A stretch of DNA of 44,157 nt from Clostridia bacterium (GTDB lineage: Bacteria; Bacillota; Clostridia; Christensenellales; Aristaeellaceae). Position numbers and translations under genes: made by a program. Below are positions 1 through 44,157 of the stretch, in pieces (the first letter of the stretch is position 1; each line of letters opens with the position of its first letter). Where the stretch lies: assembly GCA_017552535.1 (NCBI GenBank), contig JAFZPV010000020.1, positions 1 through 44,157 on the forward strand. The letters are read 5' to 3'. The notes beneath the pieces were generated by a model that was not told the DNA's origin, made no database searches, and was given only the letters and a program-made list of their open reading frames with translations.

Positions 1-4
1 TCAG

Positions 5-120
5 AAAAAACTGAAAACCTGTTGCACAAGTTTGTGAAAGATTGACGTTTCGGAATGAATCAGGTTCAAATGTATCAAAAACTGAACCGCCGGAAATGAA
101 ATCTCATTTCATTTTCGGCG
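5..120 (-). repeat. Structured intergenic repeat, copy A
   Basis: Read on the minus strand, this follows the rarA stop and matches a second copy at 36309-36423 on the plus strand. By hand alignment about 90 of 116 positions agree, with one gap. It opens with a 15-bp inverted repeat (88-102 against 106-120; one pair is G-U on one strand and A-C on the other). It keeps a central GATACATT block and a CCGAAACGT block, then a second pairing (AACCTG with CAGGTT), and ends in a run of six T. Both copies lie just 3' of a gene in the same orientation, so it may be a 3'-end RNA structure or terminator, or a mobile palindromic repeat. The copy may continue beyond the window edge. Confidence 0.75.
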
Positions 121-141
121 AGGGGCTGTGAAACAGCCCCT
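121..141 (-). terminator. Hairpin just after rarA
   Basis: A 9-bp perfect inverted repeat (121-129 with 133-141, GAA loop on the plus strand) begins 7 nt after the rarA stop codon. No T-run follows it directly. The next T-run in the minus direction belongs to repeat copy A, so the two structures may act together as the 3' end of the rarA transcript. Confidence 0.45.
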
Positions 142-148
142 GCCGCAG

Positions 149-1474
149 TCACTTTTCATTCTTCCAGCGTATGATCTCTTCCAGCCTTTGGGACACCTGC
201 TTTTCGGCGCCCTGGTCGGTGGGCACGTAGTAGCGCCTGCCTGCCAGGCTGTCGGGAAGGCACTGCATTTTCGTGAGCTTTTCCTTTGTGTCGTGGGCGT
301 ACTGGTAGCCCTTGCCGTAGGAAAGCTGCTTCATCAGGTCGGTGGGGGCGTTGCGGATCTGCAGCGGCACCGGCTCGGCAGGCGCTTCGCTCACGTCTTT
401 GGCGGCCATGCCCCGGGCGACGTACACGGCGTTTGATTTGGGCGCCATGGACAGGTATACCGCCGCGTGGGCCAGATGCACGTCGCACTCCGGCATGCCC
501 AGGAAGGTGCAGGCCTGATACGCCGCCACCGCCAGGGGCAGCGCGGCGGAATCCGCCATGCCCACGTCTTCGCTGGCGAAGCGCACCAGCCGGCGGGCGA
601 TGTACAGCGGGTCCTCCCCGCCGTCCAGCATGCGGCTGAGCCAGTACACGGCGGCGTCCGGGTCGGAGTTGCGCATGGATTTATGCAGGGCGCTGATGAG
701 GTTATAGTGCTCCTCGCCCTTTTTGTCGTACAGCAGCGAGCGGCGGTTGGTGCACTCCGTCAAGATCTCGCGGGTAACGGTGATGGCGCCGTCCCGGTCC
801 GTCGGAGCGTTCAGTACGGCCATCTCCAGGGTGTTGAGCGCCGTGCGGGCGTCGCCGTTTGCGAAGCGGGCGATGGCCGCGATCTCGTCTTCCCCGATGT
901 GTACGGGCATATTGCCGAATCCCCGGGGATCATTGAGGGCGTTACGGATCAGCTCCTGAAGGTCCGCCTCCTCCAGCGCCTTCATCACGAACACCTTGCA
1001 GCGGCTCAGGAGCGCGCTGTTGATCTCGAAGGAGGGGTTTTCGGTGGTGGCGCCGATCAGGATGATGCTGCCCTTTTCCACATAGGGCAGAAACGCGTCC
1101 TGCTGGGCTTTGTTGAAGCGGTGGATCTCGTCCACGAACAGTATGGTCTTCAGCCCGCTCCTCCGCCCGCGCTCGGCCTGCTCCATCACGGCCTTGATCT
1201 CCTTGATGCCGCTGGTGACCGCGCTGAAATCGATGAACTCACTTTTTGAGGTGAGGGCGATGATGCGCGCCAGCGTGGTCTTGCCCACGCCCGGCGGCCC
1301 CCAGAAGATCATGGAGGATATGGCGTCGTGCTCGATCAGGTTGCGAAGCATCCGCCCTTTTCCGATCAGATGCTTTTGACCCACATAGCTGTCCAGCGTT
1401 TCGGGACGCAGACGGCTCGCCAGCGGCTGGGAGCCGCCGGTGGGGGAAGAATCGAAAATGCCTATCTGTTCCAT
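149..1474 (-). CDS. rarA: Replication-associated recombination protein A (RarA/MgsA), AAA+ ATPase
   Basis: This encodes a 441-aa clamp-loader-like AAA+ ATPase that acts at stalled replication forks. Visible motifs are the Walker A GPPGVGKTT (about residues 59-67), the family-typical Walker B stretch VDEIHRFNKAQQD, the sensor segment GATTENPSFE and the LLSRC arginine-finger region, followed by the C-terminal helical domain of the family. The frame is open further upstream, but the ATG at 1474 is preceded by AGGAAA at good spacing and leaves 31 nt after the msrA stop. Using it removes an otherwise large overlap with msrA. The length is normal for the family. It is probably cotranscribed with msrA upstream. 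Confidence 0.95.
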   Translation of the reverse strand: MEQIGIFDSSPTGGSQPLASRLRPETLDSYVGQKHLIGKGRMLRNLIEHDAISSMIFWGPPGVGKTTLARIIALTSKSEFIDFSAVTSGIKEIKAVMEQAERGRRSGLKTILFVDEIHRFNKAQQDAFLPYVEKGSIILIGATTENPSFEINSALLSRCKVFVMKALEEADLQELIRNALNDPRGFGNMPVHIGEDEIAAIARFANGDARTALNTLEMAVLNAPTDRDGAITVTREILTECTNRRSLLYDKKGEEHYNLISALHKSMRNSDPDAAVYWLSRMLDGGEDPLYIARRLVRFASEDVGMADSAALPLAVAAYQACTFLGMPECDVHLAHAAVYLSMAPKSNAVYVARGMAAKDVSEAPAEPVPLQIRNAPTDLMKQLSYGKGYQYAHDTKEKLTKMQCLPDSLAGRRYYVPTDQGAEKQVSQRLEEIIRWKNEK

Positions 1475-1505
1475 ACTTTTTCCTGTGCCCGGCAGCCCGG
1501 ACGGG

Positions 1506-2003
1506 TCAGACGTGCTTTTTGCTGTTTCTGCCGGACAGCTCCATTTCTTCGGCGAGAGCCTCCGGGTGTTTGAGGTCATAATCCTGATGGTATTCTTCGG
1601 CTTCGTAGAAGCGCTTGAATGGTTCTATCGCCACGCAGGCTTCCCGGCCCGCGCTGCGGCCCAGGTCGGCCACAGCCTTTTCGGCTTTTTCGCGCTCCTC
1701 TTCGCCCTGATAATACACCGCCAGGGTGTAGGAGCGGCCGCGGTCGATGAACTGCCCGCCTTCGTCGAAGGGGTCCACGTTTGCCAGAAAAGAAGCAAAC
1801 AGCTCTTCGTAGGAAAGCGCGGATTCGTCGTACGTCACGGCCACCGTCTCCCGGTGCCCGGTCTTCTGGGCCTTCACGTCCTGATACGAGGGCGATTCCT
1901 CATCGCCGCCGCAGTAGCCGCTCACCACGTTTTTCACGCCCGGAAGGCGGAACGCCGGAGCGATGCACCAAAAGCATCCGCCGGCAAAATACGCTGTTTT
2001 CAT
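1506..2003 (-). CDS. msrA: Peptide-methionine (S)-S-oxide reductase
   Basis: This 165-aa MsrA reduces methionine-S-sulfoxide in oxidised proteins. The N-terminal GGCFWC motif puts the catalytic Cys at residue 10 with a second Cys at 13. GHRETV (around residue 50) carries the conserved acid, and YHQDY lies near the C-terminus. The residue usually seen as Glu two positions after the GCFWC motif is Ala here (CIAPAF), a variant I associate with short clostridial MsrA proteins. The start has an AGGAAAA ribosome binding site. It sits between mutY and rarA on the same strand, a small repair and oxidative-damage cluster. Confidence 0.95.
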   Translation of the reverse strand: MKTAYFAGGCFWCIAPAFRLPGVKNVVSGYCGGDEESPSYQDVKAQKTGHRETVAVTYDESALSYEELFASFLANVDPFDEGGQFIDRGRSYTLAVYYQGEEEREKAEKAVADLGRSAGREACVAIEPFKRFYEAEEYHQDYDLKHPEALAEEMELSGRNSKKHV

Positions 2004-2042
2004 AACCGTTTTCCTGTTCTTTTCTGTTTGGTTTTATAACTG

Positions 2043-2059
2043 CGCGGAGCGTCTCCGCG
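2043..2059 (-). terminator. Short hairpin after mutY
   Basis: A perfect 7-bp inverted repeat (2043-2049 with 2053-2059, loop CGT) directly abuts the mutY stop codon. The following minus-strand sequence is only moderately T-rich, so this is at best a weak terminator or an mRNA-end stabiliser. Confidence 0.35.
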
Positions 2060-3097
2060 TCAAATCTCTTCCAGGACCAGGCGGCGGAAAGGCTCCATGG
2101 CAGAGGGCATGGGCAGCGCCAGGAGCTGCTCCCTGTCCACGGCCTGAAAGCCTTCCCGCTCAACAAGGTCAGTTTTCACCGTGAAGCCGCGCATATGCCA
2201 TATCAGGTGGGTAAAAACGTGATCAAAATCCGCCGCAGGCTGTGCCGTTTCATGCGTTATGCCGTTTTCCGCCAGCACCTCCCGCCAGGAAAAGCCGTCA
2301 GGCCAGGGCAGGTTCACGAACTCGTACAGCCCGTTCAGAAGCTTTTCCGCCCGCTTTCGCACCAGCACCTTTTTTCCGTCCGTCACCAGGGCGATCAGCC
2401 TGCGCTCCTGCCTCTTTTCGGGCTTCGGAGCCTTTACGGGCAGGCACAGCGCGTTGCCGTTACGATGTCCCAGGCACCAGGGCGCCGCGGGACAGCTTTC
2501 GCACAGCACTTTTTTGGGCAGGCACACCAGGTTGCCCATCCCCATGAGCGCCTGGTTGAACTCGCCCGCGCCTTCAAAAGGCAAGATGCTTTCGCCGAAT
2601 GCCCTGAGGCGCGCCCGGACGGCGGGCAGGTCAGAGATGCCCGTTTCCCCCGTTATCCGGCTGAGCACCCGCACGCCGTTGCCGTCCAGGGCCAGCTCCC
2701 TTTTTCCGAAAGCGATGGAGCTCACCGCCGCGGATACGTATTCCCCGCAGCCGGGCAGCTTTTTCAGTTCTTCCCTGCTTTCCGGCAGACGTCCGCCATA
2801 CGCCTCACAAACGACTTGCATGGCACGCACCAGGTTCCGTGCCCGGGTGTAATAGCCCAGGCCTTCCCACAGCTTGTTTACCAACTCCTGGGGAGCCTGC
2901 GCCAGTGACGCGGGATCAGGAAACGCCAGCAGAAAGCGCCCGTAGTATTTTTTCACCGTCTCCGTGCGGGTCTGCTGGAGCATGATCTCGGAAACGTACA
3001 CGCGGTACGGGTCCGTTTCGCCGCGCCAGGGCAGGTCCCGGGCGGTCAGGCTGTGCCAGGAAAGGACCGCCTTCGTCAGTGGATGCATATTCTTCAT
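2060..3097 (-). CDS. mutY: A/G-specific adenine DNA glycosylase MutY
   Basis: This 345-aa base-excision repair enzyme removes adenine mispaired with 8-oxoguanine. The catalytic Glu37 lies in SEIMLQQTRTETV. The helix-hairpin-helix loop is LPGCGEYVS (114-122), and the catalytic Asp138 lies in ALDGNGVRV. A four-cysteine cluster at 192, 199, 202 and 208 (C-x6-C-x2-C-x5-C) would hold the 4Fe-4S centre. The C-terminal third is the NUDIX-like 8-oxoG recognition domain. No strong ribosome binding site precedes either ATG (residue 1 or 4), so the exact start is uncertain. A terminator separates it from the ATPase gene upstream. Confidence 0.95.
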   Translation of the reverse strand: MKNMHPLTKAVLSWHSLTARDLPWRGETDPYRVYVSEIMLQQTRTETVKKYYGRFLLAFPDPASLAQAPQELVNKLWEGLGYYTRARNLVRAMQVVCEAYGGRLPESREELKKLPGCGEYVSAAVSSIAFGKRELALDGNGVRVLSRITGETGISDLPAVRARLRAFGESILPFEGAGEFNQALMGMGNLVCLPKKVLCESCPAAPWCLGHRNGNALCLPVKAPKPEKRQERRLIALVTDGKKVLVRKRAEKLLNGLYEFVNLPWPDGFSWREVLAENGITHETAQPAADFDHVFTHLIWHMRGFTVKTDLVEREGFQAVDREQLLALPMPSAMEPFRRLVLEEI

Positions 3098-3112
3098 TCA
3101 GGCCGCTTTTAT

Positions 3113-3162
3113 GAAAAAACAGCCGCCCGGCGCGCAAAGCCGCGTAAACCGCCGGGACGGCT
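3113..3162 (-). terminator. Rho-independent terminator after the AAA+ ATPase gene
   Basis: A 12-bp GC-rich stem (3121-3132 with 3150-3162, one bulged A) is followed on the minus strand by GTTTTTTC. The plus-strand side also carries a run of five T, so it could work in both directions. It lies 24 nt past the stop of the ATPase gene. Confidence 0.8.
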
Positions 3163-3186
3163 CGTTTTTCCGTACGTCCGCAGGCG

Positions 3187-5598
3187 TCAGACGTCCGGCA
3201 GGGCGATGGGATCGTTGAGCAGGGAAACGCTCATGGGCATGTCGCAGAGGATCTCGGGCAGGCGGCTGATGAGGGCGGGCTTCGCGGTGGCCAAAATGTG
3301 CGGCAGCGCGCGCTGCGCCACGGCGCGGTCCAGGGCTTCGATGGGATCGCCAGTCATCAGCGGGATGACCGCCGCGCAGTAGGCGTACATGTCCCCCTGG
3401 GTGCGGGGAGAGATGCGCACGCCCTCCGAGGCGAGTTTTTCGCTCAGAACGCGGAACCGATTCAGGATCACGCCGGGCACCTCCGCATCGGTATTGAATA
3501 TGCGGCGGATCGATTCCAGCGTGGGCGCCTTGTCCGTTTTCGGCAGGGGCTGCGCCCGCAGCCAAGTGCCTTCTTCGTCGTTTTTCAGGCGGATAAAGAA
3601 CGCCCTGTCCAGCAGCCTCGGCTGCAGCGGATAGCCGATCTGGTCGTCCAGGCAGGTCATCAGGATCGTGAAGCCTTCCTTTTTGCACTGGTCGGCAAAG
3701 GACAGCGCGCCCCGGGACTGGTCCACTACGGGCTGGGAATTCACGTCATCCAGCAGCACGAACCGGGGCGTCAGGCGGTCGTTTGCCCGCAGCAGCTCCC
3801 GGAAGGCGGGATGCTTCAGCGGCTGGCCGACTTCCGCGCCCAGATGCGCATAGCGGGAGGCGTCCGTCTGGGTGAGGCCCAGCGCGCCCGCCAGCGCGTC
3901 CGCCATCCAGGTCTTGCCCACGCCCGTGGGGCCGGAGAACATCACGATCTCGCCCAGCGCAAGGCAGGCTAAAAGGTTCAGCGCCTCGTCGTGGCTTATC
4001 TTGCGGCCCAGCGCCTCAAAGCGGCAGCGAAGGTCGCTGATCAGCTGCGCGGCCGTGGGTTCGTACACCTCGGGAACGCCGTGATATACGTCGGAATCGA
4101 TGCGCTCGTCCATCGTAAGCATCTGTGCGGCGCGGGTGAACATGACGTACTTTAGAAATTCGTTGTCCAGAAGCGCCTTGCTTTCGCTGGAGAGCAGATG
4201 CTCGGCTTCCGCCTGGGTCTGGCGGGCGCTCTCGGCGGCGCGCAGGCGGGATTCGCACTCCTGCTTCAGGCGCTGCTTTTCTTCTTCCAGGCCGCGGATC
4301 TCCTCCTGATGCGCGGCACGGGTCTCTTCCATGATCTCCCCGCGCATCTGAAGGCGGTTGTTTTTCAGCGTGTCGATCTCGCGGAGCAAGTGCAGCCTCT
4401 CGGCTTCCAGGTCGTTGAGCGCCTCGCCGGCTTCCTTCTGCCCGGACGGAGCTTTTGCCGCCGCGCCCATGCTCTCGGGCAGTTCGTCCAGCTGCATCAG
4501 CTTCTGGATCAGCGCGGGACGGCCCTCGCGCAGCTTCCACGCCTCCTCCAGGGCCTGCTTCGCCCTGTCGATGGGGCTCACCACGGGGCGGCCCGTTTCC
4601 TGACCCGGGATCGCGGCGCCCAGCTGCTCGATGCGGGAATGCCGCCAGCCTTCGTCCACGATCTCGCTTAACGACCTGCTGCGGCGGGGATTCAGGCCCA
4701 GCTGGCCGTCGAATACGCCCACGCGGCTGTTTCTTCTGTCATCACAGCGCTTTTCCTCATGGCACCTGTCCTTGGGGGTCTCAGGCCGGCGGCAGTTTCT
4801 GACCTCCGGTTTTTCCTGGGCCTTTTCCGTTCCATCAGCGGCCTGGTCTGTATCCTTTACGGGGTTCGGCAGAGAAGCTTCCCGGCTGCTGGCTTCGGCA
4901 TCCGGCTTTTCCGGCGCGGAGGCGTTTTCTTCCGCCGGCGCGGTTTCTTTTTCAACGGGCTTCATCTCTGCGCAGGCGGCGATGAATTCCGGAGATATCC
5001 AGATCTTCACTTCCCGGCCGTCCCGCGTGAAGACGTGCACGTTTTCGTCCGGCAGCTCCATGGGAGGACAGTACTCGTCGGGCGTAAATGCGATCGCGCC
5101 CAGCTCCTGGGACATTTCCGGCACGAACGGGCCCCTCAGCCGTCCCTCTTCCTGGAAGAGGACCTTGTGGGTGTATACGTTTTCTCCCGCCCGCATCGCG
5201 GCCACGCCGCCGGGGCCGTTGTCCGGGTCCACCACTTCCATGATCTGGCTGTCGGGACAGGCGGTGATCACGTCGGAATATACGATGTTGCGGTTGAATT
5301 CTCCCTTTTCGGCGGAATAGTTTTTGTTGGAGCGGATCTTGTCGTTTTCGCCCGTGTGGCGGATCAGGTCCAGCAGGCAGTAGCCGCCCAGGGTGCGCAT
5401 GCGGGTCTTGAAGCGCAGTGCCTCGTTTTTGTCCGGAACGATGCGGATGCCGCCTTCGTCGGGATACAGCTCCTTTGCGTCGGAAATCGGTGAGAGCGCG
5501 CCGTCTTCAAAGGTGAATAACGGGCGAATGCGGAAATAAGATTTCTGAGGATTGTCCTCTTCCAACTGACAGAACGTGATCTTTCCGGGCAGCGTCAT
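3187..5598 (-). CDS. Uncharacterised AAA+ ATPase (McrB/MoxR-like) with novel N-terminal domain and coiled coil
   Basis: This 803-aa protein has four parts. Residues 1-215 form an N-terminal domain I cannot assign, with motifs such as IRIVPDKNEALRF and LGGYCLLDLIRH. A low-complexity Pro/Glu/Ala linker covers about 216-300. A charged coiled coil lies at about 390-480. The C-terminal AAA+ module has Walker A GPTGVGKT at 556-563, Walker B FVLLDD near 614 and a PRLLDRAFFIRL arginine-finger segment. The start at 5598 has a perfect AGGAGG and a strong promoter at 5656-5684; the frame stays open further upstream only as the antisense of glgC. AAA_5/McrB-like motors remodel protein or nucleic-acid substrates, but no McrC, VWA or nuclease partner is adjacent. 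The function is unknown. Confidence 0.85.
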   Translation of the reverse strand: MTLPGKITFCQLEEDNPQKSYFRIRPLFTFEDGALSPISDAKELYPDEGGIRIVPDKNEALRFKTRMRTLGGYCLLDLIRHTGENDKIRSNKNYSAEKGEFNRNIVYSDVITACPDSQIMEVVDPDNGPGGVAAMRAGENVYTHKVLFQEEGRLRGPFVPEMSQELGAIAFTPDEYCPPMELPDENVHVFTRDGREVKIWISPEFIAACAEMKPVEKETAPAEENASAPEKPDAEASSREASLPNPVKDTDQAADGTEKAQEKPEVRNCRRPETPKDRCHEEKRCDDRRNSRVGVFDGQLGLNPRRSRSLSEIVDEGWRHSRIEQLGAAIPGQETGRPVVSPIDRAKQALEEAWKLREGRPALIQKLMQLDELPESMGAAAKAPSGQKEAGEALNDLEAERLHLLREIDTLKNNRLQMRGEIMEETRAAHQEEIRGLEEEKQRLKQECESRLRAAESARQTQAEAEHLLSSESKALLDNEFLKYVMFTRAAQMLTMDERIDSDVYHGVPEVYEPTAAQLISDLRCRFEALGRKISHDEALNLLACLALGEIVMFSGPTGVGKTWMADALAGALGLTQTDASRYAHLGAEVGQPLKHPAFRELLRANDRLTPRFVLLDDVNSQPVVDQSRGALSFADQCKKEGFTILMTCLDDQIGYPLQPRLLDRAFFIRLKNDEEGTWLRAQPLPKTDKAPTLESIRRIFNTDAEVPGVILNRFRVLSEKLASEGVRISPRTQGDMYAYCAAVIPLMTGDPIEALDRAVAQRALPHILATAKPALISRLPEILCDMPMSVSLLNDPIALPDV

Positions 5599-5655
5599 AA
5601 AAGGCCTCCTACGATAAAAAAATAAAAATTTTGCATATTTCTTTCGCAACTTATC

Positions 5656-5684
5656 ATTATATATCCAATTTCCATTTGCGTCAA
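5656..5684 (-). promoter_or_regulatory. Sigma-A promoter of the AAA+ ATPase gene
   Basis: On the minus strand, -35 TTGACG (5679-5684) and -10 TATAAT (5656-5661) are separated by exactly 17 bp. The region is AT-rich. Transcription would start about 50 nt before the ATG. Confidence 0.85.
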
Positions 5685-5739
5685 CGAAAAAATTTTCCAA
5701 TATTTGCAGTTTTATGTAGAAATGGAAAAGAATTTGCGC

Positions 5740-5745
5740 TATAAT
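5740..5745 (+). promoter_or_regulatory. Probable -10 element of the glg operon
   Basis: A perfect TATAAT lies 42 nt before the glgC start, within the AT-rich gap shared with the divergent ATPase gene. No good -35 hexamer stands at 16-18 bp, so activator dependence or an alternative promoter is possible. Confidence 0.55.
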
Positions 5746-5787
5746 AGGCTTGGTGCAATATGAATGACAAAAGGAGGCCCATCCCTT

Positions 5788-6978
5788 ATGAGAAGCAAAC
5801 GCGTCATCGCCATGCTGCTGGCAGGCGGCCAGGGCTCCCGCCTTGGTTTGCTCACCCGCGTCATGGCCAAGCCTGCCGTGCCCTTCGGCGGCCGCTATCG
5901 CATAATCGATTTTCCTCTTTCCAACTGCTCCAATTCGGGCATCGATACGGTGGGCGTGCTCACCCAGTATCAGCCCCTGGAGCTCAACAGCTACATCGGC
6001 TCCGGTGCCAGCTGGGACCTGGACCTGAACGGCGGCGGCGTATACGTGCTGCCTCCCTACGTACAGGGCAGTGAGGGCCGCTGGTATTCCGGCACGGCCA
6101 ACGCCATTTACCAGAACCTGAGCTTTATCGAGCAGTACGATCCCGAATACGTGCTGATCCTCTCGGGCGACCACATCTACAAAATGGACTACAGCGCCAT
6201 GCTGGACGCCCACATCGAAAAGAACGCGAACATCACCATCGCCGTGCGGCCTGTGCCCTGGGCGGAAGCGCCGAGCTTCGGCATCATGAACACCGACAGC
6301 GAAAGCCGCATCCTGGAATTCGAGGAAAAGCCCAAGCAGCCCAAGAGCAACCTGGCCTCCATGGGCGTATACATCTTCACCTTCTCCCAGCTCAAAAAAT
6401 ACCTGACTGAAGACAACGCCGATCCAAACAGCAAAAACGACTTCGGCAAAAACATCATCCCCAAGATGCTCTCCGACGGCAAGCGCCTTTACGCCTACGC
6501 CTTCGAGGGCTACTGGAAGGACGTGGGCACCATCTCCAGCCTCTGGGAAGCCCATATGGATCTGCTCAAAAATCCGCCCGAGGTGGACCTGAACGACCGC
6601 CGCTGGCCGGTGTACGCCAAGAGTCCCATCATGCCGCCGCACTATATCGGCCCTGAAGGCAGGGTGGAAAACAGCATGATCACCGAAGGCTGCGAGATCT
6701 ACGGCAGCGTGTCCGGCTCCGTGCTGTCCGCGGGCGTCATCGTGGAAGAGGGCGCTGTGGTGGAAGACAGCGCCGTGATGCCCGGCTGCGTGATTAAGAA
6801 GGGCGCCCGGGTAAAGCGCGCCATCATCGCGGAGCAGACCGTGATCGGCGAAGGCTGCCAGGTAGGCGAAGACGAGGGCGACATCGCCCTGGTCGGTCAG
6901 GATACCCGCCTGCCCGCCGGATACAAGGTCCCCGCGGGCGCGCAGGTCAACAACGAAACCATACAGGAGGGCAAATGA
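5788..6978 (+). CDS. glgC: Glucose-1-phosphate adenylyltransferase, catalytic subunit
   Basis: This 396-aa enzyme makes ADP-glucose from glucose-1-phosphate and ATP, the committed step of glycogen synthesis. The N-terminal nucleotidyltransferase domain shows [12 protein letters not shown] (pyrophosphorylase loop), [26 protein letters not shown] and YWKDVGT. The C-terminal part is the left-handed beta-helix repeat region. An ATG 24 nt upstream is in frame, but the AGGAGG at 5772-5777 lies inside that extension and fits the ATG at 5788. It overlaps the ribosome binding site region of glgD by one step, so the two are translated from one mRNA. Confidence 0.96.
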
Positions 6979-6979
6979 C

Positions 6980-8113
6980 ATGAAGGATGCAGTCGGCGTC
7001 ATCTACACCTCTAAAGATGAATTCAGCATGCGCGAGCTCTCCTCCAAGCGCTCCGTCACCGCGATCCCCATCGCGGCCAGATACCGCGTGGTGGACTTTC
7101 TTCTGTCCAACATGGTAAACAGCGGCATACGCAAGGTGGGCGTTCTGGTGCAGGGCAACTATCACTCCCTGATGGACCACCTGGGCAGCGGCAAGGCCTG
7201 GAACCTGCACACCCGCAACAACGGCCTGTTTCTTCTGCCCTCCCGCGGCAGCGAAGGCTCAGAAAACAGCTTCGGCCTTCTGGACGCCCTCAAGGCCAAT
7301 ATGGACTACCTCAGGCGTTCCCGCCAGGAATACGCCCTGATCGTGGGCGGCCGCATCGTATACAACGCCCGCTACGACGATATGATCCGCCAGCATGAGG
7401 AGACCGGCGCGGACGTGACCGTGATGTACACCCGCTTCGATCCCATGAACGCTGACTTTTCCGCCTCTTCTCCGGAAAGCCGCGCCTTTGTCACGGTGAA
7501 TGCCCAGGGCCAGGTGACCGACATGGAGATCAACCCCAACGTGATCACCTGCCCCAACATGCTCATGGACGTGGTGCTCATCAAGCGCACCCAGCTGATG
7601 CACCTGGCGGACATCGCCGCCGCCCACGGCTATCACGACCTGTATACCCACATCCTGCGCGGCGCGGTGGAAAACAAGACCATGAAGATCATGGGCTACG
7701 AGTACACGGGCTACTGGAAGCGCATGGAGACCATCAACAGCTACTACAACTTCAATATGGACCTGCTCAACAAGGACGTGCGCCGCGAGCTGTTCGGCGT
7801 GAACCCGGTGTTCACCAAGACCCGCGACGACGCGCCCACCAAGTACCTGCCCGGCGCGGACGTGAAGAACTCCCTGGTGGCCGACGGCTGCGAGATCGAG
7901 GGCCATGTGGAAAACAGCGTGCTGTTCCGCGGGGTGCACGTGGCCAAGGGCGCGAAGATCAAGGGCGCCATCATCATGCAGGACTGCTCCATCGGCGAGG
8001 ACGCCGAACTGGAAAACGTGATCCTGGACAAGGACGTGACCATTCTCAAGGGCGGCCGCATGATCGGCCCGAAGCACTATCCCATCGTGCTGGGCAAAAA
8101 CGTTACGGTATAA
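6980..8113 (+). CDS. glgD: Glucose-1-phosphate adenylyltransferase, regulatory-type subunit GlgD
   Basis: This 377-aa GlgC paralogue is the partner subunit of Firmicutes ADP-glucose pyrophosphorylase. The fold is kept (AARYRVVDFLLSNMVNSGI, YWKRMETINSYYN, C-terminal beta-helix repeats). The GGxGxRL catalytic loop of GlgC is replaced by a degenerate stretch near IYTSKDEFSMREL, as expected for a GlgD that is weakly active or inactive alone and modulates GlgC. The start codon lies 1 nt after the glgC stop, with AGGAGG inside the glgC 3' end, so translation is coupled. Confidence 0.95.
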   Translation: MKDAVGVIYTSKDEFSMRELSSKRSVTAIPIAARYRVVDFLLSNMVNSGIRKVGVLVQGNYHSLMDHLGSGKAWNLHTRNNGLFLLPSRGSEGSENSFGLLDALKANMDYLRRSRQEYALIVGGRIVYNARYDDMIRQHEETGADVTVMYTRFDPMNADFSASSPESRAFVTVNAQGQVTDMEINPNVITCPNMLMDVVLIKRTQLMHLADIAAAHGYHDLYTHILRGAVENKTMKIMGYEYTGYWKRMETINSYYNFNMDLLNKDVRRELFGVNPVFTKTRDDAPTKYLPGADVKNSLVADGCEIEGHVENSVLFRGVHVAKGAKIKGAIIMQDCSIGEDAELENVILDKDVTILKGGRMIGPKHYPIVLGKNVTV

Positions 8114-8120
8114 CCGTCTT

Positions 8121-8174
8121 CCGGCGGGAAGGCGCAAAGCGGCCAGCTGCGCTGCGTTTTCCCGGCCGGTTTTT
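8121..8174 (+). terminator. Possible attenuator hairpin between glgD and glgA
   Basis: CCGGCGGGAA at 8121-8130 can pair with TTCCCGGCCGG at 8159-8169 (one bulge), enclosing a further GC-rich imperfect hairpin, and TTTTT follows at 8170-8174. This looks like a partial terminator that could lower glgA expression relative to glgCD. The remainder of the glgD-glgA gap shows nothing else recognisable. Confidence 0.45.
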
Positions 8175-8245
8175 CCGCGCGGTCCTTTCGCAGGCGCGTC
8201 TGCCCGCGTCGGTAATGAATAACGCATCAGGAGTTGATTGAAACC

Positions 8246-9886
8246 ATGAAGATTCTGTTTGCTGCTTCAGAGGGCATGCCCTTTGTGAAGACCGGCGGCC
8301 TGGCGGACGTGATCGGCGCCCTGCCCAAGGAGATCATCAAAAAAGGCGCGGACATCCGCGTGATCCTGCCTTTGTACAAGGCCATCGATTCGGGCTACCG
8401 CGCCCGGATGGAGCACGTGCTCTACTTCTACATCAACCTCGGCTGGCGCCGCCAGTACGTGGGCATCGAGAAGCTGGTGCACGACGGCGTGACCTTCTAT
8501 TTTGTGGACAACGAGCAGTATTTCGGCCGGGATTACATCTACGGCCACGGCGGCGACGAGGGCGAGCGGTTCGCCTATTTCTGCAAAGCCGTGCTGGAGG
8601 CCCTGCCCAAGATCGACTTTATGCCCGACGTGATCCACTGCCACGACTGGCAGACCGGCCTGATCCCCGCCCTGTACACCGCCCAGTATAAAAACCTGCC
8701 CCTGTACCAGGGCATCAAGACCGTGTTCACCATCCACAACCTGCAGTTCCAGGGCCTGTATCCCATCAGCGCCACCGAGGAGCTGCTCTCGCTGGGCTCC
8801 TGGGCCTACACCTCCGACAATCTGGAATTCTACGGCCAGTGCTCCTTCATCAAGGGCGGCCTGGTGTTCGCCGACCGCATCACCACGGTATCGCCCACCT
8901 ACGCCGAGGAGATCCTGTCTCCCTACTACGGCGAGCGCATGGACGGCTTGCTGCGGGCGCGCAAAAACGCCCTGAGCGGCATTCTGAACGGCATCGATAC
9001 CATCGAATACGATCCCGCCAAGGATACCCTGATCGACAGCCGCTACGACGCGGAGCACTTTGAGGCCAAAAAGCCCAACAAGGCTGCCCTGCAGAAGGAG
9101 CTGGGCCTGGAAGAGGACGACAGCGTGCCTCTGATCGCCATGGTCACGCGCCTGTCCGGCCAGAAGGGCCTGGACCTGGTGGAGCGCGTGCTGGACGGCA
9201 TCATGAACACCGGCGCGCAGTTCGTGGTGCTGGGCATGGGCGAAAGCAAGTATATGGACCTGTTCGGCTGGGCGCAGTGGAAGTATTCCGGCAAGCTGGC
9301 CGCCTGCTTCCAGATGAACCACCGCCTGGCGCACCGCATCTACGCCGCGGCGGACCTGTTCCTGATGCCCTCCATGTTCGAGCCCTGCGGCCTGAGCCAG
9401 CTGATCTCCCTGCGCTACGGCACCCTGCCAATCACACGCGAGACCGGCGGCCTGAGGGACACGGTGCTTTCCTACAACGAGTACACCGGCGACGGCAACG
9501 GCTTTACCTTCTTCAACTACAACGCCCACGACATGCTGCACGTCATCGAGCGCGCGGTGGGCATGTACAAAAACGACCGCGAGACCTTCGAATTCCTTGC
9601 CAGGCGCGCCATGGGCGGCGAGTACGGCTGGGACAAGAGCGCGGCCAAATACGTGGAGCTGTACGAAGACCTGACCGGCCAGACGGGCACCGCGCCCATC
9701 GAAGCCACGGCAGAAGCGCCCGCCGACGAAGCCGAAAAGCCGAAGCCCGCCAGGAAGCCCCGCGCAAAGAAGGAGGCCGAAGCCGCCGAACCGGCAAAGA
9801 AGCCCCGCGCGAAAAAAGCCGAGACCGCGGAAGAAAAGCCCGCCCCGAAAAAGCGCACTTCCAAAAAAGCGAAAACAGAGGAATAA
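8246..9886 (+). CDS. glgA: Glycogen synthase (GT5) with a lysine/proline-rich C-terminal tail
   Basis: This 546-aa enzyme transfers glucose from ADP-glucose to the growing alpha-1,4-glucan. The N-terminal KTGGLADVIGALP (from residue 15) is the ADP-binding loop, HCHDWQTG and TIHNLQFQG are GT5 landmarks, and FEPCGLSQL carries the conserved Glu of the active site. The catalytic body ends near residue 480, the usual GT5 length. About 65 further residues form a repetitive Ala/Pro/Glu/Lys tail with two copies of KPRAKK, resembling histone H1-like tails. The ATG at 8246 is preferred over an in-frame TTG at 8234, which touches the AGGAG at 8229-8233. Confidence 0.95.
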   Translation: MKILFAASEGMPFVKTGGLADVIGALPKEIIKKGADIRVILPLYKAIDSGYRARMEHVLYFYINLGWRRQYVGIEKLVHDGVTFYFVDNEQYFGRDYIYGHGGDEGERFAYFCKAVLEALPKIDFMPDVIHCHDWQTGLIPALYTAQYKNLPLYQGIKTVFTIHNLQFQGLYPISATEELLSLGSWAYTSDNLEFYGQCSFIKGGLVFADRITTVSPTYAEEILSPYYGERMDGLLRARKNALSGILNGIDTIEYDPAKDTLIDSRYDAEHFEAKKPNKAALQKELGLEEDDSVPLIAMVTRLSGQKGLDLVERVLDGIMNTGAQFVVLGMGESKYMDLFGWAQWKYSGKLAACFQMNHRLAHRIYAAADLFLMPSMFEPCGLSQLISLRYGTLPITRETGGLRDTVLSYNEYTGDGNGFTFFNYNAHDMLHVIERAVGMYKNDRETFEFLARRAMGGEYGWDKSAAKYVELYEDLTGQTGTAPIEATAEAPADEAEKPKPARKPRAKKEAEAAEPAKKPRAKKAETAEEKPAPKKRTSKKAKTEE

Positions 9887-9890
9887 CGCC

Positions 9891-10703
9891 ATGAAGATCG
9901 GATATCAGATCTATTCCGCCCGGCAGGACGCCGAGCGCGACCTCAAAGGCACCCTGAAGGCCCTGCGCAAAATGGGCTACGACGGCGTGGAGCTGGCGGG
10001 CCTGTACGGATACACCGCCGGGCAGTTCAAAGAAGCGCTCGACGAAGCGGGCATCCCGGCCATCAGCGCCCACGTGCCCCTCAAGGACATCTGCGCCGAC
10101 ATGTTCAAAACCATTTCGGACTACAAGCTTTTGGGCTGCAGATACATCGCCGTTCCCTATACCGATGCCGACTGCCGCCCCGGCGGAAAGAACTTTGCCG
10201 ACACCTTAAAGCAGATCTGGCGCTTTGGCCGCCTGTGCCGCGAAGCCGGGATACAGCTTTTGTACCACAACCACGATTTTGAGTTCGTCACCGTCAGCGG
10301 CATGTACGGCCTGGACTTCATCTACGCTGCCGTGGACGAGGATATCCTCAAGACCGAGATCGACACCTGCTGGGTGAAATACGCAGGCGAAGATCCCGCC
10401 GCGTACGTGCTTTCCTACACAGGCCGCGCGCCCATCGTGCACCTGAAGGACTTTGTGGGCGAAAAGGGCGAAAAGAGCCCCTACGCCCTCATCGGCATGA
10501 AGGACGACGCCGCCAAGCCCGGGGAGATCAGTTTCGAGTTCCGTCCCGTGGGATACGGCTGCCAGGACTTCAAGGCCATCACCGCCGCCGCCGAAAAGGC
10601 CGGCGCCGGCTGGGTGGTGGTGGAGCAGGACGAGTCCGTGGGCCGCACGCCCCTGGAAGCCGCGAAGATGTCCATCGATTACCTGAAGAGCATCGGCATC
10701 TGA
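9891..10703 (+). CDS. Sugar phosphate isomerase/epimerase-like TIM-barrel protein
   Basis: This 270-aa protein belongs to the xylose-isomerase-like TIM-barrel superfamily (AP endonuclease 2 fold). Recognisable segments are MGYDGVELAGLYG near the start, the metal-region LLYHNHDFEF, EIDTCWVKYAG, and VHLKDFVGEKG with the late His-Asp pair. Such proteins interconvert or dehydrate sugars and inositols using a divalent metal; the substrate cannot be told from sequence. It begins 4 nt after the glgA stop, so it is the last gene of the glg operon, before the terminator at 10726. Its presence suggests a link to sugar supply, but that is inference. Confidence 0.85.
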   Translation: MKIGYQIYSARQDAERDLKGTLKALRKMGYDGVELAGLYGYTAGQFKEALDEAGIPAISAHVPLKDICADMFKTISDYKLLGCRYIAVPYTDADCRPGGKNFADTLKQIWRFGRLCREAGIQLLYHNHDFEFVTVSGMYGLDFIYAAVDEDILKTEIDTCWVKYAGEDPAAYVLSYTGRAPIVHLKDFVGEKGEKSPYALIGMKDDAAKPGEISFEFRPVGYGCQDFKAITAAAEKAGAGWVVVEQDESVGRTPLEAAKMSIDYLKSIGI

Positions 10704-10725
10704 GCCCTGCTTTCCAATCCCGTAA

Positions 10726-10767
10726 AAGGCGCGGCACCGCTTTGGCGGCGCCGCGCCTTGTGTTTTT
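10726..10767 (+). terminator. Rho-independent terminator of the glg operon
   Basis: A 10-bp perfect stem (10726-10735 with 10750-10759) continues after one A-C mismatch into four more pairs around a TTTG loop, and is followed by a T-rich tail TGTTTTT. It lies 22 nt after the isomerase stop and marks the boundary to the AT-rich barstar segment. Confidence 0.9.
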
Positions 10768-10819
10768 GGATATTGTATGATATGATGGTTTTACATTGAT
10801 ATGGAAAGAGGGTGCCGTA

Positions 10820-11668
10820 ATGACATTTAAAAGAGGCATTTACTCTACAACGTTAGATGATAACGAGCTGTATTCAATAGAGTATCAATCAACTCGGGAA
10901 GATGCACATGTCAGTCATATAAGAGGTGCACTGTGTTTAACTTTAGATGATTTCTTTAGAGAATTATCAGCTTCAATGCGTTTTCCAGACTATTTTGGTT
11001 GGAATTGGGCTGCTTTTGATGAATGCATCACAGACCTTGAATGGCTAAAGTTTAAAAGTATACAAATAGTGATCGATCATTATGAGCTTATGTTCAGAGC
11101 TGAAAGAGATGAAGAAGAAAGGAAACGACAGCTTTCACTGTTACAAAAGTATCTTGATATTGCATTGCGTTTTTGGGAAAGTCAGGGAGTAGCGTTTTCG
11201 GTCATTATAAACTCTGAAAAAGAAGAACCATCAGATATTTTTCGCGGGAATCGAATTGAGAAAAGAAAATTGGCTTTAAAGAACGAGGATAACCAGCTTG
11301 AGCTGACGCTTAAACGCCTTGATTACGACCTGTGCGTGTGCAGGCTCAGGAGCCTGGCGGAAGCGGACCTGACCCGGGCGTTCTTTTTTCTTGCCAGGAC
11401 GGACGAAGAGATATCCCTGGTGTGCGAAAGCGCTTTTGCGCCCGCCGGCGCCGAACAGATCAACCGCGGCTGGAAAGGCTTCCGGATCGAGGGCGTGCTG
11501 GATTTTTCCCTGGTGGGCATACTGGCCCGCCTGTCCGGCCTGCTGGCGGAAAACGGCGTGAGCATCTTTGCCGTATCCACGTTCAACACGGACTATATCC
11601 TGGTAAAGGAAAACGACTTTTCCCGGGCGGCGAAGATACTGGCCACCTCGGGCTATACGGTAAACTGA
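10820..11668 (+). CDS. Chimeric protein: barstar-like domain fused to an ACT-like domain
   Basis: This 282-aa protein has two unrelated halves. Residues about 30-150 match the barstar (RNase inhibitor) family: LTLDDFFRELSASMRFPDYFGWNWAAFDECITDLEW-type sequence, with the hallmark PDYFGWNW at 56-63. From about residue 160 it is a CASTOR-like ACT-domain protein (DYDLCVCRL, FRIEGVLDFSLVGILARLSGLL, SIFAVSTFNTDYILVK). The DNA changes abruptly: a 60-base sample at 10861-10920 holds 23 G+C, one at 11461-11520 holds 37. The switch lies near 11280-11310, just where a stand-alone ACT gene would begin. The ATG at 10820 follows AGAGGG. No barnase-type RNase is nearby. An assembly chimera is the main alternative to a real fusion. 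Confidence 0.8.
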   Translation: MTFKRGIYSTTLDDNELYSIEYQSTREDAHVSHIRGALCLTLDDFFRELSASMRFPDYFGWNWAAFDECITDLEWLKFKSIQIVIDHYELMFRAERDEEERKRQLSLLQKYLDIALRFWESQGVAFSVIINSEKEEPSDIFRGNRIEKRKLALKNEDNQLELTLKRLDYDLCVCRLRSLAEADLTRAFFFLARTDEEISLVCESAFAPAGAEQINRGWKGFRIEGVLDFSLVGILARLSGLLAENGVSIFAVSTFNTDYILVKENDFSRAAKILATSGYTVN

Positions 11669-11696
11669 CCAAACTGCAAGCGGAGCGTGCGGACGT

Positions 11697-12893
11697 ATGA
11701 AAAAGCTCACCTCCTACAACCATACCATATACGCCAGCTATATCGGCTACATCACCCAGGCTGCGGTGAACAACTTTGCGCCGCTTCTGTTTTTGACGTT
11801 CAGCCGGGAGTTCCGTCTTACGCTTGCCCAGCTCACGCTGATCACTACCGTGAACTTTTCCGTGCAGCTGCTGGTGGACCTTCTGTCCGCCCGTTTTGTG
11901 GACAGAATCGGCTACCGCGCCTGCGCGGTGGCAGCGCATGTGTTTTCCGCGCTGGGCCTGGCGGGGCTGGCCGTTCTGCCCGGGCTGCTGCCCGCCTACG
12001 CCGGGATTCTGACAGCCGTCGTCCTGTACGCGGTGGGCGGCGGGCTGATCGAAGTGCTCATCAGTCCCATCGTGGAAGCCTGCCCCACACAAAAAAAGGA
12101 GGCTGCCATGAGCCTTCTGCATTCCTTTTACTGCTGGGGCCACATGGCGGTCATCCTGCTGAGCACGCTGTTTTTCTCCCTGGCGGGCATAAGCCATTGG
12201 CGCGTGCTGGCGCTTATATGGGCGCTGGTGCCGCTTTTCAACAGCTATTATTTTTCGCGCGTTCCTTTGTATTCCGTCACCCACGGCGAGAAAGCGCTGA
12301 GCCTGGGCAGCCTGTTCAGGATGAAGGTGTTCTGGCTGCTCATGGCGCTCATGGTGTGCGCCGGCGCCAGCGAGCAGGCCATGAGCCAGTGGGCCAGCGC
12401 CTTTGCGGAAAGCGCCCTTAACCTCAGCAAGGCCGCGGGCGACCTGGCCGGGCCCTGTACCTTTGCGCTGTTCATGGGCACGGCCCGGGCCCTGTACGGC
12501 CGGTTCAGCGATAAGCTGCCCCTTAAAAAAGCCATGACGCTTTGCGCGCTTTTGTGCGTATGCGCCTACCTCGCGGTGACCCTCACAGACGCGCCGGCCA
12601 TCGGGCTTGCAGGCTGTGCGCTGTGCGGTTTTTCCGTGGGCATATTCTGGCCGGGCACGTTCTCCGTGGCCGCCGTTTCTCTTCCCCAGGGCGGCACCGC
12701 CATGTACGCCCTCATGGCCCTGGCAGGAGATGTGGGCTGCTCAGGCGGTCCCACCCTCGCAGGCCTGCTCGCCAGCTATGCGGACGGAAACCTGAAAACC
12801 GGGCTTCTGGCCGCCATTGTATTCCCGCTTTTCATCATTCTGGGCGTAAGGCTCCTCCGCTCACATCCTACCGCACCTGGCCCGTCCCGCTGA
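11697..12893 (+). CDS. MFS transporter
   Basis: This 398-aa integral membrane protein shows about twelve hydrophobic segments in the two-times-six arrangement of the major facilitator superfamily, with the cytoplasmic loop LLSARFVDRIGYRACA after the second helix and a related RALYGRFSDKLPLKKA in the second half. Both are the MFS loop signature in modified form. The substrate is unknown; the overall look is of sugar/fucose-permease-like or drug-efflux relatives. It starts 28 nt after the barstar-ACT gene and may be cotranscribed. Its last 26 nt overlap the 3' end of proA on the opposite strand, so the two genes end tail to tail without room for a terminator. Confidence 0.88.
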   Translation: MKKLTSYNHTIYASYIGYITQAAVNNFAPLLFLTFSREFRLTLAQLTLITTVNFSVQLLVDLLSARFVDRIGYRACAVAAHVFSALGLAGLAVLPGLLPAYAGILTAVVLYAVGGGLIEVLISPIVEACPTQKKEAAMSLLHSFYCWGHMAVILLSTLFFSLAGISHWRVLALIWALVPLFNSYYFSRVPLYSVTHGEKALSLGSLFRMKVFWLLMALMVCAGASEQAMSQWASAFAESALNLSKAAGDLAGPCTFALFMGTARALYGRFSDKLPLKKAMTLCALLCVCAYLAVTLTDAPAIGLAGCALCGFSVGIFWPGTFSVAAVSLPQGGTAMYALMALAGDVGCSGGPTLAGLLASYADGNLKTGLLAAIVFPLFIILGVRLLRSHPTAPGPSR

Positions 12894-14115
12894 TCACGTA
12901 TTTCCAGCTGGTCATTTCCTCCAGGCCCATGGGCCCGCGGGCGTGCAGCTTCTGGGTGGATATGCCGATCTCCGCGCCCAGGCCGAACTCGCCGCCGTCG
13001 GTAAAGCGGGTGGAGGCGTTCCAGTATACCGCCGCCGCGTCCACTTCGTTCAAAAACCTTTCGGCGCGGGCGGCGTCTTTGGTAACGATGCACTCGCTGT
13101 GCTGGGTACCGTGGCGGGCGATGAAATCAAGGGCCTCGTCCAGGCCTTTCACCGTTTTGACCGCCAGGGTATAATCCCCGAATTCCGTATCCCAGTCTTC
13201 CTCACAGGCGCTTTCGGCCCGGCTGCCCAGAAGCGCCTTCGCTTTTTCGTCCGCGCGCAAGACCACGTTTTTCTGATCCAGCAGCGGCAGCGCCTTTTTC
13301 CAGAATTCCGGAGCGATATTTTCGTGCACCAGCACGCATTCCGCCGCGTTGCACACCGACGGACGGGAGCACTTGGCGTTGAACAGGATGCTTGCCGCCA
13401 TGTCCAAGTCGGCGTTTTCGTCCACGTACACGTGGCACACGCCTTCGCCCGTGCGGATCACCGGCACGCTGGACTGGCTGGTCACGGCCCGGATGAGGCC
13501 CGCGCCGCCCCGGGGGATCAGCACGTCCACGTAGGCGTTCAGGCGCATCAGCTCCTGGGCGCTTTCGCGGCTCGTATCCTTGACCAGCTGTATGCAGTCC
13601 GCGGGAAGGCCCGCTTTTTGAAGCGCCCCGCGCATGATCTTTTCCGCCGCCAGGTTGGAACGGATGGCTTCCTTCCCGCCCCGCAGGATGCAGGCGTTTC
13701 CGCTCTTTAAGCACAGCGCCGCCGCGTCCACGGTGACGTTGGGCCGGGCTTCGTAGATGATGCCGATCACGCCCAGCGGCACGCGCTTTTTCCTTATCAC
13801 CAGGCCGTTGGGCCGTACGTTCTCGCTGATGGTCTCTCCCACAGGATCGGGAAGCGCCGCCGCCTGCCGAACGCCGTCCGCAACGCCCTTCACCCGGCCG
13901 GGCGTCAGGGCGAGACGGTCCAGGAGGGATTCCTTCATGCCCGCGCGCTTCGCTTCTTCGATGTCCTGCTGGTTCGCTTTCAGCCATTCGCCCATGTTTT
14001 CTTCCAGCGCGTCCGCGATGGAAAGAAGCGCCCGGTTTTTGACGTCCGTAGTCGCGATGGAAAGCGCGCGCGCGGCTTCCTTTGCCAAAAGGCCCTGTTT
14101 TTCCAGTTCAGTCAT
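12868..14115 (-). CDS. proA: Gamma-glutamyl phosphate reductase
   Basis: This 415-aa NADPH-dependent enzyme reduces glutamyl-5-phosphate to glutamate-5-semialdehyde, the second step of proline synthesis. Family landmarks are RKKRVPLGVIGIIYEARPNVTVDAA, GNACILRGGKEA, the catalytic Cys in TGEGVCHVYVD, and the C-terminal NASTRFTDGGEFGLGAEIGIS with LHARGPMGLEE (quoted in parts). The start overlaps the proB 3' end by 8 nt, so the pair is translationally coupled, and it is the last gene of the nine-gene minus-strand run. Its 3' end overlaps the convergent MFS gene by 26 nt. Confidence 0.97.
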   Translation of the reverse strand: MTELEKQGLLAKEAARALSIATTDVKNRALLSIADALEENMGEWLKANQQDIEEAKRAGMKESLLDRLALTPGRVKGVADGVRQAAALPDPVGETISENVRPNGLVIRKKRVPLGVIGIIYEARPNVTVDAAALCLKSGNACILRGGKEAIRSNLAAEKIMRGALQKAGLPADCIQLVKDTSRESAQELMRLNAYVDVLIPRGGAGLIRAVTSQSSVPVIRTGEGVCHVYVDENADLDMAASILFNAKCSRPSVCNAAECVLVHENIAPEFWKKALPLLDQKNVVLRADEKAKALLGSRAESACEEDWDTEFGDYTLAVKTVKGLDEALDFIARHGTQHSECIVTKDAARAERFLNEVDAAAVYWNASTRFTDGGEFGLGAEIGISTQKLHARGPMGLEEMTSWKYVISGTGQVR

Positions 14116-14920
14116 TTTTCTTTCTCCCCGCCTTGAACAGCGTGCCCACTTCTTTGCCCTCCAGAATGTCGTACAGGCTCTCCGGGTGCTTGCCGTGGGT
14201 GATGATCATGTCGCAGCCCGCCCCGGTGGCGATGCGCGCCGCAGACAGTTTGGTGGCCATGCCGCCGGTGCCCCGCCAGGTGCCCGCGCCGCCCGCCATG
14301 TTCAGGATCTCGGGCGTGAGCGCCTCCACGCAGCGGATGAGCCGGGCGGAGGGGTTTTCCCGGGGATCGGAGTCGTACAGGCCTTCGATGTCGCTGAGCA
14401 GCACCAGCAGGTCCGCCTTGCACAGCCCTGCCACGATGGCGGACAGTGTGTCGTTGTCGCCCAGTACCCGGTGCTGGCCGGTCTCGATCTCGGCGGCGGA
14501 AACGGAGTCGTTTTCGTTCACCACCGGGATCACGCCCATCTCCAGCAGCGAACCGAAGGTGGAGCGCAGGTGTCGGGCACGGGCTTCGTCCTCCACGTCG
14601 TCGCCGGTCAGAAGGATCTGGGCCACCGTGCAGTTGTACTCCGAAAACAGCTTGTCGTAGATGTACATCATGCGGCACTGGCCCACAGCGGCGGCCGCCT
14701 GCTTGACCCTGAGCTCCTTCGGGCGCTCGGCAAGCCCCAGTTTGGAAGTGCCCACGGCGATGGCGCCGGAGGAGACCAGTATCAGCTCCAGTCCGCTGCC
14801 CCTAAGGTCCGCCATCACCCGGGTCAGGCGCTCGATGCTCCTTAAATCCAGAGAACCGTTCGGATGGGTGAGGGTGGAGGTGCCAACCTTTACCACGATT
14901 CGTTTTTTCGTTCCGTTCAC
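14108..14920 (-). CDS. proB: Glutamate 5-kinase, short form
   Basis: This 270-aa amino-acid kinase phosphorylates glutamate, the first and feedback-controlled step of proline synthesis. It shows KRIVVKVGTSTLT at the N-terminus, LVSSGAIAVG, VNENDSVS, FGDNDTLSAIVAGL-type sequence (here LGDNDTLSA) and GGMATKLSAARIA. It lacks the C-terminal PUA domain of the longer ProB proteins and is therefore the compact type. The GTG at 14920 is chosen because GGGGAG lies 8 nt upstream; an in-frame TTG at 14938 is possible but has no ribosome binding site. It is followed directly by proA. Confidence 0.95.
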   Translation of the reverse strand: MNGTKKRIVVKVGTSTLTHPNGSLDLRSIERLTRVMADLRGSGLELILVSSGAIAVGTSKLGLAERPKELRVKQAAAAVGQCRMMYIYDKLFSEYNCTVAQILLTGDDVEDEARARHLRSTFGSLLEMGVIPVVNENDSVSAAEIETGQHRVLGDNDTLSAIVAGLCKADLLVLLSDIEGLYDSDPRENPSARLIRCVEALTPEILNMAGGAGTWRGTGGMATKLSAARIATGAGCDMIITHGKHPESLYDILEGKEVGTLFKAGRKKND

Positions 14921-14982
14921 GTTTATTTCTCCCCGCAAGGGCCGTTTCGCTCCCTGCTGTCTGTTTTTATTCCGGCTGCTGT

Positions 14983-17439
14983 TCAGCTTTCGCTTGTTTT
15001 TGAAAGCCCCATCTGCTGCAAAAAGTCATACACGTCCGTCATCGACTTTACGTAGCCCTCCAGCAGCTTTGCCTTCGCCGCCAGCGTCCGGGAGCGGGCG
15101 GCGATAAAGATGGAGCATTTGTTGCGGGCGTTGCGCGCCTCCTGTATGAGGTTGAGCACCGCGGAGTTGCCGCCGAATGCCAGCACCGCGGAAGGCGAAT
15201 GCTTGAATACCTCGTAGGCAAAGCTCTTGTACAGGCCCATGGGCGAAGACTCGATGGATACGATCACCCCGGGCGCCGTCTGGCGAAGCTTTCTTTTCTC
15301 TGAAGCGGAGACGAGGCTCGGCACGATGGCCGTGAGCGAGAACCGTCCCTTTGCCCTCTGCGCAAGATACCCTTCCGCGCCGCTCAGCGTGTGCCCCACC
15401 ACGAAGGACACCTTATCCGGGTCCGCGAGGGCAAGCAGGCGGTCGATAAAGGCTTTATCCTCGTCCCGCAGGCGGGCCTTCTGTCCACCGGTCTGAAAGC
15501 TTCCGCCGCCGATCACAATTGGGAACCTGCCTTCGGGAAGGGAACGAAGAAGCTCTTTCAGGGCCTCGTGTGCGCTCTGCTTGCCGGAACCTTGCCAGAG
15601 ATCTCCGGAAACGGGCGGCGTTTTTTCCAGCTTTTCAAGATAATATCGTTCGATGTCGCCTCCGGGCAGGGCGGCGCGGAACGCTTTATTCTTTTCTTCA
15701 AACGTATCCAGGCTGTCCCGCAAGATGGCGTCCTCCGAGCGGCGCATGCATCTGAGCTCCTCGTGGCTCAGGCCCAGCAGTTTTTCCAGGCTCAGCTCCT
15801 CGTCGATGGAGTTCGTGCCGTACAGCGCGCCGCCGTCCGTGCCCTGCACGCAGCTGATGCCGGCGCGCAGGTACTGCTGCAGCGGGTGCCGGTCCAGATG
15901 GCTCAGGTTGTTCAGGCGCACGTTGGAGGTGATCTGGAATTCCAGCGTCACGCCGTAGGCGAGCATGTCCTCCAGCAGCCTTCTGCCCCGGGCGGAGCGC
16001 AAATCGCAGGTATACAGGCCGTGGCCGATGCGCAGATGAGGCGGCCTTTCCCCGTCTTTGAGCGCCTCCGCCACGCAGCGGATAGAGCCGGCCACATTGT
16101 CCGGCAGGCTGTCATTTTCGCCCGCGTGTATGCGGATCACGAAGCCGGGAGCGCCCCGGGCGATGTCCACCATCTCCCGTATCGCGACGCGCAGCTCCAT
16201 GATGTCGTTGATCTCTTCGCCGATGATGTCGCAGCCTGCTACGTAGGGGTCAGAGGAAGCGCACCTTAAGCATCTCAGGTTTTCGTTCAGGTAGTCTCCG
16301 GGCGCCACCCGGTCGCGCACGATGGTGAGGGGCGTGCGGCGTATGCCCGCCAGAAAGCGCAGCGTGACGCCGGTCTCCCGCGTAACGGCGGGCATGATGC
16401 TGTGGATCATGCGCAGCCGCCCGGCAAACTGCTTTACGTCCGCCAATGCAGTATCGCTGATCTCGGCGTACACCACGCCCTGCTTCTGGTATTCCCGGGC
16501 GATCCACAAAAGCAGGTCCTGGTACAGGGTGTTGCCGCGGTAGCGGTCATCTTCCCGGTCCAAAAGCATGCGCCGGGCATAGGCTTTTACCTCCCTGTCC
16601 GGGATCTCCTCGATGTTCAGCCCGCTGAACCGCTCGTCCGACGGGACGCCCTTGGTGAACACGTAGCGGTACAGGTACACCTTTTCCAGGTCCGCGAACA
16701 CCGCCTGCCCGTCCTTGGGGATGGTGAGGGAGGAACGGATCAGGTCTATGTTTTCGGCGGCAGAAGCGGGATTGCCCAGGATCAGCTCGGCAAAATTGAT
16801 GAATGTCAGGTCGTCTATGCGCCTTTGGCGGTGCCTGCCCGTAAGGGAAATGTCTCCGAGCTCTGCCTCCGTCTGCTTTCTCTTTTCTTCCAGAAAGCGG
16901 ATCTGCCCGGGGGAGCATGCAAGCCCCAGCTTTTTGACGTAATAGTACGGGTAGCGGATCTGGTGTATCACCCCCAGGGCGATCAGCGCGTCCGGGGGCA
17001 GGTTGCCGTTCATATGGGTATGCAGGTCGGTGCGGAATTTGCAGTCGGAGAAGATATAGGTCTTTACGATGGTCTTTTCCACGCCCAGACGGTAATCCTT
17101 GGTCTGGCTCATGAGCGTTTTGGAAATGGCCGGTATGGAGGCCTTGAGCTCTATGCGCCCGTCCGGATGGATGTTGGCGATCTTGGTGTTGCCGAGCCTG
17201 AGTACGTACAGGCGGCGGTTGTCGCCGTCCACGTAGCAGGGCACTTCGCCCTTGATGACCTTGAGGCCGTGTTCGTCGAAGGATATATCCAGCGCGCACA
17301 GGCGGGCCAGGTTCGTGATGAGGTTTCCGGTATGGTGGTTGGGCGTGCGGATCACGTACTTCAGGCGTTCGCCGTCCATGTGCAGCTCCACCGCGATATC
17401 CTTTTCCCGGTCCAGGTAAAAGCGCCCGAAAAAGATCAT
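14983..17439 (-). CDS. Large adenosine/AMP-deaminase-like protein with C-terminal Rossmann (SLOG-like) domain
   Basis: This 818-aa protein has a unique N-terminal domain (about 1-125). A metal-dependent deaminase core of the adenosine deaminase family follows: H140-T-H142 in DLHTHMNG, H438-A-G-E441, H473 in RIGHG, TSNVRLNNL, and D535 in GTDGG. Last comes a Rossmann-like domain from about 636 (VIGGGSFQTGG, VVGHTLSGAEGYLAQRA, VLAFGGNSAVLNLI, FIAAR) that resembles SLOG/LOG nucleotide-binding folds. Zinc ligands and the catalytic Glu are present, but the second Asp of the usual TDDP is Gly. It is about twice the length of housekeeping Add. The ATG at 17439 has a perfect AGGAGG; it lies 22 nt after the MATE stop, so the two are likely cotranscribed. 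Substrate and role are unknown; nucleotide signalling or defence is a hypothesis. Confidence 0.8.
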   Translation of the reverse strand: MIFFGRFYLDREKDIAVELHMDGERLKYVIRTPNHHTGNLITNLARLCALDISFDEHGLKVIKGEVPCYVDGDNRRLYVLRLGNTKIANIHPDGRIELKASIPAISKTLMSQTKDYRLGVEKTIVKTYIFSDCKFRTDLHTHMNGNLPPDALIALGVIHQIRYPYYYVKKLGLACSPGQIRFLEEKRKQTEAELGDISLTGRHRQRRIDDLTFINFAELILGNPASAAENIDLIRSSLTIPKDGQAVFADLEKVYLYRYVFTKGVPSDERFSGLNIEEIPDREVKAYARRMLLDREDDRYRGNTLYQDLLLWIAREYQKQGVVYAEISDTALADVKQFAGRLRMIHSIMPAVTRETGVTLRFLAGIRRTPLTIVRDRVAPGDYLNENLRCLRCASSDPYVAGCDIIGEEINDIMELRVAIREMVDIARGAPGFVIRIHAGENDSLPDNVAGSIRCVAEALKDGERPPHLRIGHGLYTCDLRSARGRRLLEDMLAYGVTLEFQITSNVRLNNLSHLDRHPLQQYLRAGISCVQGTDGGALYGTNSIDEELSLEKLLGLSHEELRCMRRSEDAILRDSLDTFEEKNKAFRAALPGGDIERYYLEKLEKTPPVSGDLWQGSGKQSAHEALKELLRSLPEGRFPIVIGGGSFQTGGQKARLRDEDKAFIDRLLALADPDKVSFVVGHTLSGAEGYLAQRAKGRFSLTAIVPSLVSASEKRKLRQTAPGVIVSIESSPMGLYKSFAYEVFKHSPSAVLAFGGNSAVLNLIQEARNARNKCSIFIAARSRTLAAKAKLLEGYVKSMTDVYDFLQQMGLSKTSES

Positions 17440-17461
17440 CTCAGCCCTCCTTTGTTCCATT

Positions 17462-18835
17462 TCAGCTGTCCGTGCGGGGCAGCCGCTTCCGGCTGCAGAT
17501 CAGGTAGCACACCATGTGCGCCGCGAAGGTGACTGCCCAGGACACGGGGTAGGAAAGGTACAGAACCTCCAGCGTATGGTACGCCGGTATGCTGAACAGC
17601 GTCCATATCCATATCAGCCTAAGCGCGCAGGCGCCTGTCAGTGAAACGATCATCGGCATGACGGAGTAGCCGATGCCGCGCAGCTGGCCCACCATCACGT
17701 CCATCAGCCCGCACAGGAAATACGTGGGCATCAGGATCAGCATGCGCTTGAGGCCATAGAAGATCACGTCCTCCGACGCGTTGTATATGGACAGAAGCTG
17801 CCTGTCGAAGACGATGAACAAAAGCCCCATGGTCAAGCCGATCGCCGTTGCCGCGCCCAGGCAGCACCACAGCACTTTCCTGACGCGCCCGTAGCGGCGG
17901 GCGCCGTAGTTCTGGCTGGCAAAGGTGATGTCCGCCTGGTGGATGGCGTTCATGGCCGTATACACGAAGCCCTCCAGGTTGCCGGCGTTGGTGTTGCCCG
18001 CCATGGCCATGGAGCCGAAGGAGTTGACGGAGGTCTGTATCAGCACGTTGCTGATGGAAAACACGCTGCCCTGCAGCCCCGCCGGAAGGCCGATCCTGAG
18101 TATGCTCTTCATGCATTCCCGGTCCACGCCCAGGCGGCGGATATCCAGGTGCACGCAGGTGGAGGACTTCATCAGGCAGCGGATCACCAGAAAAGCGCTG
18201 ATCAGCTGGCTGGCTACCGTAGCGATCGCCACGCCCGCCACGTCCATGCGGAACACGATCACCAGCAGCAGGTTCAAAAGCACGTTCACCAGCCCCGACA
18301 GCGAAAGATAATACATGGGCCGCCGGGTGTCTCCCACCGCCCGCAATACCGCCGCGCCGAAATTGTACAGCATGTTTACCGGCATGCCCGCGAAGTATAT
18401 GCGTATATAGGTGGACGCGAGATCAATCACGTCTTCCGGCGAATCCATCAGCCGAAGCAGCCGCTTGGCCATCACAAAACCGAAAAGGCCCACCGTGAGG
18501 CCGGAAAACAGCGCCAGGGTGACGGCAGTGTGAACGGCCTTCTGTACCTTCGCCACGTCGCCCGCGCCGTAGCAGCGGGCCACCAGCACCGACGCGCCCA
18601 CGCTCAGGCCCATGAACACGTTTACCAGCAGGTTGATCAGCGAGCCCGTGGAGCCTACCGCCGCCTGAGACTGGGAGGAAGCAAATCTTCCCACCACCAC
18701 GATGTCCGCCGCGTTGTAGAGCAATTGCAGCATGCCCATCAGCACCAGCGGACCTGAAAAGCTCAGGATCTTCGTCAGAAGCGGTCCCGAGGTCATGTCC
18801 ATTTCGTAGCGGGATGAAGAGCGTTGTTTGTTCAT
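17462..18835 (-). CDS. MATE family efflux transporter
   Basis: This 457-aa polytopic membrane protein has about twelve hydrophobic segments in two homologous halves. MATE landmarks include the N-terminal GPLLTKILSFSGPLVLMGMLQ, AAVGSTGSLINLLVNVFMGLSVGASVLVARCYGAGD (quoted in parts) and the repeated LVxASQxYGARRYGRV-type loop seen as FASQNYGARRYGRV. Such proteins export cationic drugs or metabolites using Na+ or H+. The start has AGAGGA upstream. It sits between the DUF2974-type hydrolase and the deaminase-like gene with gaps of 36 and 22 nt. A shared function with the deaminase is possible but not shown. Confidence 0.92.
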   Translation of the reverse strand: MNKQRSSSRYEMDMTSGPLLTKILSFSGPLVLMGMLQLLYNAADIVVVGRFASSQSQAAVGSTGSLINLLVNVFMGLSVGASVLVARCYGAGDVAKVQKAVHTAVTLALFSGLTVGLFGFVMAKRLLRLMDSPEDVIDLASTYIRIYFAGMPVNMLYNFGAAVLRAVGDTRRPMYYLSLSGLVNVLLNLLLVIVFRMDVAGVAIATVASQLISAFLVIRCLMKSSTCVHLDIRRLGVDRECMKSILRIGLPAGLQGSVFSISNVLIQTSVNSFGSMAMAGNTNAGNLEGFVYTAMNAIHQADITFASQNYGARRYGRVRKVLWCCLGAATAIGLTMGLLFIVFDRQLLSIYNASEDVIFYGLKRMLILMPTYFLCGLMDVMVGQLRGIGYSVMPMIVSLTGACALRLIWIWTLFSIPAYHTLEVLYLSYPVSWAVTFAAHMVCYLICSRKRLPRTDS

Positions 18836-18871
18836 GCGTCCTCTTCTGCTTTGTCCGGCTCAGCGGCTTTT

Positions 18872-19990
18872 TTATTTCATCAGTGCCCGGCGGATCATCT
18901 CCTCCAGGCGGTCCTTTATGAGGTCCATCCGCTTTTTCACCACGCGGCTCCCTCCGTCGTAGATGCAGGTGAAAAACACCTTTATAAAGCCCGGCAGCTT
19001 CTTTTTGTCTTCCTCGGGCAGGGCGCGAAGCGCTGCCAGCACTTCTTTAAAACCGCGCGGGGCGTCGAACATATCCTCCACCGTTTTGAACTGGCCAGCC
19101 GCCAGGAGGCCGAAGATCGTGTCGGTGAGAAAGCGCCTTTCCTCATCGTCCAGCAGCCGGAACCAGTCGCGCTGGGATTCGCTAAGCACGTCCGAAGAAA
19201 AGCTGGTCTTTTCGCTGGTGACGAAGCCGTCCTGCTTCGTTTTCCAGCTGAAGGGGTCGTGCTGGTAAAAGCCGCGGCTGGCGGACTGCACCACGGTGTA
19301 GTTCGAATCGTGCTCCATCAGGATGCCCACCGCGGAGGATTCGGGAATAAAGCGATTCACCCGCGCTTTCACGCTCTGGTATTCAGGCGTGGCGATGATG
19401 TCCGCTTCGAAGCCCGGCCCGTCGTTTGAATATACCTCCATGATGCGGTCTTTGGTCTTTTCGCCGCAGAACGCCGCGGCGTACACCGCCAGGTTTCCGC
19501 CCTTGGAGTGGCCGCCCACCCGCAAAGGACACATAAGCGCCTCGCTGACCCGGTCCAGGTATTCCTTCGCCTTGATCTGCGCGGGCACGGGCGTGGTGAA
19601 GGAGAGCATGAAGTCCTCCTTCCAGCCCACCAATGTGGAATCCGTGCCCCGGAAGGAGACAAAAGCCGTGCCGTCCTCCAGCAGAAAACTCACCGCCGAA
19701 AACTGCAGCGTCTCCTTTTCGGAAAAGTCGTACACGTACATAAGCGCGATGCTGTTTTTGTAGCGGGGCAGCGAGGAAGCCAGATCAAAGAGCTTGCTGT
19801 TGTTGCCCCTTCTTACCCCGTAGCTCATGTGTCCCCTGAGGGATGTGAGCCGGGCGGGCATCAGATCCGTTCCGTCTTCGTATCCCAGGTAGCTCAGCTG
19901 CGAGAACACCAGCGCGTCCACGGGCCCGAAGGGCAGGTCCCGAAAGCTTTCCTGCCCGTGCAGGAGCATATAATCCAGCATGCTTGCCAT
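18872..19990 (-). CDS. DUF2974 (Mbeg1-like) alpha/beta-hydrolase
   Basis: This 372-aa protein belongs to the lipase-like alpha/beta-hydrolase group often annotated DUF2974 or Mbeg1-like. The nucleophile elbow is GHSKGG with Ser162; FVSFRGTDSTLVGWKEDF before it and YSNDGPGF after it (with the probable acid) are typical of class-3-lipase relatives. No signal peptide is seen, so it should be cytoplasmic. The substrate is unknown. The ATG at 19990 follows AGGAG; it begins 5 nt after the hflX stop, and the upstream in-frame extension would run into hflX. It is widespread in Firmicutes without known function. Confidence 0.88.
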   Translation of the reverse strand: MASMLDYMLLHGQESFRDLPFGPVDALVFSQLSYLGYEDGTDLMPARLTSLRGHMSYGVRRGNNSKLFDLASSLPRYKNSIALMYVYDFSEKETLQFSAVSFLLEDGTAFVSFRGTDSTLVGWKEDFMLSFTTPVPAQIKAKEYLDRVSEALMCPLRVGGHSKGGNLAVYAAAFCGEKTKDRIMEVYSNDGPGFEADIIATPEYQSVKARVNRFIPESSAVGILMEHDSNYTVVQSASRGFYQHDPFSWKTKQDGFVTSEKTSFSSDVLSESQRDWFRLLDDEERRFLTDTIFGLLAAGQFKTVEDMFDAPRGFKEVLAALRALPEEDKKKLPGFIKVFFTCIYDGGSRVVKKRMDLIKDRLEEMIRRALMK

Positions 19991-19995
19991 AAACG

Positions 19996-21756
19996 CTATT
20001 CTCCTTTCAGTTCCTTCATCACGCGGGCGTGGAGCACCGCGTCCATGCTGCACACCACGCGGGTGCCCTCTTCGGTATATTCCTCGCTCTCCACCTGCCC
20101 CTGCGCGTGGATGAGGGACAGCACCGCCCCTTTGGCGTAGGGCACGGTGAGCTCACAGCGGTGACGCAGGCGCGATATGCCTTTGGCGATCTCCTCCAGC
20201 AGCCTGTCAAGCCCTGTCCCTTCGGAGGCGGAGATCAGTATGGCGTCCGCCGGCTCCATCACGGAGCCTTCGGGCAGAAGGTCGCATTTGTTGAGGGCTT
20301 CGATGACGGGCTTGTTCTGGGCGCCCAGCTCCGCCAGCACCTCGCCCACCACCCGGCGCTGCTGCCGGTAGAAGGGAGACGACGCGTCGCTCACCACCAC
20401 GATCAGGTCGGCGTACACCGCTTCCTCCAGCGTGGACTTGAAAGCTTCCACCAGGGTATGGGGAAGTTTGTCGATAAAGCCTACGGTGTCCACCAGGTCG
20501 CATCTCATGTTTCCGGGAAGTTCCACGCGCCTGGTAACGGGATCGAGGGTGGCGAAAAGCTTGTCCTCCACCAGCACATTGGAACCCGAAAGGGCGTTGA
20601 GCAGCGTGGATTTGCCCGCGTTGGTGTAGCCCACCAGCGCTACGGTGAGGCACTCGTTCTTGCTGCGGCGGTTCCTGCGCAGGTCCCGCTGCTGCTTTAA
20701 GTCTTTCAGCTTCTGGCTCAGCTCATCGATGCGGGAGCGGATGTGCCGCCTGTCCGTTTCCAGGCGGGTCTCGCCGGGTCCGCGGGTGCCGATGCCGCCG
20801 CCCTGCCTGGACAGCGCCTGAGAAGAACCCGCCAGGCGCGGCAGCCGGTATTTGAGCTGGGCCAGCTCCACCTGCAATTTGCCTTCCGCCGTGGTGGCGC
20901 GCCGGGCGAAGATATCCAGGATCAGGCTCGTTCTGTCCACCACCCGCACGCCCAGCGCATTTTCGAGGTTGCGCTGCTGGGCGGCGGTGAGCTCGCCGTC
21001 CACGATGGCCAGGTCCACGTCCAGCGTCTGGCAGGTGAGCGACAGCTCCTGCGCCTTGCCGCTGCCGATGAAGGAGCCGGGATCGGGATGGGGCAGCTTC
21101 TGAAGTTCGCGGCTCACGATCACCGCGCCCGCCGTGTCGGCAAGGCCGGCCAGTTCGTCCAGGGAGGCTTCCCCGTCGATGGAGATCAGCATCACCTTTT
21201 CCGCGTCGTCCACGATGCCGCCCGCGGCGATGGCCGCCTGCACGCGTTCCTCACTGAGCTCGATTTCCCTGAACCACGCCCTGTGATCCAGACGGCCCGG
21301 TTTTACGGGGCCCAGGATGTTTACGGACAGCTGCCCGTATTCCACCTCCCCCAGGAACGCCGCGCTGATGCCGGTGCACACGCCTTTTTCCACGCCCACG
21401 GCACACATGGCGTCAAAGCGCAAAAGCCTGAGCGCCTGAAGGTCCACGTTGCTTAAGCGCGCGTCTCCGCCCGGATGGGTATGTATGCAGCGAAAGCCCG
21501 TGAGGCGGTCAAAGTTGCGCCTTAGGTGCATCTCGGTAAGCCCCACCTGGGATATGGAACCAACGGCCACCTCGAGGATCTCCCCGTTGCGGTCGAGGTA
21601 CACCATGATCTCCCGGTTGAGCTGTTCGGTGTAGTTTACCAAAAGCCCAATCAGCCTGTCCGGCAGAAAGAAGCTGCGGTCGAACTGTATGTCGTACAGG
21701 CGCTCCATTTCATTCAGGAGCGCTTCGCGTATGCCCTGTGTGTTTCCGTGTATCAT
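19996..21756 (-). CDS. hflX: Ribosome-associated GTPase HflX with N-terminal JAMM-like extension
   Basis: This 586-aa GTPase splits stalled 70S ribosomes under stress. The HflX domain (RQGGGIGTRGPGETRLE) and G domain are complete: G1 GYTNAGKST (about 376-384), G3 DTVGFI and G4 NKCD. Residues 1-190 are an extension seen in clostridial HflX. It contains H92-x-H94-P, then S102 and D105 (HTHP-x6-S-x2-D), which is the full JAMM/MPN metal-binding pattern, with a plausible partner Glu49 in NREIMVYL. Whether it is an active metallopeptidase is unknown. It follows glgP on the same strand after 67 nt containing a hairpin. Confidence 0.93.
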   Translation of the reverse strand: MIHGNTQGIREALLNEMERLYDIQFDRSFFLPDRLIGLLVNYTEQLNREIMVYLDRNGEILEVAVGSISQVGLTEMHLRRNFDRLTGFRCIHTHPGGDARLSNVDLQALRLLRFDAMCAVGVEKGVCTGISAAFLGEVEYGQLSVNILGPVKPGRLDHRAWFREIELSEERVQAAIAAGGIVDDAEKVMLISIDGEASLDELAGLADTAGAVIVSRELQKLPHPDPGSFIGSGKAQELSLTCQTLDVDLAIVDGELTAAQQRNLENALGVRVVDRTSLILDIFARRATTAEGKLQVELAQLKYRLPRLAGSSQALSRQGGGIGTRGPGETRLETDRRHIRSRIDELSQKLKDLKQQRDLRRNRRSKNECLTVALVGYTNAGKSTLLNALSGSNVLVEDKLFATLDPVTRRVELPGNMRCDLVDTVGFIDKLPHTLVEAFKSTLEEAVYADLIVVVSDASSPFYRQQRRVVGEVLAELGAQNKPVIEALNKCDLLPEGSVMEPADAILISASEGTGLDRLLEEIAKGISRLRHRCELTVPYAKGAVLSLIHAQGQVESEEYTEEGTRVVCSMDAVLHARVMKELKGE

Positions 21757-21779
21757 GCGTTATTCCTGTTTCTGTTTTT

Positions 21780-21812
21780 TCCGGCGGCGCGTACGCAGGG
21801 TGCGCCGCCGGA
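21780..21812. repeat. Strong inverted repeat between glgP and hflX
   Basis: An 11-bp perfect GC-only-like stem (21780-21790 with 21802-21812) encloses an 11-nt loop. No T-run follows it on the minus strand, where A-rich sequence comes next, so it is not a classical terminator. It may protect the 3' end of the upstream glgP message or act as a weak pause site. Confidence 0.5.
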
Positions 21813-21823
21813 CGGATAAAAGC

Positions 21824-24130
21824 TCAGATCTTCCAGATCTCCTGGCAGTACTGCCGTATCGTGCGGTCGGAAGAGAAGAAACCCGCGGCCAGCACGTTTT
21901 TGAGGCACATCATGTCGAAGGCCTTTTTGTCTTGGGCGTAGAGCCGGTAGGCCTTCAGGCGCGCCTCGCGGTAGGAGGCAAAATCCTTGAGCAGGAAGTA
22001 CTGGTCCGGCCTGTGCCAGCTGGCGCCCTCCAGCAGGGAGGTCTTGAGTTCCTTCAGCGCTCCGTCCTCATCCGGGAAGCCCGCGTCCGTGAGGGAGTCG
22101 ACTGCCCGCTTCACCCGCTCGTCAGACTCGTAGATCTGTTTGGGATCATAGGTTTCGCGGATGCTGTCCAGTTCCTCGATGCGCGCGCCGAATATAAACT
22201 CGTTCTCTTCTCCCGCCGCCTGGGCGATCTCGATATTCGCGCCGTCCCAGGTGCCGATCGTCACCGCGCCATTCATCATCAGCTTCATGTTGCCGGTGCC
22301 GCTGGCCTCGGTGCCCGCGGGGGAGATCTGCTCGGAGAAGTCCGCGGCGGGGATCAGCTTTTCGGCGGCGGAGCAGTTGTAGTTGGGCACGAAGCAGATG
22401 CGCATGCGCCTGTTCACGTCTTTGTCGGCGGCTACGCGGTCCGCCAGGGCGTTGATGTAGCGGATCACCGCTTTGGCCCGCGCGTAGCCGGGCGCGGCCT
22501 TGCCGCCGAAGAGGAAAGCCACGGGCGGAAGGTCCTTCAGCTTGCCTTCCTTGATGTCCATGTAGATATCGTACAGGCTCAGGGCGTTGAGCAGCTGGCG
22601 CTTGTATTCGTGCAGACGCTTGATCTGGATATCGAAGGCGAACTCCGGCGGAACATCAAGGCCCTTCTCCTCTTTGAGCCACCGGGAGAGCTGCTGCTTT
22701 TTGGTTTTCTTCAGTTCGCCCAGCGCTTTGGCGGCCTTCGCGGTGGGCTTTACGCCGTCCAGAAGGTCAAGGTCTTTCACGAAGTCCCCGCCGGCGATAT
22801 CGTCCAAAAGCTTCGTCAGCTCCGGATTGCACAGCGCCAGCCAGCGGCGCTGGGTGACGCCGTTGGTCTTGTTCTGGAACCGCTCCGGAAAACGGGCGTA
22901 CCAGTCCGGGAAGAGCTGCGTCTTTACCAGCTCGGAATGTATCTTCGCCACGCCGTTCACCGCGTAGCTCATGCACACCGCCGTGTCCGCCATGTGCACG
23001 CGTCCGTCCCGGATCAGGGGCAGGCCGTACAGCCGCTTGGAGCGGCGGTCAAGCCTTCTGAGGATCGCGGCGATCCGGCTGCTCACGGATTCCACCAGCT
23101 TCATATCCCAGGCTTCGAGGGCCTCAGGCATCACGGTATGGTTGGTGAAGGCGAATATGCGCTGGGCGTATCCGCAGGCCGTTTCGAATCGTACGCCCTT
23201 TTCCGTCAGCAGGCGGATGAGCTCCGGTATCGCAAGCACGGGATGGGTATCGTTCAGCTGTACCGCCGCGCACTCGGGCAGGCTGCGGTAGGAGGTGTGC
23301 GTGCGCTCGTAGGTACGCAGGATATCCTGTATGGAGGCGCTGGACAAAACGTATTCCTGTTTGAGACGCAGGCGCTTGCCTTCCGTATTCCAGTCGTTGG
23401 GATACAGCACGCGGGTGATGTCCTCCGCGCGGTTTTTGTTCAGGATGGCCTCGTCGTATCTGTAATCGTTGAACAGCGCAAAGCTGAACTCGTCGGGGCT
23501 CTCGGTCTGCCACAGCCTGAGCGTGCCCACGGTGTCGGTGCCGTAGCCAACCACGGGCATGTCGTAGGGCACCGCTTTTACTTCTCCGTCCTCCAGGGGC
23601 ACCGTAACGCTCAGTTCTTCCCGGCGCACGGTCCAGTTGTCGTCCTGGGTGAACCATTCGTCCGGCGCTTCGGTCTGGTCGAAGCCGTTTATCCTCTGCT
23701 CGAACAGGCCGTAGCGGTACTTGAGGCCGTAGCCCATCAGCGGCTTGTCCAGCGTGGCGGCGCTGTCCAGGAAGCAAGCCGCCAGGCGGCCCAGGCCGCC
23801 GTTGCCCAGGGCGGGGTCTTTTTCCTCTTCCAGCACGTTGATATCCACGCCCTTTTTTGCCAGCAGTTCCTTCAGTTCTTCCATTACGCCCATGGACAGA
23901 AGATTGTTGAGGATCGCCCTGCCCGTAAGGAATTCAGCGGACAGATACGCCGCGAAGCGCTGCTTTTCAAGCTTCTGCCGGGACTTTGTCCAGTCGTCTC
24001 CCAGCTGCAGCAGGCTCGCCTGCGCCACCGCCTCGGCGAGCATGTGGGGCGTCGCGTCCTTCAGGGATACGCCGTGCCTTGCCTTCAGCACACGGCAGAT
24101 GTCTTTATACAGGTTTTTGGTATTGATCAT
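21824..24130 (-). CDS. glgP: Glycogen/alpha-glucan phosphorylase
   Basis: This 768-aa PLP enzyme (GT35) releases glucose-1-phosphate from the non-reducing ends of glycogen. It shows DPALGNGGLGRLAACFLDS near the N-terminus, YGLKYRYGLFEQ, QLNDTHP, KTNGVTQRRWL, RLHEYKRQLLN and the PLP site EASGTGNMK followed by GTWDGANIE. All are complete. The ATG at 24130 has AGGAAAG upstream; longer in-frame readings overlap malQ and are rejected. It lies 74 nt after malQ, its functional partner in maltodextrin handling. GlgP plus MalQ is the degradative counterpart of the glgCDA operon on the other strand. Confidence 0.96.
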   Translation of the reverse strand: MINTKNLYKDICRVLKARHGVSLKDATPHMLAEAVAQASLLQLGDDWTKSRQKLEKQRFAAYLSAEFLTGRAILNNLLSMGVMEELKELLAKKGVDINVLEEEKDPALGNGGLGRLAACFLDSAATLDKPLMGYGLKYRYGLFEQRINGFDQTEAPDEWFTQDDNWTVRREELSVTVPLEDGEVKAVPYDMPVVGYGTDTVGTLRLWQTESPDEFSFALFNDYRYDEAILNKNRAEDITRVLYPNDWNTEGKRLRLKQEYVLSSASIQDILRTYERTHTSYRSLPECAAVQLNDTHPVLAIPELIRLLTEKGVRFETACGYAQRIFAFTNHTVMPEALEAWDMKLVESVSSRIAAILRRLDRRSKRLYGLPLIRDGRVHMADTAVCMSYAVNGVAKIHSELVKTQLFPDWYARFPERFQNKTNGVTQRRWLALCNPELTKLLDDIAGGDFVKDLDLLDGVKPTAKAAKALGELKKTKKQQLSRWLKEEKGLDVPPEFAFDIQIKRLHEYKRQLLNALSLYDIYMDIKEGKLKDLPPVAFLFGGKAAPGYARAKAVIRYINALADRVAADKDVNRRMRICFVPNYNCSAAEKLIPAADFSEQISPAGTEASGTGNMKLMMNGAVTIGTWDGANIEIAQAAGEENEFIFGARIEELDSIRETYDPKQIYESDERVKRAVDSLTDAGFPDEDGALKELKTSLLEGASWHRPDQYFLLKDFASYREARLKAYRLYAQDKKAFDMMCLKNVLAAGFFSSDRTIRQYCQEIWKI

Positions 24131-24204
24131 CGGAATCTTTCCTTTCCAAACGGACGGCAAAGCGGGAAAGCGTTTTTCACAGATCTCCCGACCGCCGCTT
24201 CGTT

Positions 24205-25668
24205 TTATATGTTCCTGTCGAAGAATTCGTTCATGGATCTCATATCCATCGCCTTCTGGGGAGTGAGCTCGCCGGGCTGCATGCGCCATCTCCAGTTGGT
24301 GCCGCCCACGGTGCCGGGGGCGTTCATGCGGGCTTCGCTGCCCAGGCCCAGAATATCCTGCACGGGCACGATCACTGTGTCCGCCACGGAGCCCAGCGCG
24401 GCCTCTATCAGGCTTTCGCTGATGGAGGAGCGCTCGGGGAGGAATTGCTTTGCAAACGCCTTTGTCTTTTCCGGCGCCTGCGCCCACCAGCCCTCTGCGG
24501 TGTCGTTATCGTGGGTTCCTGTATACAGAACGCAGTTTTCGCGGATGTTGGAGATAAAGTGCGGATTGCTCTCGTCGGAATCGAAGCCGAACTGCAGCAC
24601 CTTCATGCCCGGAAAGCCGCAGTACCGAAGCAGCCTCTTTACCCTGCGGCTCACCACGCCCAGATCCTCCGCCACGATCTTCAGCTCGGGCAGCTGGCGC
24701 TGCACCGTGCGGAAGAAGCTGAAGCCGGGCGCCTTTTCCCATCTGCCCGCACGGGCGTTTTTCGCGCCGGCCTTCACGGCGTAGTAGTTGGCAAAGCCGA
24801 TAAAATGATCCACGCGCACGATGTCGTACAGCTCGGACGCGGTCTTCAGGCGGTTGATCCACCATGTGTATCCGCTCTTTTTCTGCACCCTCCAGTTGTA
24901 GAGGGGATTGCCCCACAGCTGGCCGTCCTCAGAGAAATAATCCGGCGGCACGCCCGCCACCTTCACCGGCCGCCTGTCGGCGTCCAGAAGGAACATGTCG
25001 GGATTCGCCCAGGTGTCCGAGGAATCCTCAGCCACGTATATGGGCATGTCCCCCAGGATCTTTACGCCTTTGGAACGGGCGTAATCGTGCAGCGCGTTCC
25101 ACTGCCTGAAGAAGATGTACTGGATATATTTGTAGAAGTTGATGTCTTCCTGGAGGATGCGCGTATAGTGGCTCATCGCCTTTTCCTCACGGAAGCGTAT
25201 GGACATATCGGGCCAGATCGTCCAGGTGCGGCCGTCAAAGTAGTTTTTCACCGCCATGTACAGCGCGTAATCGGCGATATCGGGATGAGACGCCACAAAG
25301 GCGTCCACCTCGCTTTGCACCTTGCTCCAGCTTTCCCGAAAGCTCATCCTCAGCGCGTGCAGCTTGTTGTTGCGCAGCGTATCCGTCCATTTGCTGGAGG
25401 CGGGAAGCAGTTCGTCCGCGGTCTTGGAAGACAGGCCTTCTTCGTGCAGCGTGCGCAGGTCGATCATCATGTCGTTGCCCGCGTGGGTGCAGGGACTCTG
25501 GTAGGGCGAGTCGCCGTAACCCGTGGGGCCGATGGGCAGGACCTGCCATATGCTCATGCCCGCCTCGCTCAGCCAGTCCACGAACTCCCGGGCTTCTTTG
25601 CCCAGGGTGCCGACGCCGCCCGGCGACGGCAGGGAGGTGATGTGCATCAGCGCTCCGCTTCTTCTCAT
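24205..25668 (-). CDS. malQ: 4-alpha-glucanotransferase (amylomaltase, GH77)
   Basis: This 487-aa enzyme disproportionates maltodextrins, making short chains accessible to phosphorylase. GH77 landmarks: HITSLPSPGGVGTLG at the N-terminus, GPTGYGDSPYQS, the nucleophile Asp in IVRVDHFIGF, the acid/base Glu in KIVAEDLGVV, and the third acid in GTHDNDTAEGW. The ATG at 25668 stands 6 nt after AGGAGG; the upstream in-frame reading invades the deacetylase gene. It starts 10 nt after the deacetylase stop and is followed by glgP. Confidence 0.96.
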   Translation of the reverse strand: MRRSGALMHITSLPSPGGVGTLGKEAREFVDWLSEAGMSIWQVLPIGPTGYGDSPYQSPCTHAGNDMMIDLRTLHEEGLSSKTADELLPASSKWTDTLRNNKLHALRMSFRESWSKVQSEVDAFVASHPDIADYALYMAVKNYFDGRTWTIWPDMSIRFREEKAMSHYTRILQEDINFYKYIQYIFFRQWNALHDYARSKGVKILGDMPIYVAEDSSDTWANPDMFLLDADRRPVKVAGVPPDYFSEDGQLWGNPLYNWRVQKKSGYTWWINRLKTASELYDIVRVDHFIGFANYYAVKAGAKNARAGRWEKAPGFSFFRTVQRQLPELKIVAEDLGVVSRRVKRLLRYCGFPGMKVLQFGFDSDESNPHFISNIRENCVLYTGTHDNDTAEGWWAQAPEKTKAFAKQFLPERSSISESLIEAALGSVADTVIVPVQDILGLGSEARMNAPGTVGGTNWRWRMQPGELTPQKAMDMRSMNEFFDRNI

Positions 25669-25678
25669 AGCGCCCTCC

Positions 25679-26515
25679 TTACAGGCAGCAGCTTTCGCCG
25701 CCGCCCAGCCGGCGCACGACGGAGCCGTCCCAGAACCATACTTCCTGCACGCTGGGGTTGTATACCCGCTTACCGTCAGCGGAGAACAGAAGCCGCTCAT
25801 ACGCCCTGGCGTAATCGTATATCTCGATGTTCGTGGCGTACCAGATGTCCGCCTGGCCGCCGACTTTTTCGATCAGGTCCTCGATGCGCTGCCAGTTGTC
25901 GTTGATCTCGAACTCGTAGGCGTGGCCCCAGAGGTAGAACAACAGAGGATCGCGATCGGAGGTGTCCGCCAAAAAGCGGTCCGCCAGAGCGAACAGCTCG
26001 GGATCGTTGTGGTGGCAGGTGGGATCAAGCTTAAGCCACCTGTCCGGCATGGCGAAGGAATGGGTGGACGCCACGGTGCGGCAGTATACGATGCCGCAGG
26101 CGTCCAGAGCAGTGATCGTGCTTTCGTCGTACGCCCCGTAGGGATACGCGGCGCCTCTTACGAGGCAGCCGAATTCCGTTTCCAGCGTTTCCCGGTCGCG
26201 GATGATGTCCTTTATGCGGTATCCATCCGGGATGCGGTTCCAGAACGGATGCTCAAAGCCGTGCACCGCCACTTCCATGTCGCTGCCGGCATAGGCCTTC
26301 TTGCAGGCCGCCAGGGTCATGCGCCGGTGCGCCTGTCCCGCGGGGTATACCGTGCCCTCCCGGGCGAACAGTCCGGAGTTCAGATTGAAGGTGCCCTTCA
26401 CCGCCTTTTTCCGCATGACGGATATCAGGCGCACGTCCTGCTCCACGCCGTCGTCGTAGCTCATGGTAAAGGCCTTGCGCTTCCCGCCGGGAAAGCGCAT
26501 GCGGATGCTGTTCAT
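25679..26515 (-). CDS. Polysaccharide deacetylase family protein (CE4-like)
   Basis: This 278-aa protein has the NodB-homology pattern: YDDG with Asp21 and Asp22 near the N-terminus, H85-x3-H89 (HGFEHP) for metal binding, and AAYPYGAYDE as motif 3. CE4 enzymes remove acetyl or related groups from N-acetylated or O-acetylated sugars. No signal peptide is seen, so the substrate may be intracellular or soluble rather than peptidoglycan. It has a strong GGAGGAGG site and its own promoter at 26551-26580. It is the first gene of the long minus-strand run and is followed by malQ after 10 nt. Confidence 0.9.
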   Translation of the reverse strand: MNSIRMRFPGGKRKAFTMSYDDGVEQDVRLISVMRKKAVKGTFNLNSGLFAREGTVYPAGQAHRRMTLAACKKAYAGSDMEVAVHGFEHPFWNRIPDGYRIKDIIRDRETLETEFGCLVRGAAYPYGAYDESTITALDACGIVYCRTVASTHSFAMPDRWLKLDPTCHHNDPELFALADRFLADTSDRDPLLFYLWGHAYEFEINDNWQRIEDLIEKVGGQADIWYATNIEIYDYARAYERLLFSADGKRVYNPSVQEVWFWDGSVVRRLGGGESCCL

Positions 26516-26550
26516 ATCGTACCTCCTCCGAAGGATGTTTTCCCAGTTTC

Positions 26551-26580
26551 ATTATACACCCCAAAGCGCTTTTTCCGCAA
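26551..26580 (-). promoter_or_regulatory. Promoter of the deacetylase-malQ-glgP run
   Basis: On the minus strand, -35 TTGCGG (26575-26580) and a perfect -10 TATAAT (26551-26556) stand 18 bp apart, with a TG directly before the -10. It reads toward the deacetylase start at 26515. Confidence 0.75.
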
Positions 26581-26653
26581 TAGCGATTTGCGGCTTTCCG
26601 CCCGTTCCGCGCCCCGGAATACCCGTTTTTTGCGTTTCGGCGCGGCCGCGGTA

Positions 26654-26682
26654 TTGTTTTTTCAGCCGTGTTGGGGTACAAT
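26654..26682 (+). promoter_or_regulatory. Promoter of the thuA-like/kinase operon
   Basis: -35 TTGTTT (26654-26659), 17-bp spacer and -10 TACAAT (26677-26682) lie about 30 nt upstream of the ThuA-like start. This is divergent from the deacetylase promoter. Confidence 0.75.
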
Positions 26683-26711
26683 GGGACCGTACAAAACGAG
26701 GAGGTGCTTTC

Positions 26712-27443
26712 ATGATCAGAGTAAGGATATACAACGAATTCCTGCACGAGCGCAATAACGAAAAAGTAGCAAAGGTCTATCCCGACGGTATCCACAACTG
26801 CATCAAAGGTTTTCTGGAAAGCGACGATATCAAAGTGGATACTGTCACGCTGGACGACGTGGAAGAGGGCCTCAGCGAAGAAAAGCTGCATGAAACGGAC
26901 GTACTGATCTGGTGGGGCCACATGGCGCACGCCAGGGTCCCGGACGAGGTCGCCCGCCGCGTGCAGACCGAAGTGCTGAAGGGCATGGGCATGGTCTTCC
27001 TGCATTCCGGCCACCACTCCAAGCCTTTCCGCCTGTTGATGGGCACCACCTGCAACCTCACCTGGCGCGAGGACGGCGATTTTGAGCGCGTATGGGTGGT
27101 CAAGCCCGCGCATCCCATCGCCAGGGGCCTTGGCCGCTACATCTACCTGGAGGGAGAAGAATGCTACGGCGAGCCCTTCGACGTGCCCGAACCCGACGAG
27201 ACCGTTCTGATCGGCGGCTTTGAAGGCGGCGAGGTGTTCAGAAGCGGCCTGTGCTACAGGCGCGGAAACGGCAAGATCTTCTATTTCCAGCCCGGCCACG
27301 AGAGCTTCCCCACCTACTGGAATCCGGACGTGCAGACCGTGATCCGCAACGCGGTATACTGGGCAAAGGGCGATTACCGGGCCGACAAGCTCGAGGCTCC
27401 CCAGGTGAAAAAACCCGGCCATGGCGAAGATACTCACGCTTGA
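26712..27443 (+). CDS. ThuA-like domain protein
   Basis: This 243-aa protein has the ThuA (trehalose-utilisation) glutamine-amidotransferase-like fold: VLIWWGHMAHARVPDEV in the centre, MVFLHSGHHSKPFR where GATase proteins have the nucleophile region, and IFYFQPGHESFPTYWNPDVQ with a late His near the end. The nucleophile Cys of true amidotransferases is absent, as in ThuA. Family members act in keto-disaccharide or trehalose catabolism, but the substrate here is open. The ATG at 26712 has GAGGAGG. Its last 23 nt overlap the sugar kinase, so the two are coupled. Confidence 0.88.
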   Translation: MIRVRIYNEFLHERNNEKVAKVYPDGIHNCIKGFLESDDIKVDTVTLDDVEEGLSEEKLHETDVLIWWGHMAHARVPDEVARRVQTEVLKGMGMVFLHSGHHSKPFRLLMGTTCNLTWREDGDFERVWVVKPAHPIARGLGRYIYLEGEECYGEPFDVPEPDETVLIGGFEGGEVFRSGLCYRRGNGKIFYFQPGHESFPTYWNPDVQTVIRNAVYWAKGDYRADKLEAPQVKKPGHGEDTHA

Positions 27444-28950
27444 CGCCGGCACCAGCGCTGTAAAATGCTCCCTGTTTTCCGAAAACGGGGAGCTTTTAGG
27501 CGCCTGCGCCGCCGAATACCCCACATACTATCCCCGGGAAGGCTGGGCGGAACAGAGGGAAGAAGACATCCTCTCCGCCGCGGTGAAAGCGGTCAGGGAA
27601 CTTGGAAAGCGCGCGCCTGTCCGGGACGCGGACTGCGTCGGCCTGACCGGCACCATGAACGGCTGCATCCCGATCGACGAAAGCGGCAAAAGCCTGTATC
27701 CCAACATGATCCACCTGGACACCCGCGCCCAGGCTCAGGTAGACCAAATCAGCCGGGAAATGGGGCTTGAACGCTATTACGCGCTGACCGGCAACCGGCC
27801 CGACGTGCACTACGGCCTGCCCAAGATGATGTGGCTCAAGCAAAACGAGCCGGACGTATACAAAAACGCCGTGTCCTGCGTGAACACCAAGGACCTGCTG
27901 TACGGCTTCCTTACGGGAATATGGGGCCAAAGCGATTACTCCGACGCCTCGCTGTTCGGCGCCATGAACATAAGCCGGCGCGTCTGGGACGACGACGTGA
28001 TCCGTGCAGCCGGCGCGGACAGGGCAAAGCTGCCCATGCTCAGACCCTCCACGGACGTGAGCGGACGCCTGAGCGCCGAAAAAGCGCGCCTGCTGGGACT
28101 CAGGGAGGGAACGCCCGTAGCCGTGGGCGCAGGAGACGGTCCGGCCACCACCCACGGAAGCGGCGTTTTCGATGAAAGCGGCGCCTATCTCACCGTGGGC
28201 TCCAGCGCGTGGGCGGCGGCGCTGAGCAAAACGCCGCGCTTCGACAAAAGCCAGCGCGCGTTCCATTATACAGACATAGACGAAAACCTGGTCACGGTGT
28301 GCGGCACGGTGCAGTGCGCCGCCACGGCGCTGGACTATATGCTCAGAGACGTACTGAACATCACGGACGGACAGGGGCATATCGATTTTGCGCGGGCGGA
28401 GGAAATGTGCCGCCAGTCTCCGCCCGGAGCGAAGGGTCTGCTCTTCGTGCCCACGCTCATGGGCGAGCGCTGCCCCTGGTGGGACCCGAATGCCCGGGGC
28501 GCGCTGATCGGCCTCAGCCTTTCGCACACCCGCGCGGACATGGTGCGCGCCGCCTACGAGGGCGTGGCGCAGGAGCTGAACCTGTGCGTGCAGGTGCTGC
28601 GGGAAAACGGCATACCCGCCCGGCGGCTGATCCTGTCCGGCGGCGGCATGAAGAGCGCCGTCTTCCGCGAGATCTTCCCGTCGGTGTTCGGCGCCGTGAC
28701 ACAGCTGCACCTGAATCCCCGCGAAGCCACGTCCCTGGGCGCGGCCATCGCCGCCGGCGTCGGCACGGGGATATGGAAAAGCTTTGCCGAGGCCGCCCGC
28801 GCCGTGCGCACCGGCCCGGACGTTCCTCCGGACCCCCAGATGAAGGCCCTGTATGAAAAGCACGCTCCCGTATTTTCCGCCCTCTATGGCCAGATGAAGG
28901 ACGCCATGCACGCCTCCGCAGGCTTTACGGCGAGGGAAGTTAGGAGTTAG
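27421..28950 (+). CDS. FGGY-family carbohydrate kinase (XylB-like)
   Basis: This 509-aa sugar kinase shows the N-terminal phosphate loop LTLDAGTSAVKCSLF, MNGCIPID and HLDTRAQ in the sugar-binding half, AVGAGDGPA, the adenosine-motif LILSGGGMKS, and ATSLGAAIAAG. It phosphorylates a pentose, pentulose or related sugar; XylB/GntK-like relatives are closest by eye. The start lies inside the end of the ThuA-like gene. The last residues (about REVRS) and the TAG stop are encoded by the heptamer array of the palindromic element at 28939, so the native C-terminus was probably altered by its insertion. Confidence 0.93.
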   Translation: MAKILTLDAGTSAVKCSLFSENGELLGACAAEYPTYYPREGWAEQREEDILSAAVKAVRELGKRAPVRDADCVGLTGTMNGCIPIDESGKSLYPNMIHLDTRAQAQVDQISREMGLERYYALTGNRPDVHYGLPKMMWLKQNEPDVYKNAVSCVNTKDLLYGFLTGIWGQSDYSDASLFGAMNISRRVWDDDVIRAAGADRAKLPMLRPSTDVSGRLSAEKARLLGLREGTPVAVGAGDGPATTHGSGVFDESGAYLTVGSSAWAAALSKTPRFDKSQRAFHYTDIDENLVTVCGTVQCAATALDYMLRDVLNITDGQGHIDFARAEEMCRQSPPGAKGLLFVPTLMGERCPWWDPNARGALIGLSLSHTRADMVRAAYEGVAQELNLCVQVLRENGIPARRLILSGGGMKSAVFREIFPSVFGAVTQLHLNPREATSLGAAIAAGVGTGIWKSFAEAARAVRTGPDVPPDPQMKALYEKHAPVFSALYGQMKDAMHASAGFTAREVRS

Positions 28951-29092
28951 GAGTCAGGAGTCAGGAGTCAGGAGTTGTGGATGAAAAGCCTGCGGCTTTT
29001 CTTTGAATAAGGGGAATCCGTTTCCCTTTCATCAAAGAAATGCCGCAGGCATTTCTACATGAACTCCTAATTCCTAACTCCTAACTCCTAAC
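28939..29092. repeat. Palindromic heptamer-repeat element (MITE-like)
   Basis: Five tandem heptamers (GTTAGGA twice, GTCAGGA three times, 28939-28973) form the left end, and four heptamers TCCTAAT/TCCTAAC (29065-29092) form the inverted right end. Between them, AAAAGCCTGCGGCTTTTCTTTGA-type and AAATGCC-type arms are inverted copies of each other, and each is also a local hairpin whose one changed base pair is compensated (A-T versus T-A). A central hairpin AAGGGGAA/TTTCCCTT completes the structure. No coding capacity is seen. It begins inside the kinase stop region and ends 14 nt before the dehydrogenase stop, filling the convergent gap. Confidence 0.85.
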
Positions 29093-29105
29093 TATAACTC
29101 CCGCC

Positions 29106-30146
29106 TCAAAAGCATTTCTCCCCGTGCTTCTGGTCGCACTGCGCGACCTTGGGGCATTTGTAGCAGATCTCGTTGGGGCTCATGCCGTTTTGCAGGAAGT
29201 CTTCGATGTTTTTCAGCGTAGTCTGGGCGATATTGCCCAGCGCCTCCTTCGTAAGGAAGGCCTGGTGGGAGGTGAGGATCACGTTGGGCATGGATATCAG
29301 GCGCGCCAAAGTGTCGTCGTCCACGATGTGGCCGGAGTAATCGTGGAAGAACACGTTGGCTTCCTCCTCGTACACGTCCAGGCACGCCGCGCCGATCTGC
29401 CGGCTCTTGATGCCCTCCACCAGCGCCTCGCTGTCGATCAGCCCGCCGCGGGAGGTGTTGATCAGCACCACGCCCTTTTTCATGCGCGCGATGGTGTCCG
29501 CGTTCACCATATGGCGGTTTTCGTCGGTGAGCGGGCAGTGGAAGGAGATGATGTCGCTCCTTTGCCACAATTCGTCCAGCGTTACGTACTCGATGCCGCT
29601 GTCCGGGGCGGGGAATTTGTCGTAGGCGATCACGTGCATGCCGAAACCACGGCATATCTGGATGAACACGCGGCCTATCTTGCCCGTACCCACTACACCC
29701 ACGGTCTTGCCGTTCAGGTCGAAGCCCGTCATGCCGCTCAGGCTGAAATTGAAATCGCGGGTGCGGATGTATGCTTTGTGGATGCGGCGGATGGACGTGA
29801 GCAGAAGCGCCATGGCGTGCTCCGCCACCGCGTAGGGAGAATAGGCGGGCACGCGCACCACGTGGATGCGGCCATACGCCTGCTGGATGTCCACATTGTT
29901 GTAGCCCGCGCACCTGAGCGCCACCAGGCGCACGCCCCGTTTTTCCAATTCCCCGATCACGCCGGCGTCCACGTCGTCGTTCACGAACACGCACACCGCC
30001 TGGCAGCCGTCCGCCAAGGCGCAGGTCTCCTTTGTGAGCCGGGTCTCGTAATAGCGTATGTCGAAACGCTCCCTGTCCGCTGCCTGGTCAAAGGAATCCC
30101 GGTCGTAGTCCTTGGCGTCAAAAAACGCGATCCTGATCTTTTCCAT
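29106..30146 (-). CDS. D-lactate dehydrogenase-like 2-hydroxyacid dehydrogenase with Cys-rich tail
   Basis: This 346-aa D-2-hydroxyacid dehydrogenase has the Rossmann motif GVVGTGKIG, the catalytic Arg in INTSRGGLID, the Glu in LDVYEEE and the His in LTSHQAFLT. The YNNVD and YSPYAVAEHA segments place it with D-lactate dehydrogenases that reduce pyruvate to D-lactate with NADH. After the normal end of the fold it carries a tail with four cysteines in the order C-x2-C-x5-C-x7-C (ICYKCPK...CDQ...KCF), which could bind a metal or iron-sulfur cluster. The start has GGAGGAG. It is the last gene of the MBOAT operon, 15 nt after the RCC1-repeat gene. Confidence 0.9.
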   Translation of the reverse strand: MEKIRIAFFDAKDYDRDSFDQAADRERFDIRYYETRLTKETCALADGCQAVCVFVNDDVDAGVIGELEKRGVRLVALRCAGYNNVDIQQAYGRIHVVRVPAYSPYAVAEHAMALLLTSIRRIHKAYIRTRDFNFSLSGMTGFDLNGKTVGVVGTGKIGRVFIQICRGFGMHVIAYDKFPAPDSGIEYVTLDELWQRSDIISFHCPLTDENRHMVNADTIARMKKGVVLINTSRGGLIDSEALVEGIKSRQIGAACLDVYEEEANVFFHDYSGHIVDDDTLARLISMPNVILTSHQAFLTKEALGNIAQTTLKNIEDFLQNGMSPNEICYKCPKVAQCDQKHGEKCF

Positions 30147-30161
30147 GTGCTCCTCCCGTAT

Positions 30162-31787
30162 TCAGCGTTTCCATCCGTTCACGTTGGTCTGCCCGTATGC
30201 GTTGCTGCCGAAGGCGCGGACGCTGCCGTCCGCCATCAGCACCGCCGCGTGGGCGCCGGAAGCGGATATCTCCTGGGCCTTTCCGTTTACCCGGATATTC
30301 ATGTCGTCCCCCGCGCGGAAGTATTCAGCCAGCACTTCGCCCTCCAGCGTCACGGCGAACAGCCCGGTTTCGCTCACCGCCGTCATACTGAGATTGCGCC
30401 AGGCGGGCGAGGAAGAAAGGCTGGTAACGAGGCTGCCGTCGTACAGTATGCCCGCGGACGTGCCTCCGCATACCGCGACGGAGAACATACGTATATCCAT
30501 GGGCAGAAGCGCGCCCTGGCGGGAACACAGCATGGAGCCGTTTTTGCCCAGCGCGCCGAAAGCGTAGCCGCCGCCAGTCACCGCCTCCACGTCCCGCCAG
30601 GAAGACACGAGGGCCGCGTCCCTGCCGCAGGCCACCACCGTGCCGTCGCTTTTGAGTGCCACGGTACCGAAGGCGCTGGCCGCCACGGACACCACGTCCG
30701 TCCATTCGCTTACCCGGCACTGGCCTTCGCTGTCGTCCCCGCAGGCCACCACCGTGCCGTCGCGCCGCAGGCCCACCGTGTGCGCGCTGCCCGCCGCAGC
30801 CATCACGATGTCGCGCCACGCGCTTACCCGGCACTGACCGCTGCTGTCGTCCCCGCAGGCCAGCACCGTGCCGTCCGCTTTCACCAGCACCGTGTGGCGC
30901 GCTCCCGCTGCGATCAGGCCCGTGTGGATTGTTTCCCGGTTCTGTTTGAGCTCTTCATAACTGCGGCGCATGGCGGCGAGGCTTTCGGCACTGAACAGCG
31001 CCTCGTTTTTGAGGTCGCTCCTCCCAAGCGCGGCGAAGGCGGCGTCCATGCGGTCTTCCGCGCCGTCCAGCTCCGCCAGCAGGCTCCGCGCGCGGGCCTC
31101 CCCGCCGTCTATGTAGGCCTGAACCGCCATGACGCACAGGCAGTTTTCGTATTTGTCTGCGCTGTCCAGGTAATCCCCCAGCCGGTAGTACAGCCCGGCT
31201 GCCGCGGACCAGGAACCTGCTGCCATCAGGCTTTCGGCCTCCCGGTAATCCGTCATTTGGGATACGGCTGTCTTTTCCTGGCTGTCCCCGGCCTCTGAAA
31301 GCGCCTGCCTGGCCGAGGCGTACTGGCCGCCCTCAGCAAAGGCGCGGGCCATTCTGACGCGCGCGCTGTTCAGTTTGCTTTGCTTCAGGCCCCCGCTTTC
31401 CGCGCTGCGGATCAGCGTGAACGCCTGGGCGGCGTCGCCCGAGGCAGCCTTTCGCACGGCGCGGGAGGCGTCTATGGACGGCTTGCACAGCATGAAGACG
31501 CTGAGCAGTATCAAAACCAGAGCGCCCGCCAGAAGCGCGTTGATCACGATGGAGCTGGCTTCCCCTTTGCGGAAGCGGTCAAAAAAGCGGTATACGCCCT
31601 TTACGCAGGCAAGCACGAACTGTACCAGCGTGATCAGCGCCAGAAGGATATATTTGCCCAAAGTGAGCAGTACGCCCGCAGCTGTTTTCAGAAATCCCGG
31701 CTTTTTCGCTTTGCGCGCGGCGGGGCGCGCCGTATTTCCCGTGCGCCGGCGGTCTGCCGCCTGGGGACGCTTTCTCGATTCGCTCAT
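30162..31787 (-). CDS. Membrane-anchored protein with RCC1-type repeats
   Basis: This 541-aa protein has a basic N-terminal cytoplasmic segment, a hydrophobic segment at about 35-65 and a second at about 82-102, then a helical stretch of TPR-like character (ESAxxGLYYRLGDYLDSADKYENC-like), and from about 290 tandem RCC1-type beta-propeller repeats with the pattern DGTVxACGDDSxGQCRVSxWxDI. At least two copies are nearly identical, also at DNA level, and more are diverged, ending in SVRAFGSNAYGQTNV. Such propellers are usually protein-binding surfaces. It is flanked by the DHHW acyltransferase-like gene and the lactate dehydrogenase gene with 13- and 15-nt gaps. Its role is unknown; a surface or envelope sensor is a guess. 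Confidence 0.8.
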   Translation of the reverse strand: MSESRKRPQAADRRRTGNTARPAARKAKKPGFLKTAAGVLLTLGKYILLALITLVQFVLACVKGVYRFFDRFRKGEASSIVINALLAGALVLILLSVFMLCKPSIDASRAVRKAASGDAAQAFTLIRSAESGGLKQSKLNSARVRMARAFAEGGQYASARQALSEAGDSQEKTAVSQMTDYREAESLMAAGSWSAAAGLYYRLGDYLDSADKYENCLCVMAVQAYIDGGEARARSLLAELDGAEDRMDAAFAALGRSDLKNEALFSAESLAAMRRSYEELKQNRETIHTGLIAAGARHTVLVKADGTVLACGDDSSGQCRVSAWRDIVMAAAGSAHTVGLRRDGTVVACGDDSEGQCRVSEWTDVVSVAASAFGTVALKSDGTVVACGRDAALVSSWRDVEAVTGGGYAFGALGKNGSMLCSRQGALLPMDIRMFSVAVCGGTSAGILYDGSLVTSLSSSPAWRNLSMTAVSETGLFAVTLEGEVLAEYFRAGDDMNIRVNGKAQEISASGAHAAVLMADGSVRAFGSNAYGQTNVNGWKR

Positions 31788-31800
31788 ACGCTCTGCCCTC

Positions 31801-33108
31801 TCAGAAGCCCAGATATTTGCGCAGGTATTTGATGGAGTTGTCCTTGCGCAGGTCGTTGGCGGAGGAAATGATGATGTATACGTCGTCTATGCCGTATCTG
31901 GCGATGTTGTCCTTGATATAGCCGCCCGCCGCCGTGTGGTCGTAATAGCCGTAGCGGAAGTCGCACATGTGCACCTCGTCGTAATACGCCAGCAGGTAGG
32001 GCGTGAAGGCGTTGCCGAAGGAATCGCAGATCACCAGCGCCCTGCGGCCCGTGCCTGCCTGGGTGGTGATGCGCCGCCAGGGCTCGCGGGAGCCGTTCAT
32101 AAAGCTGGTGTAGGTGGCCACGTCGTAGGCCATCAGGCCGATCTCATGCTCCTTGCCGCCCGAAACCACGTAGGAATGTACGGGCGTCAGGGGATACAGC
32201 ACGTTGAACACGTCCCGGCGGCCCTTTTCGTCCACGGCGGAGGATGTGATGGATTTGTAACTGTATTCGTCATAGGGGATCACGGGCAGGCCCTGATCCT
32301 CCAGCATGGCCGACGCCACGATATAGGCCGCTTCCGCGCTCCAGTGGTGGTCGGTAAAGTAGAACATGGGCGGTTCTGAGCATACGTAAGGCGCCAGCAG
32401 GTTCCAGGCGCTGTATACGTTTATGTTGGCCGCGCCGCCCAGGCTCTGGGTGAGCATCATTTCCATGCTGGAGCCCCAGCCGGAATAGATGTCCTGCTGG
32501 TCGCGCCAGCGGTTGGCCTGCTGCGCCAGGGGCACCTGCACGAAATCGATCACGCCGTCCGCAGGCAGGCAGCTTTTGAGGAGCCTGAGGGTTTCGGCGT
32601 AGGTATCCACGTTGGTCTTGAGATACTCGTATTTCAGGGACAGGGTGCCGTCGGTCTTTACGTACCACTGGTAGCTTTTGCGGCTGTCGATAGGGATCTC
32701 CGAAGCGCTCAAAACGACCGAATCTTCTTCGAAGACTTCGCCTTCCTGCGAACCTTCGCTTTCTTCGCCCGCCGCGCCTTCCCGGGCCAGGTCCTGTTCC
32801 ATCTGCCGGGCCTTCTTTTCAAACGCCTCGTCGCCCTTCACCGCGTCAAACAGCTTAAGCGTCCCTTCGGCGGCGTCCACCATCGCGTCCCGGCCCGTGA
32901 AATTATCGGAAAGAAAATCGTCGAACTGCTTTGAAAACTCGCCTGAAAACAGCGTTCCCGCACTCAGGCGGGGAAAACCCTGCAGCATGCGGTTTTCCTT
33001 TTCGGAGGGCGTGGACTGCTTTCGGCTGAACAGCATCACGAATATGCCCGTCACCAGCAGGGCGACGACGCATACCACCGAAGCAATGAAGCGGATCTTA
33101 TGTTTCAT
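31801..33108 (-). CDS. DHHW family protein (AlgJ/AlgX-like SGNH acyltransferase partner)
   Basis: This 435-aa extracytoplasmic protein has an N-terminal signal anchor (about residues 7-28). The name-giving motif appears as TDHHWS, and a GDS-like block as VICDSFGNAF, the catalytic Ser/His/Asp set of AlgJ/AlgX-like acetyltransferases. A Glu-rich insertion lies at about 110-130. Proteins of this type receive acyl groups from an MBOAT membrane partner and attach them to surface polysaccharide. The MBOAT gene is directly upstream (13 nt), which supports this. Ribosome binding site GAGGAGG. Confidence 0.88.
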   Translation of the reverse strand: MKHKIRFIASVVCVVALLVTGIFVMLFSRKQSTPSEKENRMLQGFPRLSAGTLFSGEFSKQFDDFLSDNFTGRDAMVDAAEGTLKLFDAVKGDEAFEKKARQMEQDLAREGAAGEESEGSQEGEVFEEDSVVLSASEIPIDSRKSYQWYVKTDGTLSLKYEYLKTNVDTYAETLRLLKSCLPADGVIDFVQVPLAQQANRWRDQQDIYSGWGSSMEMMLTQSLGGAANINVYSAWNLLAPYVCSEPPMFYFTDHHWSAEAAYIVASAMLEDQGLPVIPYDEYSYKSITSSAVDEKGRRDVFNVLYPLTPVHSYVVSGGKEHEIGLMAYDVATYTSFMNGSREPWRRITTQAGTGRRALVICDSFGNAFTPYLLAYYDEVHMCDFRYGYYDHTAAGGYIKDNIARYGIDDVYIIISSANDLRKDNSIKYLRKYLGF

Positions 33109-33121
33109 CTGTCCCGCCTCC

Positions 33122-34528
33122 TCAGAACTGGAAGTAGATGAAGGGATTGCTGGAGAGCCCTTCGATGAAGATCACAGAGTACGCCGCCAGGGCGAGCATC
33201 ACCAGCGCACCTGCGATCTCGCCCACCCGGGGACTGAGGTTCATTCTCGCGGTGAGCGTCTTGAGCCATTCTCCCGTCGGCAGGCTGACAAGGAAGTATA
33301 TCACGGGCAGTATGGAATAGGTCCTGATCACGCCCAGGGCATTTTCGTCCATCAGGCCCTGCCCGAAGCCGAACATGGCCCCAAGGTGCGAAAACGCCTG
33401 GCCGATGGTGGGATAATAGAATATCACCCAGCCGACCATCACCAGCGCCAGCGTAAGGACGCGGCTGACCGCGCCGGGCAGCGCCTTTGTAAGCTTTCTG
33501 CCGCCTATAAGGTCTATGGTTAGAAGTGCCCCGTAGTACAGGCCCCAGAGGATGAATGTCCAGTTCGCCCCGTGCCACAGCCCGGTCAGCCCCCACACGA
33601 TCAGGGTGTTCCGTATCGTCCGGCCCTTTCCTTCCCGGTTGCCGCCCAGGGGGATGTATACATACTCCCGGAAAAACGAACCCAGGGAGATGTGCCATCT
33701 GCGCCAGAACTCGCGCACCGAGGCCGACCAGTAGGGATGGTCGAAGTTTTCTTTATAATGAAAGCCAAACATGCGGCCCAGGCCGATGGCCATGTCAGAA
33801 TAGCCGGAAAAGTCGAAATACAGCTGCAGCGTGTATATGGCCGCCGCGTACCACGCGCCGCCCAGCGACAGGCTCGCCGCGCCCGCCAGGGGCAGCTTGT
33901 TCATGATCTCGGCGCATACGTTCGCCACCAGCACTTTTTTGCCCAGGCCCACCAGAAACCTTTTCATGCCGGCGGAAAAATCATCGGGCGAAACGGAACG
34001 GGAAGCGATCTCCTTCGATATATCGCCGTAGCGCACGATGGGACCCGCGATGAGCTGGGGAAAGCAGCTCACGTACAGAAGCAGGCGGGCAAAGGAAGGC
34101 TGCGGCTTCTGCTTGCCCCGGTACACGTCCACCGTGTAGGTGAGGATCTGAAAGGTGTAAAAGGAGATGCCGATGGGCAGCTCCAGCACGGGAATCCGCA
34201 CGGCGGAACTGAAAATGCCCAGAAACGCGTTTACGAAAAACGACAGGTATTTGAATACGAACAAAAGCCCCAGCGCCGACCCGGCGCCGATCCAGAGCCA
34301 GGTTTTCCGGGCCGCGCCTTTTTTGCCCTGCATCGCCAGGGCGCAGAAATAGTTGATGAGCGCGGAAGCCAGCATGGCCAGTATCCACGTGGGCTCTCCC
34401 CAGGCGTAAAAAAACAGCGACGCGGCCAGGAGCACCCCGTTGCGCCAGCGGATGCCGCTTCTGACAAAGTACAGCGCCAGCACGACGGGGAAAAAGTACA
34501 GCAAAAACGTCAAGCTTGAAAATACCAT
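33122..34528 (-). CDS. MBOAT family O-acyltransferase (AlgI/DltB-like)
   Basis: This 468-aa polytopic membrane protein belongs to the AlgI branch of the MBOAT family. Landmarks: SLFFYAWGEP, LPIGISFYTFQILTYTVDVYRG, FPQLIAGPIVRY, LYFDFSGYSDMAIGLG, FWRRWHISLGSFFREYVYIPLGG and the catalytic His in LTGLWHGANWTF (quoted in parts). It moves acetyl or a related acyl group across the membrane for polymer O-acylation, passing it to the DHHW protein downstream. The ATG at 34528 opens with a hydrophobic segment (VFSSLTFLLYFFPVVLALYF). The upstream GGGGTG is a weak ribosome binding site. Its promoter is at 34560-34588. Confidence 0.93.
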   Translation of the reverse strand: MVFSSLTFLLYFFPVVLALYFVRSGIRWRNGVLLAASLFFYAWGEPTWILAMLASALINYFCALAMQGKKGAARKTWLWIGAGSALGLLFVFKYLSFFVNAFLGIFSSAVRIPVLELPIGISFYTFQILTYTVDVYRGKQKPQPSFARLLLYVSCFPQLIAGPIVRYGDISKEIASRSVSPDDFSAGMKRFLVGLGKKVLVANVCAEIMNKLPLAGAASLSLGGAWYAAAIYTLQLYFDFSGYSDMAIGLGRMFGFHYKENFDHPYWSASVREFWRRWHISLGSFFREYVYIPLGGNREGKGRTIRNTLIVWGLTGLWHGANWTFILWGLYYGALLTIDLIGGRKLTKALPGAVSRVLTLALVMVGWVIFYYPTIGQAFSHLGAMFGFGQGLMDENALGVIRTYSILPVIYFLVSLPTGEWLKTLTARMNLSPRVGEIAGALVMLALAAYSVIFIEGLSSNPFIYFQF

Positions 34529-34559
34529 CGGTTCACACCCCAAAAAATTCTGCCTTGCA

Positions 34560-34588
34560 AGTATACCATATTCCGCGCCTTTTGTGAA
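34560..34588 (-). promoter_or_regulatory. Promoter of the MBOAT operon
   Basis: On the minus strand, -35 TTCACA (34583-34588) and -10 TATACT (34560-34565) are separated by 17 bp, about 32 nt before the MBOAT start. Confidence 0.7.
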
Positions 34589-34617
34589 GCGTCCTGAAGC
34601 GGTTTGGCATGCGTGCA

Positions 34618-34647
34618 TTGACTTTTCACCAAAATGCGTGCTATACT
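34618..34647 (+). promoter_or_regulatory. Promoter of the GNAT gene
   Basis: -35 TTGACT (34618-34623) and -10 TATACT (34642-34647) stand 18 bp apart, about 80 nt before the GNAT start and divergent from the MBOAT promoter. Confidence 0.75.
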
Positions 34648-34726
34648 TTGGTTTGGTCAAAGGCAGTTTCCGGCCTGCCGGGGCTGTTTGAACCGTTACT
34701 TTTCGACCCGCTTCGGGAGGTTCGTT

Positions 34727-35281
34727 ATGGATTACACCGAACTGTTTCACAGCCTGCATCCGGGCTTTTTCGACCGGGAATCCATCCGCACGCTGCCGCT
34801 TAATGACGTTTCCGCGGAGCAGGTTCTGTATCTGGACCGTTTCGTTCCGGAGAAGACCTGTTTTCCCTTCCCGGACGGCATCCGCTTTGACATATACGAT
34901 GGAGATACCCAAAAGCTGGTGCAGGCCGTCGGGCAGGTGGAAGAAGGCTGGAAGCAGTATTACGAGGAGCCCGGCGAGCACCCGGTGTTCTGCGCCTTCG
35001 ACGGAGACAAAGTGGCAAGCTTCTGCACCCTGCACGATATGGGCCTTCATCTGGGCCTGCACGTGGGCGGGCCGGGCTGCGTGGGAACGGTGCCCGGATA
35101 CCGCCGCAGGGGCATCGGCCTGGAAATGGTGCGCCGGGCCACAGAATACTTTCAGAAAAACGGCTTCGACCTTGCCTATATCCACTACACCCACGTGGAT
35201 AAATGGTACGAAAATCTGGGGTACGAAACGGTGCTCAAATGGAATTCGGGCGGCATCGTGTGGGTGAAGCCCGAAACCTGA
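34727..35281 (+). CDS. GNAT family N-acetyltransferase
   Basis: This 184-aa protein has the acetyl-CoA binding motif A of GNAT enzymes, VGTVPGYRRRGIGLEMVRRA, followed by the usual C-terminal YIHYTHVDKWYENLGYETV (motif B, with the late Tyr). It transfers acetyl from acetyl-CoA to an unknown small molecule or protein. The ATG at 34727 is preceded by GGGAGG. It has its own promoter and is followed 49 nt later by the UroD-family gene. Confidence 0.88.
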   Translation: MDYTELFHSLHPGFFDRESIRTLPLNDVSAEQVLYLDRFVPEKTCFPFPDGIRFDIYDGDTQKLVQAVGQVEEGWKQYYEEPGEHPVFCAFDGDKVASFCTLHDMGLHLGLHVGGPGCVGTVPGYRRRGIGLEMVRRATEYFQKNGFDLAYIHYTHVDKWYENLGYETVLKWNSGGIVWVKPET

Positions 35282-35330
35282 CGTACGGTATCCCTTTATA
35301 TCCGATCATGACTTATATGGAGGCATAGCG

Positions 35331-36296
35331 ATGTCCACTTTGCAGCAGGCCATCCGCATGGAGCATCCCGATACCATTCCCGTGACCGTGGGCATGCTGC
35401 CCGCCGCCTGGATGAAGTACGGCAGCGAGCTGCAGCGCCTGGTGGACCAGTATCCCCAGTTTTTCGGCGGGCTCAAAATGGACCTGGAGCACGTGGAAGA
35501 CCGCCTTCCGGCCAGCTACCGCAAAGGCGTATACATAGACGAATGGAACTGTGTGTGGCACAACGAGCACGCGGGAAACGAATCCATCGTGACGGGCCAT
35601 CCGGTCAAAACGGAGGAGGACGTGTTCAGCCTTCAGATCCCCTCCTGCCGGGACGGCCGCCTGCCCCACGGATTTATGTACCTGCGCCTGCTGGACCTGT
35701 GCGGCTTTGAGAACGCGATGGTCTGGTTCGCCGAGGAGGACGAAACGATCGAGACCCTGATCGACAAGGTGCTGGAATACAATCTCTACCAGGTGGCGGC
35801 CGTCCTGCCGCGCATGGACGAGATCATCTACTTCGGCGACGATCTGGGCACGCAGACAGGCCTGGCCATCGGCGCGAAGCGCTGGCGCAAGTACTTAAAG
35901 CCCTGCTTCCGCAAGATCTACGGCCTCATCAAGGCCTACAAGCCACAGCAGCTGATCTATATGCACACGGACGGCTGCATCTGGGAGATCATGCCGGACC
36001 TCATGGAATGCGGCGTGGACATCATCAATCCCCAGTTCCGCGCCAACGGCCTGGACAACCTGGTGCGCGTGTGCCGCCGGGAGCACGTGATCCCCATCAA
36101 TCTCGACCTGGACCGGCAGCTGTTCCCCGTAGCCACGCGCTCGCAGCTGTTCGACCATGTGGCCCAATGCGTGGAAAGCCTGTATATGCCAGAGGGCGCG
36201 CTGGGGCTGAGCGTGGAGCTCAATTACGAGATCCCGCTGGAAAACATGGCCGCCGTGCTGGACGCCGTGGAAAAATACAGATACTATAAAGGCTGA
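35331..36296 (+). CDS. Uroporphyrinogen decarboxylase family (UroD-like) protein
   Basis: This 321-aa protein has the UroD-family TIM-barrel pattern, seen in IIYFGDDLGTQTGLAIGAKRWRKYLKP, then YMHTDGCIWEIMPDLMECGVDIINPQ (quoted in parts) and a late region matching the C-terminal barrel strands. It lacks the N-terminal RPPVWFMRQAGR of true HemE, so it is not a haem enzyme. Relatives include corrinoid methyltransferases and many uncharacterised gut proteins. No corrinoid protein is adjacent. Its strong AGG site lies 8 nt upstream of the ATG. The structured repeat copy B follows 12 nt after its stop. Confidence 0.8.
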   Translation: MSTLQQAIRMEHPDTIPVTVGMLPAAWMKYGSELQRLVDQYPQFFGGLKMDLEHVEDRLPASYRKGVYIDEWNCVWHNEHAGNESIVTGHPVKTEEDVFSLQIPSCRDGRLPHGFMYLRLLDLCGFENAMVWFAEEDETIETLIDKVLEYNLYQVAAVLPRMDEIIYFGDDLGTQTGLAIGAKRWRKYLKPCFRKIYGLIKAYKPQQLIYMHTDGCIWEIMPDLMECGVDIINPQFRANGLDNLVRVCRREHVIPINLDLDRQLFPVATRSQLFDHVAQCVESLYMPEGALGLSVELNYEIPLENMAAVLDAVEKYRYYKG

Positions 36297-36308
36297 TAAG
36301 CATTAATT

Positions 36309-36423
36309 CGCGGGGAATGAGATGGGATTTCATTCCCCGCGGTTTGGTTTTGGATACATTGGAACCTGTTTTTTCCGAAACGTGAACCCTTCACCGTTTT
36401 ACGCAACGGGTTCTCCGTTTTTT
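36309..36423 (+). repeat. Structured intergenic repeat, copy B
   Basis: Second copy of the repeat at 5-120, in the opposite orientation in the window but likewise 3' of a same-strand gene. It opens with a perfect 12-bp hairpin (36309-36320 with 36330-36341). Its bases differ from copy A at several stem positions while pairing is kept. It then shares GGATACATT, GGAACCTG, CCGAAACGT and GCAAC with copy A. GAACCTG can pair with CGGGTTC, and it ends in six T (36418-36423), 5 nt before the aroQ stop on the other strand. It could serve as a terminator for the UroD-like gene. Confidence 0.8.
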
Positions 36424-36428
36424 GCTCC

Positions 36429-36866
36429 TCATTTATCGGCGGCGTGCGCCTTCAGAAACCGTATCGCCTGATGGTAGCCCTCAAAGCCCAGGCCCGCGTA
36501 GGTCTTCAGGGCCGCCAGGGACACGTAGGAGAAGCGGCGGAATTCCTCGCGGCTGCTTATGTCGCTCAGGTGCACCTCCACGGTGGGGATATGTACGGCC
36601 CTGAGCGCGTCCAGGATGGCGACGCTTGTATGGGTGTAGGCGGCAGGATTGATCACGATGCCGTCAAATACGCCCAAAGCCTGTTGGATCTTATCCACGA
36701 GAACGCCTTCGTGATTGGACTGGAAGCATTCCGCTTCAACGCCCTCTTCTTCTGCGGCGCGCCGGATGAAGGCCAGGAGGGATGCGTAGTTTTCTTTTCC
36801 ATATATCTCCGGCTCCCGGATGCCCAGGAGATTTAAGTTGGGCCCGTTCAGAACGAGTATCTTCAT
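36429..36866 (-). CDS. aroQ: Type II 3-dehydroquinate dehydratase
   Basis: This 145-aa dodecameric-type dehydroquinase converts 3-dehydroquinate to 3-dehydroshikimate, step 3 of the shikimate pathway. It shows LVLNGPNLNLLGIREPEIYG with the catalytic Tyr, QSNHEGVLVDKI, NPAAYTHTSVAILDAL and EVHLSDISSREEFR. The length is typical. The ATG at 36866 follows AAGGAG, and its gap to aroE-aroK is 17 nt. It is the last gene of the aromatic operon, ending against repeat copy B. Confidence 0.96.
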   Translation of the reverse strand: MKILVLNGPNLNLLGIREPEIYGKENYASLLAFIRRAAEEEGVEAECFQSNHEGVLVDKIQQALGVFDGIVINPAAYTHTSVAILDALRAVHIPTVEVHLSDISSREEFRRFSYVSLAALKTYAGLGFEGYHQAIRFLKAHAADK

Positions 36867-36883
36867 CTTTCGGCTCCTTTTCG

Positions 36884-38125
36884 TCAGATAAGCGCCTGCA
36901 CGGCTTTTTCCATCGCTTCTGCCGCGCGCCGGGCGGTCTCGTCCGCGTCTTCGCTTACGTTCACGGCTGCGTCGGCGAACCACTCATACAGCGGCCGGCG
37001 AATCTCATACAGCGCCTTCGCGCCGTACTTTTCGCTCAGGGGCCTTCCCTCCGCGGGCAGGCTCTCCACGTCCCTTTTTAGCCATATCATAATGCCGTTC
37101 TGGTGCAGGGAAAAGTAGTTTTCTTCCCGTGTCACCGCGCCACCGCCTGCGGCGATCACGAGGCCCGAGCCTTTGCCGATGTCTTTTAGGAGCGCCTGCT
37201 CCATATCGCGGAAGGCTGCCTCTCCCTTCTGCCTGATAGCCTCGGCAGGGGTCAGGCCATAGCGCTCGGTAAACGCTTCGTCCGCATCCACCAGCCTGCG
37301 GCCCGTAAGGCGGGCGATGCTTTTTGCCGCGGTGCTTTTTCCGCAGCCCGGCATGCCGATCAGAACGAGGTTCATCATTTCCTTTGACAGCCTGCGGTAG
37401 ATATATTCCACTTTTTCCCGGCCCACGGCCCGCCCGGTAAACAGCTCGCTGGAGCGCGCGGCCTGGGCAATCAGCATGTACAGCCCGCCGGCGCGGGGAA
37501 TGCCCAGGCTCTCCGCCTGCATCAAAAGCGCGGTGCGGGCGGGATTGTAGACAAGGTCCACGACCCCCTCCAGGGCGGGAAACATCTTCAGGTCCACCGG
37601 GGAAGCGCCGTTGTCCGGATACATGCCCACAGGCGTCGCATTCACGATCACCCGGGCGTCCGCGTGGCGGTGCAGGTTCTGATAGTTGTATTCTCCGCTT
37701 CGGCTCACGGTCACATGGGGCGCACCCAGTATGTCGAGCGCCGCGTTTACCGCACAAGCCGCCCCGCCCGAGCCCAGCACCAGCGTTTTTTTGCCATGTA
37801 CGCCGATGCCGGCATGGCGGAGCATCTCCATAAAACCGTACACGTCCGTGTTGTCGCCGCGCAGTTTCCCCGCCGCCGTGCGGGTGATCGTGTTGACGCT
37901 GCCGGTGAGGCGCACCGTGTCCGACACTTCGTCCATGTACGGAAGCACCGTCTTTTTGTAGGGAATGGTCACGTTGAGACCCGCCCAGTCATTTTGGGAG
38001 AGCAGCTCGCCGATCCCGTTTTCCTCCCGCTCGAACAGGCGGTATCCGTAGTTTCCCATCAGCGCGTGGATGCCCGGCGAATAGCTGTGGCCAAGCTTTT
38101 TTCCCAGCAGTCCGCACAAAAGCAT
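36884..38125 (-). CDS. aroE-aroK: Shikimate dehydrogenase-shikimate kinase fusion
   Basis: This 413-aa bifunctional protein catalyses steps 4 and 5 of the pathway. Residues 1-245 are AroE: shikimate-binding Ser14 and Ser16 in GHSYSP, catalytic Lys57 in NVTIPYKK, Asn78, Asp94 in GDNTDVYGF, and the NADP loop GSGGAA (118-123). From Met250/251 it is shikimate kinase: Walker A GMPGCGKST (257-265), LVDADEAF, the FRDMEQ Arg and AAGGGAV. The kinase half begins with ATG ATG preceded by AAAGGAA (37379-37385), a ribosome-binding-site-like remnant that hints at recent gene fusion or internal initiation. It starts 1 nt after the pheA stop. Confidence 0.95.
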   Translation of the reverse strand: MLLCGLLGKKLGHSYSPGIHALMGNYGYRLFEREENGIGELLSQNDWAGLNVTIPYKKTVLPYMDEVSDTVRLTGSVNTITRTAAGKLRGDNTDVYGFMEMLRHAGIGVHGKKTLVLGSGGAACAVNAALDILGAPHVTVSRSGEYNYQNLHRHADARVIVNATPVGMYPDNGASPVDLKMFPALEGVVDLVYNPARTALLMQAESLGIPRAGGLYMLIAQAARSSELFTGRAVGREKVEYIYRRLSKEMMNLVLIGMPGCGKSTAAKSIARLTGRRLVDADEAFTERYGLTPAEAIRQKGEAAFRDMEQALLKDIGKGSGLVIAAGGGAVTREENYFSLHQNGIMIWLKRDVESLPAEGRPLSEKYGAKALYEIRRPLYEWFADAAVNVSEDADETARRAAEAMEKAVQALI

Positions 38126-38126
38126 A

Positions 38127-39281
38127 TCAGAACACCTCGCTGTAGCTGCCCAGATAGCTGAAACGCTCGCACTGGACGGGCAGCTCCGCCATCAGTTGGG
38201 TAAGCTTGGGGGAATACACCGGCAAGAGCATGTCGAAGTAAAACATAAACTCAAAATCGCTTCCCGGCAAAGGACGGCTTTCGAGTTTGGTAAGGTTCAC
38301 GTCCAGCGCTGCTATGCTGCCCAGCAGCCGGCACAGTGCGCCGGGCTTGTGGGGCAGGGTGAGCATGAGGCTGGTGCGGTCCGCGCCCGGATAGATCTCC
38401 GGTTCCCTGGAAATGCAGATAAAGCGGGTATAGTTGCTGTTGTTGTTCTGCACGGCGCGGACGAGGCGCGCAAGAGGATAATATTCCGTGCAGCGGGGGT
38501 TGGCCAGGGCTGCGACGTCGCCGCGGCCGGACGCGGCCACCATTTTCGCCGCGGCTGCTGTGTTTTCACAGGGGATCACCCGCACGTTTCTGAGGGTGGA
38601 CAGAAAATGCGAGCACTGACCGATGGCCTGCTCGTGGGAGTATATCTCCCGGATGTCTTGGAGAACCGCGCCGGGACGGGCCAGAAGATCGTGGTCCACT
38701 TTCAGGCGAACGGAACGCACAATGTAAAAGCGGTGATCCATCATCAGGTCGTACACCGCCTTCACCGTACCCGCTGTGGAATTCTCCACAGGTACGATGC
38801 CGTAACGGCACAGGCCCTTTTCGATAGCGGAAAACACCGCGTCGAAGCCGGAAAAAAACATGATGTCGGGATGGGAAAAGAGCTTTTCGCAGGCAAACTG
38901 GGAATTGGCGCCCTCCACGCCCTGGCAGGCCACGCAGGCGGATTCCGGAAACAGGGAAGGCGTTTTATCAAGGGCCGCACGGATAACGTCAGCGATCCCG
39001 CTTTCCCCGCCGTTCAAAAGCATCTGGCGGCTGCGGCTGAGGCTCAGTATCTGGGTATAGAGCGCAGCGGCATACGGACGCAGCTCCTCCGGTGAGGCAC
39101 TTTGTACCGCGGAAAGCTTTTCCCTTTCGCGCGTCGGATCCCATACGGGCAGAGCGTGCTCCTTCTTGTATCCGGCGATCCGGGCGCTCACTTCCATGCG
39201 CCGGACGAACAGATCTACTATTTCCCGATCGATCTTATCGATCTCCTGCCGGCAGGCCGTAAGCAAGTTATCTTCGTTCAC
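38127..39281 (-). CDS. pheA: Bifunctional chorismate mutase / prephenate dehydratase with ACT domain
   Basis: This 384-aa protein takes chorismate to phenylpyruvate. Residues 1-90 are an AroQ-type chorismate mutase (IDKIDREIVDLFVRRMEVS). About 108-290 is prephenate dehydratase with PVENSTAGTV and the catalytic Thr in SNYTRF. About 300-384 is an ACT domain with LESRPLPGSDFEF, the Phe-binding region for feedback inhibition. It overlaps aroC by 4 nt at its start and aroE-aroK follows immediately. No separate tyrA is visible, so this operon favours the Phe branch. Confidence 0.95.
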   Translation of the reverse strand: MNEDNLLTACRQEIDKIDREIVDLFVRRMEVSARIAGYKKEHALPVWDPTREREKLSAVQSASPEELRPYAAALYTQILSLSRSRQMLLNGGESGIADVIRAALDKTPSLFPESACVACQGVEGANSQFACEKLFSHPDIMFFSGFDAVFSAIEKGLCRYGIVPVENSTAGTVKAVYDLMMDHRFYIVRSVRLKVDHDLLARPGAVLQDIREIYSHEQAIGQCSHFLSTLRNVRVIPCENTAAAAKMVAASGRGDVAALANPRCTEYYPLARLVRAVQNNNSNYTRFICISREPEIYPGADRTSLMLTLPHKPGALCRLLGSIAALDVNLTKLESRPLPGSDFEFMFYFDMLLPVYSPKLTQLMAELPVQCERFSYLGSYSEVF

Positions 39282-40348
39282 GGTTTTTCCCTCCTTCGGG
39301 CAAGCAATGCGTCATACAGCGCGATGGCGACGGCGGCCTCCACGCAGGGCACCGCCCTGGGCACGACGCACGGGTCGTGCCGCCCCGGCACGCTCAGAAG
39401 TACGGGCTGCATGGTATTCATGTCCACGCTCATCTGCTCTTTGGCGATGGAGGGCGTGGGCTTGAACGCCGCGCGCACCACGACGGGCATGCCGTCTGTG
39501 ATGCCGCCCAGTATGCCGCCGGCATGGTTCGACTTAAGGCCCACGCGGCCCTCCCTGATTTCATAACCGTCGTTGTTTTGACTTCCGCGCAGGCGGGCGG
39601 CGGCGAAGCCTTCGCCGAACTCTACGCCCTTCACGGCAGGAATGGCAAAAACGGCCCGGGCGATGCGGTTTTCCATGCCGTCGAACATGGGATCTCCCAG
39701 CCCCGCGGGCACGCCCAGGGCCACGCATTCCACCACGCCGCCCAGGCTGTCGCCCTCCCGGGCCGCCTGAAAAATGGCCGCGCGCATCCTTTCGCCGCTG
39801 GCATCGTCCGCAGCGGGAAACGCCTTTTCGGCCACAGGCCGGTCAAAGCTGCCCGTGTCTAACACATCGCCTATGCTCTTGGCCCTAGCCATCACGGTGA
39901 TGCCCTCCGCTTTAAGCAGCTGCAGGCACACGCCGCCCGCCACGCACAGGGGCAGGGTGAGCCGGCCCGAAAAGTGCCCGCCTCCTCTTTTGTCCTGAAA
40001 GCCGGAATACCTGATCTGCGCAGTATAATCCGCGTGGCCGGGACGCGGGGTTTCTGAAATAGCTTCGTAATCGCCGCTGTTTGCGTCGGTGTTGCGTATG
40101 ACCGCAGTCAGGGGCGCACCGCACAGGGTATCGTTTACCAGACCGCTTATAAATTCCGGCTCGTCCTTTTCCCGGCGGGCGGTGGACCAGGCGTTTTGTC
40201 CCGGCGCGCGCCGGGCCAGGAAACGCTTCAATTCGTCCATATCGATCTTATTTCCCGCGGGCAGGCCGTCCAGCGTCATGCCCACCGCGGGGGAATGAGA
40301 CTGTCCGAATATGGACAGACGCAGGTTTTCGCCGTATACGCTGCTCAT
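39278..40348 (-). CDS. aroC: Chorismate synthase
   Basis: This 356-aa FMN-dependent enzyme makes chorismate from EPSP. Landmarks are FGQSHSPAVGMTLDGLPAG (a variant of GESHG...), the RPGHADYT motif, DKRGGGHFSGRLT, GSQNNDGY, LKSNHAGGILGGITDGMP and the C-terminal GRHDPCVVPRAVPCVEA (quoted in parts). All catalytic regions are intact. The start overlaps the aroA 3' end by 4 nt, as does its own end with pheA, so these are ATGA-type couplings. Confidence 0.96.
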   Translation of the reverse strand: MSSVYGENLRLSIFGQSHSPAVGMTLDGLPAGNKIDMDELKRFLARRAPGQNAWSTARREKDEPEFISGLVNDTLCGAPLTAVIRNTDANSGDYEAISETPRPGHADYTAQIRYSGFQDKRGGGHFSGRLTLPLCVAGGVCLQLLKAEGITVMARAKSIGDVLDTGSFDRPVAEKAFPAADDASGERMRAAIFQAAREGDSLGGVVECVALGVPAGLGDPMFDGMENRIARAVFAIPAVKGVEFGEGFAAARLRGSQNNDGYEIREGRVGLKSNHAGGILGGITDGMPVVVRAAFKPTPSIAKEQMSVDMNTMQPVLLSVPGRHDPCVVPRAVPCVEAAVAIALYDALLARRREKP

Positions 40349-41598
40349 ATATCTGCCTCCAGCTGCTTAAAATCCTGCCAGAAACGGGGATAGGATTTCT
40401 GCACGCACTCCGCGCCCAGAACCGTTACGTCTTCCTGTGAACCGGACGCGGCCACGGCGGCAGCCATGGCGATACGGTGATCGCCCTGCGCGTCCGTCTG
40501 CCCGCCCGCGAGGAAGGGTCTTCCCCTGATCACGAGGCCGTCGCCCTCCGTCCGTATGTCCGCTCCCAGATCTGACAGCATCCGGCATGTGGTCATCAGG
40601 CGGTCGCTTTCCTTGAGCCGCAGGCGCGACGCGTTCACCACGCGGGTTTCGCCTTTCGCAAGGCTCATAAGCGCGCTCAGCGCGGGGATCAGGTCCGGTA
40701 TACCGGAGGCGTCGATTGTCACGCCTTCCAGGCGGTCTTTTTGTACCGTAACTCCCTTCGGTCCGGCCTGTACGCAGGCGCCCGCTTCAGAGAGTATTTT
40801 CAGTACGGCCTTGTCTCCCTGCAGGGAATCCGTGCGCATATCCAGAGCCGTCACGCCGTTTTGGGACAGCGCGCCCATGCACAGAAAGAACGCCGCCTGG
40901 GACCAGTCCCTTTCCAGCGCCCAGACGGGCGGCATATCGTACGTCTGCCGTCCCGGGATCAAAAATACGCCTTTGTCTTCCTCCGCGCGCACGCCGGAAG
41001 CGGAAAGCATCTTCAGCGTCATGCGCACATATCCCTCCGATTCCGTTTCCCCTGTCACGCAAAGCTCGCTGTCGCCGGGCAGAAGCGGGAGGGCGAACAA
41101 AAGGCCCGTAATGAACTGGCTGGAAACGTTGCCCGGCAGCGTGTAGCGCCCGGGTGCAAGCTTTCCCCGGCAGACAAGTTCATTTCCGGTTTTTTCCAGC
41201 CGCATGCCATGTTTTTGAAGGGCGTCCGCCAGCGCCTGTATGGGCCGCCCGGGGAGACTTCCTTCCATAACAAACTGCGCATCCAAACCCAGTGCGCCCG
41301 CCAGCGGCAGCAAAAACCGCAGTGTAGAGCCGCTTTCTCCGGGACAGAGTCTTTTTTCACCAGGCACAGTTCCTATCTGCTTTGCCGAAACAAAGCCGGA
41401 TTCTTCCTGAACGATATCCGCGCCCAGGGCGTTCAGACATGCCAAAGTGGCGAGTACGTCTTTCGAAGCGTCTGCCCCTTCGATGCGCACCCGGTTTTTC
41501 GAAAGCGCCGCAGCGATCAGCGCCCGGTGCGCCTCCGATTTGGAACAGGGCACCCGCACGCTTCCCATGCGCGGCCCCGCCTGTACGCGCTCAATCAT
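40345..41598 (-). CDS. aroA: 3-phosphoshikimate 1-carboxyvinyltransferase (EPSP synthase)
   Basis: This 417-aa enzyme joins shikimate-3-phosphate and PEP. It shows VPCSKSEAHRALIAAAL with the PEP-binding Lys, CPGESGSTLRFLLPLAG, VSSQFITGLLFALPLL, RLRLKESDRLMTT and DHRIAMAAAVA. The canonical GSKS is CSKS here. The length is normal. Its ATG directly follows the aroB stop (TAAATG) and uses a GGAGG inside the aroB 3' end. Confidence 0.96.
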   Translation of the reverse strand: MIERVQAGPRMGSVRVPCSKSEAHRALIAAALSKNRVRIEGADASKDVLATLACLNALGADIVQEESGFVSAKQIGTVPGEKRLCPGESGSTLRFLLPLAGALGLDAQFVMEGSLPGRPIQALADALQKHGMRLEKTGNELVCRGKLAPGRYTLPGNVSSQFITGLLFALPLLPGDSELCVTGETESEGYVRMTLKMLSASGVRAEEDKGVFLIPGRQTYDMPPVWALERDWSQAAFFLCMGALSQNGVTALDMRTDSLQGDKAVLKILSEAGACVQAGPKGVTVQKDRLEGVTIDASGIPDLIPALSALMSLAKGETRVVNASRLRLKESDRLMTTCRMLSDLGADIRTEGDGLVIRGRPFLAGGQTDAQGDHRIAMAAAVAASGSQEDVTVLGAECVQKSYPRFWQDFKQLEADI

Positions 41599-42654
41599 TT
41601 ACAGTCCTCCAGCTTTGAGCCAGGATATAAGTTCATCCGCGGGGATATCCGTGATGCGGCAGACGCCGATCTTTTCCGGCAGGATCATTTTCACGCTGAA
41701 GCCGTCGCCTTTTTTGTCGGAAAGGCAGGCCGAAGCCGTTTCCCCCGCCGTAAACGGGAAGGCCGCGGGCAGACCGTACAGCGCAAGGGCTTCTTCTATC
41801 TCCTTGCAAACTTCCGGACCGCAAACCGAGCGGGCGCAGGCGGCCCGGGCCGCAGCGGCCATGCCCATCGCCACAGCTTGCCCGTGGGGGATCGAGTAGC
41901 CGCTAATCTTTTCCGCAGCGTGGCCCAGGGTATGGCCGAGGTTCAAAAGCATCCGTTTTCCCGTGTCGCGCTCGTCCTGTTCCACCAGGCCGCGTTTTAT
42001 TTGAACGCACTGTTCGATCACTCGAGCGTAATCCTCTCTGACCGGCTTTTCAAGGATACTTTCAAACAGCGCCCGGCTGCCCAGAACGCCGTACTTGATG
42101 ATCTCCGCGCAGCCGTTTCGGTATTCTTCCTCAGGCAGAGTGGAAAGCGTGTCCGTGTCCGCGATCACCAGATCCGGCTGATAAAAGCAGCCCGCCTGGT
42201 TTTTGCCGCCTTCCAGGTTCACCGCCGTTTTGCCGCCCACGGAGGAATCCACCGCCGCCAGAAGGGAGGTGGGCACCTGGACGAAACCCATGCCGCGCCG
42301 GTACGTCGCCGCCGCAAAACCCGCTACATCTCCGGCCACGCCGCCGCCCAGGGCGACGGTCACGTCCTGCCGCGAGGCGTTCACTTCGCACAGCCTGTCC
42401 AGAATACGGGCATAGGTTGAGAGGGTCTTGGACGCTTCCCCGGACGGGAACACGAAGGTAAACACCTGAAAGCCCGTTTTTTCCAGCGAGCGGGAAAGCG
42501 CTTCTCCGTACAGGGAAAACACGTTTTCGTCCGATACGATCAGGGCTTTGCCCCCGGAGCATACGCCGCGAACCAGTTTCCCCGCCTCTTCGATCAGGCC
42601 GGAAGAGATCAACACATCGTAGCTTTTGGACGCCTGTACCGTTACGACCGCCAT
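41599..42654 (-). CDS. aroB: 3-dehydroquinate synthase
   Basis: This 351-aa NAD- and metal-dependent enzyme converts DAHP to 3-dehydroquinate, step 2 of the pathway. Landmarks are FPSGEASKTL, LGGGVAGDVAGFAAATY, the substrate loop VPTSLLAAVDSSVGGKTAVN, EIIKYGVL and the metal-binding LLNLGHTLGHA. The ATG at 42654 follows GAGGTG by 6 nt; upstream in-frame sequence would overlap aroF and is rejected. The gap to aroF is 49 nt, the widest within the operon. Confidence 0.96.
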   Translation of the reverse strand: MAVVTVQASKSYDVLISSGLIEEAGKLVRGVCSGGKALIVSDENVFSLYGEALSRSLEKTGFQVFTFVFPSGEASKTLSTYARILDRLCEVNASRQDVTVALGGGVAGDVAGFAAATYRRGMGFVQVPTSLLAAVDSSVGGKTAVNLEGGKNQAGCFYQPDLVIADTDTLSTLPEEEYRNGCAEIIKYGVLGSRALFESILEKPVREDYARVIEQCVQIKRGLVEQDERDTGKRMLLNLGHTLGHAAEKISGYSIPHGQAVAMGMAAAARAACARSVCGPEVCKEIEEALALYGLPAAFPFTAGETASACLSDKKGDGFSVKMILPEKIGVCRITDIPADELISWLKAGGL

Positions 42655-42703
42655 ACCGTTCACCTCACCGGAAAATGGATTTTCTGCCGGATCACGCTGT
42701 CTG

Positions 42704-43708
42704 TCAGCCCCGTACGGTTTCACGGACCGCAAGGACTTTTTTCACCAGCGGCGCGTACTGCTCGGGCTTCAGGCTCTGGGCGCCGTCGCTCAGGGCATGC
42801 TCGGGGTCGCTGTGCACCTCGATCAGAAGCCCGTCACAGCCGCAGGCCGCGGCGGCCAGGGCCATGGGCTCCACCATGCGGGCGATGCCGGTAGCGTGGC
42901 TGGGGTCCACCACCACGGGCAGGTGACTGAGCTCATGCAGCATGGGCACAGCGGAAAGATCCAGGGTGTTTCGCATATAATCAGAATAGGTGCGTATGCC
43001 CCTTTCGCACAGGATCACGTTTTCGTTCCCGCTGGCCATGATATACTCCGCGCTCATCAGGAGTTCCCTCAGAGTGTTGGCGAGGCCGCGCTTGAGCAGA
43101 ACCGGCTTGGGCTGCTGGCCCAGTGCCTTGAGCAGGTCGAAGTTCTGCATATTGCGCGCGCCCACCTGCAGCACGTCCACATCCCTGAACAGGTCCAGGT
43201 CCCCGGCGCTCATGATCTCCGTCACGATGGGAAGCCCTGTTTCCCGGCGGGCGATCTTCAGCAGCTCCAGTCCTTCGGCCTTGAGCCCCTGGAAATCGTA
43301 AGGCGATGTGCGGGGCTTGAAGGCGCCGCCCCTGAGCAGATTCGCGCCCGCGGCCTTCACCGCTTTGGCGACATACACGATCTGCTCCTCGCTTTCCACC
43401 GAGCAGGGGCCCGCGATCATGGCGAAATGACCGCCGCCGATCTTTACGCCCCCTGCGTCTATCACGCTGTCGTCGGGATGGAAGCGCCGGGAGCAGCATT
43501 TGAAGGGTTCGCTGATGCGTTTGACGGAATCCACGATATCCAGGCTTTTGATCAGCTCCATGTCTACGCCGCTGGTATCGCCGATCAGCCCCACAACGGT
43601 CTGGAATTCTCCGGTAAACACATGAACGCCCAGGCCCATTTGTTTGAGCCATTCCACCAGCTGCTCCTGCTTGTTTTTCGGTGCGTTGTTTTTCAGTACT
43701 ACGATCAT
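42704..43708 (-). CDS. aroF: 3-deoxy-7-phosphoheptulonate synthase (DAHP synthase, type I-beta)
   Basis: This 334-aa enzyme condenses PEP and erythrose-4-phosphate, the entry step of the pathway. Residues 1-75 form the ferredoxin-like N-terminal domain of the I-beta class (MIVVLKNNAPKNKQEQLVEWL), which often mediates feedback. The barrel has AGPCSVES with the metal Cys, RGGAFKPRTSPYDFQG, LLKRGLANTL, DPSHATG and IEVHSDP. The ATG at 43708 follows GGAGG. It is the first structural gene after the leader peptide and terminator, so its expression should respond to attenuation. Confidence 0.96.
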   Translation of the reverse strand: MIVVLKNNAPKNKQEQLVEWLKQMGLGVHVFTGEFQTVVGLIGDTSGVDMELIKSLDIVDSVKRISEPFKCCSRRFHPDDSVIDAGGVKIGGGHFAMIAGPCSVESEEQIVYVAKAVKAAGANLLRGGAFKPRTSPYDFQGLKAEGLELLKIARRETGLPIVTEIMSAGDLDLFRDVDVLQVGARNMQNFDLLKALGQQPKPVLLKRGLANTLRELLMSAEYIMASGNENVILCERGIRTYSDYMRNTLDLSAVPMLHELSHLPVVVDPSHATGIARMVEPMALAAAACGCDGLLIEVHSDPEHALSDGAQSLKPEQYAPLVKKVLAVRETVRG

Positions 43709-43746
43709 AACCCAAAGCCTCCGTTGTCTTTTGCTGCGGACCATAT

Positions 43747-43777
43747 AAAACGTGCGGCGCAGATCGTTCTGCGCCGC
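43747..43777 (-). terminator. Leader terminator upstream of aroF
   Basis: On the minus strand a perfect 10-bp GC-rich stem (43777-43768 with 43763-43754, loop ACGA) is followed by ACG and TTTT. It lies between the leader-peptide stop and aroF. Its loop and 3' arm (CGATCTGC, 43766-43759) can instead pair with the end of the leader gene, as expected for an attenuator. Confidence 0.8.
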
Positions 43778-43807
43778 GCGGAAAAAAGCATAATCCTTCG
43801 ATATACA

Positions 43808-43894
43808 CTATCCGATCGCACTGCAAAACAACCTGCCTGCATCGAGCAGCCGGGTAAATCGAAACCAAAATCGCAGTGCCCCAGCGTTTGTCAT
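43808..43894 (-). CDS. Aromatic leader peptide (attenuator) of the aro operon
   Basis: This 28-codon open frame runs from ATG at 43894 to TAG at 43808, with an AAGGGAG ribosome binding site 9 nt upstream. Residues 8-13 are RFWFRF, so three Phe codons (all TTT) and the single Trp codon fall within five codons, with CGA (Arg) codons between. Just before this block, GCACTGC (43879-43873) can pair with GCAGTGC (43824-43818) at the end of the leader, a 1:2 hairpin. Stalling at Phe/Trp codons would free the second segment to pair with CGATCTGC of the terminator. This is the layout of pheL/trpL-type attenuation. No homology is claimed. Confidence 0.75.
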   Translation of the reverse strand: MTNAGALRFWFRFTRLLDAGRLFCSAIG

Positions 43895-43931
43895 CGGTCG
43901 TTTCTCCCTTTTCCGGACATCAAAAATTCGC

Positions 43932-43960
43932 TTGACTTTGCCGGAAATATGTGATAGTCT
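43932..43960 (+). promoter_or_regulatory. Promoter toward the DegV-family gene
   Basis: -35 TTGACT (43932-43937), 17-bp spacer, -10 TAGTCT (43955-43960). It reads right, crossing the aro promoter, toward the ATG at 44083. It forms one arm of a symmetric promoter pair. Confidence 0.55.
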
Positions 43961-43977
43961 ACTTTCTGACCGAGCAG

Positions 43978-44006
43978 ATTTTATCACGGCGGCATCGGAA
44001 AGTCAA
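43978..44006 (-). promoter_or_regulatory. Promoter of the aromatic operon
   Basis: On the minus strand, -35 TTGACT (44001-44006), 17-bp spacer and -10 TAAAAT (43978-43983). Transcription would begin near 43971, about 77 nt before the leader ATG. It is the best promoter match in this region. Confidence 0.8.
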
Positions 44007-44082
44007 CAATCACAGAGGCTTTTTGAGAATCTTTACGTCGGATGAGCCTGGCTCGGAATCTTTATTTTTCGCGAGGCTGCAT

Positions 44083-44157
44083 ATGGCGGATTACGTACTG
44101 AGCTGCTGTTCCACTGCCGATCTGAGCAGGGAACATTTTGACACCCGGAATATCGAA
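44083..44157 (+). CDS. DegV-family protein, N-terminal fragment (cut by the window end)
   Basis: The first 25 residues are visible, starting at the ATG 44083 with GAGG 7 nt upstream. The sequence begins MADYVLSCCSTADLSREHF, matching the N-terminal strand and the (D/C)STADL motif of DegV proteins, which bind a fatty acid as part of the bacterial fatty-acid kinase system (FakB-like). The gene continues beyond the window, so length and other motifs cannot be checked. It is divergent from the aromatic operon, and their promoters overlap. Confidence 0.7.
   Translation, partial: MADYVLSCCSTADLSREHFDTRNIE

Follow-up and report, generated by a model that had tools for sequence, protein, structure and literature searches.

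In mouse adenosine deaminase (ADA), Asp19 contacts the ribose hydroxyls and Asp296, termed catalytic, is required for substrate binding (PMC12669630). Both of these anchor sites are altered in TaqCad1 (Gly264 and Asn549), which is reported to convert ATP to ITP without deaminating adenosine and whose N549D variant showed no reaction with ATP; in Cad1 (CAAD) of the type III CRISPR systems, the deaminase is gated by a CARF domain (PMC12669630). RdrB of the RADAR system, another large protein of the ADA fold, is described as deaminating ATP and dATP and not acting significantly on AMP or adenosine; its N-terminal extension and an insertion that splits the catalytic core build the two-fold interface of a shell (PMC9994260). 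In ThsA, the SIR2-SLOG protein of type I Thoeris, the effector is a sirtuin-like NADase, gated by a C-terminal SLOG domain that binds a cyclic ADP-ribose isomer (PMC12948488, PMC9503650, PMC7272460) and has been assigned to the STALD family (PMC7272460). The protein described here is best read, judging from its sequence, as an ADA-fold nucleotide deaminase of the known sensor-fused type, on which a SLOG-type sensor would be a new architecture. Among the publications searched by title and the start of the abstract, none described a SLOG- or LSDAT-deaminase fusion, and one may have appeared earlier.

The stretch of DNA analyzed (the window) is a single 44,157-base contig from a 2.39-Mb draft genome that is 76.7% complete. 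The complete gene occupies positions 14983..17439 of the minus strand and encodes 818 amino acids (aa), with an N-terminal domain, an interrupted ADA-type deaminase, and a C-terminal SLOG-like domain. These coordinates and this length agree with the initial annotation, and the strand is the minus one: read in that direction, the interval is an open frame with a stop at its end, and the same frame of the plus strand is interrupted by stops. At the start codon (position 17439), AAAGGAGG sits 6 bases upstream; no AAAGGAGG-like element precedes the alternative in-frame ATG at 17460. The G+C fraction at third codon positions is 0.80, compared with 0.77 to 0.88 in the seven other window genes measured. 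This is a real gene, as a chance ORF is ruled out by the 80 homologous loci and by the 46 to 71% full-length identity of the 59 relatives that were aligned.

The protein is a member of a conserved family of gut and rumen Bacillota. A pattern-based scan of an 84,980-species collection yielded 120 relatives; the best 80 of these 120, which were retained, are titled Clostridia, Lachnospiraceae, Oscillospiraceae, Erysipelotrichia, etc., and many are from the rumen or gut. The window protein and 59 of these 80 make up the 60-member alignment referred to below, and the remaining 21 were excluded as cut-off sequences, for having no single frame (7 of the 80), or in thinning the set. A search of 150 related genomes, the window's own among them, found matches in 21. 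Of these, 18 belong to this family, 17 being nearly complete in length and 1 a fragment where a small contig begins; the other 3 are short ADA-like matches from other families. The gene was not found in any of the six congeneric genomes, three of these being less than 90% complete. In a draw from the phylum, 2 of 398 genomes are carriers (own genome counted; 9 other matches were partial and ADA-like), and in one from the class, 8 of 291 (own genome counted, and one carrying the distant homologue L216; 5 others were partial and ADA-like). In a quick tree, the proteins cluster roughly according to host family and are mixed in places; the host family changes 11 times, against a mean of 24.6 for shuffled labels, with 38 of the 75 rows having no family name. 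This pattern fits mostly vertical descent, accompanied by losses and some transfer.

The deaminase barrel starts in residues 135 to 170 (16930..17037, minus strand) with D138-L-H140-T-H142-M-N144, in which H140 and H142 are the HxH ligands, and resumes after an insertion with the remaining core, residues 311 to 585 (15685..16509, minus strand), which contains H438, E441, H473, D535, and an invariant G536 (TDG). A_deaminase (PF00962) is the sole Pfam family assigned to the window protein (58.2 bits where 27 are required, E value of 9.8e-16) and is matched in all 60 members of the alignment (E ≤ 0.1); Amidohydro_1 is also matched in 15 of the 60, and 15 further families are matched weakly, in 1 to 4 members each. 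The metal ligands H140, H142, H438, H473, and D535 and the catalytic E441, which the initial annotation had located correctly, are unchanged in 60/60 members, as is G536, and N144 is found in 58/60. Following the numbering of PMC12669630, N144 aligns to mouse Asp19 and G536 to Asp296. The altered anchor at N144 is not mentioned in the initial annotation. The change at 536 had been described as a Gly in place of the second Asp of the usual TDDP motif; the Gly is real and invariant, but "usual" somewhat overstates the matter, since Asn is the commonest residue at this site in the other ADA-like ORFs that could be read. Those ORFs were collected with a motif script at 20 loci (L216 and 19 others), with a choice by eye where several motifs matched. 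The Asp19 site is acidic in 13 of the 14 with a readable HxH; the Asp296 site, readable in 10, is occupied by Asn in 6, Asp in 3, Ser in 1, and Gly in none. As far as these aligned sequences go, Gly at position 536 is distinctive of the family.

These data bear on a rival interpretation, that of a plain adenosine deaminase of purine salvage whose extra domains are incidental. The window protein shares the metal ligands and the catalytic Glu with adenosine deaminase (Add), its score for A_deaminase is far above the cut-off, and NCBIfam adenosine deaminase models match it, although below their own cut-offs; the equivalog model reaches 44 bits where 216.55 are required. However, the anchors of adenosine deaminase proper (an acid at the Asp19 site, Asp or Asn at the Asp296 site), kept in 13 of 14 and 9 of 10 of the other readable ADA-like ORFs, are altered in the family alignment (N144 in 58/60, G536 in 60/60). 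The protein is also more than twice as long as Add, and its N-terminal domain, insertion, and C-terminal domain are all conserved. Simple purine salvage is very improbable as its function.

Both carboxylates that anchor free adenosine are lost (N144 and G536), and the ligands and the Glu are complete. By analogy, a nucleotide substrate is a plausible alternative to adenosine, because Cad1, an ATP deaminase, is altered at the same two sites (Gly264 and Asn549 in TaqCad1, Asn144 and Gly536 here) and RdrB uses ATP and dATP. Gly536 might merely weaken the enzyme, but the invariant ligands would then be odd.

The N-terminal domain, residues 1 to 134 (17038..17439, minus strand), has 47 of its 134 sites conserved in 54 or more of the 59 relatives, and these 134 aa matched no known family in the family searches, including Pfam (60 members, E ≤ 0.1). 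A sequence search of the PDB with the N- and C-terminal profiles gave short or weak matches, the best being a BAG6 fragment at 0.0098. The top match of the N-terminal profile outside the family loci, at a weak E value of 0.0087, is the corresponding position of L216, with the next one at 0.78; because L216 ranks first in this way, the three-part layout may be ancient. The 140-residue insertion between the HxH motif and the third His (residues 171 to 310; 16510..16929, minus strand) is largely missing from L216. By position, the N-terminal extension and the insertion dividing the catalytic core of a large ADA fold recall RdrB, in which the gap between the second and third His is 344 residues (E. 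coli RdrB) as compared with 296 here. The parts of RdrB described in PMC9994260 do not include a SLOG domain.

The C-terminal domain, residues 637 to 800 (15040..15531, minus strand), has the appearance of a SLOG-like Rossmannoid, with the segments PIVIGGGSF, FVVGH..GAE, AIVP, IVSIESSPMGLYKSF, and AFGGNS..LNLIQEA, and 22 of its residues are unchanged in 60/60 members. The initial annotation had proposed such a domain, and a two-step chain of homology supports the proposal at scores under the curated Pfam cut-off. The link is L216 (genome G811), a distant homologue of 783 aa, 26% identical, that retains the deaminase, with HTH, HAGE, and TDG, as well as the C-terminal domain. A C-terminal family profile built without L216 found it with an E value of 1e-7 among 5,679 frames, over positions 25 to 207 of the 208 in the profile; the next match outside the family loci was at 0.006. 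The C terminus of L216 in turn matched, of all Pfam families (E ≤ 10), only LSDAT_prok (PF18171, "SLOG in TRPM, prokaryote"; 6.4e-4, 19.5 bits against a curated cut-off of 25.4) and LSDAT_euk (PF18139; 0.063, also under its cut-off); in whole L216, the LSDAT_prok match is at 0.0069. Given this path from the family profile through L216 to LSDAT families alone, the C-terminal domain probably belongs to the TRPM/LSDAT type of SLOG domains; this assignment is supported rather than proven, and the fusion to a deaminase sets the protein apart from the LSDAT families.

Direct searches speak against this assignment. The C-terminal slices of the window protein and 30 others matched no SLOG family in Pfam (E ≤ 10), only scattered families weakly, the sole match of the window slice being GGDEF_2 at 0.09, and the LSDAT_prok model had no match in the window's genome. 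In NCBIfam, neither L216 (whole or C terminus only) nor seven further C-terminal slices matched a SLOG family. When genomes were scanned with the C-terminal profile by itself, the matches outside the family all had E values of 0.02 to 0.1; the one inspected is, judged by eye, an MprF-like membrane protein. The hhalign comparisons covered three SLOG sets (LOG, DprA, and LDcluster4). The family C terminus and LDcluster4 aligned collinearly over 116 columns with a score of 20.2, below the 21.2 of the best of 13 unrelated families; with L216 added, the score was 20.8 against 20.7 for unrelated families, and with L216 alone 21.0 against 19.8. These comparisons are not significant, and the alignment is not counted as evidence for a SLOG domain.

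Of the alignment sites on which 54 or more of the 59 relatives agree, 262 in all, the window copy deviates at 6. Four of these deviations (A644G, N649Q, R747H, and D756G) fall within the 42 such sites of the SLOG part and two within the other 220 (Fisher P = 0.007, for a split picked post hoc). N649Q and D756G weigh against a sensor-gated deaminase. The ligand pocket of this copy, as predicted from the sequence, may be drifting or may have been retuned.

In the window, the gene lies between a MATE-family transporter gene directly upstream (17462..18835, minus strand; 22-nt gap) and a glutamate 5-kinase (ProB)-like gene downstream (14108..14938, minus strand; 44-nt gap), the latter followed by a ProA-like gene (12868-14115), mentioned as context only; both Pro genes were named by eye. 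Since the strand is the same and the gaps are 22 and 44 nt, co-transcription with the MATE and ProB-like neighbors is possible at this locus, and the MATE exporter had been suggested as a functional partner. The adjacency is not conserved in the family: MatE was found in 2 of 115 immediate neighbors elsewhere, and co-transcription with MATE was rejected as a general feature. The survey covered neighbors called at 73 loci besides the window, with 115 of 132 immediate neighbors scanned. The widest neighbor cluster, at positions -1 to -4, comprises 9 loci. A +1/+2 gene pair is common to 8 loci, and the six of these that are present in the tree form one clade; by eye, the second gene of the pair resembles that of ribosomal protein L32. 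Among the best 25 of 108 neighbor families, peptidase M23, PF00383, and MafB19-deam lead with 6 of the 115 neighbors each, and RelA_SpoT was found in 3. The MafB19-deam neighbors are probably the same proteins as the PF00383 ones. At 5 loci, a RelA_SpoT-type gene is present no more than 2.2 kb upstream in the same orientation; at a sixth (L046), it is on the opposite strand.

Housekeeping nucleotide catabolism is the main rival of a signaling function. It could proceed in two steps, with the ADA part deaminating an adenine nucleotide and the SLOG domain cutting the base from the ribose phosphate, as in LOG/PpnN. SLOG domains of the LOG clade are described as cleaving N-glycosidic bonds in AMP-type nucleotides (PMC9503650). 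In the same vein, a gene of the PF00383 cytidine/guanine-type deaminase family, its identity shown for the copy at L093, lies upstream on the same strand at 7 of the 64 loci whose upstream sequence extends for 1 kb or more, on three separate branches of the tree and in 6 of the 7 cases within 360 nt; the neighbors also include ordinary chromosomal genes, such as those for ribosomal protein L17 and RNase Y. The signature of LOG proteins is the motif PGGxGTxxE. This motif is absent from the C-terminal domain; an acid does stand in its place (E767, Glu in 57/60 and Asp in 3/60 members), but L216 has Arg there. Moreover, the SLOG families matched are of the TRPM type rather than LOG, and in hhalign comparisons with the family profile, the LOG set scored lowest of the three. 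A housekeeping catabolic role appears rather unlikely. The homologues do not always sit in housekeeping purine operons, an arrangement that the initial annotation had named as telling against its own reading: the surveyed loci share no family-wide partner gene or operon, although the PF00383 gene recurs at the 7 loci given above.

Two lines of evidence point toward an anti-phage effector comparable to RdrB or Cad1, in which an infection signal would be bound by the SLOG domain and deamination of ATP or dATP would poison the nucleotide pool. The domain logic parallels that of Cad1 and ThsA (PMC12669630, PMC12948488, PMC9503650, PMC7272460): Cad1 likewise joins an ADA fold and a Rossmannoid, possibly ligand-binding domain in one chain, and ThsA likewise places a SLOG domain C-terminally to an effector enzyme. 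In addition, presence of the family is patchy, down to its absence from the six congeneric genomes, and the neighbors vary from locus to locus. The parallels are incomplete. The Cad1 sensor is an N-terminal CARF domain, whereas here it is C-terminal and SLOG-like, and the barrel here carries an insertion of about 140 residues. The effector here is a deaminase, with no SIR2 family among the matches of the 60 members (E ≤ 0.1), L216 matches LSDAT models where the ThsA domain is reported as STALD, and no TIR domain was found among the best 25 of the 108 neighbor families.

The defense role suggested by the initial annotation found no support in the searches. The PADLOC models for RdrB and CARF-ADA did not match the window protein at E values up to 10, and no RdrA or CRISPR model was matched by the 115 immediate neighbors of other loci (E ≤ 1e-10), among which the PADLOC matches were PDC-S33 in 3, mad2 in 2, and a GlgB model in 1. 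Based on these models and neighbors, membership of the window protein in RADAR RdrB or Cad1 was rejected. Over the 398 genomes of the phylum, the RdrB model gave only two short, weak matches (7.5e-4 in a frame of 224 aa and 9.6e-4 in one of 216 aa). L216 does match the CARF-ADA model, at 5.5e-17, which reflects its ADA part, as three of three plain ADAs match the same model. CARF is absent from the Pfam families matched at E ≤ 0.1 in the 60 members; a match to CARF_Card1 at 0.45 in 1 of 31 C-terminal slices was taken as noise.

Scans of viral contigs for short peptide patterns, run with the 60-member alignment and with L216, found no relative. A tblastn search with the window protein as the query yielded nine records, 7 from plasmids and 2 from phages, with every match inside residues 284 to 546. 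In five of the nine, the matched region carries the annotation adenosine deaminase or add, namely, in those of Nostoc, Streptomyces sp. NBC_01643, Ilyobacter, Acinetobacter haemolyticus, and Acinetobacter phage MD-2021a (two records, counted once). With L216 as the query, phages yielded no record and plasmids two weak ones, the better of which, from Novosphingobium, carries no annotation; the C terminus of L216 alone gave a single chance plasmid match (E value of 4). With the viral scans empty and the tblastn matches confined to the deaminase core, a phage or mobile origin was rejected. The full-length identity of 46 to 71% and the +1/+2 genes common to 8 loci suggest slow, mostly vertical descent, which also speaks against an anti-phage effector. 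A defense role is possible, with no support from the genomic surroundings, but such an effector is quite unlikely; a role in nucleotide-pool or stress signaling is more likely than dedicated phage defense.

The reading preferred here is that of a nucleotide deaminase that works alone and senses a ligand through a domain of its own; with substrate and gating deduced from the comparisons above, its chances appear about even. In such an enzyme, the ADA-type metal center would deaminate an adenine nucleotide, turning adenine into hypoxanthine, and the pocket would accept a 5'-phosphorylated or otherwise modified adenine nucleotide, either ATP/dATP-like or an ADP-ribose derivative. The SLOG domain would bind a small nucleotide and switch the deaminase, in the manner of the CARF domain of Cad1 and of the SLOG domain that controls the ThsA sirtuin, and the insertion and N-terminal domain could provide oligomer contacts comparable to those of the RdrB insertions. 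In its most specific form, the proposal is a partner-free switch in gut Clostridia: a TRPM-type SLOG domain would sense an ADP-ribose-like or other nucleotide signal and gate a deaminase of the ATP/dATP type, so that a nucleotide alarm would alter the adenine pool; in that full detail, it is unlikely.

If the reading of a sensor-gated nucleotide deaminase is correct, a single gene would offer direct tests of both substrate choice, through two residues, and ligand gating, through one domain. Ligand-gated deaminases of the ADA type would then extend beyond CRISPR and RADAR, with the deaminase module coupled to a third sensor type and retained by ordinary gut bacteria outside defense islands.

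The product of the ADA-SLOG gene in the window (positions 14983 to 17439, reverse strand; 818 aa) combines an A_deaminase core with a C-terminal domain that, judging from sequence comparison, probably belongs to the SLOG superfamily. It deviates from its homologues at near-invariant residues chiefly within this SLOG-like part (residues 637 to 800), namely, at positions 644, 649, 747, and 756, and the D756G replacement falls in the conserved DGNS motif. The genome G811 (1.2 Mb) encodes a single, very distant ADA-SLOG protein of 783 aa (locus L216/L222). A search of 88 genomes of the same family, including G811 itself, yielded, beyond L216, only one weak ADA-like match.

Elsewhere in the window, positions 10796 to 11668 (forward strand) encode a 290-aa protein whose first half looks barstar-type and is followed by an ACT/CASTOR-like half. 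This is an odd pairing of domains, with both halves named by eye.

In five loci (L062, L063, L065, L076, and L077), the ADA-SLOG genes are preceded, within 2.2 kb on the same strand, by a gene for a small, alarmone synthetase-like protein with the RelA_SpoT domain (E value of 2.5e-32 for the L063 copy); this association possibly reflects mere local synteny. In gut Clostridia, large proteins that by eye resemble peptide-synthetase condensation domains are encoded three or four genes upstream of the family gene (L074, L078, L082, L091, and L093); the two examples inspected comprise 798 and 1144 aa. Seven loci (L079, L083, L084, L086, L088, L091, and L093), distributed across three branches of the quick family tree, carry a same-strand gene for a 153-aa cytidine/guanine-type deaminase (PF00383; E value of 3.7e-30 for the L093 copy) located 90 to 1154 nt upstream of the ADA-SLOG gene.
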